Assembly (NCBI RefSeq): GCF_000315915.1
Contig: NC_020187.1
Coordinates: 124,001-188,000 of the forward strand
Origin: Henningerozyma blattae CBS 6284
Taxonomy: Eukaryota > Ascomycota > Saccharomycetes > Saccharomycetales > Saccharomycetaceae
Direction of reading: 5' to 3'
DNA length: 64,000 nt
A model generated the notes under the pieces. That model worked only from the letters and a program-made list of their open reading frames with translations. It did not search any database and was not told the DNA's origin. Shown here piece by piece: positions 1 to 64,000 of the stretch. A program made the translations under genes and the position numbers. The first letter of the stretch is position 1, and every line of letters starts with the position of its first letter.

Positions 1-144
1 GGAACAGAAGAATATGTACTGAGTGCTGATACAGATACCCAGTTCGCAGAAATGACTGATATGGACAATACTTTCCAAAGGCGACAATCACTTGACTACG
101 GTGACGGTTCCTACGATAATGAATTTAATTTCAATGGATTTTAA
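1..144 (+). CDS. TAF3: C-terminal tail of a probable TAF3 (TFIID subunit 3), 5' end outside window
   Basis: An open frame runs in from the left edge and stops at TAA 142-144, giving 47 residues. The end contains MDNTFQRRQSLDY followed by an acidic, Asn/Phe-rich finish. The S. cerevisiae neighbour that converges on RRP12 is TAF3, a histone-fold TFIID subunit that supports RNA polymerase II preinitiation complexes. My recollection of the Taf3 C-terminus has a similar Met-Asp-x-Thr-Phe-Gln-Arg-Arg-x-Ser-Leu-Asp-Tyr stretch. The call therefore rests on gene order plus that short match. The histone-fold domain is off the window. The gene converges on RRP12 with a 158-bp AT-rich spacer holding both 3' ends. 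Confidence 0.6.
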   Translation, partial: GTEEYVLSADTDTQFAEMTDMDNTFQRRQSLDYGDGSYDNEFNFNGF

Positions 145-302
145 GTATGAGAAAAATACTCTTAGCATGATTTATAAGCCATGTATTTAAATATTTGCAT
201 ACCCCCGACTAATTACTATTGTACATGTATTAATTTTTATATATATATATAAAGTTAGACATATAATGTTATACTAATTTATAAATATAGTTTAATAGTT
301 GC

Positions 303-3300
303 CTATAATTTCCTTCTAGGTCTAAATTTATTACCCTTTTTAAAGTTCTTTCCAATTTTGTTTTTAGTGTCAACCTTCTTGGATAAAAGTTTTGAGGATA
401 TTTCATCATCACTATCACCCTCATCTGAACCTTTTCTAAACTTCAATTTGTTTCTTTGTCCCCTAATAGGACCGTGCTCAACAACTTCTAAATAGGCATT
501 AATACCATTTGTAACAGATTTCAAGGGATCTTCATCAGCTGATTTTGGCTTTTCAACGCCTTTAATTATTAATTTACCTTCATCATCAAAGCTAAAAGCG
601 TCATTCTTCAGTAGTTTTTTATTGTTATTTTTGTTAAATTTCTTAGGTCTTGTAGATGAAATATGAGCTAAGGTTTCAGAGTCTAGTAAATCAAGTGGAT
701 TTTCACCGGATTCCATTATATATTGGTTAGCTGGCTTCTTGCTTCTCTTATTGGGTTTTTCATCGTCTAGGTCTTGTTCATCGCCAGATGAGTCATAAAC
801 AGCTTCATCAAATGCAGAGAAGAATTTCGATGCCTTATTATTACTTAAGACAGGAATACGAGCATCATTATTTGCCTCTTCTTCAGTTTCTTTACGCTTG
901 TTTCTGTTACGAGTTTTTCTAATATTAGCTAATAACTTATAATCTTCTGCAGGGAAATTTGCTTCAATAAATTCATAACCAAATTTTCTAACTAATCTTT
1001 CAATAATGTTTTTAATCTTAGATTTAAAATGACCAGTATGTTCATTAGACCAACGCAATAATTTTGGCAACAGACTAGGTATCTTTTCTCTCATGATATC
1101 TGGTGGTAACCCTAATACACAAACTTTTGTAAAGCCAATAGCACTTTTGGCAATTTCTCTGGAATTCGAAGTCAAATATAATTCAACAGTATCATATATT
1201 TCAAGTAACAGATCAGCTGATAGTTGATCTTTAAATTCGAAAACTAGACAAGCATAAGCAGTAATAGTACTGCTTACCATATGTTGAGATTCACCAATTA
1301 ACCCGGCAGACATTATCTTAAAAAATTCAGCAATAGAAGCTGGCTGGTTTGGTGCTTGAGAATCATATCCATCAATGTTAGATAGCTTAATAATGCTATT
1401 TGGTGAGTTCATTTTGTTACCCATAGCGATTAAAGTTTCAAAAGCGGCATCTCTAGATTTTTCATTCACATCTTTGGTACATAAGATTACTTCAGGAACA
1501 ACTTTGACGATGAAGTCTAGGTGGTCATTTGGAAGTAGTTCCACGAGCGTTTTAATCGAAGCAAGTCTTGACGCCTTGGCAGGTGTCTGGACTGTATTAG
1601 TGTTATCAACTATAATCTTTTCAATATCGGAGACAAAGGATGCTACAGCCTCAGAACCACTTTCTAGTTCAGAAAGCTTAGTGATAATTCTATAAGCTCT
1701 TTTTTGAGTCAGTCCAACCCTGGAGTTTACAGTTCTACCAAAAATAGAGAATAAAGCAGAGTATGAAGTAGATGGCACATATTTGGTCATGCATACAATC
1801 AAATCTAACAAAGTAGGTGTAAGTTGTGGCTTCCCTTTTTGTGATTCAACTTCTTCATCTAATGCATTTTTTAACAAAGCACACACATTATTGAAAGTTT
1901 TCTCTAGATCTTCACTAGAAGTAATTTTCAGATAAGATTCGATTGTTTCTAAGATATAGCCTCTGGCATTTGGAGAAGTTTGCGTATAGACATTAAATAA
2001 AACTGCCAATAAATTTGATGATTTTGTGGCCAAATACTCTAAATTTAGCTTGGATTCAGAAATTGGAAAATGCTGTTGCAATAAAATATCATTAGATAAA
2101 GCCCCGTTTGCATATAATTGATTACTTTCGACTAATACCTTTAAGGAATGACATAGAGTATTTCTTAATTCAACCTTTGAATACATTAGGGAACATAATT
2201 CAGAAGCAAAATCATCATTAAAAGAAGCTCTTAAATCAAGAGGAAGTTCACAAAAATGAGGTAAGGTGGACCATATTTGATCAATAACTGTTTCAAAAAC
2301 TTTCCTTTGGACAGACTCTTTTGGCAACTTGGCGAGTTTGGATTCAAATACCTGGATTAGAGGTGCTAGCTTGGAGATAAATGTTTGTAGGGTTGTATTT
2401 CTGGTATAGTCTCTAATAATAGGTAATAACCACGCCCTTCCTGGTTGACCATCAGTAGGATTTTCTAAGTTCAAAGGTAAATGTGTCAAAACTACTTCAG
2501 GGCCTAATGCTTGAATTGCTGAACCAATAACAACTTCTGACTCATTCTTCAAATCTATGAATGCATTTTCATTTACTCTCCAACTATCAACAATTTTCAG
2601 TGGCTTAATAAAATGAGGATCTGATCTAAGGCTGAATTTAATGAATGCGGCGGCTAAAATTCGTAAAATTTCCTTGGCGCAATGAGTGTATTTAACAGTC
2701 AAGAATTCAGTTATAATAGTAGAAATTATTGATAAGGTAGTATCGACAGCCTTAACTACATTCTTATCTTGAGCCGGTTCAACCAGTAACAACTCATCCT
2801 GAATTGCTTGATTAATGAGAGCAATCAAGCATTGTGAGGCACTATAAGAGATTTCTGGCGTTTGACTTGCTAAATAATTAGACATTAGATTAAAGACATC
2901 TGGAAGCTTCAATAAAGCTTTCATTGAATCAGCAGTACTGTAGGCAGCCATACCTTTCACAACAACTGCTATCCATGAGCCAGATAAGTGGCTATCATTA
3001 GTGGATGGCTTTAAAGAAAAGATGATATCTAACATTCTAGCGTATTTATCATCTGCCAGCCCAGATTGTGATGTAGCAGTAGCCATAGATGTAAATAATG
3101 TTTCAAAACATGTGAAAGCTGAAGATATTAAAAATTGGTCAGAGCTTTTAGTAACTTCAAGTAATAGATCACATAATACTTCAATTTTATTTGAAGGCCA
3201 TTGATTGGTACTGATGATGGAACTAGCTAACTGTAGATTATGAATGAATTTACGATTAATTTCTTCACCACCATTTTGGGCCCTTAATTTCTTGTTTGAA

Positions 3301-3965
3301 ATATTCTTAGCTTCATGTAGAACAGCTGATAATTGTGTAATAACAAAGTCGGCAATGAAGCCGCTGGCAACGTGCTCGGCAGTTGGTGCAGCCGGAGGGT
3401 TCTTCAAAATAGTTGATACAGCTTCTTGAGCTCTCTTTCTCACCTTTGGCCTAGGATCAAGTGTTAATTCCAAAAGACCCTGTAAACCTCTGGTTGGTGT
3501 AATTGACAAGCCGTGTGTATTATTCCAAGCCTGAGCATTCTCAGATATTAATAAAGATTCCAAACATCCAATAGATGATCTAATTAGTGGTGCAGATGCA
3601 GATTCGTTTGTAATAAAAGGAGCGATTTTTCCTAAAATTTCTGCAAATTTAGATCTTAGAAGTTTTTTAGGAGTGTGTGCAAATACTAAATCTAACAAAT
3701 ATGCAGTAGAAGTAGCCAATTGTAAGTCCTTGATTGAATCTGTTTCTTGATTCATAGCTTGGTCTAGCAATGAAAGTAGAGAAACTGTATAATTAATAAT
3801 GCTTTTTGAGGTTTGATTAGACGTTTGATCGGCAATATTTTCTTCAATAGCAGCCAAAATAATGGCAGCGTGTTTTTGATTTTCTAGTTTGGAGTTAATC
3901 TGAGACCTAATCTTGGAAAGTTTCTCTTCAAACTCCTGCAAAGGAGCAACTTGTTCTGAATCCAT
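303..3965 (-). CDS. RRP12: Ribosomal RNA processing protein Rrp12 (HEAT-like, NUC173 family)
   Basis: 1220 residues, close to the 1228 of S. cerevisiae Rrp12. The N-terminus (KIRSQINSKLENQKHAAIIL) is nearly the same as in the family. The body is a long alpha-helical repeat protein, and the last 200 residues are highly charged with basic clusters (RKTRNRNKRK, KKGNKFRPRRKL) typical of a nucleolar RNA-binding tail. Rrp12 works in export and late maturation of the 40S and 60S pre-ribosomal subunits, shuttling between nucleolus and cytoplasm with karyopherins. The start is the first ATG and fits the family N-terminus. Its promoter carries ribosome-biogenesis motifs (see 4076-4153). The gene converges on the probable TAF3. 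Confidence 0.97.
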   Translation of the reverse strand: MDSEQVAPLQEFEEKLSKIRSQINSKLENQKHAAIILAAIEENIADQTSNQTSKSIINYTVSLLSLLDQAMNQETDSIKDLQLATSTAYLLDLVFAHTPKKLLRSKFAEILGKIAPFITNESASAPLIRSSIGCLESLLISENAQAWNNTHGLSITPTRGLQGLLELTLDPRPKVRKRAQEAVSTILKNPPAAPTAEHVASGFIADFVITQLSAVLHEAKNISNKKLRAQNGGEEINRKFIHNLQLASSIISTNQWPSNKIEVLCDLLLEVTKSSDQFLISSAFTCFETLFTSMATATSQSGLADDKYARMLDIIFSLKPSTNDSHLSGSWIAVVVKGMAAYSTADSMKALLKLPDVFNLMSNYLASQTPEISYSASQCLIALINQAIQDELLLVEPAQDKNVVKAVDTTLSIISTIITEFLTVKYTHCAKEILRILAAAFIKFSLRSDPHFIKPLKIVDSWRVNENAFIDLKNESEVVIGSAIQALGPEVVLTHLPLNLENPTDGQPGRAWLLPIIRDYTRNTTLQTFISKLAPLIQVFESKLAKLPKESVQRKVFETVIDQIWSTLPHFCELPLDLRASFNDDFASELCSLMYSKVELRNTLCHSLKVLVESNQLYANGALSNDILLQQHFPISESKLNLEYLATKSSNLLAVLFNVYTQTSPNARGYILETIESYLKITSSEDLEKTFNNVCALLKNALDEEVESQKGKPQLTPTLLDLIVCMTKYVPSTSYSALFSIFGRTVNSRVGLTQKRAYRIITKLSELESGSEAVASFVSDIEKIIVDNTNTVQTPAKASRLASIKTLVELLPNDHLDFIVKVVPEVILCTKDVNEKSRDAAFETLIAMGNKMNSPNSIIKLSNIDGYDSQAPNQPASIAEFFKIMSAGLIGESQHMVSSTITAYACLVFEFKDQLSADLLLEIYDTVELYLTSNSREIAKSAIGFTKVCVLGLPPDIMREKIPSLLPKLLRWSNEHTGHFKSKIKNIIERLVRKFGYEFIEANFPAEDYKLLANIRKTRNRNKRKETEEEANNDARIPVLSNNKASKFFSAFDEAVYDSSGDEQDLDDEKPNKRSKKPANQYIMESGENPLDLLDSETLAHISSTRPKKFNKNNNKKLLKNDAFSFDDEGKLIIKGVEKPKSADEDPLKSVTNGINAYLEVVEHGPIRGQRNKLKFRKGSDEGDSDDEISSKLLSKKVDTKNKIGKNFKKGNKFRPRRKL

Positions 3966-4075
3966 TATTCAAAGAAAATGGAGTATATACGGCTATTGGA
4001 GTGTTTCATTGACTTCAGTATAACTCTAAGCAGCTTTCTTATAACTGTTACATGATCTTAATTGGTTGCGAGTTA

Positions 4076-4153
4076 ATGAGATGAGATGAGATGAGATGAG
4101 TTGACAGTGTATAGCGAGAAAATTTTATGAAATTTGAAAACTAAAAATTTTCA
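4076..4153 (-). promoter_or_regulatory. PAC-like pentanucleotide array and RRPE-like element upstream of RRP12
   Basis: Five perfect ATGAG units fill 4076-4100. Read in frame with the PAC consensus GCGATGAG[A/C]T, each GAGATGAGAT window differs at only one base. An RRPE-like AAAAATTTTCA lies at 4143-4153. PAC (Dot6/Tod6) plus RRPE (Stb3) is the standard promoter pair for yeast ribosome-biogenesis genes, and RRP12 starts 110 bp away. The rest of the spacer (about 4160-5125) is AT-rich and I see no gene or RNA in it. Confidence 0.65.
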
Positions 4154-5130
4154 TAGAACCCGGAAAAACATATGTTTGAAAAATATTTTCGAACTTCTGA
4201 TCCGGAAAAGTCAACCTTTTCCAAGGTTCCAATAAGACGTCCAAGGATTATAACTTATGTTCATGTTTGGGTATAAAACTGAATGATCATATATCTGAAC
4301 AATATCTTTCATATATAATAACGAATTTTAGTGAAAACTAGAATATAGGTTCCGGAAATACAGAGGAAGCTTAGTGACTGAGATTACAAGTCATGTATTT
4401 TAGTATGAATACCAGGCAGTGTATGTAAGGAGGTTTCTAAGTAACCCAATAACGTAGACTGGCAGGTAAATATGTCATTACCTTCTTACCATAATTTACA
4501 GAAACTGTGTAGTATGTATAGTCTACATCCGTGACTGGAACTTCATTCTAGATTTCCAGGAGTCGTCTTCAAGTTCTGATAATAATCCACGTGTTATACC
4601 CAGGGGTTTTTACGACGAATAAAACATGTTTCCAATGTAAAAGCTTTTTGCAGTTAACTGCCTTAACTTAGACATTTTTGACTATCAGGTTAATCGAACT
4701 TTTTATTAATTACAGATTTTAAATTAATATTTTGATAAATTATAAAATTTACATTAGTTGCCAAAGAATATTATATTCCAAAATGTAGCATTAAGTATTA
4801 GTATATATAGGCTATTTAAAGAGTAATTGAAGGATAATTCCAAATATTACTGTAATCTTTCAATAAACTACTTATTTCAGACAATATTATACTTAGCAGG
4901 CACGATATTGAACAACATTAACTACTTTACTAATTTTTCGAAGTATTATAAGAAAAAAAGTAAAATTGGATACTATTCAATCAATTCATTTATTATTATT
5001 TTTTGCAAACAATTTTAATGTTATTACTTCAAGTAAAATTTTTAATAGCCTATTTAGCATTCCTTTTTTTAAACGTATATGTCATTTTTGGCGCTAAGAC
5101 TCAAAAAATAGGCTTCTAGAGATTGCAGTA

Positions 5131-5150
5131 GAAAATTTTCCGATGAGTTG
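5131..5150 (+). promoter_or_regulatory. RRPE-like and PAC-like pair upstream of ROK1
   Basis: GAAAATTTTC at 5131-5140 is directly followed by a PAC-like CCGATGAGTT at 5140-5149 (8 of 10 consensus positions). The pair sits about 150 bp upstream of the ROK1 start codon, the normal location for these motifs in ribosome-biogenesis promoters. Confidence 0.65.
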
Positions 5151-5300
5151 TGTGAAATTTTAAGCGGTACAACACCGTGAAAAAAATATTTAATAGGTAT
5201 TAGATATGCAATTATTATAAAGATACCTCGAAGTTTCTTGTACCGCTTCAAAGCCTATAGGCACTTTATTTTACCAACACAACAAACTAGTTCGTGAATA

Positions 5301-7040
5301 ATGGATATTTTTAGAGTTTTAACAAGAGGTGCATCTGTTAAGAAGGATACAAATGCTGCTAAGCAGTTAAGAGATGTAGATAATAGTCGTAATGATGAAA
5401 ACTCTGAGCAAAAAAGTTCAAATAATCTAATCAAAGAAGATGTTCAGATTACAAAAGAACTGGATTTTTTCCGCAATAAAAGAATCGTCAATAGAATTGA
5501 AAAGCAGAAAGAACTTGAAAATAAAACGAGTGCTGAACCAACCATCAATCTCACTGATAATACTGATAATGGTACCATTCCAAAGCCTATTATCACCAAT
5601 AAAGAAGAAGCACGTATATTGCGTAATACTTACAAAGGTAATATTACAGGTAACGATGTACCTTTGCCAATAGGCTCATTTGACGACTTAATTACAAGAT
5701 TTTCGTTTGATAAAAGGTTACTTAATAATTTGATAGATAATCACTTTACTGAGCCAACGCCTATTCAAAGTGAAGCTATTCCTATTGCTTTACTGGACCG
5801 TGATATAGTTGCTTGTGCACCAACTGGTTCTGGTAAAACTATGGCATTCTTAATACCACTTTTACAACAAATTATTGATGAAAAAAAAGTTGTGGGCTTG
5901 AAAGGTTTAATAATATCTCCAACAAAAGAATTAGCCAACCAAATTTTCTTAGAATGTGTTAAGCTTTCACGTTCTATTTTTTTTGAGAAAAAAAGACCAT
6001 TGCAAGTTGCACTACTTTCAAAGTCTTTGAGTGCAAAATTAAAAAATAAAGTAATTAGCAATAGTAAGTATGATATTATAATATCGACACCATTAAGATT
6101 AATTGATGTCGTAAGAAATGAATCGTTAGACCTATCAAAGGTTAAGCATTTAATTTTTGATGAAGCTGATAAGTTATTCGATAAAACATTCGTTGAGCAA
6201 ACAGATGATATTTTAAGTTCGTGTACAGATCCTGCTTTGAGAAAATCAATGTTCTCTGCCACTATTCCATCAAGTGTTGAAGATATTGCACAAAGTCTAA
6301 TGAACGATCCAGTTCGTGTAGTTATTGGTCATAAAGAGGCTGCTAACTCAAATATCGAGCAAAAATTGATATTTTGTGGTAATGAAGAGGGTAAATTAAT
6401 TGCAATTAAACAGTTAACACAAGAAGGTGAATTTAAACCACCAGTAATTATATTTTTAGAATCGATTACGAGAGCTAAAGCATTATACCATGAAATGATG
6501 TATGATAGGCTAAATGTAGATGTTATTCACGCTGAAAGAACAACTATTCAGAGAAACAAAATCATTGAAAGATTTAAAAGTGGTGAATTATGGTGTTTGA
6601 TTTGTACTGATGTCTTAGCTCGTGGTGTTGATTTTAAGGGGGTAAATTTAGTTATTAATTATGATGTGCCAAGATCATCTCAGGCGTATGTTCATAGAAT
6701 TGGTAGAACTGGTAGAGCTGGCCGTAAGGGTAAAGCTATCACGCTATATACCAAGCAAGACGCATTGGCTGTGAAGCCAATTATTAATGTAATGAAACAA
6801 AGTGGGTGTGAAGTTGCTGAATGGATGGACACAAAGCTAACTAAGAGAGAAAAAGAATCAATTAAAAAAGGTAAAGCCCATAAGGATAGACTACAAATTA
6901 GTACTGTTCCAAAAGTTGATAAACTTAAAAGAAAGCGTAAAAATGAAATGATCAATGCCTCCAAGAGAAGAAAAGAATTGGAAAAAGGAAACAAGTTAAT
7001 TTCAAAACATAATAAGGAGAATAGTGATGGTTCAAACTAG
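5301..7040 (+). CDS. ROK1: DEAD-box RNA helicase Rok1
   Basis: 579 residues (S. cerevisiae Rok1 is 564). The N-terminus [15 protein letters not shown] is the family's. Visible helicase motifs: Q-motif region around 155, Walker A APTGSGKT near 173-180, DEAD at 287-290, SAT near 319-321 and HRIGRTGR near 465-472, followed by a Lys/Arg-rich tail. Rok1 acts in the nucleolus on the 90S/SSU processome, releasing snR30 and helping cleavages that produce 18S rRNA. The promoter has adjacent RRPE and PAC motifs. In S. cerevisiae ROK1 is on chromosome VII, so its position beside RRP12 is a gene-order difference. Confidence 0.97.
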
Positions 7041-7437
7041 ATACTTCTTTGAAATATGAAGATAGAATAATATTATTTTATAAAGCAATAATATATACCC
7101 TATATAGAAGAGTATTTGTACATTATTGACACAGGCATTAACACTAACACTACCGTTAGTACCAATATAGTAATTAAGAAGTAATTTTTATAATGATTGT
7201 TGTATTGGAGAAAAGAATATTATATTATAATATATATTATGGTATATACATGTGCAGGTTATATTTCTCTTAAATACAGGTGATTGAATTTATTTAACGA
7301 ATATAGAAGATCGATTGTGATTTAAAAATGATGTATTTGGAATATTGAACTAGCCATATCCTTGGTTAAAAAATTAGTTTTTGAGGGCCTAATTTCTATC
7401 TTAATATTGGGTTATTTATATCCAATAAAAAGATTTC
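7041..7437. other. Convergent spacer ROK1/ATP20
   Basis: AT-rich DNA with several TATATA runs holds the two 3' ends. I see no further gene. Confidence 0.6.
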
Positions 7438-7785
7438 TCAGTAGTTGTTGTAGCCAACCAATTTTCTTCTACCAATGATTTCACCAAGGGAATAGAATCC
7501 TAACACTTGGATACCATAAGCACAGAATTTCACAACTTGTTTAGATGAGACTTGAGAGCATCTTTGATAAAAAGCATTTGGATTTTGGATAATATGAATG
7601 AACTCTTCGTACAAGTTTCTATATACAGAAGAAAATTCACCCAGGCTTGGTGGTTGCAAACCTTCTCTAAAGTAAACTTGTTTAGATAATTCAGAGCCTA
7701 TTTTACCGTAATATACGGATTTTGTAGTCCATTGTGAAGCTTTAGGGGCAAAGCGAGTTGCCAAAGTTTGAAATCTGGATAGCAT
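7438..7785 (-). CDS. ATP20: Mitochondrial F1Fo ATP synthase subunit g
   Basis: 115 residues, exactly the S. cerevisiae length. The N-terminus (MLSRFQTLATRFAPKA) is basic and hydrophobic, as expected for a mitochondrial protein. A single hydrophobic segment near the C-terminus (about 88-105, FCAYGIQVLGFYSLGEIIG) contains a GxxxG-like region, as in subunit g, which uses it to dimerise ATP synthase in the inner membrane and shape cristae. It neighbours DSS4 and TIF6, as in S. cerevisiae (YPR020W, YPR017C, YPR016C), which supports the call. Confidence 0.95.
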   Translation of the reverse strand: MLSRFQTLATRFAPKASQWTTKSVYYGKIGSELSKQVYFREGLQPPSLGEFSSVYRNLYEEFIHIIQNPNAFYQRCSQVSSKQVVKFCAYGIQVLGFYSLGEIIGRRKLVGYNNY

Positions 7786-8360
7786 TATTATAGGAGCAGT
7801 TTTATGAGGGAGAAGAAAAATGAACCACTACTATGAATGTTTAAGTTAAACGAAGAATTTAGTGGTTTTAAAACTTATTAGTGTACTTCATTTTCGTAAT
7901 AAACTTCAAAGAATTTGTTAATTACAAGTTTATGGAGTTGGTCCTCTCTAGTTTGCTCTCAACTCTCGGAGCGATTCTGAATACCTAGCTCGGGGGGCCG
8001 TTAAAGGCGATAAACAGAAAAATCGTAAAAGCGTAAATTATGTGCATTGAGAAAGAAACGAAGGGTAAGCATAGTTTAACCAGGCCATATAATATATATG
8101 ATACAAGAAATTTCTAATATATTTTATACAATCTTTTTATTAGTTAATTGTAAATAACTTTACTGGGAGTTATCATTTTCTTTCTACCACAAACATAGTA
8201 CATCCGTGCACCATCTATAGCAGTTCCGGTGTCTGAATTGAGACTGTTTCAGCACAAATTTAAGCTATCAGGAAATAAATACTATGGTTAAAAGTATTAC
8301 ATTATTTATACTTAGTACTGGCTCTTCTAAATATCACTAGATAAATATTATAACTACAAG
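7786..8360. other. Divergent promoter region ATP20/DSS4
   Basis: 575 bp of mostly AT-rich DNA, with a short GC-rich stretch near 7960-8015. I could not assign any specific factor site or RNA gene. Confidence 0.5.
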
Positions 8361-8858
8361 ATGGATACTTATGAGGTCAAAAAAGCAAGATGCTCCTTTG
8401 ATGTATGTAAGTGTGCAATTATAGATGTTAGGAATGAAAACTTCACCGAAGGTCAAATAAGTAATAAGGATGTAGTAACTTTGACACCTGATGTGTATAA
8501 CAAATATAACTTAATGCAAATAAGAGAAAAAGTAGATAAGTACGGTACACAAAACAAATTTTTGTTGGTAAAAGATGTGTGGGATTTTGATAACATAGGT
8601 GTCACTAAAGATATTGCTTACCAATCTGATCTGAGTAATTTAGAAAATTCAATCTTAACTGATAAGAATAATAAAAACGATAATATAAGTTTTCCTTATG
8701 AAGATACAACTTGGAGAATAAAGAAAGTTGTAAAATATTTATCATGTGCCGATTGTGATAAGGGCCCGATTGGATTTATTGCACAAGTAGAAGATAGTAA
8801 TAATAAAGCATTACAGCATAATGTTCATTTTCTGAGCTTACATAGTATAGATTTATGA
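8361..8858 (+). CDS. DSS4: Rab nucleotide-release factor Dss4 (Mss4 family)
   Basis: 165 residues (143 in S. cerevisiae). Two Cys pairs typical of the Mss4 zinc fold are visible: CSFDVCKC at the start and CADCDKGPIG near the end. The central KDVWDFDNIGV segment matches the family's VPDVWDFDNVGV signature. Dss4 stimulates GDP release from the Rab GTPase Sec4 and stabilises the empty form during exocytosis. The extra length is an insert around residues 90-112 rich in Asn, Asp and Lys. Gene order with ATP20 and TIF6 agrees. Confidence 0.93.
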   Translation: MDTYEVKKARCSFDVCKCAIIDVRNENFTEGQISNKDVVTLTPDVYNKYNLMQIREKVDKYGTQNKFLLVKDVWDFDNIGVTKDIAYQSDLSNLENSILTDKNNKNDNISFPYEDTTWRIKKVVKYLSCADCDKGPIGFIAQVEDSNNKALQHNVHFLSLHSIDL

Positions 8859-9320
8859 AGCATAAAATGAGTTAGCTAACTCAACGTTTCATTTGCAATT
8901 ACACCCTATTTCACCATTTATCATTAGTTATATAATCTTTATATACGATCTTCAACGTAGCATATACTTAGCCAATTAATTGTCTAGTGTAGAATTAGCA
9001 CAATTGTATTTTTTTAACTTATTAGTATAATCTTATGAGCTTTATGTATTAAAATTTTTTTACATTCTTCTGCTACTTAGCGGCATTTTAAATTACCCGG
9101 ATATTCCTAAAAAAATTCCAATTTTCCGAAAATCTGATAATGGGGAAAATTCTTCTAAGCAAATTTTCTCCTATGAAATCTATGTCATCGATTTGTAAAT
9201 ATAAGAGATTTCTAATTAATAAAGCTTAGTTCTTTTCAACGACATACACTGAAATATACTTACATCAGCACTATATCCATATAGTATACCAAAAAATTAA
9301 ATCAAAGTTATATCTTAATT
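8859..9320. promoter_or_regulatory. Upstream region of TIF6 with a Reb1 site
   Basis: ATTACCCG at 9092-9099 matches the Reb1 consensus and lies about 220 bp before the TIF6 start codon, where Reb1 would keep a nucleosome-free promoter. No convincing PAC element was found; a TCATCGAT near 9187 is too weak. Confidence 0.5.
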
Positions 9321-10058
9321 ATGGCTACTAGAACCCAATTTGAAAACTCTAATGAAATCGGTGTCTTCTCCAAGCTAACTAATACATATTGTTTGGTTGC
9401 TTTGGGTGGCTCTGAAAACTTTTATTCTGCTTTTGAAGCTGAACTAGGTGATTCTATTCCAATTGCTCACACTACCATTGCTGGTACTCGTATTATTGGT
9501 AGAATGACTGCTGGTAACCGTAGAGGTCTTTTAGTTCCAACACAGACTACTGATCAAGAATTACAGCATTTAAGAAACAGTTTACCAGACTCTGTTAAAA
9601 TCCAAAGAGTTGAGGAAAGGCTATCTGCTTTAGGTAATGTTGTTTGTTGCAACGATTATGTTGCTCTAGTTCATCCTGATATTGACAGAGAAACCGAAGA
9701 AATAATAAGTGATGTCTTAGGTGTTGAAGTGTTCCGTCAAACCATTTCAGGCAATATTTTAGTGGGCTCGTATTGTTCCTTAAGTAACCAAGGTGGTTTG
9801 GTTCATCCTCAAACTTCTGTTCAAGACCAAGAAGAATTATCATCATTACTACAAGTTCCTTTGGTTGCAGGTACAGTGAACCGTGGTAGTGCAGTTGTTG
9901 GTGCGGGTATGGTTGTTAATGACTATTTGGCTGTTACTGGTCTCGATACCACTGCCCCAGAGCTAAGTGTTATTGAAAGTATTTTCCGTCTACAAGATGG
10001 TAACCCAGATTCTATTTCTGGTAACTTACGTGATACATTAATCGAAACTTATTCATAA
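9321..10058 (+). CDS. TIF6: Ribosome anti-association factor eIF6 (Tif6)
   Basis: 245 residues, the exact S. cerevisiae length, with strong similarity along the whole protein ([20 protein letters not shown] at the start, [22 protein letters not shown] near the end). The pentein fold of five repeated subdomains is typical. Tif6 binds the 60S subunit face through uL14, is needed for 60S biogenesis and 27S/7S rRNA processing, and is released by Efl1 and Sdo1. Codon use looks like that of a well-expressed gene. Confidence 0.98.
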
Positions 10059-10586
10059 TTGTGTATTAACTTGAATATGGCCTGCATATCTTCTGTTTTC
10101 AATTTTTTTTTGAATTTGCTATTTTGTTCATGTTGCTCGATGATTGTTATCGATAGAGAATAATTGAATTGGATTAGGAAATTTTCTGAATGTTTAACTA
10201 TTCCCTTATGCTGCAAGTCACTATAATAATATAATTAAGTTGGTTTGTGTATTTTATTTACTTTATTTACCTTCTCTCTGTAATCAGCATGAATCATTAG
10301 TATATTTCATCTATCGAGAGTATAGCCTTATATAATTGCATTACTAATATCTTTTTTTTGTTTCATGAAATTTTGGTCAATAATAAATTGCATATAATTT
10401 CAAGCTACAATTAATTAACTACTCTATTCAAAAATATTAACGAAATTAAGTTAGAGAAACTTCGCAAGTAACATAATTTTACGTAATAATATATAATTTT
10501 ATGCTAGAGCAGCATATATAAGGTGACTCTCCGATGAACTAATCTGAGGCATATTTAAAATGAAGTATTAACGAGCAGAAAGATTC
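10059..10586. other. Convergent spacer TIF6/LSP1-like
   Basis: Very AT-rich 528 bp containing the 3' ends of both genes. Nothing else seen. Confidence 0.6.
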
Positions 10587-12227
10587 TCATATACCAAATT
10601 TTCCTGCTACAATAGCTTCCTTTGAAACTTTTTGTGATACCTTTTGACCACTCTCCATAAGGTTATCATTAGTTTTTATTTCATCTACTATATTTTTTGC
10701 AGTTTGTGCATGTTTTGTTATATTCCCAACTGTATCGGTAACATTTTGAGACTGTAAATTCCTTCCATCTGCTTTAGTTACCTTTCTAGTAAGCATGCTA
10801 CTGTGTTTTCCATCCTTATTCTCGCTGATATCAAAAGGCTCATTATTACTTCTTGAACTATGATATTTTCCCTCTGTATGCTGGGGATATTTATTGTTAT
10901 TATGATGGTGGATAGAAGACTGTTTGACGTTTTTCTGTTGTTGATGAATTATCTTTTTATTACTAGAAGTTGTGTTTTTATTAGTCAACTCTTCATCATC
11001 CGGTACAAATGGCATTCCATGTTTAGATATCACATTATTTGTCTCAGTTTGTTTCATTTCTTCTTCATCAGAGTATTCTGTAATGGTATCATTAGAGTTG
11101 AATTGGTTATTTTCATATTCATCATTTGATTCAAATATATTAGATTCAGCATCTTGGTAATCTTCATCATTACGGTTGATACCTTCCTCATCTTCATGAT
11201 CATAACCTTCATCTTGATCAACTTCCTCTTCCTCAGTGTTCTCCTCTAAATCTTCTCTATCAGGTACCATTTTGTAAGGCTTGTTACCAGCTTTTTGCTC
11301 ATGTTTTCTAAGTCCATAAAGATAATTGTTTTCATCTTCTTCCTCAGCACTCGAAATGTTTTCCCCTTCAGATAAATCTAAATAAACATCATCGGCAGAT
11401 TGGTAGAATGATAATCTTGGTTTTACAACTGCATACTCAATTGTCCAGTTTCTCATGGCTTCTTCGGCATCCATGATAATTTGTCTAGTGGCTTCATAGC
11501 CATTATAAGAGGCACGATGTTCACCTGGAGTTGTTGGCTGATCATCTAGTAGCTCAAGTAATGCATTTCCATATCCTGCTATTAACGCAAATTTTTCAGA
11601 TAGCTCTATTAAAGAATTAAATTGATAATTAAAAGTTGTTTTCAATTTTTCACGAGTGATATTTGAGAGCTGGGCTTCAGCAACTAGTGAATCAGCTTCG
11701 GCTCTTACTAACTCTTGTTCTAGGACTGCAATTTTTTTATTTGTTGGATCTTTATATTTTAGATTAGCTACATGATCTGCCAATTTTTCTTTTCTATCTC
11801 TTGATGGTTGAACAGATGTTTCAATATTTCGAATACTCTTCAATGCAAGCCTGTATTGATCATATTTATCGATAAATTGATTCTGAAGTTCGCCTAATTC
11901 GAATAATAAAACACTTAATTTATCTGTTACATCTGATACATCATCCTCATTTTCACATCCCCAGTCAGACAAAAATGCTGCTGCATCTTTTCTCTCATTT
12001 GCAACCACTTCATATGCTCTCAAAAAATTTTTTTCAGTCTTCACTAACTGAGAAAGTTTTCGTGAAAGTGTAGGTCCAAAACTACCTACTGTTCCTCTTC
12101 TGAATGCTGAAGATATAGAGTGTCTTCCAAAATACTTGGATTTGGTACTAGCTCTTGGCAATATGTAATCATCCTGGGAGGTCCAGATTCCATTTTTAGT
12201 TCTTCTCAGAGAATATGCCTTATGCAT
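10587..12227 (-). CDS. LSP1: Eisosome core BAR protein of the Pil1/Lsp1 family with a long acidic C-terminal extension
   Basis: 546 residues, against about 340 in S. cerevisiae Pil1 and Lsp1. Residues 1-275 are clearly family: an MHKAYSLR start, then FGPTLSRKLSQLVKTEKNFL, SVQPSRDRKEK and the EQELVRAEADSLVAEAQLSN helix of the BAR domain. These proteins polymerise under furrows (MCC/eisosomes) of the plasma membrane and respond to Pkh kinases. Residues from about 280 form a tail of roughly 265 residues, first Glu/Asp-rich, then Asn/His/Lys-rich, ending in KEAIVAGKFGI. Its place beside SPB4 and the YPL/YPR-type genes favours LSP1 (YPL004C) over PIL1, but this cannot be settled here. Confidence 0.9.
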   Translation of the reverse strand: MHKAYSLRRTKNGIWTSQDDYILPRASTKSKYFGRHSISSAFRRGTVGSFGPTLSRKLSQLVKTEKNFLRAYEVVANERKDAAAFLSDWGCENEDDVSDVTDKLSVLLFELGELQNQFIDKYDQYRLALKSIRNIETSVQPSRDRKEKLADHVANLKYKDPTNKKIAVLEQELVRAEADSLVAEAQLSNITREKLKTTFNYQFNSLIELSEKFALIAGYGNALLELLDDQPTTPGEHRASYNGYEATRQIIMDAEEAMRNWTIEYAVVKPRLSFYQSADDVYLDLSEGENISSAEEEDENNYLYGLRKHEQKAGNKPYKMVPDREDLEENTEEEEVDQDEGYDHEDEEGINRNDEDYQDAESNIFESNDEYENNQFNSNDTITEYSDEEEMKQTETNNVISKHGMPFVPDDEELTNKNTTSSNKKIIHQQQKNVKQSSIHHHNNNKYPQHTEGKYHSSRSNNEPFDISENKDGKHSSMLTRKVTKADGRNLQSQNVTDTVGNITKHAQTAKNIVDEIKTNDNLMESGQKVSQKVSKEAIVAGKFGI

Positions 12228-12693
12228 TTTTCAATAAGATTCTCAAGACAAAGTTCCTTTGGTGAAATTCCCTATCGTATCGATATATTTAAGGCAGCGC
12301 CTCTACAAATACAGCTTTTTATATTAATCAAGCTTCAAGTTGGAAAACTATTATTTGGAAGGGGTAAGTAAGTCAATTGAGTCAAAGTTAATTAGGGTAT
12401 AAAGAGAATTTTATAAGAAATATCCCTTCGTAGTACCTAGTTGCTAATAAAATAACGACTTAGGATGTTATTAGTATTATTTATTACGAATTTATATATA
12501 TTAAACCTCACTATATTGGCACGGGATAATAATGTAAGTCTAACTTTAAGTTTTTAACCTTTAAAACCCCGAATACCCTTCCCCTTTTTAAATGAAAATT
12601 TCTCAGTACCAAGAAAGTCCGAGAAATTAAATTCTCCTTTAAGAAGCCAGCTACGTAAAAACACATGTATTAATAAATGAAAATTAAATTATG
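12228..12693. other. Spacer between LSP1-like promoter and SPB4 3' end
   Basis: 466 bp with no recognisable gene. Just upstream of the LSP1-like start is CCCTATCGTATCGATA. I assign no factor. Confidence 0.5.
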
Positions 12694-14508
12694 CTATAAG
12701 TCATCAAAGCTACCTTGTACATCTGTAATGACCCCTTTCTTTCTCTTCTTTTGTAATACTAACTCCTTCCAATCTTCTTCTTCACTCTCGTTGGAGCTAT
12801 CATTTGCAAGCTTAAGTTGTTCTTCAATTGCCTTTCTCTTCAATTGAGCTTTTGCTCTACGGCCTGCTTTTGCCTCTTTAGAGTCAGTTTTGTTTGACCA
12901 AGACATATTCTTCTTTTTTAATTCACTTTTAAGTTTCTTTTTATCATTAATAGCTTTCAAATTTTTCAAATCATCCAATCTATTTTTTCTTTTTTCTCGT
13001 CTACGTAAGAGTATTTGATTTAAATCTAAAGGTGGGTCAATTAGCCAGCCACCTTCATATATTTTAGAAGATGAGGTCGTCTCATTTAAATGTTTTGTTA
13101 TTTCTGGCATTCTTGGTAAACGAAACAGTCCCAGCATCTTGCAAAGTCCGGCATAATCAAAAGACTGTAGTCTAAAAATAGAACCTGCTGAATGCTTAGA
13201 ATAATTTCTAATAAATGAGACATAAACTTTTATACCTAAATCTAATCTAGCACGATCTTCTAAGACCCAAGTTTTGAAGATATCATAAAAATTATTAGGT
13301 AGGTTAGATATTTTCAGGTCTGTTCTTTGAAGTTCAACGTTTTTGACTTTCATAAATGGAACAAAATCCTCTTCCCTACCTTCACTCAAAAATACTATTG
13401 CCTTACCAATCCTATTAGCTCTACCTGTTCTACCACACCTATGAAGGAATACATCACTATCAGTTGGAGGATCAACCTGAATGACAAGGTCTACATCTGG
13501 AATATCAATCCCTCTGGCAGCAACATCAGTTGTTAATAGTATCGCATTATCAAAAGTTTGTGTGAATGAATCTAATGTTTTCATTCTGGAGCTTGTTTGT
13601 AGTTTTCCATGTAAAGAAAAGATACTTAATTTGCTCTCAATAACTTTCGATTTTTGTAAATGTTGAAAAAAATTGTAAATATAATTAACAAATATGCAAG
13701 TTGGGAAATATACAATGCATTTTTTAAATTTATAATTGTTTAATAACGTTAAAAGATATTCTAATTTTTTCTCTAATTTTACCACTGCATAATCTATATT
13801 TAAGGACTGTGGAGCACTTTGTTTAGAATTTACAGTAATTTTTATTGGATTTCTCAAACCAGTTTTAAATATATTCTCACCGGCACTATTTATTGTAGCG
13901 GAAAACAGCCCTGTTCTTCTTTGTTTTGGGAGGATCCCTAAGATATTTTCCACATCACCTAAAAAGCTCCCATCCAATAATCGATCTGCTTCATCTAAAA
14001 TAACCATACTGCATGAACTCGTTTTAACAGTAGGATTCCCCAAAAAATCTAAAATTCTACCTGGAGTACCTACTAGAATTTGAGGACGATCATCCAAAAA
14101 TTGAGCAACATCATCTCTTACAGTTCGTGTATTTGTTCCAACTAAAAGTTTTGATCTGATAGGATATAATCCTTCTGGATAATGGTCTAGAAATGAATCA
14201 ATAACGGCTTGAATTTGTTTAGAAAGTTCTCGTGTGGGAGCAATTATTAGAGTATGAAAATGTCCTTTTTTAAATTTAACATTATTAGCCTGTTCAGAAA
14301 TTATTTTTTCCAGTACTGGGATAACAAATGCTATCGTCTTACCAGAACCAGTCACTGAATCAACCACAACATCTTTATTTCCTGCTAGCATAGGTATAGT
14401 CGATGCTTGTACTGGAGTCATTCTCTCAAAGCCCATTACATCTATGGCAGTTCTGATCCATGGCTGAAGTTCGTACTTCAAGTTATTCCACAAAAGAGAT
14501 TCAGTCAT
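12694..14508 (-). CDS. SPB4: DEAD-box RNA helicase Spb4
   Basis: 604 residues (606 in S. cerevisiae). Motifs: Q motif around 30-36 (MTPVQAS), Walker A SVTGSGKT 51-58, PTREL near 91-95, DEAD 172-175, SAT 203-205 and HRCGRTGR 356-363, then the Spb4-type C-terminal domain and a Lys-rich end. Spb4 acts in the nucleolus and nucleoplasm on late 60S precursors, remodelling 25S rRNA domain IV. The upstream region has a perfect PAC box. SPB4 is YFL002C in S. cerevisiae, the second gene from CEN6, which matters for interpreting the 7.7-kb gap that follows. Confidence 0.98.
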
Positions 14509-14588
14509 TGTGCAATAACCTATACTAAACTATTAATATTGAATAACAATTTTCCATGAAGCCGCTTCCAAGTTTTATATGCATATTT

Positions 14589-14608
14589 AAAATTTTTAAG
14601 CTCATCGC
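14589..14608 (-). promoter_or_regulatory. RRPE-like plus perfect PAC box upstream of SPB4
   Basis: AAAATTTTT at 14589-14597 is followed by AGCTCATCGC at 14599-14608, the exact reverse complement of PAC GCGATGAGCT. The pair is 80-100 bp from the SPB4 start codon, typical for ribosome-biogenesis promoters. Confidence 0.85.
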
Positions 14609-15089
14609 AATTCGAAAACTTTTATTTTTGTTTCCGAAGAATGAGATTTCCACCTTTGCACATGATATTTTTTATTTAACCTAATATCAAATCATTGAAT
14701 TAGCTAATTATCTATTTAATTGATTAATGAAAGCTCTAACTTTTATAGCTAATAAAAAATAATATATAGATAGTAATATTATGTCATGATACTCCTGGAA
14801 TGATTATATATAACTTCATTTTTCAGGATAAGATACAGTGAATATCTAGGTCTAAGTTGCTTCTAAATATTCATACTTTAAAAATACAAGTTTTTAGAAC
14901 AGAAATTATATTTAGATACTACACTATATTAGTATCTATATTAGTATCTATATCTTTAACTATCTATACCTTATTTTGAAATCCAAACTAGTGCCGGTAA
15001 CTACTATGGTCAGAAACTATTCTGCAATTGCAAAGACAACTTTATCCGCGTCTGTCCCTTATATCTCATGATATCACACAATTAGTACA

Positions 15090-17300
15090 AAAGGTATCTT
15101 AACGATAGAAGGAAAAACGAAAATAATTGGGAATTGCCCTATTCCAAATAGTATTAAAGCTTCTCAAAGTTTTTTAGGTACGGTCAATTATTACCGAAGT
15201 TTTATTAAAAATCGTAGTGCAATTTCAAAACCAATAATCCAATATGACCCCAAGAAGTATGATTGGGGCAAAGCACAGTCTACCTCTGTAGATGAGTTAA
15301 AATATTTGTTAATTTCTGCTCTGGTTTTGGTTTTCTTTCTTTAAGAACTTGGATTTTGTTTTGTTGTACCATAATGCCATTTTTACCTAGTCTAGATCCT
15401 AAAAATTCTACAGAATCTTGTAAGAAATGGCATTTTTTTCTTTTTGCATACTAAATTTTCATTGTTTAGAATTTGTAATACTTTTTGAATATCTTGAGGA
15501 TGGGATTCTTTATTTTGAATCTGGAACATTTCAAATATTAACTGCATGGTTATAAATTCATTTTGCGTATCTATCATATTTTGCCGCCCTCTTACAATAG
15601 CCTAAAAGAGCCCTCTAAACGTGCTACTCGACTTTTTAGGAGAATTCAACTTCATACTCGAATATATCTAAGGTGGTAATAATGTAGTTGCGGATGCGTT
15701 GAGTCGTCCTACTGAGGTTAATAGTATTAATCAGAATGATATGTATCCAATATCACAACTTGAAAATGTAGCACCAAATAAATGGTTGTCTGAGTTGTCT
15801 ATAGTGTGTTACTATCCAGGTTTATGTAAGTGTTGTCGTTACCCCAGAAATAAGTGATAAAGATAAAAGTTTGTTCCAAAAAATATTTAAAAAAGTTTAA
15901 ATTTTCAAAAAAAGGTTTAGATAGGTATACGTTTTAAAATAACATTTTAAGTTATGAAGATAGGATCTGTGTTCCTAGAGCACACAGCAAGGATGTGTTA
16001 TTCATTCATCATAATAATTTTTTACAAGGGGATCATTTTGATCAAAGTGCAACGATAAATAAATTATGTTTATTGTACTACTGACCTTCTATGTTGATAA
16101 ACATCAAGAACTGTGTTAAATGCTTCTTACCATGTCATTTGAATAATTACTTACCAAGTACCAACGGTGCATTGCCGCCTCTAGGCTTTCCCACTGATCG
16201 CTGACCCGAGGTCCCCATAGATTTTATCACTGGTCTACCTAAAGCGTAATTTACTGAAATGAATATGATACCAGTCGTCATTAACCGTTTCTCGAAGCGA
16301 TCACACTTTATTGTGACTACTAAAAGTTGTATATATCCTATGAACTAAATAAGTTACTTTACCGGTTCATCTTTTGCTACCAATGTTTTCACCAATCTAT
16401 CGTATCTGTTAGAGGCCTAAGTATTACCACTGGTGTTTACAAGGAGTTTACAGAATGTTTAGGTATTAAATTGAAGCTATCCTCTACGAACCGTCTGCAA
16501 ACTGATGAGCAGGCAGAAGCCACGAATAAGACAATGGGTCAATTGTTACGTAATTGTTGCTCAAATGACTAGCTCCAATGAGATCGTTTTTTTTCTCATG
16601 TAGAATTTGCATACAACAGCACATTTCAACAATCTCTAAAAGCTTCCTTGTTTGAAGTAGATATAGTTTCATCCTCAATGAACTGCTATTGGATAGTGGT
16701 AATATTATATCCGTAAGAAGTGATTCTGCTGTGGAAATATCAAAAACTCTTACAGCCATCTCATTGCGCACCTCAGATATTTTGCGAACCAGTCAAGATA
16801 TTATGGAAGCTCAAGCTAATGTTGCTCGAATAGACCCTAATTATTGTTCAGGTAATTCAGTGCTTTAACATGGGGATGCTTATTTTATAGGGGGGGGGGG
16901 GGGGTATTTCAAGATACAATCAAATTATTTATTTAGGTCCTTTTAAGCTGGTTAAGCTAAAAAAATAATACTTGTGAATTAGATTTACCATGATTACTTA
17001 AAAACCATTGGACAATTAACGTCAAATTGATTAAGATATTTATTCATGACAATGATTGATACTCAAAGAAACTACCACGTACATCTACCGAAAGAGCTCA
17101 AAGAATCCTAAGATTATTTCATTTGTCGATTATGATATTAAGTAAGGTATGGTTTATTGTAAAATGTAGGAATTGGGTCCAATACTGGTTTGTCCTCATC
17201 TATTAATAGATTTTGCTCAAGTTCCTAGGTTTAGTGAAATCTCATTGTTAGAGAACTAAAACTTATTGTCTAGAACATTGTAGGAGAAATGCGTTATAGA
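15090..17300 (+). mobile_element. Decayed Ty3/gypsy-type POL (reverse transcriptase tail, RNase H tail, integrase)
   Basis: Plus-strand peptides in shifting frames follow Ty3 POL order. The reverse transcriptase end is at 15132-15344 (ASQSFLGTVNYYRSFIKN). The RNase H end is at about 15680-15715 (GGNNVVADALSRP). The integrase zinc region is at about 15990-16135 (HHNNFLQGDHFD, later CVKC). The catalytic core is at about 16215-16570 (DFITGLPK, RFSKRSHFIVTT, NRLQTDEQAEATNKT), with AYNSTFQQSLKASLFEVD after it. A degraded C-terminal part reaches about 17300. Many stops and frameshifts make it non-functional. A run of 15 G at 16890-16904 interrupts the integrase C-terminal region. No GAG or 5' LTR was recognised. 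Confidence 0.88.
15345..15590 (-). mobile_element. Inverted Ty3-like reverse transcriptase fragment
   Basis: On the minus strand this piece reads ESHPQDIQKVLQILNNENLV then CKKKK, and after a one-base shift CHFLQDSVEFLGSRLG. That is the reverse transcriptase segment just before the thumb in Ty3 (compare NENLIVKKKKCKF and EFLGYSIG). It lies between plus-strand reverse transcriptase and RNase H fragments and overlaps the former in protein coordinates with a different sequence. It therefore comes from a second element or a rearrangement rather than a simple inversion. The short open frame here is a pseudogene piece. Confidence 0.75.
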
Positions 17301-17380
17301 TTTTCCTAATGGTACTTAGCCGACAGTGTAACTTCTTAATGTTCTTAGTTTGTGAAGAAGGAATAGTTAAAACATAACAA

Positions 17381-18085
17381 TGTTGGTATTGAACCAAGAA
17401 TAAACTACTTTGTTCCAGCCAGACCATTAAAACCAACACATATTAAGAACCCCACTTTATCGAAAAATAGAACAACCCCACTCAGGGAAGCCCTCTTAAG
17501 TACACTCGCTACCTTTTGAACACTCATTGCGCCAAATTTCCATGTATATAAAGGGCATTGATATTTATTAAAGCTCTCCCTGAATCCTTCTCTTATACTT
17601 CCTTTGGATGAGAAAGAAACTACCCAACACAACACTCAAGCAAATAAAACAAACCAAAACCTACATTGCCTTTCTATATAGTTACCTCTATTTAAATTAT
17701 ACTATTACTCTCTATTATTATACAGTTTGAGTCAGCATTACCTTCTAAAGCATTATATCCCCCTTCTACTAACTTTTTATAGTGCCTCTTCTTACTCTTG
17801 ACAGCCTAATTTGTCAGTATGTGGTATTTCGGATTGTATTTAGACTAGAATTAGCTTGTTTCCTTAATGAATAATATACGAAGGACTATGAACTATATTA
17901 TGGCCTACCAATAAGTTGGGCCAATTTATATACAAGTCTGAACTGTCGGAGAATGCTATTCTGATACATACTGTATATTGAAACATACAAAAAGATAGAA
18001 CCTATTGATTTTGATGTATACCGGATGAAATGACATACTTTGATCTTCTCATATGTATCAGATCACTAGTTGTTACAATACAACA
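17381..18085 (+). repeat. Possible 3' LTR of the decayed Ty3-like element
   Basis: After the POL remnant, TGTTGGTAT at 17381 and ATACAACA at 18078-18085 form imperfect inverted ends similar to those of the intact solo LTR downstream (TGTTGTA and TACAACA). The 705-bp length is long for an LTR. No duplicate copy, purine tract or target duplication was found, so this is tentative. A short open frame on the minus strand (17405-17635) is unrecognised and is probably chance. Confidence 0.25.
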
Positions 18086-18127
18086 CAACATGTGACATAG
18101 TGAGACTGTCAGTACACTGTGTCAAGG

Positions 18128-18226
18128 GTTAGGAGCTTACAAGCCCTAACTAAATCAGAGACGTTCGCGTCAACATGTTGCGACGCGTAAACTCGCTTGT
18201 GTATAAAGCGATGCCCATGAGGCATC
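18128..18226. other. Cluster of consecutive short hairpins, GC-richer than surroundings
   Basis: Within 99 bp there is a near-palindrome GTTAGG-A-GCTT-AC-AAGC-CCTAAC (18128-18150), GACG-TTCG-CGTC with a perfect TTCG loop (18160-18171), the palindrome AACATGTT (18172-18179), CGCTT with AAGCG (18194-18210) and GATGCC-CATGA-GGCATC (18210-18226). A TATATAG follows at 18227-18233. The block sits between the candidate older LTR and the solo LTR. It might be part of a decayed LTR or a structured RNA; I do not recognise it. Confidence 0.5.
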
Positions 18227-18323
18227 TATATAGAATTACACAGAATAAGATAAGTAAGTTATAGTTATAAGAATAATCATCTGTAAAATACTAGTCAGAT
18301 CACTATATAATTTAATTAGTAAG

Positions 18324-18738
18324 TGTTGTAAACCAACTTAGGAGTACGATACACTTAAATAGTAATTACCAAAACTAAACTTAACAATCTTATTAACTTA
18401 ACACCAGTTAATACTTCGAACTTACGAATATAATTGTTGTTCTTTTTAAACTAAATAACTATATGAAAGAACTATAAATTTATGTCTTAAGTCTGGAAAA
18501 GCTGGCCTTTAAATACTTTTCAAAGGTCAACGCCAGCTTTCCCATTTTACTTTAATTGGACTGTTTGTAAACTTACTTACAAGGGTAGGAGTGCACAGTT
18601 TAAGTTATGCTGGCTAACTAGTAGAGATTATGCATCGAACAGATATTCACAGGTATGCAACTGGCAGCTGCTCAGTGTTGTGTACAATTTCTAGTTAGCA
18701 ACTTGTAGATGAGTATAAAGTCAATCTCGTCTACAACA
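18324..18738. mobile_element. Solo LTR of a Ty3/sigma-like element with perfect 5-bp target site duplication
   Basis: The element starts TGTTGTA (18324-18330) and ends TACAACA (18732-18738), perfect 7-bp inverted ends like those of Ty3 sigma. It is flanked by GTAAG on both sides (18319-18323 and 18739-18743), the 5-bp duplication size of Ty3. It stops 12 bp before the mature 5' end of tRNA-Lys, that is, at the expected Pol III start site where Ty3 integrates. Length 415 bp. Inside is a large imperfect inverted repeat (GGAAAAGCTGG at 18495 with CCAGCTTTCC ending 18542). No internal coding part remains. Confidence 0.9.
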
Positions 18739-18750
18739 GTAAGAAAAGGA

Positions 18751-18823
18751 GCCTTGTTGGCGCAATCGGTAGCGCGTGTGACTCTTAATCACAAGGTTAG
18801 GGGTTCGATCCCCCTACAGGGCT
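18751..18823 (+). tRNA. tRNA-Lys (anticodon CUU)
   Basis: 73 nt fold as a tRNA. The acceptor pairs GCCTTGT with ACAGGGC, the discriminator base is T, the D-arm has the A box (TTGGCGCAATCGG), the anticodon loop reads GACTCTTAATC with CTT, and the T-arm has GGTTCGATC. It is nearly identical to the S. cerevisiae tK(CUU), has no intron, and is followed by a T-run terminator at 18828-18834. A Ty3-like LTR sits just upstream. Confidence 0.98.
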
Positions 18824-19162
18824 AAATTTTTTTGTCCATTGTAGTAATTTTTTTGTATGTAATGTAACAATTTTAAGCTTTGCTACTCCCAGTAGTATAT
18901 CTTTTCGGCTGCCAGTTTAATACCAACTGTTTATTAAACTATACAACTTTATACCTGAGCCTATGTAAGTTAAATATTATTATTATTACGTTCCGATTTG
19001 TTCACTATATACTTCCATCTTTTCTATTTCGTCCTTTTTGTTTTCTGGTTCTTACCTCTTTGTTCTACCTTAACCCTCTAGTTTATTCTTTTAGCTTTAG
19101 ATTCTTAAATAGAATTTATGTTCATGATTCACTTACTTGTTAATATACATGTTCATTCCGTT

Positions 19163-21144
19163 ATCACGTGATCATGTGTTATACACGTGACTGATGTAGC
19201 TCACACTACGTGACATTGTATGTTCTCCGTCAGTAATTATTGGTGGTAGATCCATACGAGTCACGTGACTGGCATCTGGTCAGGTCATGTGACCGAGAGG
19301 GTACAAATAAGATAATATACTTGTGAATAAGTTTATACTAAAAGGGTGCACGAAAGCATATATTCAGTGAAGATGAAGACTTAAGAGATATAGAGAGATA
19401 TCTGAGAAGTTGGAGATTATAAGAGATCTAAGATAATCGAAGGAGTGAGGCTGCAGGCTCACGACTAAGGAATAGACAGGGTAGCTTTCGGAAGCTTATC
19501 CCTGAAAGTAGCATGATAGGTAAATGTTTAGGTACCGTACTACTATCATAGGCAGAGACTATCCGGAAGGTGTAGTTTACGAATTGGAACGGCTGTTACA
19601 ATTCGGCTCGTAAGAGTTATCTTCCAGAACACCGGTTCTGATGAGAACATATGTATTATGTCCGGGAAGCTTGTGTCTGAAGAGACATCAGTCTTATATA
19701 AGAGGAACGTTCTGTGAAGATGGATAATCAGAATGGGTATTCTGTTTAACGAAACAATATAATTTTATATTAATTCCTGGCTCTAGCCAAAACCCGGGTA
19801 ACATCTACAGATTTATAGAGAGAAATATTATATACCGTAGCTAAATCTACGACATTATTACGAATTCTATCTTCGATAGTTACTTGTACTAATTCCTGAG
19901 TGATTACAACATTGAAGTCTTTAAGTTAAAGAACTATATAAATTGGTTGGTATGTAATGTGTCTAGGTAAGTAATTTATAATAATATTAGGTTCCAGATT
20001 TCCAGAACACTTTTGTTGATACTTTTTGTTTCTTTCTTTTCTCTCTATATCTTGGCCATAGTGAAAACTTTTCATCTTCGTGTTTATATATTATTGTAGA
20101 TCTCATCTCATCTAAATAGAAAGTCATCACGTGACTTCAAAATAACTGTGCCACATATTAATAATGGAAATTATTACAAATATGTGACATTCACCAAAAA
20201 ATTAGATCACGTGAAAATTGTGATATTAAGAAATGTCAAATATTCATAACACAGGTTGTATAATATTTTTTATAAAGGGGTTATCATAATTATGGTTAAA
20301 TAAAAGTATTTAATAACGATGTTTTGATGTAATATTAGATTGTTTCTTTTACTTACTTTATAAACATCTATACTCATTTACAAAATATGCTCATTATATA
20401 GTAAAATAAAATGAGCTCGATTCATAAATGTTATTTAACCCTAAAGAACATTTCCCTTGTTTAGTAAATACCTTAGTTATGAACTAAGCTAGGTATGTGA
20501 AAATTAAGCACTTGGTAAAAATGTCTTTTTAAGAAATAATTAGAAAAATAATAATGTTATTTTTCGGAAATCTTGGCTTAACCTAGTCACTTTTCTAAGT
20601 TGCTAACTGTTCTGTATGTATGTTGAATCGAAAATATTGTTGAATCGAAAATATTTTCTCATAGATGTCTAATTAGCATTTCTTACAAAGTTTATGTTTT
20701 ATCTATTGTTATCTGCTGCAGTTCTTAGTTATGAAATCTTTCTAAAATGATAATAGGTATCAATTTCAATTGCTTCTACTTTAGGTAAATATTTACAATT
20801 AGAGTAAAAATATATTGAACATCTTGAGGTATTTAACAGGAACAGAGCAGGTCAGAAAATAAAAGATATATGAGGGTTCCCAAACTTGTAGAAGAGGCAA
20901 TTACAAGATAAGAAAGAAAAAAGGAAATATACTTAAAAGTTTCATATGACACGTAATAATTTAATAAATTTCATAAATAAACCTGATATTAAGATTAGGA
21001 TAAATCTCAATCGTATCACATGACCTGTACATAACTTGTGATATATGAGTCCGCACCATATAGCATTTGTAAGAGGTATCCCTAACATGTGGTCCGATGA
21101 CTCACCCTACATAATATTTGTAAAAAAATTAAATGTATCACGTG
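19163..21144. promoter_or_regulatory. Cluster of CACGTG (Cbf1/Pho4/CDEI-like) motifs
   Basis: CACGTG occurs at 19165, 19184, 19262, 20128, 20208 and 21139, with related TCATGTGA near 19285, TATGTGAC near 20181 and TCACATGA near 21015. Several fit the centromere CDEI and Cbf1 motif RTCACRTG (for example ATCACGTG at 19163-19170). Six in about 2 kb is well above chance for AT-rich DNA. Nearby are two tandem duplications: a 16-17 bp unit at 20622-20654 and a 23-bp unit at 21499-21521 and 21522-21544. No gene was recognised between 18880 and 22190. A short open frame after the tRNA looks like chance. Confidence 0.5.
19340..19790. repeat. Dispersed repeat, copy A (LTR-like, hairpin-rich)
   Basis: This segment matches 32275-32750 in the same order. 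The best blocks are GTAAGAGTTATCTTCCAGAA (19610-19629, identical at 32597-32616), TACGAATTGGAAC (19578-19590, identical at 32576-32588), ATCTGAGAAG near 19400 and TCTGTTTAAC near 19740. It is full of short hairpins (AGAAC-ACCG-GTTCT, TGTCT-GAAG-AGACA, GTGAG with CTCAC). A TATATAA lies at 19696-19702. It may be an old solo LTR; ends and target duplications were not found. Confidence 0.6.
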
Positions 21145-22190
21145 ATGTGATTACTAATGATTGGGAGGGAAACATAAATAAATTGAATTTGTAAGCATGA
21201 CTACATTGATGTAAAAAGTTACAAATCTATGAAAATATTTGCTGTTTTTATTTTGATATACGGCAAGTCCTAATGTATCTATTATTTATATTAAATATTT
21301 TTTACTTAAATCCTAGATTCTAATAACAATGGGAATAAAATATGATAATAATGATTGCAATATTCAAAGTGTGGTGTTTTACATCTACAAAAAAAAAATC
21401 TTTTTGTAGAACTATGTAGGTTAGAGTTGGCCAATTATAACCCCTCTTGAACGAAATATCCAGTAAGATGAATAATGATCTCTTTCTGCAAACAGTAAAC
21501 ATTTGTTTATGCTTCTAGTAGACATTTGTTTATGCTTCTAGTAGACACAAATCTCCATTTTAAGTTTATAACTACAGGATTGTTCTTATTTTTCAAATTT
21601 GACCTTGCATGTTCCTTCAATATAACCCAGCATTTCCAATTTACGTAACTTAACGTAAGCTTATCGATGATTACAAATTGGAAGTTATCAAATGCCGAGC
21701 TTGTAGAAAAAAACCATTAGTAACTATTAACAATTTTTCAAAGAAATAGATTTTCTACGAAAAAATCAAATTATCTCCACCCCCAGAAGAGGATATGGCC
21801 GACGAACGCAACGGGAATTTTCCGAATGAGGAATGAGGGGAAGAGTATAGGCCTTCTTTTCACAAATCTATATAAAGCTTACTATTCAGCAGATAGTAGG
21901 TTTGAAAAACTTAATAAACAATAGGAATATATTTCAATTGATACTGGATTTTTTTTTTAATCTGTTTTATTTTCATTTATTTTTACCCTTATTTTCTCAA
22001 ATATTCTCTCACCAAACTTCCTATACATCATTGTTAGCTAAATCGAACTTAAAATAGCTTCTGGTAGATACTGTTCAACTTTCAAGGGTATTAAACTTTC
22101 AAGCTTACAATTACAAATAAAAACAAGCCAAAAAAAATAAATTTTTAAATTAAATTAACTTACACATAAACTATAATATATATTAATAAA

Positions 22191-23003
22191 ATGAAGGTTG
22201 CCATCATTACATATTCGACTTACGGTCACATTGATGCTCTTGCCCAAGACGTTAAAAAGGGTGTTGAAAAAGCTGGAGGGAAAGCTACTGTATACAGGGT
22301 GAGTGAAACTTTACCTGAGGAAGTTTTACAACAGATGAATGCGCCAGAAAAGCCAGAAGATATCCCAGTTGCTACACCGGAAACTTTATCTAAATATGAT
22401 GCCTTCTTATTTGGTGTTCCAACCAGATTTGGTACTGTTCCAGCTCAATGGACTGCCTTTTGGGATGCTACTGGTTCCTTGTGGGCTAATGGTGAATTGA
22501 ATGGTAAAGTAGCTGGTTTTTTCGTCAGTACCTCTACTTATGGTGGTGGTCAAGAATCCACTGTTAAGAACTGTATGTCATATTTAGTCCACCACGGTAT
22601 TATTTATATTCCATTGGGTTATAAGACTGCTTTTAGTGATATTGCTAATATTGAAGAAATACACGGTGGTTCACCATGGGGTGCTGGTACTTTAGCTGGT
22701 GCCGATGGGTCTAGACAAGTTTCTTCATTAGAATCTAGAATTGCATTTGTTCAAGGTGAAAGTTTCTATGAAGTTGCCTCTAAGATAGTTGGGGGTAAAT
22801 CATCTAAAACTGCTGCTGCTGGTTCTGCTGCTGCTGCTGGTACCGGCGGTGCTACCAAGAAGGCTGCTGCTAAACAAAATAACGGTTCCTCTAACTCTGG
22901 TTCCAAGCCTGCAGCTAGGGAAAATAGAGCTGTATCTAAGGCAGACAATAAGACTGAAAATGCCAAGTCTAGTGATTCTGGCAAATGCTGTATCATTATG
23001 TGA
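22191..23003 (+). CDS. YCP4: Flavodoxin-like protein Ycp4 (WrbA/NQO family) with CaaX tail
   Basis: 270 residues (247 in S. cerevisiae). The N-terminal flavodoxin fold is clear: [15 protein letters not shown] is the FMN phosphate loop, then [12 protein letters not shown] and STYGGGQE. Residues after about 195 form a low-complexity Ala/Ser/Lys linker ending in KCCIIM, so the last four residues CIIM form a CaaX box with a second Cys for palmitoylation. Ycp4 and its relatives Pst2 and Rfs1 associate with membranes and eisosome regions. Its own activity is not well known. It faces MRPL32 as in S. cerevisiae (YCR004C/YCR003W). Confidence 0.95.
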
Positions 23004-23450
23004 TTTTTCCCAGTTTTGATAGTTAACTTTATGAACACTATCTTTTTATTTTACCTTTACATTCTTAAGATTTATAAAAAGTATGACATTGAACATATAT
23101 ATATATATATAAGTATGTATGTATATATATATATGTGTGTGTGTATATATTGTTTTTTTACCCGATTAAATAATAATAAATAATAATAATTAGTTTGAAT
23201 TATTCGTTGAAAGTTCATGTACCCTTCAGATGTGTTGAGTGTTGAATAATTGAATAATGCAAGAACAAAAAAAATAGAAAAATTTATAGATAATTCTGTA
23301 AATTATAAATGATTAAGCTAGTTGTAGGCTAGTTATTTACAAAAAATTGGAAAAGCTTGGGGATATATATATACATGAAGGTTTGAATTAGTATAAATAT
23401 TATTTTTTTTCTTTTTGTTTTGAGTGAGGGGGAAGGGCAAGGATGTTTGA
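23004..23450. other. Convergent spacer YCP4/MRPL32 with AT/GT microsatellites
   Basis: TA and TATG/TG repeats lie at about 23095-23150, followed by TTTACCCG at 23157-23164, a Reb1-like core that could act as a roadblock terminator after YCP4. Nothing else seen. Confidence 0.45.
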
Positions 23451-24017
23451 TCACTTTTCATTCACAGGTAACGTTCTTAATCTCTTTAATAAATATTTAT
23501 CTTTGTCTTCCAATTTAATTTCATAATCAGTCTTAACCTTGCCAGGATATAAAAGACGTTGATCAATTTCATTAATAGGATCATCATTATTTAATTTTGA
23601 CTTTTCCAATTCTATCTTTTTAATGTTATTTTTCCATATCATCTTTATTTCACCAAAACAATACATACATAACGTATGGGATCTCTTGTAATGGCCACAT
23701 GAGGGACATTCATTCAGATTGTTATTCAATTTCAGTTGTTTATCACCTGGACCATATAATTTCTGTCTTTTTTTCATATGAGAGACTTTTTTCTTGGGAA
23801 CAGCCAATAAAGTGCTACCATTGCTGAACATATCCCATGCAGGGCCCAATGATTGTTGTTGTTGTGGAATATTATTATTCGAGAGTGGGATGAGCACCGG
23901 TATAGGTGATAAGGTGGGATATGGCCATGATATGAGGTATTTCAAATGTTGAAGGTATTGAGATGAAAGGAGTGAATTTGTATTATTCCATTGTTTTAGA
24001 CGGTTCAAAATGGACAT
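23451..24017 (-). CDS. MRPL32: Mitochondrial large-subunit ribosomal protein bL32m
   Basis: 188 residues from the internal ATG at 24017 ([10 protein letters not shown]), close to the 183 of S. cerevisiae. The open frame extends upstream, but the extra 68 residues are hydrophobic, low in complexity and unlike the family, so I reject that start. A zinc-binding quartet is visible at C104, C107, C117 and C120. [15 protein letters not shown] begins at residue 72, matching the site where the m-AAA protease matures S. cerevisiae MrpL32, a step that gates mitoribosome assembly. The gene shares an upstream region with tRNA-Asn and SAT4. Confidence 0.94.
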
Positions 24018-25235
24018 AGTTGTAGCAGCCAATGGAGTATTGTATGGTAGGGGTGCTATGTACGTGTCTGTAATGGTGTATTGAATTTTTATATAGTATA
24101 GTATATTAAAGTTAAGTTGTTCGGTATTTTTGCAGCACGAAAGATTAAGAAAATAATTTTTAATAGAAAAAAAAATTGATAAGTTAATAAAAAAAGGTAT
24201 TATCAGGGATAAACAAGACATTAAAATGCATTGGCTACATCATCAGACATGTCTCGTAGTTAATTTATAGTGATTAACTTGAAATAATTGTACTCAATCT
24301 CGTTCCACTCGTGCTGCTTCCTTTCCTCTCCTACCCATCTGTTTTTTCAGAAAAACAAGAAAAACAAGACTCCATGGCCAAGCTGGTTAAGGCGTGCGAC
24401 TGTTAATCGCAAGATCGAGAGTTCAATCCTCTCTGGGGTCGTTTATTTTTGACCGACACTCAGTAATCACGTGATGCAATACTTTTTTTTCTTCTCTCTT
24501 GCTCTCTTATTTTCTACCTACACTCATTTACGATTCACCAATACTTTCCCTGGTCTCCTCTCCTCACCTCTCCTCTTTTCTTCTCCCTCTCGTTCCCATG
24601 TCTCCTGTTCTGTCTTACTCTCCTTTGCACGTGACCTTTTCTCTTTTTCTCTTCCCATCCTTTCTCGTCCTTTCTTTCCCGTTTTTTGTCTCCGAGAAAA
24701 CAACGTGGAACAACAACCCACACTGCCCGAACGGGCCGGCGACACTACCACGCCGCACGACCACATACGTCATTCATCAGCCTGTTTTTTTCTCTTTCAT
24801 CACTGTTTTTTTCTTGTCTCTTCACTTCTCTTCTCTTCTCTTCTTCCGACTGAATCTGCTAACAGACCGGTGCCGACCTACGCCACCTTCCTATTCTGGC
24901 TGTCTCTCTGATGCATTCTGACAGAGTAAGCCCGCAGCCCGTGCTGGCAAATTCTGGACGATAGTCCCTATTGCTTCGTAAACATTGCTACCTCAATACA
25001 CTATCTTTTGCTCTTTTGGTTCATGTAATAGACCTCGTCCGCGGTGATGCTTCTTTATCCTAGTATATAATCCTACACACTGACCAAACTGTCAAACTGT
25101 CAAACTATCAAACTGGTGAAACTGAAAAAAAAAACTGACAAAACTGACAAAATTTTTCACTTCAGTATCTATTCATCGCACTCTCATTATCCAATACTCA
25201 TCGCACACTATTCATCGCTATATTTTTCCCCATAT
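24018..25235. other. Divergent region MRPL32/SAT4: tRNA gene and long pyrimidine-rich tract
   Basis: Besides tRNA-Asn, the plus strand from about 24480 to 24850 is strongly C/T-rich (many CTCTTTTCT runs), giving overlapping open frames that are only composition effects. CACGTG occurs at 24468-24473 and ACGTGAC near 24630. The tract is probably part of the SAT4 upstream region. Confidence 0.5.
24368..24441 (+). tRNA. tRNA-Asn (anticodon GUU)
   Basis: 74 nt. Acceptor GACTCCA pairs with TGGGGTC, discriminator G. The A box is TGGCCAAGCTGG, the anticodon loop reads ACTGTTAATC with GTT, and the T-arm contains GTTCAATCC. It is close to S. cerevisiae tN(GUU), lacks an intron, and is followed by TTTATTTTT as terminator. 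Confidence 0.97.
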
Positions 25236-27149
25236 ATGACTGAAACTCTTTCAAACAATCGTCATGCAGTTTTTAGGCGGCATACTATTTCTTCCAAGAT
25301 GAAAAGTTTTTTCGCTGATACTCGTACTGCCAATAAACCGACGGTGGAGTCCCAGACCACGCATAATTCTCCCACTCGCACCTCGTTGTCTCGTACAAGT
25401 TCGAGTTCAAGCATATCTGAATCATTCCATATCAATACAAAACAAGCTCAAAATTATTACGTCCATGCTTGTGATCCTTCTCCTTCCCCTACTCCAGCTC
25501 CTCCAAAACTGTCTAATTCCACGAAAATGATTAATCGTCCATTGAACACCACTAATAAAAATAATAAATATTCCTCATCTTCATCTTCTTTACTCTCGTC
25601 ATGTTCGAATTCTTCATCGAATTCCCTGATTAGCAATTCAAATAATATTCCAATCAATAAACTAAACGCCAACATTTCTAATAAACCCACTTCAAATTGT
25701 AATAATAATATTATTAATATTAATATTAATAATGATAACAAGTCGAGAATACGAAACACTTCACCTTCGGCACAACCAATGTATTCTATGAAGACAAACA
25801 CCACAATCACCACTGCATCAAAATCATCTTTGACCTCGTTACCCAGCACAACCACATCACAATCTTCGTCAAAACCATTGAAAAGATTTATCGTTTTTGA
25901 AGACGGATCCCACCAGCATTCTTTGAAATGTGTTAAAAGACAAGAAAAACTAAGTCATATGATTAAGAATATAATGGGGTCTGAAAAAAAGAAAAACAAT
26001 GCAGTCTCTGCATTGCCAGAAATCATGCAGGACTCCAAATCCACCAATAAACAAATGGATCCACCTACATTGTTTGCAGGCATGATGAAACAAATATCTC
26101 TCATGCAAGATCCTCTACAAGAAAGGAAATCTTCGGCGGCAAAGGATTCTGTGACAAAAGACTCCGCTTCAAAAGACCCCGCCACATTTAATTTGGATTC
26201 TGGGAAATTATTCAAGACCTCCGCGGATCTTTCCAAATCAATCAAAACTCCATGTTTCTCTGAGAAATATGGTCGTTGTCAAGAAATCGTTGGTAGAGGG
26301 GCATTTGGTGTAGTAAGGATTTGTCATAAAAAGAGATCTTCCACTGCAAGCACTAGCACTAATGCTACCCCTGAATTGTTTGCTGTCAAGGAATTTAAAA
26401 GAAAACAATCTGAATCTTATGAAAAATATTCCAAACGTCTCACGTCTGAATTCTGTATCTCTTCTTCACTCAAACATCCAAATATAATCGCCACATTTGA
26501 TCTTTTCCAAGATACAAAAGGTGATTTTTTCGAAGTCATGGAGTTTTGTTCAGGTGGTGATTTATTCTCATTAATTGTCTCGGCGGGTAAACTAGAATAC
26601 GCCGAGGCGGATTGTTTCTTTAAACAATTGATTAGAGGTGTCATCTATATGCATGAAATGGGTGTCTGTCATCGAGATTTAAAACCAGAAAATTTAATGT
26701 TATCGGCAAATGGGACTTTGAAAATCGTAGACTTCGGTAATAGTGAATGTTTTAAGATGGCTTGGGAAGAAAATATTCATTTGATTGGTGGTATATGTGG
26801 GTCAAGCCCCTATATTGCCCCTGAGGAGTATACGAGAGATGAATTCGATCCAAGACCAGTGGATATTTGGGCTTGTGGTGTCATTTATATGGCAATGAGA
26901 ACAGGTAGACAATTATGGGAAGCGGCCAAGAAAGATGATGAATTTTATTTGAAGTATTTGAAAGGTAGGAAGGAAAAAGATGGTTACCAACCAATTGAAC
27001 AATTGAAAAGAGCCAGATGTAGAAATGTCATTTATTCAATGTTGGATCCCGTACCTTCAAGAAGAATTAATGGGAAACAAGTATTGAATAGTGAATGGAT
27101 ACGAGAAGTAAGATGTTGTAATGATACTGCTACAACTCCTCCCAAATAA
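25236..27149 (+). CDS. SAT4: Ser/Thr protein kinase Sat4/Hal4
   Basis: 637 residues from the ATG at 25236 (S. cerevisiae Sat4 is 603). An upstream in-frame ATG at 25116 adds 40 residues unlike the family, so I prefer the second. The N-terminal third is Ser/Thr/Asn-rich. The kinase domain occupies roughly the last 290 residues: KYGRCQEIVGRGAFGVVRIC (P-loop), AVKEFKR, CHRDLKPEN, DFGNSECF and APEEY. Sat4 with Hal5 stabilises the potassium transporters Trk1/Trk2 at the plasma membrane and so supports salt tolerance. Gene order YCR003W-YCR004C-YCR008W-YCR009C-YCR010C confirms the identity. Confidence 0.95.
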   Translation: MTETLSNNRHAVFRRHTISSKMKSFFADTRTANKPTVESQTTHNSPTRTSLSRTSSSSSISESFHINTKQAQNYYVHACDPSPSPTPAPPKLSNSTKMINRPLNTTNKNNKYSSSSSSLLSSCSNSSSNSLISNSNNIPINKLNANISNKPTSNCNNNIINININNDNKSRIRNTSPSAQPMYSMKTNTTITTASKSSLTSLPSTTTSQSSSKPLKRFIVFEDGSHQHSLKCVKRQEKLSHMIKNIMGSEKKKNNAVSALPEIMQDSKSTNKQMDPPTLFAGMMKQISLMQDPLQERKSSAAKDSVTKDSASKDPATFNLDSGKLFKTSADLSKSIKTPCFSEKYGRCQEIVGRGAFGVVRICHKKRSSTASTSTNATPELFAVKEFKRKQSESYEKYSKRLTSEFCISSSLKHPNIIATFDLFQDTKGDFFEVMEFCSGGDLFSLIVSAGKLEYAEADCFFKQLIRGVIYMHEMGVCHRDLKPENLMLSANGTLKIVDFGNSECFKMAWEENIHLIGGICGSSPYIAPEEYTRDEFDPRPVDIWACGVIYMAMRTGRQLWEAAKKDDEFYLKYLKGRKEKDGYQPIEQLKRARCRNVIYSMLDPVPSRRINGKQVLNSEWIREVRCCNDTATTPPK

Positions 27150-27238
27150 TAATAAAACTAAAATAAAATAAAACATCCACCTTTCTGTCTCTAAAAAATA
27201 AATTTATTTACTCATATTTTTTTCATATATACGTAAAT

Positions 27239-28036
27239 CTATTTAATACCCATAGCACATATATCAAGACTAGTCATTTGATGTAATAGATCTTCGATCT
27301 TGGTGTCTAACAGCCCGTTCGCATAATCATCACGCGATTGTTGGTCGAGGTATTGTTGGATCTGTGCTAATCTACTATACCCATCTGTACAAAACCTTAG
27401 TTGAATCTTCACGATAGCTTCAAAACTTGGATCGAAATAAGGAACACGCAGCGATACCAATTGTGGTAACTCCATTTTCAATTGTTCATTCAGATGATTA
27501 AAAACATCTTTCACTAGATTTAATTCCTTCTCGGCAACTGGTAATTTCGATGAATCCTTAGATGGTTTATCAATCAATTTGCGAACTTTAGCCTTGGAAG
27601 CTTCATAATCTTGTTTCTTATGTTCTCTTTTCTTAATAGCTTCATCAATCTCTTTGAAATAAGTACAAAATTTATTTATTGGATCCAAAACCGCCTCTCT
27701 TATTGGTCCATCTAATTGTTTACATGTCTCTGTATCAAAATCTTTGACACACTGTAAATAATATTCACCCATATTATAATCACTCTTACCACTATATTTT
27801 GCATCATCGTATAAATTGGCAATGACTTCAGCAATGGCCACTTGAGATGCACATACTGCTCTTAAAGAATCTAAAAATCCTTTACCCTCCTTTTGAAGAC
27901 TTTCACCAGCTCTTTGTAAAGTCTTATATCGACGTTCTTCAGTATCATATTCTCGATCAGTAACACGATCACTACTTTTAATCATAACATTATTACCAGC
28001 CCTATTAATAGCTTTTTTAAATCCACTCCAACTCAT
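27239..28036 (-). CDS. RVS161: N-BAR amphiphysin subunit Rvs161
   Basis: 265 residues, exactly the S. cerevisiae length, and almost purely a BAR domain: MSWSGFKKAINRAGNNVMIK provides the amphipathic N-terminal helix, followed by RRYKTLQRAGESLQKEGKGF and long charged helices. There is no SH3 domain, as expected for Rvs161, which pairs with Rvs167. The heterodimer tubulates membranes during endocytic vesicle scission, and Rvs161 also acts in cell fusion during mating. It converges on SAT4 with a short spacer. Confidence 0.98.
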   Translation of the reverse strand: MSWSGFKKAINRAGNNVMIKSSDRVTDREYDTEERRYKTLQRAGESLQKEGKGFLDSLRAVCASQVAIAEVIANLYDDAKYSGKSDYNMGEYYLQCVKDFDTETCKQLDGPIREAVLDPINKFCTYFKEIDEAIKKREHKKQDYEASKAKVRKLIDKPSKDSSKLPVAEKELNLVKDVFNHLNEQLKMELPQLVSLRVPYFDPSFEAIVKIQLRFCTDGYSRLAQIQQYLDQQSRDDYANGLLDTKIEDLLHQMTSLDICAMGIK

Positions 28037-28585
28037 TTGGTCTTATTATCTTGTTTGTGCTATCTGCTTTCTTATTCTTGTTAAAAAATTTATTTAAGAA
28101 GTTTATTTCGTTTGTTTTTTTATGTATACAAATCTTCTTACTGTTGTTCTACTACCCCTTGTATACTTTTTTTCACTATTAATCTGCATTGGCTCTTAAT
28201 TTCCTACGGCAAGAAAAATGTGTCGCAATTAGGTAAATTGATTTGCCAAATTTAGTAATTTGATTTAATTGCCTTCTCTCTCTGGAAAACTATTTATTTC
28301 TTTCTTGTTTTGAATTATTTTTCTTGATCTTCTTTTGATTTTAAACGATAGATAGTTATTATGATTATTATTATAATTATTATTATTACTAAAAAATATA
28401 TTTACAATATTATTTATTATTTAATAAAAAATAATAATGATTTTGAATAAATTATACAATTTCGTTTTTGTTAAAGATATTTGTGATACAATATTACAAT
28501 AATGAATGATATATATTCAAAAGTCCTTGATTTCTAAAGAAGAAGAAAAAATGGTCAAAATATATTTTTGTCTTGCTTCAAATCT
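28037..28585. other. Spacer between RVS161 promoter and ADY2 3' end
   Basis: 549 bp, with A/T-rich runs of TTATTA near 28360-28400. No gene, RNA or clear factor site recognised. Confidence 0.5.
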
Positions 28586-29496
28586 TTATTCCCGTTTTTG
28601 AAACCCTTTTGGTGCCCATGCCCAGTGTTTTTCATTTGTGGGTAATGGCATAGATCTGATAACAAAATATGAATTGTGTTTATCTGTTAAACCTGCAAAG
28701 GCATTATACCATGCAATAAATGATACAATCACCCCTAATATTCCACCAGCTCGTGTAACATTATCATTTGCTGTAAAACTACCGAGACTTAATAAAAGAA
28801 ATGTAGTTCCTAATAAGAAAAATAAACTGAAAAACATGACAGTGGATTTCATAGTACAAACAGATAGTCCATATGTAAAGATACACCATGCTAAAAGATA
28901 GATAGCAAATGCATTATCAAATTCTCTAGTATCTTTACCAAACGAGCTTTGGATGCCAAACCAAGGAATAAAGATAGCACCAAAACTCATCCAAAACCCA
29001 CCATAAGAACACAATGCGGTAGCACCAAACGTGTTTTCAATTGCTAATTCCCAAACGCCTGCAATAATTTGAACAAATCCACCATAAAACATTGCTAATC
29101 CAACGACCATATTCGGTATTCTAACATGTTTGACTCTTGCATTATAAAATGATAATACAAATGTAGTTAATGCAAATGCAGAAAGACCTAATGGAACTGG
29201 ATTACCAAATTTATGGATTGTTGGTGGGGCTAACCCAGGCATTAATGTACCACCATGAGCTCTACGTAATTCAGATTTCAAATATCTTCTTGAACCGAAA
29301 ATATGATAGTCAGAGTTATTTTGTGGTAAAGAATGGACACGTTCACCTTTCAATAGATGACTATCATTTAACCCATCATGTGTATAGAATTCGATACTTG
29401 GTTGATGGGTAGGTGCATCTTCGAATTCTGCAGAATATGAATTACTTGGGACGGAGGAATAATTGTTTAAAGACTCTCCATCCTCTTCTGAGTATC

Positions 29497-29533
<37 letters not shown>

Positions 29534-29914
29534 GCTACGTGAATCTGGGTTCTGTGCAAATGAGTTGGAAGTATTATTACCAGACTGTGCTTGGGATTGT
29601 GCGGTTTTCATACTCGATCTTGCTGTTGATCTCACGTACTTGCGGCCATTCTTCCTACCAATGTCATTTTTAGATATCACTACATGCCGGGTTCCTCCAT
29701 TATTAAATATTCTGATATTTCCTGGACTAATACCGTCATCCTCATCACCAACCTTTGTATTCTCATTGGAGGTATTTCTTCTAACACGACGGTTTGAGTT
29801 TGATATCATTTCTCGAGTATCATCCTCACATGCATTATTCTCATTTTCACTTGAAAAATCCGTGGTACTTGTAGTCGCTAGTGGGTTATTCTCCAGATCC
29901 ATTTGTTCTATCAA
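28586..29914 (-). CDS. ADY2: Acetate/ammonium transporter family protein Ady2/Ato1 with long N-terminal extension
   Basis: 442 residues against 283 in S. cerevisiae Ady2. The GPR1/FUN34/yaaH core covers about 235-435, with the NPVPLGLSAFALTTF signature and six hydrophobic helices ending in RSMPLPTNEKHWAWAPKGF. The family imports acetate with protons and is implicated in ammonia export and meiosis. The first 230 residues are hydrophilic and rich in Asn, Ser and Arg, including 12 consecutive Asn encoded by an ATT/AAT microsatellite (29500-29535). An open frame throughout and a match to S. cerevisiae gene order (YCR010C) support one continuous protein. An internal start cannot be excluded. Confidence 0.9.
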
Positions 29915-30599
29915 TTTTAAGTATTATGGATAAAATAGTTGTGTATTTTGAAGATTGGTATTTACTATTCTCTAACAAATGTCTTTGGGGAGAGGATAGT
30001 TTTATGAAATTGTAAGTCACTATGGAGGCTAAATAAATACAAAAGTTAAAAGTTAAGATCAACGAAAAAATGTCAAAGTAGTATTGGCAATTTAATGGGA
30101 AAAATATTATCAAATCAGTACAAATCACGTTCGAACAAGATTAGTTAATGTATAAATGGAATGTTTTGAACAAAACAAAAAAAAATCATATCTAAAAGCA
30201 TTAACAACAACAACAAGTTTTAAATTTAGAAATTCAGGGTTGCAAGAAAAATATCTACAATAAGCGTCAATTTATTTTGAAATTGACACTTGTCGTAGGA
30301 AAATGAATTGTGCTGAAAGTGAAGAAAATGACCGGTAGAATAGTAGTCATATAGCATATAATCTATTCTTCCAACCAAAAAAAAATTATCTGTTTGTAGT
30401 TTCGAGTTTATTCAAAGACTCTAAATCAGGGGGGGCACGAAAATAATATTGATAACATATACAAAACGAATCAATTTGATTCTTACATATATCCTTTCCA
30501 ATAACTTCTATGTAATCAAATAATTGTTTTTGTTTACCATATTGATAGGAAATTTTCATTACGTCAAACATTAAAATTACACACGGCAGTACATTGACG

Positions 30600-30840
30600 T
30601 TCAAATTCGGAACCCACAATTATCAAGACCCTTCGGTGTTATACCTAAATGGGATGGCTAGCCGAGATTGGGCTTACTGGGTAAATGAGCCGTATACAAC
30701 CTAATTAAGCCCGTGCTCTCTGGCAGTTTCTGGGCAGTAAATCAGTACACCATTCAGCAACGAGGGGCTAGGGTACAGGGGTATGTTTATGTGGGTTAGT
30801 ATTTGTGGAGTTTTAACCCTAAGGGAGGAGTGTCTTGTGT
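30600..30840. other. GC-richer island of unknown nature
   Basis: Compositionally distinct from its AT-rich flanks. It contains TAGCCGAGATTGG (30659-30671), similar to a Pol III A box, a stem GGGCTTA/TAAGCCC, and G-rich motifs CGAGGGGCTAGGG and ACAGGGGTATG followed by GTGGGTTAG. I found no matching B box and no known RNA signature. It could be a structured RNA, a degenerate telomere-like insert or a relic. Confidence 0.3.
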
Positions 30841-32274
30841 ATTCTGGTTAATGAGTAAATTAGAATGGATATTCAAGGCAGTTATACTAGTATGTAGAGG
30901 TAAATATTTAAATATCTTGGTAACTTGGGTGAAATTTGGGAAGTATGTTTGTTTTTAATGTTAAGGGGGTGTATTTTCTTTATAAGTTAAAACTAGCTGA
31001 AAAGTTCATTCTATGGAAAAAAAGTAAACAAACACATGTCACTTAATTTAGAAAAGGAAAAAAATCAAAAAATCTTGTATTCTTATCTATCTTGTTTATG
31101 TTATGGACTTGTTTTTTTATTGTTCTAACTGTAAGTTTTGAAAAACAATAAGGGCTTTACTCCGAAGATGATAATAACCAGATGATTTATATCAGAGTTT
31201 TTGCCTCCATTTATAGAGATTAGTTTACCAAATATTTCTTAAATACAATACTACTGATAATATTAAAAGAAAACAAGATACCAAGCATTTGATGAGCACC
31301 AACCCTCAAAGTTTTTTTTTTGATATGATTGGCTCTTAATATACATACACTTTAGTGTTAAAAAACTTAAGCTAATGAAGAAGTCTTCGCAAACAATTAG
31401 CTTATAAAAAATATTATCATTTGATCTAAATGTAAACCATTTCTAATTCAATTTTTTTTTTCTTTTACTTACTTTCACAACAAAACTTCCCTAATTTTCT
31501 CGAGAATGTTAGTACCCGAATGTATTTTACGTAAGACCCCATAAATCTTACCAAATATGGACACACTTTACGATATGTCGGGAAACTTTCCACAATAAGA
31601 CAATATTCTTTTGTTCAGTTGTCTCCAAAAAGACATCCTCCAATGGTGAATGTAGTTCTCTTTTGGAAAGAAGGGAAAGTTACAACTGTTCCTGAATTTG
31701 TTAGGGTGATTATAGAATAAAATTAATTCTTTACATTTATAGAGGATACTTCAAATATAAGCAAATAGGTTGATGAAAACAGGGAGCCATTAGAACTTAC
31801 AAGAGATTCGATTGACTAGCCAAGAGAGAAGAAAAAAGATAGTAGTTTCTCCGTAAAATAATACAAGCGTTCTACTGTATAATTATAACAAGTTACTATT
31901 CAGGTTTTTTTTATTTATTTATCAAAGATTTGGAAGTCTTTTTTATACCACATCAATTAATTTCTCATGCATAAATAGCAAGCTAGCAAATTTTCTTTAT
32001 AATACTTAGAATTTCCTTGTTAATCTTTCTCAGGTTGAATTAAATCTTGTAAGAACTTCTTTTAGTTACACTGTGCATTCTATTTTAGCTCGCTATTTCA
32101 AAAATATTTAACCAAATATAAATTGAAGGTATACAAGTTTACGAACACTAATGCCTTGCTAATTTAAGAATTATATCTGTTACAATTAACAACAGGACAG
32201 TTTTGAATACAGAGGAAACGTAGTTCTATTCTTTTTGAATTAGGAATGTTACCTACTCTGAACAAACCAGGAGA

Positions 32275-32750
32275 TAAAGACTATACTTATATGTAGCTCA
32301 AAAAATGTGCACGCGAGGAATCTATTCCGAAAAGAGACGTAGTGGGGACTATTCTCGGGTTTTTGGTAAGATACAGAGGAATCTGAGAAGACTGAGAGAT
32401 TACAGCAGATCAATTGCAATTTGGATATGCTAACAAATATGTCGTAGACGCTACAAACAAAATATTTATGGGGCCACTTCTGGGTTACTCCCTTAAGGTA
32501 GAATAAAAAAGATGAAAGGATAATTTTTGGAATCGTGTAACCATCATCAGAAGAGTCACCGTGGCAGATATAGTATACGAATTGGAACTGTGACTTGTAA
32601 GAGTTATCTTCCAGAATGTTCGTTCTGACGTAAACATCTATACATGCCCCGGGAATTTGTGTTTGACAGGATAAGGGTATTATATAATGAAAACGTTTCG
32701 GCAAGATGAATGTTTACAACAGGCTCTCTGTTTAACAAAACGTTATGTTG
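32275..32750. repeat. Dispersed repeat, copy B
   Basis: It pairs with copy A at 19340-19790 over its whole length with gaps. Shared landmarks in order: a GTGCACG-type start, ATCTGAGAAG, TACGAATTGGAAC, GTAAGAGTTATCTTCCAGAA, a TATATAA box and TCTGTTTAAC. The short stem at the AGAA...TTCT position is kept despite loop changes. An overlapping minus-strand open frame (32249-32704) has no recognisable family and is probably chance. Confidence 0.6.
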
Positions 32751-33537
32751 CTGTACAGTTTATACCAAAGCCTGGAATACTTCTTCAGGCTGACACTAAG
32801 AATCAGTATATATAGTCCATGACACTATCTTAATTTGGACTTTCCTATATTTTACACCATTTTTGGAGACTTGATTACTCTGGAATAGCAATTACGTAGT
32901 AGACCTTTTTTCTTATAAATTATTTATCCAATGTTTATAAAATGTAGTCTTTTAGATTGTCTTACATTCTTATTACAGCTCTATTTTCAAACAGAGGAGT
33001 TTGCAGAATTAATATTGTTTTACATTCCAGAATGAAAACAGCAACATATACATTCAAATTCCTCAAAACAAAAATGAAAAGTTAGTAGAATAAGAGACAT
33101 ATAATAATACCTAATTGGTAGTGCATGGCAATTCTTTTTGAAGAGTGGTGCACTTTTCAGAAAGAAAAACAAGTTATCACTATGTTCTAACTTTTCCTCG
33201 GATCGATCAAAATTATTATGATTAAGCTAAAGCTAAAATATGTCTGAATCTTTTTTATGAAAAAAAAGGACAAGATACAATAAACAAAACGTGATTTTTA
33301 GATTACTTTCTACAAACATCTGGGAAATACCTTAATGATGGTTTTTTTACTTGTCATTCAAATTATTTTAATGCACACGTGATACACATTTTGATGCTCC
33401 GATGGAAGACAGTACGCCGTCTTGACTATAAAAATTATTGATAATGATGAATAAATTATAAGTAGAAAAAAGAGCGAACCATATAGATTGTTCAAAATAG
33501 TGAGGATATATTAGACTATTATTCAAATATACACATT

Positions 33538-34782
33538 ATGGAGCCCATCGATCCAGATAAAAATGATACTAGACTGAATTGCCCATGCCGTCGTTGTTCA
33601 ATGCAAAAAAATGCAAATAATTATCCAAGAGAACGAAATAAGAACTATACAAACCTTCCGATATTGAATATTGAAAAATTTCTTAAATTAAAAGGTACAA
33701 AGTATGAACGTATTGTTTCTGAAGAATATCTTATGGGTAAATATGGTGCAAGAAAATCTCATTACATACTTGTATTTATTAATTGCATTCATCATAAGCT
33801 TGAAACAGGAGTGGCCATGATCCCAGACGATCACACTGATTCGTTAAGTCCTTGGGTGAAATCAAAGTTATTTCTTTTATTAGTGACCTTGTCTCAAAGA
33901 GGTGGACCAGAATATTGGTCTGATAAACTAGGCGCGAATCCAACAGAAAGTAAGTTAGTTGAGAATGATAATAAAAATGCTAAAAAGCGGAAGAGAAGAC
34001 CGTATTACACATTAACAGAACATATCATGCGACGTAATATTAAACAAGACTTTTCTGAATTAAATTATGATGACAATTATGTTTTTTCCTCCATTTGGGC
34101 AAATTTTATGGAAGGTTTGATAAATCATTATTTGGAACGTGTAATTATTCCCCACTCAGAAACAAAAGTTTGCCAACAATTATATAAGCCAATGATGAAG
34201 ATTATTTCATTATATAATGAGTATAATGAGCTTATGGAAAAAAGTGAAAAAAATGGATTTTTACAAGAACCTGAAGATGAATTAAAAGAAAATATAGGCA
34301 ATGATATCGTTGCTCATGAACGATTATACCGAGCACAGCAATTACTATGGCAAGCAAGACAAGATATACCAAAAACGATAAGTAAAGAGCTGACTCTTTT
34401 ATCTGAAATGTACTCAACATTGTCTGCTGATGAACAGGATTACGAGTTAGATGAATTTGTATGTTGTGCAGAGGAATATATAGAATTGGAATATTTACCT
34501 GCACTTATTGAAATTCTTTTTTCCAATGCAACTTCCATGTACTTTTGGAAAATAATGATGGTTTTAGAGCCGTTTTTCTATTATATTGAAGATTCTGAAG
34601 ATTCTAGCATAATTGATGAATGCGAGGAAAATATCGAGCCAGATATGATAGCGTCAGTGAAGGCAGAAGATTATAAATCAGATTCTGTTAGTACTATAAA
34701 TACAAATACCCAAAGACAGGATCCTAGAGTTATCACTCTAGAGAAAATCTGTGAAGTTGCTGCCAGACAGAAATGGATCTGA
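33538..34782 (+). CDS. Conserved yeast protein, probable YKL075C orthologue (function unknown)
   Basis: 414 residues. It opens with a Cys-rich patch CPCRRCSMQK (15-24), continues with helical, charged sequence, a basic cluster KNAKKRKRR at about 147-155, an acidic region around 355-385, and ends ITLEKICEVAARQKWI. I see no catalytic motif or membrane segment. The assignment is by gene order and strand: with PSG1, SMY1 and TEF4 it reproduces the S. cerevisiae run YKL075C-YKL077W-YKL079W-YKL081W in mirror image. The role of YKL075C is not established; the Cys patch might bind metal. Confidence 0.65.
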   Translation: MEPIDPDKNDTRLNCPCRRCSMQKNANNYPRERNKNYTNLPILNIEKFLKLKGTKYERIVSEEYLMGKYGARKSHYILVFINCIHHKLETGVAMIPDDHTDSLSPWVKSKLFLLLVTLSQRGGPEYWSDKLGANPTESKLVENDNKNAKKRKRRPYYTLTEHIMRRNIKQDFSELNYDDNYVFSSIWANFMEGLINHYLERVIIPHSETKVCQQLYKPMMKIISLYNEYNELMEKSEKNGFLQEPEDELKENIGNDIVAHERLYRAQQLLWQARQDIPKTISKELTLLSEMYSTLSADEQDYELDEFVCCAEEYIELEYLPALIEILFSNATSMYFWKIMMVLEPFFYYIEDSEDSSIIDECEENIEPDMIASVKAEDYKSDSVSTINTNTQRQDPRVITLEKICEVAARQKWI

Positions 34783-35004
34783 AACTTTTTTACTATTTTA
34801 TGCATGTCTCGTGATTTTTGTTCTGTTAAAGGTAAATACTAATTTATATAGATGTTCGATAATTATTACAATATTAATATAATAAAAATACAACGATTAA
34901 TTAATTATTAATAATATATAACGCCTTTTTTGCCGTTTATATAATGATATGGGTAAAGTAGTTTTTATGGGGTAAGAGGGGTAATTATAAATGAGAAATT
35001 GACT

Positions 35005-37899
35005 CTAATATTGCTTATCAGTTTTATTAGTGACAGGAAGTTCAGAATACTTTCTATTCTTCATATTGCTAAATTTTTGGATATTTGACATCTTATCAAT
35101 GATACGATGTCTTGATTTAATTGCATTTTCAGTAACGTCAGAGAAATCACGATGACCCTTACCAAATTCTAAAAAGAAATAGAAAACAGCACAACAAACT
35201 AATACCGCCGTAGGCATTGTTAAAGCAATATACCACCACTTTGCGCCATGCAAACCAGCATCCTCCAATTGCAGTTGTTCCTTTGTCTTCTTAAATACAC
35301 GTGCCCCAACTAATATTCTTAATAAAATTCCGTTTTCCAATGGATTGAACTCATTATCTGGGATATTACTTGGTTGAATCGATAGGACAATTTTACGTTC
35401 ATATTCATCCTGTAGCCATTCTTCAGCAATTTCAATTGGGAAGATACCACTATCATTGTCTAACCATTCAGATGAGAAAAAGGTTGCAGGGATATCCCTC
35501 TTGACTAATCCAATATTTTTCAGGTCTTTATCCACATTATCTTTCTCCTTATGTTCATCTTCTTCAACATCTTGGATAATATCTTGGATAAACTCACGCT
35601 TGTCTTTATGTTTACCAGCTTCAACAGCTTGGATGATGTCTTGGATAAAGTCACGTTTGTCCTTGTGCTTACCAGCTTCAACGGCTTGTATAATATCTTG
35701 AATAAAATCACGCTTGTCCTTTTGTTCGCCTTCTTCAACGTCTTGGATGATATCTTGGATAAAGTCACGTTTACCCTTATGTTTACCAGCTTCAACAGCT
35801 TGAATTATATCTTGGATGAAGTTACGTTTATCCTTATGTTCTCCTTCTTCAACATCCTGGATGATATCTTGGATAAAGTCACGTTTACCCTTATGTTTAC
35901 CAGCTTCAACAGCTTGAATTATATCTTGGATGAAGTTACGCTTATCCTTATGTTCTCCTTCTTCAACATCCTGGATGATATCTTGGATAAAATCACGCTT
36001 GTCTTTGTGCTTACCAGCTTCAACGGCTTGGATAATGTCTTCGATAAACTCGCGCTTACCTTTATCCTTACCAGCTTCAACAGCTTGAACTATATCTTGG
36101 ATGAAATCACGCTTATCTTTGTGTTCGCCTTCCTCAACATCTTGGATAATGTCTTGAATGAAGTCACGCTTGTCTTTGTGTTCGCCTTCCTCAACATCCT
36201 GGATGATATCTTGGATAAAATCACGCTTGTCTTTATGTTTACCAGCTTCAACGGCTTGTATAATATCTTGAATAAAATCACGCTTGTCCTTTTGTTCGCC
36301 TTCTTCAACGTCTTGGATGATATCTTGGATAAAGTCACGTTTACCCTTATGTTTACCAGCTTCAACAGCTTGAATTATATCTTGGATGAAGTTACGTTTA
36401 TCCTTATGTTCTCCTTCTTCAACATCCTGGATGATGTCTTGGATAAAATCACGCTTGTCTTTGTGTTCACTTTCTTCAACATCCTGGATGATATCTTGGA
36501 TAAAATCACACTTGTCATTGTGTTTACCAGCTTCAACGGCTTGGATAATGTCTTCGATAAACTCGCGCTTACCTTTATCCTTACCAGCTTCAACAGCTTG
36601 AACTATATCTTGGATGAAATCACGCTTATCTTTGTGTTCGCCTTCCTCAACATCTTGGATAATGTCTTGAATGAAGTCACGCTTGTCTTTGTGTTTACCA
36701 GCTTCAACAGCTTGGATGATGTCTTGGATAAAGTCACGTTTGTCCTTGTGCTTACCAGCTTCAACGGCTTGTATAATATCTTGAATAAAATCACGCTTGT
36801 CCTTTTGTTCGCCTTCTTCAACGTCTTGGATGATATCTTGGATAAAGTCACGTTTACCCTTATGTTTACCAGCTTCAACAGCTTGAATTATATCTTGGAT
36901 AAAGTCACGTTTGTCTTTTTGTTCACTTGCTTCAGCATCTTGAATAATATCTTGTATAAAGTCACGTTTGTCCTTGTGTTTACCAGCTTCAACAGCTTGA
37001 ATAATGTCTTGAATAAAATCACGCTTACCTTTATTTTTACCAGCTTCAACAGCTTGGATAATATCTTGAATAAAGTCACGCATATCCATATTTTCGCCTT
37101 CTTCGAAGTCTTCTGCTGTGTCGTGACGCTTCAAAACTGCAATATCTTCTAGGCTTTCATGAAGCTTCTCCTTTGTCCTTTGTTCATCGTTTTCAATATC
37201 ATTTGTAATATCATCTATTAGATCACGCTTAAAAAGGCCCTTATCTTTAATTTTTTCTTTAACATATGATAAGTGGATACGAACCTTATCGATATCTTTC
37301 TCAGTCAATTCGTTCTTGAAAAATTTTGTATACCAAGAAACAAAATAAGTCTTACCAACTTTCCATTCACTATTTTCATTTGGAGTGCAAAATGGTTCAC
37401 TTGAGCCAGATTTAGAGCCACCCTTTTTAAAATAACGTTCAGGCGTACATCTAATAATTGGGTTCAAGCTAATATATGTATCGTCTTCTGGAATCATAAC
37501 ATCTTCTTCATAAACATCACCAGGGTTCATATTATGTGCCTTCAGCTCTTCATAAGAATAAGTACGTACGGATGCTGTTTGGAAATATGTTGAATAGTCT
37601 GGCTTGGCTTTTTTAGTATGTCCATTTTTCAATTCAGGCTTGATAGTTTGTGGTGTACCATCTTTTTTTAGAGAAACCCATGGTTCCAAAGGGTTAGGTG
37701 GATCTTCAGGTTTACCACTAAATACGACACCACCAATTACTGTTGGAGTAACTATCTCTACCTTAGTGCCATAAATTGTTCTAACCCAAGGTTTTGGTTG
37801 TTCAGTAGTGTCTAATTTTTCCTTTGGCTCAACAACAGGTTTATAAGCGAAGGCTGTCCCAAACAAAAGGGCAGATGCCATGGAATACGAGACTTTCAT
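35005..37899 (-). CDS. PSG1: Psg1-like Golgi type I membrane protein with a 27-unit Kex2-site repeat array
   Basis: 964 residues, against about 390 in S. cerevisiae Psg1. Order: signal peptide (1-18, MKVSYSMASALLFGTAFA); conserved luminal domain (WVRTIYGTKVEIVTPTVIGG, PWVSLKKDGTPQTIKPELKN, KKAKPDYSTYFQTASVRTYS); a dibasic-rich stretch (LFKRD, VLKRH); the repeat array at 274-786; a final LVKRD; a second luminal part; a transmembrane helix (WWYIALTMPTAVLVCCAVFYF region) and a basic cytosolic tail. In S. cerevisiae Psg1 is cut by Kex2 and stabilises the proton pump Pma1 in the Golgi. Gene order (YKL075C, PSG1, SMY1, TEF4) supports the orthology. All extra length is in the array. Confidence 0.88.
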   Translation of the reverse strand: MKVSYSMASALLFGTAFAYKPVVEPKEKLDTTEQPKPWVRTIYGTKVEIVTPTVIGGVVFSGKPEDPPNPLEPWVSLKKDGTPQTIKPELKNGHTKKAKPDYSTYFQTASVRTYSYEELKAHNMNPGDVYEEDVMIPEDDTYISLNPIIRCTPERYFKKGGSKSGSSEPFCTPNENSEWKVGKTYFVSWYTKFFKNELTEKDIDKVRIHLSYVKEKIKDKGLFKRDLIDDITNDIENDEQRTKEKLHESLEDIAVLKRHDTAEDFEEGENMDMRDFIQDIIQAVEAGKNKGKRDFIQDIIQAVEAGKHKDKRDFIQDIIQDAEASEQKDKRDFIQDIIQAVEAGKHKGKRDFIQDIIQDVEEGEQKDKRDFIQDIIQAVEAGKHKDKRDFIQDIIQAVEAGKHKDKRDFIQDIIQDVEEGEHKDKRDFIQDIVQAVEAGKDKGKREFIEDIIQAVEAGKHNDKCDFIQDIIQDVEESEHKDKRDFIQDIIQDVEEGEHKDKRNFIQDIIQAVEAGKHKGKRDFIQDIIQDVEEGEQKDKRDFIQDIIQAVEAGKHKDKRDFIQDIIQDVEEGEHKDKRDFIQDIIQDVEEGEHKDKRDFIQDIVQAVEAGKDKGKREFIEDIIQAVEAGKHKDKRDFIQDIIQDVEEGEHKDKRNFIQDIIQAVEAGKHKGKRDFIQDIIQDVEEGEHKDKRNFIQDIIQAVEAGKHKGKRDFIQDIIQDVEEGEQKDKRDFIQDIIQAVEAGKHKDKRDFIQDIIQAVEAGKHKDKREFIQDIIQDVEEDEHKEKDNVDKDLKNIGLVKRDIPATFFSSEWLDNDSGIFPIEIAEEWLQDEYERKIVLSIQPSNIPDNEFNPLENGILLRILVGARVFKKTKEQLQLEDAGLHGAKWWYIALTMPTAVLVCCAVFYFFLEFGKGHRDFSDVTENAIKSRHRIIDKMSNIQKFSNMKNRKYSELPVTNKTDKQY
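35542..37080 (-). repeat. 27 tandem 57-bp repeats inside PSG1 encoding 19-residue units joined by Lys-Arg
   Basis: Each unit reads R-[D/E/N]-F-I-[Q/E]-D-I-[I/V]-Q-x-x-E-x-x-x-x-[D/N/G/E]-K. Two main types alternate irregularly: an A type (QAVEAGKHKDK or GKHKGK ends) and a D type (QDVEEGEHKDK or GEQKDK ends). 25 of 26 junctions are Lys-Arg, a Kex2 site; one is Lys-Cys (unit 10 to 11). F, I, I/V and V/A fall on one helical face, so the units would form short amphipathic helices. Blocks of several units recur, showing expansion by unequal exchange. Because 57 is a multiple of three, other frames also stay open across the array. Confidence 0.95.
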
Positions 37900-38665
37900 C
37901 TTGTATCTTGCTCAATTGATGTTAGTTTTCTTCTCGTTTTCCCTTCTTCACTTTGAGAAGAGAATATTGATCAATATATATATATATATATATATATGTC
38001 CGTACGTGTGTTTGTATGTGTCTAAAAACGAAAAATAGGGTGGAAGCTAAAGATTTGGTAATCTTAGTGAGCTTATTATTTAAAGAAAAAGTAATTTGCG
38101 AGATCTAGGTGAACGTTGGATCTAACCTTAAGGTTTGTTCTTAAATAAAAGATATGAAAAAAATGGCCGAAATGAGAGATCTTGTCTGAAAGTTTCAAAT
38201 CTCCTAAAAATTACCGTGCAAATTGATAGTAAATATTTACAAAAAGCGGATTCCCTTTACAGCCGAGAAAAATATTTCAGCTGAAAAAAAAAAAAAGTGG
38301 GCACTGTAAAAATGGCTCATCGGTTCAGGTCCAAAGCGGCCGTTACAATAACATTACTTTAGCAATTATGAAACTGTGTGGGATGGAGTTGCGGTTAAGG
38401 TTGAAGTTTTCGTCACTTTAGGAATTCAGTGCTTCGTACTTTCCTAAAAGAAGGCCTTGAACCTACCATATAGTATAGAAATTGTTCTGAAAGGCCATGA
38501 GTACTGAGAAAGGAAATCAATAAAAGAGACAGCTGGAAGTAGGTCCTGAGAATATAGAGTGGAGGGGTTATAAGAAAACAGCTACATAAGATAACTTCAA
38601 TACTAATCCCGAATTGAAACAATTAGACAGGAGGTAAACAGGTACACATTATTCATTGATCCGGG
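37900..38665. other. Divergent promoter region PSG1/SEN15
   Basis: A TA repeat lies at about 37975-37996. A GC-richer patch lies near 38330-38345 (AAAGCGGCCGTTAC). No RNA gene or assignable factor site. Confidence 0.5.
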
Positions 38666-38989
38666 ATGGACGAGAAATTGGAGTTAGTACGAAACAATCT
38701 AGTCCATTACCAACAATGGGAAGACGTGAGAGTATCACCTGCTTCCTTTCAGTGGGAAGGTGAAAATATACAACTTATTATCGGAAAGCCTAGTAACTCC
38801 GAGAGAGAGGAATGCGTGCTTCCTGTGGAGTACTCTCAATATCAAGAGAGTTTGTTGACTACAAACCTTATTGATGCGACTTTTACTAATTTGGTCTCTG
38901 AAGAGTTTGAAAGAATAGTCTTGGCGATTATTGGAGATGATGGTACGGTCGTTTTCTATTATATTACCAGAGGAACTTCTACCATATAA
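38666..38989 (+). CDS. SEN15: tRNA splicing endonuclease subunit Sen15
   Basis: 107 residues (128 in S. cerevisiae). It is a small single-domain protein with VRNNLVHYQQWEDVRV at the start and IIGDDGTVVFYYITRG at the end, the latter like the final strands of the Sen15 fold. Sen15 is a structural subunit of the Sen2-Sen34-Sen54-Sen15 complex that removes tRNA introns at the mitochondrial surface. It has no catalytic triad, as expected. It stands next to ARG7; in S. cerevisiae both are in the YMR059W-YMR062C neighbourhood. The match is short, so some doubt remains. Confidence 0.82.
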   Translation: MDEKLELVRNNLVHYQQWEDVRVSPASFQWEGENIQLIIGKPSNSEREECVLPVEYSQYQESLLTTNLIDATFTNLVSEEFERIVLAIIGDDGTVVFYYITRGTSTI

Positions 38990-39187
38990 ACATCGCTCAA
39001 ACTAACTACTGACAATCCACACAAACACAAACACAAACACACACACACACATATATATATGTATATATATATATTTATATTCGCATTTACTTATGCCTCT
39101 CATTTATTAATTTATAAAGTTTTTATATGTACATATCTATATTATAGATAATTATGCTAGAATGAAACAAGAAATCAATGCATGCTT

Positions 39188-40531
39188 CTAAGTACGGTAG
39201 TCCCCATTAATGGTAACATATTCATGAGTTAGATCACAAGTCCAGAATTGAGCAGTTTCAGTACCAGTATTCAAATCGACTAGGACCTCTAAATCTTCTA
39301 AAGCTAACATTTGAGAAGCACGCTCTTCATCGAGATTTAACTGTGGGACACCGTTGATAACCAACTTCAATTCTTTTGGCTCACTATTATCAGTGGTAAC
39401 AAAGCTAACACTAATCTTGTCTGCATCTAATGCTCTCATATCGTTTAACTTAGCATAACCAATAGCACATAAGATACGACCCCAATTGGCATCTTGTCCA
39501 TATAAGGCAGTTTTTACTAGCATAGAGTTAGAAATAGATTCTGCGATTGTACGAGCATCAGCGTAATTTTCAGAATTAATCACTTTCACTGTCACAAATT
39601 TTGTTGATCCTTCTCCATCACGTACTACTAGTTTAGCTAAATCTTGGGCGACCGATGTAATATTTAATTTAATTTCATCATATAACTCAGAATCTTCTGT
39701 AATATCTTCCATTTGATTATCAATTGCACCATTTGATAACATACATAAAGTATCGTTCGTACTCATATCGCCATCAACAGATATACAATTGAAAGAACGA
39801 TCAACAGCGTATTTTAAAGAAGATGTTGCTGCAGACGAAGATAAAGGTAAATCAGTAATTAAATAGCTTAATAGAGTAGCCATATTTGGGCATATCATAC
39901 CAGCCCCCTTCGCAATACCGGTGATAGTATAAGTTTGCCCAGTTGTGGATAATTTGAATTGTTTGGAAATTATCTTTGGGAAAGTATCAGTAGTACAAAT
40001 AGATTTGGCAAAATTTAACCAAGAATTGAAATCACTGCCAAATGCCTTTTTATCATTGAAAATTTTTTCAATACCATTCTCAAGTTTATCCATAGGCAAA
40101 CGTTGTCCAATAACACCAGTAGACATAACCAGAGATAGATTTTCAGAACTGTCACTGCCAAGATGCTTACTAACTAAATCTACCGTTTTCTCAGCGTCTT
40201 CTTGGCCTTGGTCACCAGTTACTGAATTTGCACAACCTGAATTTACAATTGTTGCGATAACACCTTCACCTTTGGTATGTTGAAGAACATTTCTTGAGAC
40301 AGTAACAGGAGCAGCTTGAAATTTATTTGTAGTAAATACTGCAGCAGCTCTTGCTCTCTTTGGATCATTGACATTCCTTATAACCCCTAAATCTAAAGCA
40401 TTATTTTTTTTAATACCTGCAGAGATTGATGCAGTTTCAAAACCTAGAGGAAAAGTAGCATGGGTTGGAACAAATCTTGCATATTTGTCTAAAGGTTTAG
40501 CCTTTTGTAATAGAGTCTTTGTAGTGTGCAT
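39188..40531 (-). CDS. ARG7: Mitochondrial ornithine acetyltransferase (bifunctional ArgJ family)
   Basis: 447 residues (441 in S. cerevisiae Arg7/Ecm40). The first 20 residues are basic and serve as a mitochondrial presequence. The self-cleavage site is visible in [14 protein letters not shown], with cutting expected between A218 and T219 to create the N-terminal nucleophile of the beta chain. [20 protein letters not shown] and GQDANWGRI are family signatures. The enzyme recycles acetyl groups between acetylornithine and glutamate in arginine synthesis. A Gcn4 site lies upstream (40882-40888). Confidence 0.97.
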
Positions 40532-40881
40532 ATTTTTTTAGTTTTTTTTTTTTTTTTTTGATATAGTAGAGGTTTACTATTGATTGGTAGTCCGAATAGG
40601 TACAGGCTTGAGGATTCTTATAACATCAAGAATTAAGACACACCAATTCATTGTTCTGAATTATGTTACGCATATTTATATATTTTATTCACCCCAAGTA
40701 TTATAATATATTGTACCAAGTTATTCAAGGTGTCCATTTGCTGCTCCAAACACTCTACGGTTGTCGGATAAACCTTTTCACCTACTAGTATTAATTGACT
40801 AAATCTGCTTATGGGTAAAAGCCATCGCAAATGGTCATCATGAAAATTAACTCTATATAATATTGATCAAATTTTTTTTTT

Positions 40882-40888
40882 TGACTCA
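40882..40888. promoter_or_regulatory. Gcn4 binding site upstream of ARG7
   Basis: A perfect TGACTCA, preceded by a T-run, about 350 bp from the ARG7 start codon. Gcn4 drives arginine genes on amino-acid starvation. The 712-bp region 40532-41243 holds nothing else I recognise; a 71-codon open frame at 40948-41163 has no family. Confidence 0.7.
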
Positions 40889-41243
40889 TACAAACATGCG
40901 AAAACGGAAAATGACGCATTCCCGTACGAGTCCTTCTTTTTTAGGACATGCTTAAGAAAGAAAGAAAGTGTTTGTCATTAACTGTAATATTTTCTCTGAC
41001 GACTACTTGTCACTGGACAGGATCATCAACTATTAATCAATCCAGTCTTTTGAAGTATTGCTTTATTAATCTGGAAATAGACGAGTATAAGAACAAATTT
41101 TGGGAAAAGATAATTCCGCGCATGAAAAGAAGTTTGGTTATCATATTGTATTGTATTTTTTGAAAAAAAAAAAAAATAAAAGAACTCCTAAATTTATTGT
41201 ATAAAAACTATATAATGAGTAGCGGCACTGATAATTAGGGCTT

Positions 41244-43334
41244 TTATACATGACTTAAACCTGCACTAATTTTAAGCATCTTTAATTGTAGTTCGCTCTG
41301 AACAGGCGAAGGTTCAATTCTAGCATCAGGATCGCTTTCAGGTTCAGAGTTATCTGGAGCATCCACAGAAACTGTTACTGATCTCTTTGCGCTCTTTTTA
41401 GAACGGAAAAAGCTCCAACCTCGTTCACTTTTAACCCTTCTTGCATCTCCTGCAGAGTTATTGCTTTTGCTGCTATCACTGTTATTGGTATCATCTGATG
41501 TATTCTTTGTCCTTGTCTTCGGTATAACTAGCTTGTCTAAACTATCATTATTCTTGAGTGATGAAGTCTCTTTTTTATTACTACTTTTCTTTAAGTAAGT
41601 GTCATTTCCCTTGATATCATTGAAATTTATATTATCAGATAGTATTTGATTTTTAGAAAAGTCGGTTAATGCTCGATACATCTTGGATTCTGTATCATGT
41701 AATTGTTCAACATAATTCGGTTTATCTTTCATGCTGATCTTCATTATATGGCTTTCTGTAAAATTAATATTTTCTAATTCTTTATCGTTATTGACAGACT
41801 GTAAATCTGCAATGGCAGCTACTTGTTCCATTACGGAGTTAATGATTGTCTCATCTGTGAATTTTTTTTCACGTGCGATATTTTTTGATCCTTTAACTGA
41901 ATGAGGTGTTTTTATTAATTGAACTAATGAATTTAATTGATCTCTTAAGATTTCATTTTCCCTTTCACTTTGCTCTAGTGTTTGCATCCCACGGGTCATC
42001 ATGACGTTTTGCATACTTACTTCATGTAATTCATCTTTTAACAATTCAATTCTATTACGATAGTACTCCTCCATTAGGTTCCAATCATCAGTTAAGATAG
42101 CACGTTTCTTATCCCCACCAATTGCTGTTTGATTTATTTTAATCTGATTGGACATACTACTTGCATACGATGAAAATCCAAGAGTGGAGAATGTTTCATA
42201 TTCATCGTCTTTATTTAATGAGCATGAAAAAATTAAATTTGTCTTATGATTACCAGCCAATAAATCATACAATATTCTTGTTAAATGAGAATTTCTATAA
42301 ATGGATTTATTAATTGAGATAGATTCTGAATTTGCTAATGTGTAAACCATACTATTTAACGAGTCCATGACTCTATTATATTTTGAAGCTGCTTCTCTCG
42401 TAATCCCTTTCTCAATATCCTTTGATGCACGATCTGATCCCGCTAGATCAACAAAACAAATCGTGGACTGGGTCTCCAGATCCTCATCTTCATCGAGCTG
42501 TAACAGTTTGATTCTTAAAATTGTACTTGATCGGATCCCATTATTATGGCAAGAATGTAATAATCTTCTACTCGAGTCTATAAGGTCATTCAATTCGTTT
42601 CGATCTAATATTGTTACGCTTTTGACATTCTTAATAATATCTAACCCTTGATATTTATCCATATCATGGTGTAAGCTCAGTTTTTTATTTGACAATGTAT
42701 CGTCATGCTGTAACAGATCATAAACTTCTTCTTTATATACTTCCACGAATGAGATATTTACTAAAAATGTGATACCTTTCCGTATGGCTCTGATCTGATC
42801 AATCATTTCAAATAAGTCATTTCCTACTTTTGAGATTAAGCCATAATTCTTTTTTTGAAGTATGCTATTTGCACTCTTATTGCTCGATGCTGAAGTTTGA
42901 ATGTTGGAGTTTGAACTGATATTAGAGTCATTCTTCACATTTTTATTAGTATTGATATTTTTGGAATCTAGATCGGTTGGTGTGTCATTAAATGCAGTAC
43001 CATACAAAGTATAAGTTTTACCTGTCCCTGTTTGTCCATATGAAATATAGGTAGAATTATAGCCTTTGAATAAATCGTTAATGCAAGCAAATGAAAGGGT
43101 AGAATTTATCTCATCATCAGGTTTTTCGGGTTCAAAGATTTTATCAAATCTATATTGATTGGAACCGCCCAAAGATCCTTGGTTAACAGACGAATTTAAT
43201 GTAATTATAGTACCATTGTCAATGGTGTTTAACTCATAGGGTATTGGGGAGCTTGATTGTCTAAGCTTTAAATATAAGGTAGGTTTCCATATATCAGGCC
43301 AATATGTAGAAGTTTTGAAATCCATCACCCTCAA
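41244..43334 (-). CDS. SMY1: Kinesin-related protein Smy1
   Basis: 696 residues (656 in S. cerevisiae). The kinesin motor fold covers about 1-400: P-loop GQTGTGKT around 102-109, a switch region near SSRRLLHSCHNNGIRSS, and VDLAGSDRASK. An inserted Asn/Ser-rich loop follows the P-loop. A coiled-coil stretch (LLKDELHEVSMQNVMMTRGM) and a Ser-rich tail come after. Smy1 is a divergent kinesin that works with the myosin V Myo2 in polarised secretion and regulates formins, without needing microtubule motility. Gene order with PSG1 and TEF4 fits YKL077W-YKL079W-YKL081W. M4 is an alternative start. Confidence 0.92.
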   Translation of the reverse strand: MRVMDFKTSTYWPDIWKPTLYLKLRQSSSPIPYELNTIDNGTIITLNSSVNQGSLGGSNQYRFDKIFEPEKPDDEINSTLSFACINDLFKGYNSTYISYGQTGTGKTYTLYGTAFNDTPTDLDSKNINTNKNVKNDSNISSNSNIQTSASSNKSANSILQKKNYGLISKVGNDLFEMIDQIRAIRKGITFLVNISFVEVYKEEVYDLLQHDDTLSNKKLSLHHDMDKYQGLDIIKNVKSVTILDRNELNDLIDSSRRLLHSCHNNGIRSSTILRIKLLQLDEDEDLETQSTICFVDLAGSDRASKDIEKGITREAASKYNRVMDSLNSMVYTLANSESISINKSIYRNSHLTRILYDLLAGNHKTNLIFSCSLNKDDEYETFSTLGFSSYASSMSNQIKINQTAIGGDKKRAILTDDWNLMEEYYRNRIELLKDELHEVSMQNVMMTRGMQTLEQSERENEILRDQLNSLVQLIKTPHSVKGSKNIAREKKFTDETIINSVMEQVAAIADLQSVNNDKELENINFTESHIMKISMKDKPNYVEQLHDTESKMYRALTDFSKNQILSDNINFNDIKGNDTYLKKSSNKKETSSLKNNDSLDKLVIPKTRTKNTSDDTNNSDSSKSNNSAGDARRVKSERGWSFFRSKKSAKRSVTVSVDAPDNSEPESDPDARIEPSPVQSELQLKMLKISAGLSHV

Positions 43335-44443
43335 ACTTGTAAACTAGTTCTGTAGAAATGAAGATTGTTTGTATTTATTTTTTTTGTTTGTTTTGAGAAT
43401 TCGAAACATTTTGTAATCATTTTTGACACCATTTTAACAAATTTGAAAATTTACAATATAATTAAATATGGAGTTCCCGACTCCCAAAGTCATCTTTTAT
43501 TTATTGACGTTTTCGGGAACCTGTTTGGCTCCTAGACGGAGCTCTTCGGAAGTTTGCACAAATCCTAACTGTCAACTCATACTGTGTCAAAAAGAGTTGA
43601 AAGAATTTTTGTCCAATCAAAGGGACCAAGGTAAATAAAAAGATCCATAAGGAATTTACTCAAGTATTATCAATTTTTTTTTTTTTTTCTAGAAGCAATG
43701 TAGGATATCAAGTTAAATAAGAAGACTATCTGAACTTCATGTTTGAGAACAATTTACTTTTTTCTCTTATTACTTTAAGTTCGATATTCTGGTTAGTATA
43801 TAGAGCTTCTTTAAAGTAGTTAAGATGCGCAACTGGTGCAAAAATATCTAGACATATAATACAAGACATACGGTAGTATAGCAGATGCTTTCAAACAAAA
43901 GTATGCACCTGATTTCCATACTTTTGTCAAACGAACCATCGTACTTAGCAATGTGGTTGCATGCTTACTTATTCACCTATTGGTGTACCATTCTTTTTTC
44001 TTGACGTCTAGTTTGCTAAGCCTACTGAAAACCTAAATTTGTCCTGCTATTTTATAAGATCGGTGATGTCTTTAGCATTATATTTTTTTTGTTTCAAAGA
44101 ATCATAAACTAAGCAAAAAGAAGAGGCTAAGTATACTTCTGCTTTCTAAAAAGTTTAATGGTACTATCTAGTGTAATATTTATTTTAATAAAAAATCTTG
44201 AAAGCTTTTTTGAATTAACTCCTTCTTTTTTTGTACTTACATAGAGATAATTTAAAGTTTTCCTTTATAAACTAATTGTAAAATAGGTATTATAAAACTC
44301 CATGTTGTGTTATAACAACAATTTAACGTGATTAAAGAACCAAAGTTCAAAAAAGAAAAGAAGATACTGTAGATAACGTAGAAATTGTAATAAAAATACC
44401 TAGTATTAAATAGAAAATAGAAAATAATATTATATAGATCAGA
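43335..44443. other. Spacer SMY1 promoter to first TEF4 gene, with a perfect inverted repeat
   Basis: 1.1 kb AT-rich without a recognised gene. A perfect 11-bp inverted repeat ACAAAAGTATG (43895-43905) / CATACTTTTGT (43917-43927) with an 11-nt loop stands out. There are T-runs near 43675. VMA5, the S. cerevisiae neighbour between TEF4 and SMY1, is absent. Confidence 0.55.
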
Positions 44444-45970
44444 TTATTTTAAGATCTTACCGTCAACAATTTCCTTACCTTCACCGTTGACCATAACTGG
44501 CTTGTCCCAAGCCCACATGTTGTTGATGAATTCTTTATCTTCTTCCTTAGTTGGGTCCAACTTTGTGTAAGCGTAAGATTCCCAATCTGGGGCAACGTTG
44601 AAAGCTGGTTCATGTTCTTGACCTCTGATCATGACAGCACCAATGATACCGTTGTTGTTGTTTTCACCGTAGACAGTCATACAACCAAACATGTACTTAG
44701 TAGAAGCAGACAATCTGTTGAAGAAACCACCGATCAAGTTATTGGACATGAAGGTTAAAGTCAATTCGTCGTTGTATTTGTAGTCAACTCTCCAGATGGA
44801 GTATTCTTCGGCGTTGTAATGTTTCCAGAACCATGGCAAAGCAACTGGTCTGGTATCTTCGTTAGAGTATTGTCTCTTCCATTCGTCCAAGACGAAAGTT
44901 GGTCTACCTAAAGCTTCTAATGGGTGCTTTGGCTTTCTTTCTGGAGCTGGAGCAGCTTCAGCAGCTGGCTTTTCAGCCTTCTTTTCAGCCTTCTTTTCAG
45001 CTTTTGGTTTTTCAGCCTTCTTTTCCTTCTTTGGTGGGACAAAAACTAAATCTTGCTTCATGTACTCAAAGTTGGCAAATTGAGCTTTCAAAATCTTGGA
45101 GGAAATAACAGTTTTAAACCATCTAGTAATAGCTGGGTATTTTTTAGAATAAGCTGGACCGTAAACTTTACCAAAAATGATTGAAACAGCCGTAACACCG
45201 AAGATATCAGCTAGAGAGATATGTTCAGTAGCAAAATAAGTATGAGTTGTTAATCTTTCTTCAATATAATCAGAATATTGATCAACATGAGCCTTGTGGA
45301 AATCCAAGCTTTTCTTATTGAATTGGAAAACACCAATTTGAATTAACCAAACACTCACGGCAGAAGTGAAGAAATCTTGGTTAAAGAAAGAAGCCCATCT
45401 TAAAATTTGAGATTTTTCAGCCGGGGTGGTACCAGCCAAGATAGCTTGAGTCTTTTCATCAGCAAAAGAGGTTACTATTTAAATTTTTTCTTTTTCTTTT
45501 TTTTTTTTTTGTTGTAGTCAGAACAAAAAATAAAAACAAACAAACTAGTATTGTTAGTAAATGATTATTTTGAAAGCAATTGATTGAAACTGAAATAATA
45601 ATTTGGAAGACGCTAAAATTTAAGATTTACAATTCCGAACCAGATGTGGATCAAATGCCATCAGATAAGGGTAATGGTAAAAATAAACACTAGACGCCCT
45701 GTGAATTATGCAATTAAACCTAAAGTGTTACTAAATTAGTAGTAAAAAATTAAGGTACATACAATAATAAGCAATAGAAATAGCTTCAGTTAATTTAAAA
45801 CCCTTAGGACCTAGAAATGCTGGGACTTTCTTTAATGGGAAGTTCTTGGCAAAATTAGCTTCATCATTGGTTGTTTTAACGATAGAAATATCCAAATTCA
45901 AATAAGAGATCAAAGCCTCATTAGCAATGGTTCTTGGAGAATTATTGGTATATAAAGTACCTTGGGACAT
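44444..45970 (-). CDS. TEF4: Translation elongation factor eEF1B gamma, tandem copy 1 (spliced)
   Basis: Two exons on the minus strand: 45763-45970 (208 bp) and 44444-45474 (1031 bp), joining in frame to 412 residues, the length of S. cerevisiae Tef4. The intron (45475-45762) has donor GTATGT, branch point TACTAAC (complement of 45553-45559) and acceptor TAG. The protein has an N-terminal glutathione-transferase-like domain, a Lys/Ala/Glu-rich linker and the EF1G domain (HPLEALGRPTFVLDEWKRQY onward). It scaffolds the eEF1A nucleotide-exchange complex. The GST half differs clearly from copy 2, while the last 612 bp are almost identical. Its intronic snoRNA is decayed. Confidence 0.95.
45621..45690 (-). 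pseudogene. Decayed snR38 copy in the intron of TEF4 copy 1
   Basis: This intron segment aligns with the snR38 region of copy 2 (shared GATTTACAATTC and TCAGA..AGGG blocks). The internal D' box CTGA survives (complement of 45661-45664). The guide, however, is altered (AAGGGTAATGG where copy 2 has CAGGGATAACTG), no box C is found (TCATCAT is missing), and the terminal D box position reads TTAAG. I infer loss of the snoRNA after gene duplication. Confidence 0.7.
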
Positions 45971-46516
45971 TTTATTTTATTGTTGAAATTAACGGTAATA
46001 TACTTTTCTTTTTCAAAAAATTAAAATGGAAATAATTCAAAACTTGAAATTTGGAATTTGATATTTTAAGACTTTTACCATTCTTGAATGCGGCTCCATT
46101 TTTATATCATTTATATTTTGAAAAAAAAAAAATATTACTAAAATACGCAATGAACTTTTGCATTATCCTTAACCTTTTTTTATGTGGGAAATGATAGCGC
46201 CGCTCCAAAGTTGTCTCACCGAAGATATGAAACGAAATACAACAAGGGAAAAAAAAATATAAGCTTTTTATTATGCAACGCAATACGAACAAACGGAATC
46301 AAGTGTGATTAAATCATGACTTTTAAACGACTCCATTTTTGGCTTGCAATCAGGCAATATTTCCTTGTATAAATGAATAAGAATGAATTAAAAATACATA
46401 AGAATAAAAAATATTATACCATATTAATTATCAAATAATACATGAGCGTAACAATTGAGTAGTAGTGTATTTACTTGAGATAGACAAATTGATTTTAATA
46501 AAAAGAATCAATTAGT
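45971..46516. other. Spacer between the two TEF4 genes
   Basis: 546 bp holding the promoter of copy 1 and the 3' end of copy 2, AT-rich with A-runs. No Rap1 or Reb1 site was seen. An open frame on the minus strand (46107-46292) has no family. Confidence 0.5.
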
Positions 46517-48041
46517 TTATTTTAAGACCTTACCGTCAACAATTTCCTTACCTTCACCGTTGACCATAACTGGCTTGTCCCAAGCCCACATGTTGTTGAT
46601 GAATTCTTTATCTTCTTCCTTAGTTGGGTCCAACTTTGTGTAAGCGTAAGATTCCCAATCTGGGGCAACGTTGAAAGCTGGTTCATGTTCTTGACCTCTG
46701 ATCATGACAGCACCAATGATACCGTTGTTGTTGTTTTCACCGTAGACAGTCATACAACCAAACATGTACTTAGTAGAAGCAGACAATCTGTTGAAGAAAC
46801 CACCGATCAAGTTATTGGACATGAAGGTTAAAGTCAATTCGTCGTTGTATTTGTAGTCAACTCTCCAGATGGAGTATTCTTCGGCGTTGTAATGTTTCCA
46901 GAACCATGGCAAAGCAACTGGTCTGGTATCTTCGTTAGAGTATTGTCTCTTCCATTCGTCCAAGACGAAAGTTGGTCTACCTAAAGCTTCTAATGGGTGC
47001 TTTGGCTTCTTTTCTGGAGCTGGAGCAGCTTCAGCAGCTGGCTTTTCAGCCTTCTTTTCAGCCTTCTTTTCAGCTTTTGGTTTTTCAGCCTTCTTTTCCT
47101 TCTTTGGTGGGACAAAAACTAAATCTTGTTTCAAGAATTCAAAGTTAGTGAATTTAGACTTCAATGGAGCAGAAGCAATGATAGTCTTGAACCATCTGGT
47201 AATAGCTGGGAATTTCTTGGCGAAATCTGGACCGTAAACTTTACCGAAAAGGGTGGAGAAAGTAGCAGAAGCAACCATATCGGCTAAAGAAACGTGTTCG
47301 GTAGCAAGGTAAGTATGGGTGGATAATCTTTCTTCAACAAAGGTGGCGTATTTATCGACATTAGCTTTGAAGTCATCCAAAGCCTTCTTGTTGAATTGGT
47401 TCTTACCAATTAAGATTAACCAAGCACCAACAGCAGCAGATGAGAAATCTTGGTTGAAGAAGGCAACCCATCTTAAGATTTGAGATTTTTCAGCTTGAGT
47501 GGCACCGGCCAAGATAGCTTGAGTCTTTTCATCAGCAAAAGAGATCACTATACAGAAATTAATTATTTGCAATATTGCATTGTGGTGAAAATTGTTAGTA
47601 AAAAAAAAAGTTGATTTTAACACAATTAACATTTCTTGTAAATTAATAAAATATTCTCAGATTTACAATTCTCGACATATGTGAGTTACATGTTTTTTTT
47701 TAAATTTCCTATTCAGACAGGGATAACTGTAAAATAAAAATTGTTTTCATCATTTTAAAATATATTAAATTACTCGAAAGGATAAAAAATAAAAAATAAA
47801 AAATAAAAAATTGAAAAATTGAAAATAACATACAATGATAAGCGATGGCAATGGATTCTGGTAATTTAAAACCCTTTGGACCCAAGAAAGATGGGACTTT
47901 CTTCAATGGGAAGTTCTTGGCGAATTCAGCTTGAGCAGTTTCAACGTTAACGATGGAAACATCCAAGTTTAAATAGGAAACCAAAGCTTCAACAGCAGTG
48001 GATCTTGGAGATTGGCCGACATACAAAGTACCTTGGGACAT
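46517..48041 (-). CDS. TEF4: Translation elongation factor eEF1B gamma, tandem copy 2 (spliced, hosts snR38)
   Basis: Exons 47834-48041 (208 bp) and 46517-47547 (1031 bp) join in frame to 412 residues. The intron 47548-47833 has donor GTATGT, TACTAAC (complement of 47594-47600) and acceptor TAG. An unspliced reading through the intron is possible on paper but would replace the conserved start MSQGTLYVGQSPRS, so it is rejected. Exon lengths equal those of copy 1. Because its intron keeps snR38, as in S. cerevisiae TEF4, this is the better candidate for the ancestral gene. The upstream region has a Reb1 site and a long A-run. Both copies use codons typical of highly expressed genes. Confidence 0.96.
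47653..47758 (-). ncRNA. snR38: C/D-box snoRNA snR38 (intron-encoded)
   Basis: On the minus strand: box C ATGATGA (complement of 47747-47753), then an antisense element ending at D' box CTGA (47713-47716), then D box CTGA (47657-47660). C-to-D span is 97 nt, matching the roughly 95-nt snR38. The plus strand 47717-47729 reads ACAGGGATAACTG, identical to the conserved 25S rRNA stretch, so the RNA is antisense to it. Counting five bases from D' places the 2'-O-methylation on the middle G of GGG, consistent with Gm2815 guided by snR38 in S. cerevisiae. Outer ends are approximate. Confidence 0.92.
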
Positions 48042-48403
48042 TTTTCTTTTAGTTTTTGTTCAAACATCTTTAAAGGCAATTATAAAAAGTGTAAAACAAT
48101 AAAGAAAATTCAAGTTGTTTAACGATGAAACAATTATTTATATAAGAAATTATTTTTTCTATTTTCTCGAAAAAAATAAATTAAAAGAAAAAAAAAAAAA
48201 AAAAAAAAAAAATTAGTGATGATGAGTGAGGTGAGAATGGAAAAAAGAAGAAGAAAGAAGTTGAAAAAAAAAAAAATTTTTTTTTCAATTGTTACCCGCG
48301 CAAAGATGTTTTTTTTTGGATCGTTATTTAGGGTTACGTTATGTACTTATATTGTGAAACAAATTAAAAATCTATAAAAATAATAATATGTAGTGGAGTG
48401 GTG
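48042..48403. promoter_or_regulatory. Upstream region of TEF4 copy 2: long A-run and Reb1 site
   Basis: A run of more than 20 A ends near 48211 and an A/T-run lies near 48264-48285, both typical nucleosome-excluding tracts. GTTACCCG at 48291-48298 is a perfect Reb1 site. It lies about 250 bp before the TEF4 start and could also mark the 3' end of UBX4. Confidence 0.65.
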
Positions 48404-49678
48404 CTATTTTTTCGATAATTTTAACCATTTGGGGACTTTTCCTGGTTCCAATGAAGATTTGGTGGTTGAAGGGTTTGAATTTGAAGGGTTTGAATTTGAA
48501 GGGTTTGAATTTGAAGGGTTCGAATTTGAAAGAGTTTCTTTTGTCACCATCAGTTGATGATCCAATTTTACATCATTAGCTTCTTGTAAGAATTTGGCTT
48601 GTTCCATTAATTCAGTTTGTAAATAAGGTGAAGGAGATGAAGATTGTAATAGTAATAAAGTTTTTTTATTAAATTTCAAATCTTTTATTAGGGTTGATTG
48701 TGAATCTGATGGGAGATGTTTGTAAGGATGAGGAATATAAAGTTTAAAATGGGTTTGATGTGGTGGTAAGAGTAAAGGGTTAATTTTTTGATAAACAAGT
48801 TCTATTGTATCTGATGGGTTGAATTGGATTTCGATATGAGTACGATCGGGGAATCTTATACGTAAAATACATGATTCAATGGGTGGAGGGGTGTGTTTAT
48901 TTGAATGTAAATCGCGTAATCTTTTCGTTAGAAGAGGACCATTGGAAATACCAGATTGTTTTGTTAACATGTTGCGATAAAGCATTGCATGATCTAGGGA
49001 AAGTTGATAGTCTGTATCGTTATCTTGAATTTCTGAAGAGAGTGGAGTTTCTGAGGGGACAAACACTTGCAAAGGTGGGGGGGATGATTTTGTTTGGGCT
49101 TGCGCTGGGGTTTGCGCTGGGGCTTGCACTGGGGCTTGCACTGGGGCTTGCACTGGGGCTTGCACTTGCTCTTGCTCTTGCACTTGTAGAGTTAATCGTA
49201 AAACCATGGAAGATTTAATCCCCAAAGAAGTCAAACAAAAATCTTTTAATTGATTTGAATCATAATTCTTGTTAAAAACTTGTAAAGTGGCATTAATTGG
49301 ATTCAAAGGTGGAGTTAATTGATTACAAACTTGATCTATGACTTGATTCAATGGTTTTTCCGGATTAACCATTGATACTACGGAAGTTTGGATATTTTGT
49401 AATTTGATTTGGAATTTAATTTTAATCAATTGGAATTGGTCTTGAAGGATGGAAGGAGTTTGCCTTAAAATGAGAGTTGTGTTTGAAGGCAAGTTCAAGA
49501 ATCTCAAGGGGATGTCTGTGGGCAGAGGGGTTGTGGAATGGAACAATTGCCATTGATTGTTTTGTGTATTGGAGAGATGGAAATGGGAAAGAGCGGATTG
49601 TAGAGTTTTGAAAAGAGGTTCATTTGGTGAGGGAGTTGATTTGAAGGATTTGAAATCGTATTGTATCTGGAGGGGCAT
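48404..49678 (-). CDS. UBX4: UBX-domain protein Ubx4 (TUG/ASPSCR1-like)
   Basis: 424 residues (416 in S. cerevisiae). An N-terminal ubiquitin-like TUG domain (1-80) and a second ubiquitin-like region (about 88-170) are followed by a central repeat rich in Val-Gln-Ala-Pro, a UBX-like domain (about 268-345, CILRIRFPDRTHIEIQF) and a C-terminal Asn-Ser-Asn-Pro-Ser repeat. Ubx4 binds Cdc48 and helps release ubiquitylated clients, including in ER-associated degradation. Its neighbours ARG7 and SEN15 are also YMR06x genes. A run of 13 C on the coding strand ends just before the ATG. Confidence 0.85.
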   Translation of the reverse strand: MPLQIQYDFKSFKSTPSPNEPLFKTLQSALSHFHLSNTQNNQWQLFHSTTPLPTDIPLRFLNLPSNTTLILRQTPSILQDQFQLIKIKFQIKLQNIQTSVVSMVNPEKPLNQVIDQVCNQLTPPLNPINATLQVFNKNYDSNQLKDFCLTSLGIKSSMVLRLTLQVQEQEQVQAPVQAPVQAPVQAPAQTPAQAQTKSSPPPLQVFVPSETPLSSEIQDNDTDYQLSLDHAMLYRNMLTKQSGISNGPLLTKRLRDLHSNKHTPPPIESCILRIRFPDRTHIEIQFNPSDTIELVYQKINPLLLPPHQTHFKLYIPHPYKHLPSDSQSTLIKDLKFNKKTLLLLQSSSPSPYLQTELMEQAKFLQEANDVKLDHQLMVTKETLSNSNPSNSNPSNSNPSNSNPSTTKSSLEPGKVPKWLKLSKK

Positions 49679-49681
49679 TGC

Positions 49682-49694
49682 GGGGGGGGGGGGG
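49682..49694. repeat. G13 homopolymer and GGGTGT repeats before the UBX4 start
   Basis: 13 G on the plus strand (C on the UBX4 coding strand) lie four bases upstream of the ATG, followed at 49695-49740 by three copies of a TTTAGCYTGGGTG unit. Confidence 0.85.
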
Positions 49695-49765
49695 TGTTTA
49701 GCTTGGGTGTGTTTAGCCTGGGTGTTTTTAGCCTGGGTGTCTTTTTTTGATAGTGGCGAATTATT

Positions 49766-50095
49766 TTAACGCTCGCACGAGTTTATGAAATATAAGTGGT
49801 AATGGAGTTTACAACCAGGATTGAATTTGGAATGACAGTGAGGACATGAAAGGGTGGCCGAGTATTGCTGGAAGGTCATTTGGGTGTTACAGAGGCCACA
49901 GAGGATTACGTTTTCTTGAGGAGTGGAATGGATGTCGAATCGCTGTGGAGGATGGTTTGCGAGTTCTTGGTGGCATTGGTAGCAGGCCCAGAATTGGTTA
50001 CAACATTTGAATTTCAAAGCGATGATATCCAAGGGTGAATGCCAATGGTGACAGCGAGTGTTGTTGTCTAGTAGTTTGCCGTGTACTTGGAGCAT
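49766..50095 (-). CDS. HOT13: CHY zinc-finger protein Hot13 of the mitochondrial intermembrane space
   Basis: 109 residues (116 in S. cerevisiae). The CHY pattern is clear: CHHWHSPLDIIALKFKCC, then YQCHQELANHP, CGLCNTQM and CPHCHSKFNPGCKLHYHLYF. Hot13 helps keep Mia40 zinc-free so that Erv1 can oxidise it, promoting import of small Cys-rich proteins. One of those Mia40 clients, TIM10, is about 4 kb away. The gene is next to MDH1 as in S. cerevisiae (YKL084W/YKL085W). Confidence 0.95.
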   Translation of the reverse strand: MLQVHGKLLDNNTRCHHWHSPLDIIALKFKCCNQFWACYQCHQELANHPPQRFDIHSTPQENVILCGLCNTQMTFQQYSATLSCPHCHSKFNPGCKLHYHLYFINSCER

Positions 50096-50270
50096 TGGTG
50101 GAGGGCAGCGTGGAGGCGTAAGGAAAGGGAGCGTGAGGGAAAATCCTTTGATATTTATAAAGAATATATAATTGTGCGAGTGCGCGTGCGGCTATTTACT
50201 AGGAATATTTAATGGTGAATACTATATAATAGGCACCAGATCGAGGCACCAGACCGAGCCACCCAGGTGA

Positions 50271-51275
50271 CTAGGCATTATTTATAAAATCCTCACCCTT
50301 TTTAATGTTCTTCTTCAAAGTTTCTTTGCAAACTTCCAAGAGACCCTTTTCATATTCGTTCAAAGGACCCAATTCACCAATCCTTTCGACACCGTCTTTG
50401 CCCAAAGTAATTTGCGAGGCGAAAAACTCGATACCTTCATCTTTGAACAATGGGGATTCGACAAAGGCGGCTTCGACGACGTCGGATTCGCCGTCAAGAC
50501 CAGCCATGACGGAATTGGCAAAACGCGAACCGGCATAAGCCATGGATAGAGTGGCGGAACCTGCACCGTTCTTGGCCTTGACAACTTCGTCACCACCGAA
50601 TTGAATACGGTTGACCAGAGCGTCACGTTGTTCTGGCGTGATCTCTTCGCTGTATTTGGTTTGAGATAATAATGGGATGATGGTGATACCGGAATGGCCG
50701 CCGATGATGGAGACAAATTCCTTTGTTGGATCAGTATTTTGTAATTCGGAAATGAAACGAGAAGCACGGACAGAGTCCAAAGTGGTGACACCGAACAATT
50801 TCCGTGGGTTGTAGACACCCAATTTACGGAAAGTTTGGGCGACTACTGGGACTGTCGAGTTGACAGGGTTGGAGATGACCAAGATGGAGGCGTTGGGACA
50901 ATTGTTTGCAGCGGCAGTGGCCAAATCACGGACGATCCCGGCATTGATGGAGAACAAGTCGTCTCTTGACATACCTGGTTTACGTGGGACACCTGCTGGG
51001 ATGACCACTAGTTCTGCGTCTTTCAAAGCAGTGGACAGTCCGTCATTTTCTGGAGTGTAACCGTTGACGACGGAGTTTGTGGGGATATGGGATAAATCAG
51101 CAGCGACACCGGTGGCACCTTTCAAATCGTATAGACGCAAATCGGTGACTCTTGGGTTTAGTTTTAATAGAAGAGATAGTGGCTGACCAATACCGCCTGC
51201 AGCACCGAGCACGGCGACTTTACGTAGATTGGTGGAGGTAGAGGAGAAGGATCTTTTAGCTACTAGTCTGAACAT
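50271..51275 (-). CDS. MDH1: Mitochondrial malate dehydrogenase
   Basis: 334 residues from the ATG at 51275 ([12 protein letters not shown]), exactly the S. cerevisiae length. The open frame continues 65 codons upstream, but that part is not protein-like and would bury the presequence. The NAD-binding GAAGGIG is at 24-30, substrate arginines R98 and R104, D167, R170 and catalytic H194 in GGHSG. It catalyses malate to oxaloacetate in the citric acid cycle in the matrix. A run of 10 C on the coding strand lies directly before the A-ATG. It belongs to a GC-rich gene group. Confidence 0.97.
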
Positions 51276-51530
51276 TGGGGGGGGGGCACTAGAGAGAGGC
51301 ACTAGGGCAAGAGTATGGGTGTCTTTGGTGGATTGTATATAATATATGGTAAAGGAAAAGAGGACAGTATATATATCTGTGTGTGTGTGTATATATAGTT
51401 TGATATTTAGGGGGCCGGCCCGGTAATGGTCACGCGCAGCGCACGCAGAATGGGCGCGTGGCGGCTGCAAGGCAAGGCGAGTGGCGCTATCGGCTTACCG
51501 GATGTGGGATTGGGGGGCGCATTCGAGTTT

Positions 51531-51600
51531 GACCTTTGGCCTTGACCCTTGGCCCTTGGCCCTTGGACCTTGACCCTTGACCCTTGACCCTCCCCCTCCC
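51531..51600. repeat. Short tandem repeats between MDH1 and GPA1
   Basis: About eight degenerate heptamers of the form CTTGRCC/CTTGGCC fill 51531-51585, followed by two CTCCCC units. This is the core of the 335-bp MDH1 promoter region (51276-51610), which also contains GGGGGCCGGCC and CGCGCAGCGCACGC and is much richer in G+C than the rest of the window. Confidence 0.8.
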
Positions 51601-51610
51601 CCTAGTGCCC

Positions 51611-52954
51611 CTACAGCAACCCACTCCGCTTCAAATTCTGCTGCACAACCATATCCGTCACAGCCCCCAGCACAAACCGCATCGTCTCCCGGTCCGTGGC
51701 ACACGTGCGCCGCACATACACTGCACGTGTCCCCCTGGCCAACGACACAAACTTGCTCTCCAGAAACGCAAGGCCTGCCTCCACGTCGCCCACACGACCT
51801 GTGTATTCCGGGAAATGGGCTCGTAGTGGACTTCTGGCTATCTTCTGTGCAAACAGGTCCGTCTTGTTCAGAAACAAGATAAACGGTGTGTCCCGGAACC
51901 ATTTCGAATTCACCAGCGTCTCAAAAAGCATCACACTCTCACGCATCCGGTTGACACGGGCATCTTCAAACAAGGCCTGGTCGTATTCGCTTGCTGCTGC
52001 CACAAAACATACTGCCGTGATGTCTTGGAAACAGTGGATCCATTTGCGTCTTTCTGACCTCTGACCACCGGCATCCAAGACACGCAATTTGGCTCCACCT
52101 ACATGGAACTCAGTCTCGGTGATGCCGGTGGTCTTGACACGGCCTTGTAGGATATCCTGGTCTGTACATGCGTAATCTGGCTGGGCAAAATCCAGCGCAT
52201 GGGCAAAATAGTAGGCAGCACTGCCCTCTAGTTGGAACTCGTTGGCACGAGCATAGCATTGAGCTATGCCAGTGTCTTGTCCCCATAGTAATTGAATTGC
52301 CGAGGCGACTTCCGCGGGTGCAGGCTGGGCGGAAGAGGCCGTGGAGGTGTTACGCAAAAACATGGCTTCTGGATCAGCAGCTTCGGCCAGTTGCGATAGT
52401 TCAGGAATGGCCGAGGAGGCGTTGTCTTGTTCCCCAGTCTCGTTGGAATCCTCCAGGGCTCTTGCTCGACCAGTGCTGGCGGCTCTTCTTGTGCGTTCAC
52501 TACGCTCACTATACCTCACTACGTATTCGCTGAGAAATTCCCGGCCTCCTGCTGCAGCTGCATCGATGTGTGCCAACGGTTGACACCTCATCACCAGCTG
52601 TTTGGCATGGCACAATTCGGAGTTCCCCGGATCGTCGCATTCTAACGAGATCCCCAGCTTTCTTGCTTGCACTATCAACACTCTCATGGATTGTACGGTG
52701 TCTGCCCACAACACTTGGGCATACTGTCTTCTCTCTTGATGCGAAAACCCGCCATGATGCAATAACCTCAATTGCTTCAATACCGTCGATTTACCACTCT
52801 CACCGGCACCCAGCAACAACAACTTGACTTCTTGTTGTGCAGCCTTCCCTCCAGCCTGTAGTTGGCCCTCGATCAAATCGTTGGCGTGCTTGCTTTGTAA
52901 AAATGGATCAAGCTCCTGTCCAGGGTCTTGCAACGTACTTGTATTACAGCCCAT
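51611..52954 (-). CDS. GPA1: Pheromone-pathway G-protein alpha subunit Gpa1
   Basis: 447 residues from the ATG at 52954 (S. cerevisiae Gpa1 is 472). MGC at the start gives N-myristoylation on G2 and palmitoylation on C3. The start at 53083 would hide this signal. GAGESGKST is at 49-57, RVKTTGITE (switch I), DAGGQRSERRKW (switch II, with the Gpa1-type Ala), NKTDLF and TCAT. The Gpa1-specific insert in the helical domain is present (about 128-240). C-terminus LKRSGLL is the receptor contact. Gpa1 holds Ste4/Ste18 until pheromone receptor activation. The coding sequence is strikingly GC-rich. No pheromone response element was seen in the 251-bp promoter. Confidence 0.95.
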   Translation of the reverse strand: MGCNTSTLQDPGQELDPFLQSKHANDLIEGQLQAGGKAAQQEVKLLLLGAGESGKSTVLKQLRLLHHGGFSHQERRQYAQVLWADTVQSMRVLIVQARKLGISLECDDPGNSELCHAKQLVMRCQPLAHIDAAAAGGREFLSEYVVRYSERSERTRRAASTGRARALEDSNETGEQDNASSAIPELSQLAEAADPEAMFLRNTSTASSAQPAPAEVASAIQLLWGQDTGIAQCYARANEFQLEGSAAYYFAHALDFAQPDYACTDQDILQGRVKTTGITETEFHVGGAKLRVLDAGGQRSERRKWIHCFQDITAVCFVAAASEYDQALFEDARVNRMRESVMLFETLVNSKWFRDTPFILFLNKTDLFAQKIARSPLRAHFPEYTGRVGDVEAGLAFLESKFVSLARGTRAVYVRRTCATDRETMRFVLGAVTDMVVQQNLKRSGLL

Positions 52955-52963
52955 TTTCAATGC

Positions 52964-53005
52964 GTGTATGTATGTCGATCGTCTTGTGTATGTATGTCGA
53001 TCGTC
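52964..53005. repeat. Two copies of a 20-bp direct repeat in the GPA1/CYT2 promoter
   Basis: GTGTATGTATGTCGATCGTC occurs at 52964-52983 and again at 52986-53005. It lies just upstream of the GPA1 ATG, in the divergent promoter shared with CYT2. It may be a regulatory duplication or replication slippage. Confidence 0.8.
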
Positions 53006-53205
53006 CTGTGGTTTTCCCGTCAGTCGCAGTCGCGTTCCGCCGTCTGGCCGAGAACCGAAAATGCAGATCAATATCAATTCCATTTTTCTTATATATGGAA
53101 TCCCACTTTTTGAGGTTTTTTAAGGAAAAAAGATAAAACACTAGACTCGAGCAAGACACGAGCAAAAGAAAAAATATTTTCCCTCTCTCTATCGATCGCC
53201 AAGCA

Positions 53206-53778
53206 ATGTCTGATGAGTCAAAATGTCCTGTAAGTCCAGAAGCCAGACAAGCATGGTTGGATGCAAACGCAAACGCAACCGCAACCGCAACCACAACCAC
53301 AACCACCCTAGACGCCCATCGTGAAATATCCTCCATCCCCCGTACTGACTCCCACTCAAACTGGATCTACCCTTCCGAAAAACAATTCTACGACGCCATG
53401 GTCCGCAAAAATTGGAACCCTTCTCCACATGACATGCAGACCGTCGTCCCCATCCACAATTCCGTCAACGAAAGAGTTTGGAATTACATTCGTAGATGGG
53501 AAGCCCCCACGAACCAATCCCTGACCCTCTCCACTTTCAAAGGAAATTCCAAAAAATTAACCCCCAGAGCTTGGATGAGATACCATCTCATGGGTCTATC
53601 AAAACCCTTTGATAGACATGATTGGACCATAGATAATCACGGTGTCCAGTACGATTATGTAATAGACTTCTACGCGGAACAAGAAGGCGTCGTGTTGGAT
53701 GTTAGACCCAAGTTGAACAGTTGGCATGGCTGGGCACTTAGATTGGCGCGTGCCATGGGCTTTGGCCGAGCCGAATAG
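53206..53778 (+). CDS. CYT2: Cytochrome c1 heme lyase
   Basis: 190 residues (224 in S. cerevisiae). A heme regulatory motif CPV is at residues 7-9. The core has NERVWNYIRRWE, LTPRAWMRYHLMG, PFDRHDWTIDNHG and YVIDFYAEQ, the signatures of holocytochrome c synthases. It attaches heme to apocytochrome c1 in the intermembrane space. A low-complexity Ala-Asn-Thr stretch (20-34) follows the start. Gene order CAB3-CYT2-MDH1 matches YKL088W-YKL087C-YKL085W, which favours CYT2 over CYC3. It diverges from GPA1. Confidence 0.93.
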   Translation: MSDESKCPVSPEARQAWLDANANATATATTTTTTLDAHREISSIPRTDSHSNWIYPSEKQFYDAMVRKNWNPSPHDMQTVVPIHNSVNERVWNYIRRWEAPTNQSLTLSTFKGNSKKLTPRAWMRYHLMGLSKPFDRHDWTIDNHGVQYDYVIDFYAEQEGVVLDVRPKLNSWHGWALRLARAMGFGRAE

Positions 53779-53941
53779 ACATCACAGCCATACCAAATAT
53801 TCTTGCAACCACGCTTATATAATGACCCTATTCATTCCTGTAAAAAAAAAAACAAATATTAAAACAAATATTTATACTTCTTCTCTCTTTTTTTATATAC
53901 ATATATATACACGAAGCAGAATCCTAGTACCCCAACCCACC

Positions 53942-54226
53942 TTAAAATCTCCCACCGGCAGAAAAGTTTTGTCCCATCTTTTGCATGTTCTCACCAACTT
54001 TCACATTCGTTTCAAAGTACTTGGCAACACAACGGTCCAAACACGCAGATTCGTTCTTGTTCAAATCACCCGCGCTATAATTACTCCTATCAATACACTT
54101 CTGATGGCAATTGTTGACCAGACGGTTGAACATATCCGTAACAAGATCCAATTCGGTCTCTGCCGCACTAATCTTTTGTTCAGAAGTTAATTGTGGTTGA
54201 GAAGCACCAAACCCTAAAAATGACAT
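53942..54226 (-). CDS. TIM10: Small TIM chaperone Tim10
   Basis: 94 residues (93 in S. cerevisiae). Twin CX3C motifs are at C40/C44 and C62/C66, spaced as in Tim10. With Tim9 it forms the hexameric chaperone that carries carrier proteins through the intermembrane space; its Cys pairs are oxidised by Mia40. In S. cerevisiae TIM10 (YHR005C-A) is adjacent to GPA1 (YHR005C). Here CYT2 lies between them, so this is an interleaved arrangement. Confidence 0.97.
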
Positions 54227-54490
54227 TGTTTCGTTGTATTATCTATCGCTAACTCACTCGACGTGCGATGTTGAAATACATACATGAATATATATATATA
54301 CACAATACTTCCCAATCATCTTGAAATTAAAATCCGAATTTTAAATTCTATCCGTAACAAGCGGCGGTGCCAGTAAATTCGCGACAGTAAATTCGCAAAA
54401 AAATTAAAAAAAAAATACTAAAAAAAACAAACAAACATACACTTATATAAAATACCAATACTTGTTTATGTCTCACAACACTTTCTATAA

Positions 54491-56440
54491 TTAGTCGTTA
54501 CCAATGTTCACGACATTCAAAGAGTGCGTTTCGATATCGCTCTCATCATCATCATCATCGCTCTCATCATCGTCATCTTCAGAATCGGGCTCGTCAACAA
54601 CATCACTATCATCATCTTCATTCTCATCATCACATTCCACATCTGCAGTATCATCTTCATTATCCTCTGGAATATCAATTATATTCTCATCACCTTCACT
54701 TTCTCGTAGTTTTTTAATCTCCAAAATTTTCCCACGAATAATCTCAACAATTTCATTCCATTCTCTCATACCACCCATACCAATATCACCACAAACTAGA
54801 ACTTTTTCAACAGGTCTCAATATCGTAATAAATGTATAATCCTCTTCAAGAATCCTTAGATGTTTTTTCGTCATTGGATTACAATACATAAACGTATTCA
54901 TTGCAGGTGCTGCCAATATAGGCACACTGGTTGGCCATCCAATGAAAACAGATGTCAATAGATTATTGCAAATCCCGTTCGCCATTTTAGCTAATGTGTT
55001 TGCTGATAATGGTGCAATGACAAATATATCCGCCCATTTTCTTAATTCATGATGTAATATTGGATCGGTGATTTTCTTACTATGTGACCATTCGTCTTCC
55101 TCTCTCCAAATCTTTACATGTGTTGATAATTTTAGACCTCTCAAAAAATGTTCCGCAGGTTTTGTAACAATTAATTGAATTGAGACTTTTTCTGGTGTAT
55201 AAATTTTAAATAGTTTATCAATAATCATGGGAACTTTTATTGTGGCTACAGATCCTGATGCAGCTATTAAAATATGAATTTTTCTATCATCTTCTTTGGT
55301 AAAATATTCCATAAACGGAATCTGAGATTCCGGTGGTTGAATAACTTTTCTTTTATTAGAATTCATATTTGTTCCATGCAACTGTTTTGCGGTTGTTACC
55401 GTTGTTGTGGTAGTCGCAGCAGTAGTAGATGGTATTACTACTGATGTAGTACATACTTTATTTTTATTTGTTTGTGTAGTTTCTTCTAAAGTTGATTTTT
55501 TCATATCAAAATAAACAAAATCACCAGGCATATGTACAATAGAATTTTTATCAACTTCATCTTCGTCATTATTGCCTTTATCGTTTATAGATGTATTATC
55601 CTTAAATACTGTATTCATATCCAGTTTATTATTTGATAAATCTTTACTACAACTATTCAATTCAAAATCATCACTCAAATTACTCGTCGTTGCTGTTGCT
55701 GAACTAGTAGAATTTAAAACTTTATCTATTATATGTGGATATATTTCTGGTGTCGTGCTTGATATTGATATCGAATTTAAACTTAAATTGGTATTCGGAC
55801 TTATGTTGACATTATTATTTGATGGCAAGTTAGAAAGGTCTGTAAAGCTATTATTTGGCGATGTAGCATTCGAAGAGGAATTAGTTGTATTTTTACTTGG
55901 CTTGGAAGAAATTGAATATCTATGATGTGGCTGTTTTTTCTTGGGATCATCGGAAGTAAAAGATACTACTGTACCACCATTATTTTTACATTCATAAGGT
56001 ACCCAACTTGATGGATTTGTAGAAGGATTTCCTGCTAAATTTGAAGCAGGGTTTACAATATTAATATTCATTAAATTTGTAGTAGAACTACTCTTGTTAT
56101 TAGCATTCGATGATGTGTTTAGTAAAGTTACATTTGGACTTGTACAGTTCATTTTATAGTTGTGTAAATCCGTAATGCTTGATGAGCTCATTTTATTTGT
56201 CTTCGGAGTCGTATTTGTCGTGCTTCCATTAGGTGAAGTCGGTCCTATCCCACTATTCCCACCATTATTTGATTTATTAGTACTAGTTAAAGAACTATTT
56301 CTTGATGTTAATATTGAAACTGGCTGAGGAATGATGTTGGCTGCACTTGTATTGGATTGACTTTGATGATTAAATTGAATAGTAGGTGCACTTCCTTGTC
56401 TTGGACGACTAGTTTCTTTAGATTGTTCAGAACTTATCAT
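54491..56440 (-). CDS. CAB3: PPCDC-family flavoprotein, CAB3 by position (Hal3/Vhs3/Cab3)
   Basis: 649 residues (S. cerevisiae Cab3 is 571). The first 370 residues are Ser/Asn/Thr-rich. The flavoprotein core runs about 380-590: ILIAASGSVATIKVP, DPILHHELRKWADIFVIAPLSANTLAK, PAMNTFMY and VCGDIGMGGMREW. The tail is a long acidic run (about 600-638). In S. cerevisiae phosphopantothenoylcysteine decarboxylase is a heterotrimer: Hal3/Vhs3 give the catalytic His and Cab3 the Cys. Here H463 and C550 are both present with the MNxxM motif. Gene order and strand with CYT2 and MDH1 indicate CAB3 (YKL088W); a Hal3 or Vhs3 role is not excluded. Confidence 0.85.
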   Translation of the reverse strand: MISSEQSKETSRPRQGSAPTIQFNHQSQSNTSAANIIPQPVSILTSRNSSLTSTNKSNNGGNSGIGPTSPNGSTTNTTPKTNKMSSSSITDLHNYKMNCTSPNVTLLNTSSNANNKSSSTTNLMNINIVNPASNLAGNPSTNPSSWVPYECKNNGGTVVSFTSDDPKKKQPHHRYSISSKPSKNTTNSSSNATSPNNSFTDLSNLPSNNNVNISPNTNLSLNSISISSTTPEIYPHIIDKVLNSTSSATATTSNLSDDFELNSCSKDLSNNKLDMNTVFKDNTSINDKGNNDEDEVDKNSIVHMPGDFVYFDMKKSTLEETTQTNKNKVCTTSVVIPSTTAATTTTTVTTAKQLHGTNMNSNKRKVIQPPESQIPFMEYFTKEDDRKIHILIAASGSVATIKVPMIIDKLFKIYTPEKVSIQLIVTKPAEHFLRGLKLSTHVKIWREEDEWSHSKKITDPILHHELRKWADIFVIAPLSANTLAKMANGICNNLLTSVFIGWPTSVPILAAPAMNTFMYCNPMTKKHLRILEEDYTFITILRPVEKVLVCGDIGMGGMREWNEIVEIIRGKILEIKKLRESEGDENIIDIPEDNEDDTADVECDDENEDDDSDVVDEPDSEDDDDESDDDDDESDIETHSLNVVNIGND

Positions 56441-57151
56441 AATAGATAGATATTACTAATATTTGATAATGATTTACTGTATTAAATTAGCTCCCCCCTC
56501 CCCTTTAGTGATTAGATGTTAGCAGATTTAGATCGTATAAAGAATAATAACTTCGATCGAAGAAGCAGTTTAATAAATACTATGCTTTTATAGTATTTAA
56601 ATTTTTTTTTTTTGGTGTAATAAGTCAACGTTTTAATAATATATATAAATATTAGTCTGATCGTATTTTTTTTTTTTTCCCTCTCTTTCTCTTCCTTCCT
56701 TTCTTTCTTTCTTTCTTTTCCAATCCGGAATTTTCTTTAATGTTATGCAAAAATTTCAAGTATCAGACTTTTTGAACTTCAATATTATGTGAGATCATAG
56801 AAAAATGCCATTGTAAGAACAAAAAAAAAAAGTATATTACTACTAACTTCAAAAATCTCTGTTGCCTTGTAATTGAAGGAAAGAATCTTTTTTTTTTTTT
56901 TTTAGGTAATCTGGTAATCGTGCACCGGTTTACTATAGTTATGGATCCCTCCAAACATTCCATGCTAAAAATAGTTCGAAATTTGGAGTAACACTAGAAA
57001 ACTCGTTTACTCTACAAGATATGCAACTCCAAGAATTATTTAGAGTATATATATACTGCTACTTATTTAGAATATATGAATTATATATATGCAAAGGTAT
57101 TTATGTTTGTGAAAAAAATTTTATCCGTAAGGTATTTGTAGTACAAGATAT
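56441..57151. other. Spacer upstream of CAB3 with simple repeats
   Basis: 711 bp with C/T repeats (TTTC units near 56697-56720) and long T-runs. A 66-codon open frame on the minus strand (56763-56963) is low-complexity and unsupported. Confidence 0.5.
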
Positions 57152-58633
57152 TTAAATGAAACAACCCTCTGTAGAACCATATGGCGAAGACTTGGATTTC
57201 ATTGCTTTCTTATAAACTTTTCGTTCCTCTTCAGCCTCAGGACTTGTATTAGAAGTATCTGTTACTAACCCATCCATTGGGATATTTAACTGAGACTCGA
57301 GAGACTCAGTAGCAGATGAATATTTATTATCTATAGCAGTTCCTGCAGATTTTGTTTTCCTCTCTGAATGAATATTTAAATCAGTTGTTGATTTGTTAGA
57401 CCAGCCACTTAGTCTACTAGAAAGTAATAACGACGATAGTGATTTACCAACTCTCTTAAACATACTCTCAGCTGTTGAGGACCTGGATCTCTGATATTCA
57501 GAATTATGATTCTTTTTTTTTGTTTCTCTTTTCTTCCTCTTTTCTTTTCTATTTATACAAGAATCCCTATCACAGTCTACTTTGGAATCCATATGGGAAG
57601 AAGATACATTACTACTAGGCCTTGAACTTCTTCGACCTTCTAATGCATTATTTTGCCTTTCAACTTCTTTTTTTATATCTTGTTGTATCCTTTGTGATCC
57701 TTTCCCTCTTATAGTTCGAAATTGTTCTTCGTTATCAGAAACTTCATTACATTCCACTTTTTGATAGCCGCCATCATCATCTTCGGATACATTATTATGG
57801 AAATCCTGCCTTTCATACGAATCACTTGAATAATTAGGACTAGAATAGCTAACAAGCTCAACTTCTTGACTGCTAATACTTTCTGCGCTATTGTTTCTTG
57901 ATATATTACCAAAAGTTAAAGTATTTTCAAATTGCCTACCATTATTTGGCAGTTGACTATGGAGTTTATTTTTAAATTCTTTTATTTTTTGTTTATCATT
58001 TAGTTTATCGCTAACTCCTTTTAGCTTACTTGCTCGAGATAATAATTCGCTTCCATTCGATGCTGAATTGAAAACACATGAATCATCAAAACCACTGGTA
58101 TTTGTTGTAGTTGATAATACACTTGAAGGTGTTAATGGTAATTGATTCTTGGAAGAAGAGGAAAATTGAACATCTGATTTTTCGCTTTGTTGGTTTCCAG
58201 TTGAATCAATTATTGCAGTTGTAAAATTTTCCCCCTCTTCATCCAAACCTAAAGGAGAAATACAAACAGAACCTCTTGTAGATGGTCTTGAAGACTCTTT
58301 AAATTTTCCATAATTTTCTAATTTATTGGATTCTCCCACTTTTTTTGAAACTGTATTAAGATTTTTGACTTTTAAATTTCTAGTTTCACTCTTCTTTGTA
58401 TTTTGTATTTTTTTTTTCCTCCAAGACATGAAGGAGTTTTGAATGGAATTGAGACTATCACTATTTTTAGTATTATCCACATGCTTCCCAATTACATTTT
58501 TATTTTTATGAGCCTCAGTTCTTCTTTTAATTCTTTCCTTTTGTAATTTTTTTTCTTTATGATTAGTACGACAAAAAATTAAAAAACGATGCTTGTGTGG
58601 TAGTTTCCACTCTTCTAGAGGAAATTTTGGCAT
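57152..58633 (-). CDS. Unrecognised Ser/Asn/Lys-rich protein
   Basis: 493 residues. I do not recognise the family. It starts MPKFPLEEWKLPHKHRFLIF, then has basic clusters (KEKKLQKERIKRR, ENRKEKRKKRETKKKN region), long Ser/Asn-rich stretches with many potential phosphosites (SSRPSTRGSVCISPLG), and ends SPYGSTEGCFI. There is no membrane segment, signal peptide or known domain. It resembles disordered bud-site or signalling adaptors in composition only. It sits between CAB3 and CCE1, at a change of gene-order blocks. The long open frame in AT-rich DNA makes a real gene very likely. Confidence 0.75.
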   Translation of the reverse strand: MPKFPLEEWKLPHKHRFLIFCRTNHKEKKLQKERIKRRTEAHKNKNVIGKHVDNTKNSDSLNSIQNSFMSWRKKKIQNTKKSETRNLKVKNLNTVSKKVGESNKLENYGKFKESSRPSTRGSVCISPLGLDEEGENFTTAIIDSTGNQQSEKSDVQFSSSSKNQLPLTPSSVLSTTTNTSGFDDSCVFNSASNGSELLSRASKLKGVSDKLNDKQKIKEFKNKLHSQLPNNGRQFENTLTFGNISRNNSAESISSQEVELVSYSSPNYSSDSYERQDFHNNVSEDDDGGYQKVECNEVSDNEEQFRTIRGKGSQRIQQDIKKEVERQNNALEGRRSSRPSSNVSSSHMDSKVDCDRDSCINRKEKRKKRETKKKNHNSEYQRSRSSTAESMFKRVGKSLSSLLLSSRLSGWSNKSTTDLNIHSERKTKSAGTAIDNKYSSATESLESQLNIPMDGLVTDTSNTSPEAEEERKVYKKAMKSKSSPYGSTEGCFI

Positions 58634-59130
58634 CCTACCTTTATAATATTTTTTCTTTTTCTTTTTTTTTTATTTATTTTCTTCCCCTATTAATTGATCT
58701 TTATCTTGATAATTTCTAAAGAAAAGTTCTTCTCTTGAGAAATATCTCTAGTAAGGGAAAAAAAGTTTAGCAAAAAAATTACAAATATCAATACTTTATA
58801 ACTAATAGGTTCATCTACCTAATTAATATATCTATCTATCTATCTATCTATCTATATATATATATATATTTAGAATTATACCCTAATGCTAGAACGATTT
58901 TGTGTCGTTTTATTTTTAATTTTTTCAGTATGTCACGGATTGACAAAATGTTAGATCTAGATCTATATAGTTTATCATAGTAAAAAACGCACATACAAAC
59001 ACACTATCTAATCAAAAAAAACAAAAAACAAAAAAAATACAATGAAGACACATACTCGAAAACCTCAGATATTTTGAAAATAAAATATTTCCATCTGAAA
59101 CTTTATTGACTGAATTTAGATATATAAGTT
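58634..59130. other. Divergent promoter region with TCTA/TA microsatellite
   Basis: TCTA repeats lie at about 58829-58853, followed by TA repeats to 58868. A-runs near 59015-59040. No factor site assigned. Confidence 0.6.
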
Positions 59131-60489
59131 ATGAAAAAGATTTATAATCCACGATATCCAATACGAGCCCTTGAATTGTATTGTAAGAAAGCTAATGCAA
59201 AAACATTAAGGAAGCTAGCCTTATCAATTGGTGCTAAACAGGGAAACTGTAAAACACAGTGTACAAAGCTAATATTAAGGCAGGGAGGAATTCTTGAACG
59301 ATTAAGAAATATTAAGGAAAGAAAAGGCTCTGTTTCAATCATTGCGATTGATACCGGTATTTCCAATTTTAGCTTCACCAAATTTGAATTAGAACACAAA
59401 CGACCAACATATAGTGATAGAGGCTTAATTAATATCAATTATAACCCTCAAAATGCAATAGAATATGATAGAACAGCTGAGGAATTACCTTTGCTATTGG
59501 AATGGAAAAAGTTTCATATAGCTCAAGCCTTCGGTGGTATCATGGATAAACATTTCTCACCCACACCAGAAATAATGTCTCAGTTAGCGTATAATATTAC
59601 AGAGTATATTAAAAATGAAATAAAAGGAGCCGATCTCTATATCCTTGAAAGACAACGACTTCGTACTATGTCATCTAAATCGGTTTTAGAACCTGTGATT
59701 AAATCTAATATTTTGGAACATATTATATATTCAAATTTAAAAAATAAACCATTTTCGACACAAGATCTCTGGAAGTGTAATTTAGAAATAGAAAATCATC
59801 ATGACGATGAATCACATGTAATCTCATCAGATCCTCAACGAATGGTTTCCTATTGGTGTGATTATACATATTTAGCACCATTAAAGAACGTTGTAAACTC
59901 TGTCAAATCAAGTGTAGACATGGCTTCAATAATTCCACCTAAAAATATTAAAGTTTCTAACCCTAAAGTTTCTAAAACTATTAGAATAGAGCTAGTAAAA
60001 CGTATATTACAAACCGCTATGAAAGCTAAGTCATTAGGGAAAATAGGAAATGACTCATTGAGTGAGACGGAAAGACGATGTAATCCGTTGTTAGTTCAAT
60101 TAAATGACGAGTGGTATAATAGAATCCAACCCGTTATTAAGGAGAATAAAAAATATAAATTATACGATTGCATTAAAATTGACAGACCTGCAGGAGTTAG
60201 AAAGGATGATGATCTTGCAGATTCTTTTTTACACGGATTAGCTTGGATGCAATGGCTGAAGACGTATGAAGAGGTTCAAGATATTATATACCGAGATCTT
60301 GGAAGGTATGATCAAACTATTCTAGCAGATTTCAATTCTTACGTTAAGATGAAAACAATAAATATGACCCAATATCAAAAGGGAACTCTAATTGGAGTGG
60401 ATAGTTTTGAAAACGAACCATCAATAAAAGAGCTCCAAGAAGAAGAAGATTTAATCAATAAATTGAAAAAACTTCAATTCACCTATTGA
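59131..60489 (+). CDS. CCE1: Mitochondrial Holliday-junction resolvase Cce1 (Mrs1/Cce1 family)
   Basis: 452 residues (353 in S. cerevisiae Cce1). Residues about 10-65 resemble the SAP-like N-terminal region. The RNase H fold has IAIDTGISNFSFTKF, ERQRLRTMSSKSVLEPVIKSNILE, SDPQRMVSYW and GVRKDDDLADSFLHGLAWMQW. The Asp cluster of the resolvase is present, so the protein should be nuclease-active, which favours CCE1 over its duplicate MRS1 (an intron-splicing factor). It resolves recombining mitochondrial DNA. It sits beside PRP40 (as CCE1 does) and SEC11 (as MRS1 does), reflecting the ancestral order. Extra residues are in central inserts and the C-terminus. Confidence 0.93.
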   Translation: MKKIYNPRYPIRALELYCKKANAKTLRKLALSIGAKQGNCKTQCTKLILRQGGILERLRNIKERKGSVSIIAIDTGISNFSFTKFELEHKRPTYSDRGLININYNPQNAIEYDRTAEELPLLLEWKKFHIAQAFGGIMDKHFSPTPEIMSQLAYNITEYIKNEIKGADLYILERQRLRTMSSKSVLEPVIKSNILEHIIYSNLKNKPFSTQDLWKCNLEIENHHDDESHVISSDPQRMVSYWCDYTYLAPLKNVVNSVKSSVDMASIIPPKNIKVSNPKVSKTIRIELVKRILQTAMKAKSLGKIGNDSLSETERRCNPLLVQLNDEWYNRIQPVIKENKKYKLYDCIKIDRPAGVRKDDDLADSFLHGLAWMQWLKTYEEVQDIIYRDLGRYDQTILADFNSYVKMKTINMTQYQKGTLIGVDSFENEPSIKELQEEEDLINKLKKLQFTY

Positions 60490-60853
60490 GAATTTATATT
60501 ATAGCATGTAAATAGTTTAAATATTTGTAATTTTATTAGACATACCCATAATAGAGAAATACTCCTTGTAAACAACAAGATAATATTACATAAATATCCT
60601 TTTTCAAATAAATATGAAATAATATAACTATTTGTTCATAAATCTTTGTTTATTTTTCAACGTATTGAGATTGTTCATTTTTCAACGTTAACATGCTAAT
60701 ATGATTTTTGTTGCAGTTCGGAAATTTCAGATCTTACTTTATTAAAACTATTAAAAAACTAAGAAAATTAAGAAACCAGTAAAGTAGTTTATTAATAAAA
60801 TTACTCAACAGATTCAGCACCATATATAGAATTTTTAAGTCTCATAAGGAACA
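60490..60853. other. Spacer CCE1/SEC11
   Basis: 364 bp AT-rich tandem-gene spacer. Nothing specific seen. Confidence 0.5.
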
Positions 60854-61360
60854 ATGAATCTTAGACTCGAACTAACTAAATTACTTAATCTTTGCTTTGT
60901 TCTTTCCTCCACATTTATGATGTGGAAGGGCCTTTCAATCTTTGCAAATTCACATTCGCCAATTGTTGTCGTATTATCTGGTTCAATGGAACCAGCCTTT
61001 CAAAGAGGTGATATTCTATTTTTATGGAACAGAAATGTGGAGAGCAAGGTTGGTGATATCGTTGTTTATGAAGTTGAAGGTAAGCCAATTCCAATTGTTC
61101 ACAGAGTTTTGAGAGAACACCACAGTGAGAAGACAAATAAACAGTTTCTTTTAACAAAAGGTGACAACAATGCTGGTAATGATATTCCTTTATATGCTAA
61201 CAGAAAAGTTTATTTGCAAAAGGATAAAGATATTGTTGGTACTGTTAAGGGCTATTTCCCATTATTGGGTTATGTAACAATTTGGGTTACTGAAAATAAA
61301 TATGCGAAATTTGCTTTACTTGGTTTCTTAGGTTTAAGTTCTCTATTAGGAGATGAATAA
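60854..61360 (+). CDS. SEC11: Signal peptidase catalytic subunit Sec11
   Basis: 168 residues (167 in S. cerevisiae) and very similar throughout. There is a single N-terminal membrane helix (about 10-30). Catalytic Ser44 lies in [18 protein letters not shown], His83 in IVHRVL, and conserved Asp residues in [10 protein letters not shown] (100-109). A C-terminal hydrophobic stretch ([14 protein letters not shown]) ends the protein. It cleaves signal peptides in the ER lumen as part of the signal peptidase complex, here presumably also the Psg1 precursor. Confidence 0.98.
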
Positions 61361-61526
61361 ATTAAAACCTACTTATATATTGGCATATCTAATTAAACAA
61401 CATCGAATGAGATTATTATAAACGGAAAGAAAAATAATGCTAATTATTGCTAGTTTTTATAGACGAATTTATATGTTTTTGCATATAACGATACATATAT
61501 TGCTTTAGATATAGTACACGGGAGTA

Positions 61527-63503
61527 TTAATAATCTAATTCCGTAGTTGGCGGTAAAGTACGCTTTTTAGATGGCCTTGTAACAGGGGCTATGGCTAGAG
61601 TTTGATTTACAGAAGCTGTAGTTGGCTCACCGGTCTGAACCTCATCAATTATTTTTAAATCATTGTGTATAAAATTATTAAAACTCTCAATCATTAAACT
61701 TTCATTATTTTCTAAATCTTTAAATTCTTTAAATTCTTTCAAATGCCCTTTTGCAGAATTCCAGGAATCATCCTTTGAAGATCCGGAACCTCGATAGTAT
61801 TTGCTCAATAACAAATTGAAATTATGTATTTTTTCATTCAGAAGTCTTTGTTGTAGTTCAAAATATTCCATATTCTTCTCCCATTTTTGTTTAATAAGCC
61901 TTTCAATAATAATATCTAAATCTACATCATCTAAGGCACTAAACATGGAGTCGTTCAAAAGTATTTCTTTAATAGAAAGATAATTATCGTGTGTCATCTT
62001 TTTAAAATCAATGCGTTCTTCATCATTTGTTATCCATTGAAAATTTTTATCGATCAATAATTGATTTGCAATAGACCTTTGCCCATTGATAATTTCGTCT
62101 CTTTCTTCGCGTATATCATAAAACAAATCTAATGGAGTGGAACCATTTCGACCAACAAGTCTTAAGAATGATTTATTATTTTTGATTATCGGATAGATAT
62201 CACTCCATTTTGAATTTGCACGGATCTTAAAATCATTTGAGTCATTTAGCAGTATTTTAAAATTATCACGAGCTAAACGATCATTGGTGTAATTGATTTT
62301 ATTCAAATCCATTAAACATTGCTTTTGTCGCTGTTGATATTTCTCTAACAATTCGATGTATAATTTTAGTACATCTTCATGCGTCAAAAGTTTAAAATGC
62401 TTGTTTGCGGTATAACGTTTACTTTTTTCAAAAAGATAATGATCGTATAAATGAGACCAAGATAATGGTAATGATAGTGATGAAGATGCAGATTTAGATT
62501 TATTAATACTACTGTTATTGAAAATAATATCATCCAGATATAGCCTCAGTTCCTTCAAAGCTTGCTCTTTAGTTTTAGCCTGAAAAGCTTCCTGAGCATT
62601 TATTAGGCTATCGATATATTCCTTATATACTTTTTTCTGTATATGCTTACTGACAGCTGAATGGACGTAAATAGGTTCGTTTGCAAAAATTCGTTTAGCA
62701 GTGCCCCATCTCGTGTAATACTTTATTTCTGATTTACTTTTCAGCATTAAGATAAAGGCATCATGGAATTTACTTATTTCATTAGATTCCTTTATTAATT
62801 GATCTTCAGACCTATTTGATAGATATTTTTCAAAAATTTGTTGTTTCCAAGATGGATCATCATCAACTACCCAGTATCGTGGATCAACTGTTCCTAAGTC
62901 TGATATAATTTTTCCAAATGACCAAGTAGAATCCACTTGATTTTCAGTCAACATTTGAATAAATTGATCTTCAGCTTCAGATTTCGTTAATTGAGTTACA
63001 CATTGAATCATAGATTTTTTGTTATATTTTTCCAAGTCTTCAGAACCAGATAGATTAGAATGCGTAAGAGATTCTGAATGAACATCCGCTTTATTTTCAA
63101 AAGTTGGCTGCTTTTTTTCAGAATCATGCATATTTTGTTCAGGTCTTGATGTAGAAAGTGGTTCAACTGGCGAATCATTCTTTATTATATCATCTGCATT
63201 TTTTAACGAAGTATTCTTAGGTAAGTTTGGTGGGTCCCATCTACTCTCTTTTGTATCAACGTTATAATAGTATATACGACCTTCTTTTGTTTGAGCAGTA
63301 CGCCAGCCATGAAGTTTTAGAAATTCCAAGTCTATTTTGTTCTTTAATTCATTTTTTTTTACAGAAACTTGTTTTTCAGTAGATATGCTCTTATTAGTGC
63401 CAGTAGACGATTTAGGGAGATCCCACCTTGATTCTTTAGTCTTTAAATTGTAGTAGTAAACTCTTCCTTTAGGATCCTTTGCCTGTTTCCAATCGTTTTC
63501 CAT
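61527..63503 (-). CDS. PRP40: U1 snRNP splicing factor Prp40
   Basis: 658 residues (583 in S. cerevisiae). Two WW domains open the protein: WKQAKDPKGRVYYYNLKTKE (about 5-30) and WRTAQTKEGRIYYYNVDTKE (about 67-92), each ending in a Ser-Arg-Trp-Asp-x-Pro. FF domains follow from about 170 onward (repeated helices with FIQMLTENQVDSTWSF and FKILLNDSNDFKI). Prp40 bridges the 5' splice site U1 particle to branch-point factors. The linker between the WW and FF parts is longer than usual. It converges on SEC11 and neighbours CCE1 as in S. cerevisiae (YKL012W/YKL011C). Confidence 0.96.
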   Translation of the reverse strand: MENDWKQAKDPKGRVYYYNLKTKESRWDLPKSSTGTNKSISTEKQVSVKKNELKNKIDLEFLKLHGWRTAQTKEGRIYYYNVDTKESRWDPPNLPKNTSLKNADDIIKNDSPVEPLSTSRPEQNMHDSEKKQPTFENKADVHSESLTHSNLSGSEDLEKYNKKSMIQCVTQLTKSEAEDQFIQMLTENQVDSTWSFGKIISDLGTVDPRYWVVDDDPSWKQQIFEKYLSNRSEDQLIKESNEISKFHDAFILMLKSKSEIKYYTRWGTAKRIFANEPIYVHSAVSKHIQKKVYKEYIDSLINAQEAFQAKTKEQALKELRLYLDDIIFNNSSINKSKSASSSLSLPLSWSHLYDHYLFEKSKRYTANKHFKLLTHEDVLKLYIELLEKYQQRQKQCLMDLNKINYTNDRLARDNFKILLNDSNDFKIRANSKWSDIYPIIKNNKSFLRLVGRNGSTPLDLFYDIREERDEIINGQRSIANQLLIDKNFQWITNDEERIDFKKMTHDNYLSIKEILLNDSMFSALDDVDLDIIIERLIKQKWEKNMEYFELQQRLLNEKIHNFNLLLSKYYRGSGSSKDDSWNSAKGHLKEFKEFKDLENNESLMIESFNNFIHNDLKIIDEVQTGEPTTASVNQTLAIAPVTRPSKKRTLPPTTELDY

Positions 63504-63968
63504 TTTTCAGTATATTTTGAAAATTTCTATTATCTTACTACTTCAATCTTCAATTAGTAATGGATAATAATAATATCCTTTCTATTTGTCTAGTTTTAAT
63601 ATTAAACAGCGTACAATATTATCAATTCAACATCATCTCGATGATAGCTTGACAATACCTGCTATGGTGAGAGTATACGGAATATTTCAATATGCTTATA
63701 TCATTAACCTCCGACTCCGAATTTTCGAATCGTGCTTTTCCAATTCCACTACTGTCCTTCAGAAACTTACAACATGAAAGATTCTGCAGAATATCTTTTA
63801 TCTAGAAACTTCAACATCTGTTTTTCAAACTCAAACTATGAAATAGACATTTGATGTTTTTGAGCATTCTAGGCCAGCAACAAAATGTACCTTCATGTTA
63901 TCACAACCTAAGATTAACAACATCTCTAACAAACTTTGAAAATAACTTTACTTTATATCAATAAAACC
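63504..63968. other. Divergent upstream region of PRP40 and the next gene
   Basis: 465 bp. A 63-codon open frame (63586-63777) has no family support. No RNA or factor site recognised. Confidence 0.45.
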
Positions 63969-64000
63969 ATGGATTATCAATTAAATGATCACAATTCCAG
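63969..64000 (+). CDS. First codons of a gene running off the window (MDYQLNDHNS)
   Basis: An ATG at 63969 in context AAACCATGG opens a frame to the window end. By gene order the next plus-strand gene after SEC11 (YIR022W) would be DAL81 (YIR023W), but ten residues cannot test this. Confidence 0.3.
   Translation, partial: MDYQLNDHNS

Follow-up and report, generated by a model that had tools for sequence, protein, structure and literature searches.

A 27-unit repeat array with Lys-Arg junctions at the conserved Kex2 site of a PSG1 gene copy in Henningerozyma blattae

The window analysed here is a 64,000-nucleotide stretch of the genome of Henningerozyma blattae CBS 6284, which we take to be the yeast formerly named Tetrapisispora blattae; the assembly is 14.04 Mb in 10 contigs. 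The minus strand carries at 35005-37899 a single open frame of 964 amino acids, which is intact along the whole of an internal tandem array (Table 1). The protein scores 154.3 bits with the Psg1 profile PF14610 (cut-off 30.1), the match being split in two by the array, and judged by this match it is a member of the Psg1 family. An earlier note on this DNA had called the gene a PSG1 orthologue and given its protein a C-terminal membrane helix. The identity stands, with the correction that the genome has a second PSG1; the gene described here is referred to below as the array copy. The helix is borne out as well: Kyte-Doolittle windows of 19 residues exceed 1.6 only at starts 888-895 in the whole protein, and the hydrophobic stretch at 888-913 coincides with a helix at 886-912 in the AlphaFold model. 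At the N-terminus, the best 11-residue hydropathy window has a value of 1.69 and starts at residue 7, within the presumed signal peptide. A PDB search for the fold of the Psg1 domain gave no matches at E 0.001 or better.

Table 1. Features of the array copy of PSG1 (positions are those of the window, residues those of the 964-residue protein).
Feature	Positions	Strand	Remarks
PSG1 array copy, 964-aa ORF plus stop codon	35005..37899	-	PF14610, 154.3 bits; tree sister P0001
Presumed signal peptide, about residues 1-18	37846..37899	-	Hydrophobic N-terminus; model helix 2-12; cleavage point by eye
Psg1-N' lumenal part, residues 19-225	37225..37845	-	Terminates in Kex2 site LFKR
Insert, 576 aa, residues 226-801	35497..37224	-	At conserved KR/D site
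Leader 33-mer, residues 226-258	37126..37224	-	Diverged unit plus 14 residues; ends VLKR
Truncated unit, 16 residues, 259-274	37078..37125	-	Ends MR, not KR
Tandem array, 27 x 57 nt, residues 275-787	35539..37077	-	
Unit 10	36508..36564	-	Ends Lys-Cys; sole KR loss among units 1-26; sole Lys 16 (P4) change
Tail 33-mer, residues 769-801	35497..35595	-	Unit 27 plus 14 residues; ends LVKR ahead of DIPATFF
Psg1-C', residues 802-964	35008..35496	-	Begins DIPATFFSSEW; membrane helix about 886-912

Several other matches and frames at the locus were set aside. Pfam matches inside the array to ThiD2 (above its cut-off), PDEase_I and AAA_16 were judged to be chance matches arising from repetitive helices. 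An antisense frame of 533 codons over the array (35551-37152, plus strand) was rejected as a gene and taken as an artefact of the repeat codon pattern; its residues vary freely because the third positions of the sense strand are its first codon positions. The tail of the protein (residues 913-964) lacks, by eye, the motifs KRR and KKxxKxx, which have been proposed as retrieval motifs of S. cerevisiae Psg1 (PMC5607100).

The array is made of 27 tandem units, each exactly 57 nucleotides or 19 residues long with zero indels, and takes up 513 of the 964 residues (53% of the protein). Tandem Repeats Finder agrees, reporting a period of 57, 26.9 copies, 79% matches and 0% indels. Lys-Arg stands at 25 of the 26 junctions within the array. 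Two types of unit can be told apart: 15 units have A9, A12 and K14 (type A), 11 have D9, E12 and E14 (type B), and one is mixed. The earlier note had claimed all of this, namely the 27 units of 19 residues, the 25 Lys-Arg junctions at Kex2-like spacing and the two unit types, and the counts agree with it; its array span of 35542-37080 had the right length (27 x 57) and lay one codon off. The exception among the junctions is unit 10, which ends in KC; for the KR loss and the Lys 16 change to fall in the same unit, the probability by chance is about 1 in 26. Unit 27 ends in KEKD, and the following KR comes 14 residues further on. Types A and B alternate at 19 of the 26 junctions (P 0.019), which may only reflect duplication of AB pairs. 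A whole-genome search for a second array-like peptide gene, with the array as query, matched this locus alone.

At the DNA level 20 of the 27 units are distinct, and identical units fall into the sets 5=14=24, 13=21=23, 6=25, 8=17 and 9=18. The longest exact repeat in the array is 209 bp, and a tandem array with exact repeats of that length could in principle be an assembly artefact in its copy number or its presence. The number of distinct units and the intact frame argue otherwise, and we consider an artefact very improbable: the presence of the array is hardly in doubt, while its exact number may be.

The array sits inside a larger insert. This was placed with an alignment of the window protein and 120 listed homologues out of 142 matched, the second H. 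blattae copy among them. The insert starts right after one KR and finishes with another, at the one Kex2 site that is conserved in Psg1. When it is removed, the array copy reads KDKGLFKR/DIPATFFSSEW, as its relatives do; the flanking sequence, LFKR before and LVKR/DIPATFF after, puts the Kex2-site position of Psg1 in this protein too. Because the edges of the insert make up a normal KR/D site, complete cleavage would leave both Psg1 halves with ordinary ends. All 28 of the [KR]R sites of the array copy lie at the edges of the insert or within it, a count that leaves out KK pairs (a lesser Kex2 site), which are present elsewhere in the protein by eye.

This arrangement can be compared with S. 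cerevisiae Psg1 (Ykl077w, P0025), which shares the domain, the signal sequence, the single C-terminal helix and the Kex2-site position, but has one dibasic site in its linker and no insert. According to PMC5607100, seemingly the sole paper on Psg1 processing found in the literature search, Kex2 cleavage of S. cerevisiae Psg1 gives two stable products, and uncut protein is seen only when KEX2 is missing. The same paper records no physical interaction seen with Pma1, so the word "chaperone" used for Psg1 in the earlier note was too strong. In a model of the array-free relative P0001 (mean pLDDT 80.4, with 59 of the 120 homologues in its alignment), the Kex2 site is at residues 227-228, between lumenal strands 208-215 and 233-236, in a block with a pLDDT of 57. 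From this model it is plausible that the Kex2 site of Psg1 lies in an exposed loop.

The array is absent from all 120 listed homologues (of 142 matches), including the nearest, P0001, so that cross-species conservation of the units is not seen; the array was either gained in the H. blattae lineage or lost in P0001. An array-free query set against partners of about 250-790 amino acids gave, among the 120 listed of 142 matches, none longer than 510 amino acids, and the first 273 residues as query against partners of 530-1687 amino acids gave only P0121. This protein of Candida verbasci (798 amino acids) has Sam37/Tom37 and Psg1 domains in one chain according to precomputed domains. It was left out of the alignment because two genes have probably been joined in its model, echoing a former adjacency of SAM37 and PSG1.

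The second PSG1 gene (TBLA_0H02540, P0054) lies beside SAM37 at 600146-600772 of contig C8. It is array-free and has a single KR site; the reading frame on C8 corresponds, by eye, to the C-terminal 267 residues of P0054. A PSG1 tree was built from 65 rows, made up of 64 of the 120 listed homologues and the window protein minus its insert. The array copy pairs with P0001 (support 100/100), and this pair is nested with Vanderwaltozyma polyspora, Tetrapisispora phaffii and P0018 (100/98). The C8 copy falls outside that group on a long branch, which the tree leaves at an open fork. Path lengths measured from this shared fork are about 0.83 (0.2 + 0.42 + 0.21) for the array copy and 1.05 for the C8 copy. 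With so small a difference, the idea that the array copy clearly evolves more slowly than the C8 gene was given up. Since the array copy and P0001 split, the change has been 0.21 in the array copy against 0.66 in P0001. The array copy has SEN15, ArgJ and kinesin genes as neighbours, and the C8 copy has Tom37/Sam37. In S. cerevisiae, SEN15, SAM37, RNA14 and ARG7 stand in one run on chromosome XIII, with PSG1, DHR2 and SMY1 on chromosome XI. Set against this order, the neighbours suggest that the two H. blattae loci stem from the whole-genome duplication and have since lost complementary sets of genes, and the C8 gene is probably the duplication partner of the array copy.

The borders of the insert give some indication of how it grew. 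The leader and tail 33-mers, aligned end to end, are identical at 12 of 33 residues, which none of 5000 shuffles equalled; for their last 14 residues alone, 40 of 5000 shuffles were as good. Residues 1-19 of the leader match the type B unit better than any of 5000 shuffles. For residues 259-274, the shuffles as good numbered 0 of 5000 against type B and 38 of 5000 against type A. The earlier note had proposed that the existing Kex2 region of Psg1 was amplified. The relatives speak against this: they go straight from KR to DIPATFF or nearly so, which suggests that amplification acted on a segment newly arisen at the Kex2 site. The simplest history we can infer starts with the origin of a 33-residue segment bounded by two KR sites, which was duplicated before its first 19 residues were amplified. 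The sets of identical units show that exchange between units followed.

The units are under strong constraint. Between them pS is 0.683, near saturation, pN is 0.085 and dN/dS is 0.050, where the near-saturated dS makes for a rough estimate. The ratio is 0.045 within type A, 0.030 within type B and 0.055 among the 20 distinct units; for A against B over all units, dS is outside the range of the correction. By position, pN/pS is 0.039 for unit codons 1-8 and 0.093 for codons 18-19, and across the 19 codons the third position varies in 17, the first in seven and the second in six. F2, I3, D5, I6, Q8, E11 and K18 are invariant in all 27 units, each with synonymous variants. Neutral evolution was simulated along a UPGMA tree joining the units, with four mutation settings and 200 runs for each, and none of the 800 runs reached a pN/pS as low as the observed 0.125 (minimum 0.24). 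Some of these simulations also kept 25-26 of the 26 KR junctions, and so KR conservation taken alone is weak evidence of selection. For scale, pairs of repeats in human proteins have a median dN/dS of 0.52 (PMC5120217). The five copies of the alpha-factor core in the same genome, located by exact protein match, have a pS of 0.365 and a pN of 0. A fixed-versus-segregating test for selected divergence between types A and B was not significant (P 0.28-0.56). Altogether selection appears to keep the unit sequence almost unchanged. A low dN/dS would also follow from a structural role of the units or a role inside the Golgi.

These values bear on whether the array is a neutral or selfish expansion, one that is tolerated because Kex2 removes it and the second PSG1 covers the function. 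Clean excision would make the insert cheap, block duplications are visible in the two triplets of identical units, a second PSG1 copy is present, and the listed relatives lack the array. But a dN/dS of 0.05, never matched under neutrality in the simulations, is hard to reconcile with such an expansion, and the Psg1 part of the protein is not decaying, having changed less than P0001 since their split; against the C8 copy the difference in path length is small. This explanation, which the earlier note had left open, is thus disfavoured, and we hold it to be improbable.

Cutting the sequence in silico at each KR gives 27 products, of which 23 have 17 residues once the basic end is removed and four have 31-36. 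The earlier note's "about 25" amphipathic peptides was right about amphipathicity and short on the count. The predicted 17-residue products follow the form DFIQDIIQ(A/D)VE(A/E)G(K/E)HKD, with variants, and have net charges of 0 to -6; an example is DFIQDIIQAVEAGKHKD. The helical hydrophobic moment of unit residues 1-12 is above that of shuffles (P 0.012 for type A and 0.0036 for type B), and the products are predicted to form helices that are amphipathic, mostly acidic and divided into two classes by charge. AlphaFold was used to model the full-length protein (49 rows; mean pLDDT 57.3, 10-residue blocks of the array between 33 and 71); in this model residues 1-10 are helical in all 27 units and the turn falls mostly at 12-17. 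K18 (24 of 27 units) and R19 (27 of 27) are placed at the beginning of the following helix and not in a loop. At this low confidence, the model of the array speaks neither for nor against cutting.

The genome has one match to a kexin P-domain gene. Junctions were scored with our own sums of published Kex2 matrix values (PMC2515848, Table 1). The sums are 2.49-2.92 for the array junctions, 2.44-2.50 for the alpha-factor sites of the same genome, and 2.19-3.50 for native Psg1 sites in the 57 of 121 homologues caught by the search pattern. Asp is at P3 in 18 of the 25 KR junctions, and in that matrix Asp at P3 scores low, at 0.27.

The alpha-factor precursor (C2:1220177, five units) is like the array in having KR junctions and cores that encode the same protein sequence with synonymous differences. 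It differs in having no membrane anchor or second domain, and in its EA/DA spacers, which the array lacks. Spacers of this kind are of the Ste13 type.

From these results we think it probable, with room for doubt, that in the array copy a conserved Golgi protein houses a repeat precursor processed by Kex2. The signal peptide would bring the protein into the ER and the C-terminal helix would anchor it, as its sequence suggests. In the Golgi, Kex2 would cleave at up to 28 KR sites, all bounding the insert or inside it, and would release Psg1-N' and Psg1-C' with ends as in other yeasts, together with the 27 products between them. Trimming of basic residues is the Kex1 step, and it would yield the 17-residue and longer peptides predicted above. 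These would be expected to leave the cell with secretory cargo. Since selection preserves the unit sequence, what counts for the cell is probably the peptides themselves and not only the added linker length; the case for their secretion and function comes from this signature of selection.

The units may instead act within the Golgi. As acidic helices, cleaved or not, they could bind Psg1 or its partners or cargo, or their many sites could serve as a decoy by which Kex2 is delayed or occupied. Selection would then be on helices and sites and not on a secreted signal, and the low dN/dS fits this too. The two products of S. cerevisiae Psg1 are found in the Golgi, the ER and COPI structures (PMC5607100), and the linkers of other yeasts could also point to such a role. 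Among the 120 listed homologues, the linker has one [KR]R site in 83, two in 36 and three in one. The 37 with two or three dibasic sites nearly always have them around a short acidic peptide, and of the 38 peptides between such sites (median 12.5 residues) 35 are negatively charged, which could mean a linker role. The named holders of multi-site linkers include Metschnikowia, Scheffersomyces, Spathaspora and Candida dubliniensis. These acidic peptides are, however, not similar to the array unit: the median shuffle P is 0.48 (n=38, of which three have only 2-4 residues, so that their P values mean little; one of these three, in P0066, owes its existence to a chance KRKGMKKR). Homology between them and the unit was therefore dropped as unsupported, and their resemblance to it seems to be one of composition alone. 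A linker or decoy should also not need F2, I3, D5, I6 and Q8 to be kept while synonymous sites are nearly saturated. We regard action within the Golgi as rather unlikely. As a separate observation, 34 of the 41 homologues P0080-P0120 have two or three dibasic sites, in nearly every case around a short acidic peptide, and several named yeasts among these 41 belong to the CUG clade.

The reading of the array copy as a secreted-peptide precursor invites comparison with the Kex2-processed repeat proteins of fungi (KEPs), as described in PMC6339444 and PMC7329392. A hydrophobic N-terminus, at least three near-identical motifs between KR sites and a share above 15% of the protein are common to both, and the array copy differs in having its array inside a conserved, membrane-anchored Golgi protein. 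It likely works like a KEP, as far as sequence can indicate. Le Marquer 2019 (PMC6339444) asked for motifs covering at least 15% of the protein, against 53% here, and for proteins not located in the membrane, which the hydropathy at 888-913 and the model helix at 886-912 contradict for the array copy. That first KEP survey removed membrane-located proteins with a TMHMM filter, and so its pipeline should pass over the array copy. A number of 27 repeats is high for a KEP; the largest numbers in that survey are 129 and 38. Umemura 2020 (PMC7329392) looked for at least three tandem repeats of at least 8 amino acids between Kex2 sites, none longer than 100, which the array has, and for a SignalP signal peptide, for which the array copy offers the hydrophobic N-terminus seen by hydropathy. 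Kex2 likewise releases several peptides from the single precursor Ece1 of Candida albicans, but these are mostly not repeats of a single unit (PMC7329392). The literature search, which covered papers apart from their supplements (the table of Umemura's 7878 precursors being one of these), found no mention of this array or of Psg1 linker peptides. That table may list the array copy.

A broader reading, which we put forward as doubtful, is that budding yeasts in general use Psg1 as a concealed peptide precursor: many of them would excise one short acidic peptide at its Kex2 site, and in H. blattae the same slot would have become a 27-fold array of a selected, secreted amphipathic peptide of two classes. 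If so, one cleavage would both mature a Golgi trafficking factor and emit, in constant ratio to it, a peptide that acts as a signal or on membranes. Should the array copy itself be a peptide precursor, it would be a case of such a precursor being born inside a housekeeping secretory protein, at a pre-existing protease site from which inserts of whatever length can be removed with little harm to the host protein. Precursors of this class would be invisible to surveys that drop membrane proteins, and the question would arise of what role Psg1 linker peptides have in other yeasts.

Elsewhere in the window, an elongation factor 1-gamma (TEF4-like) gene is duplicated in tandem on the minus strand, at 44444-45061 and 46517-47632, with 89% identity over 1041 bp and another piece at 78% over 217 bp. 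Broken frames here suggest introns.
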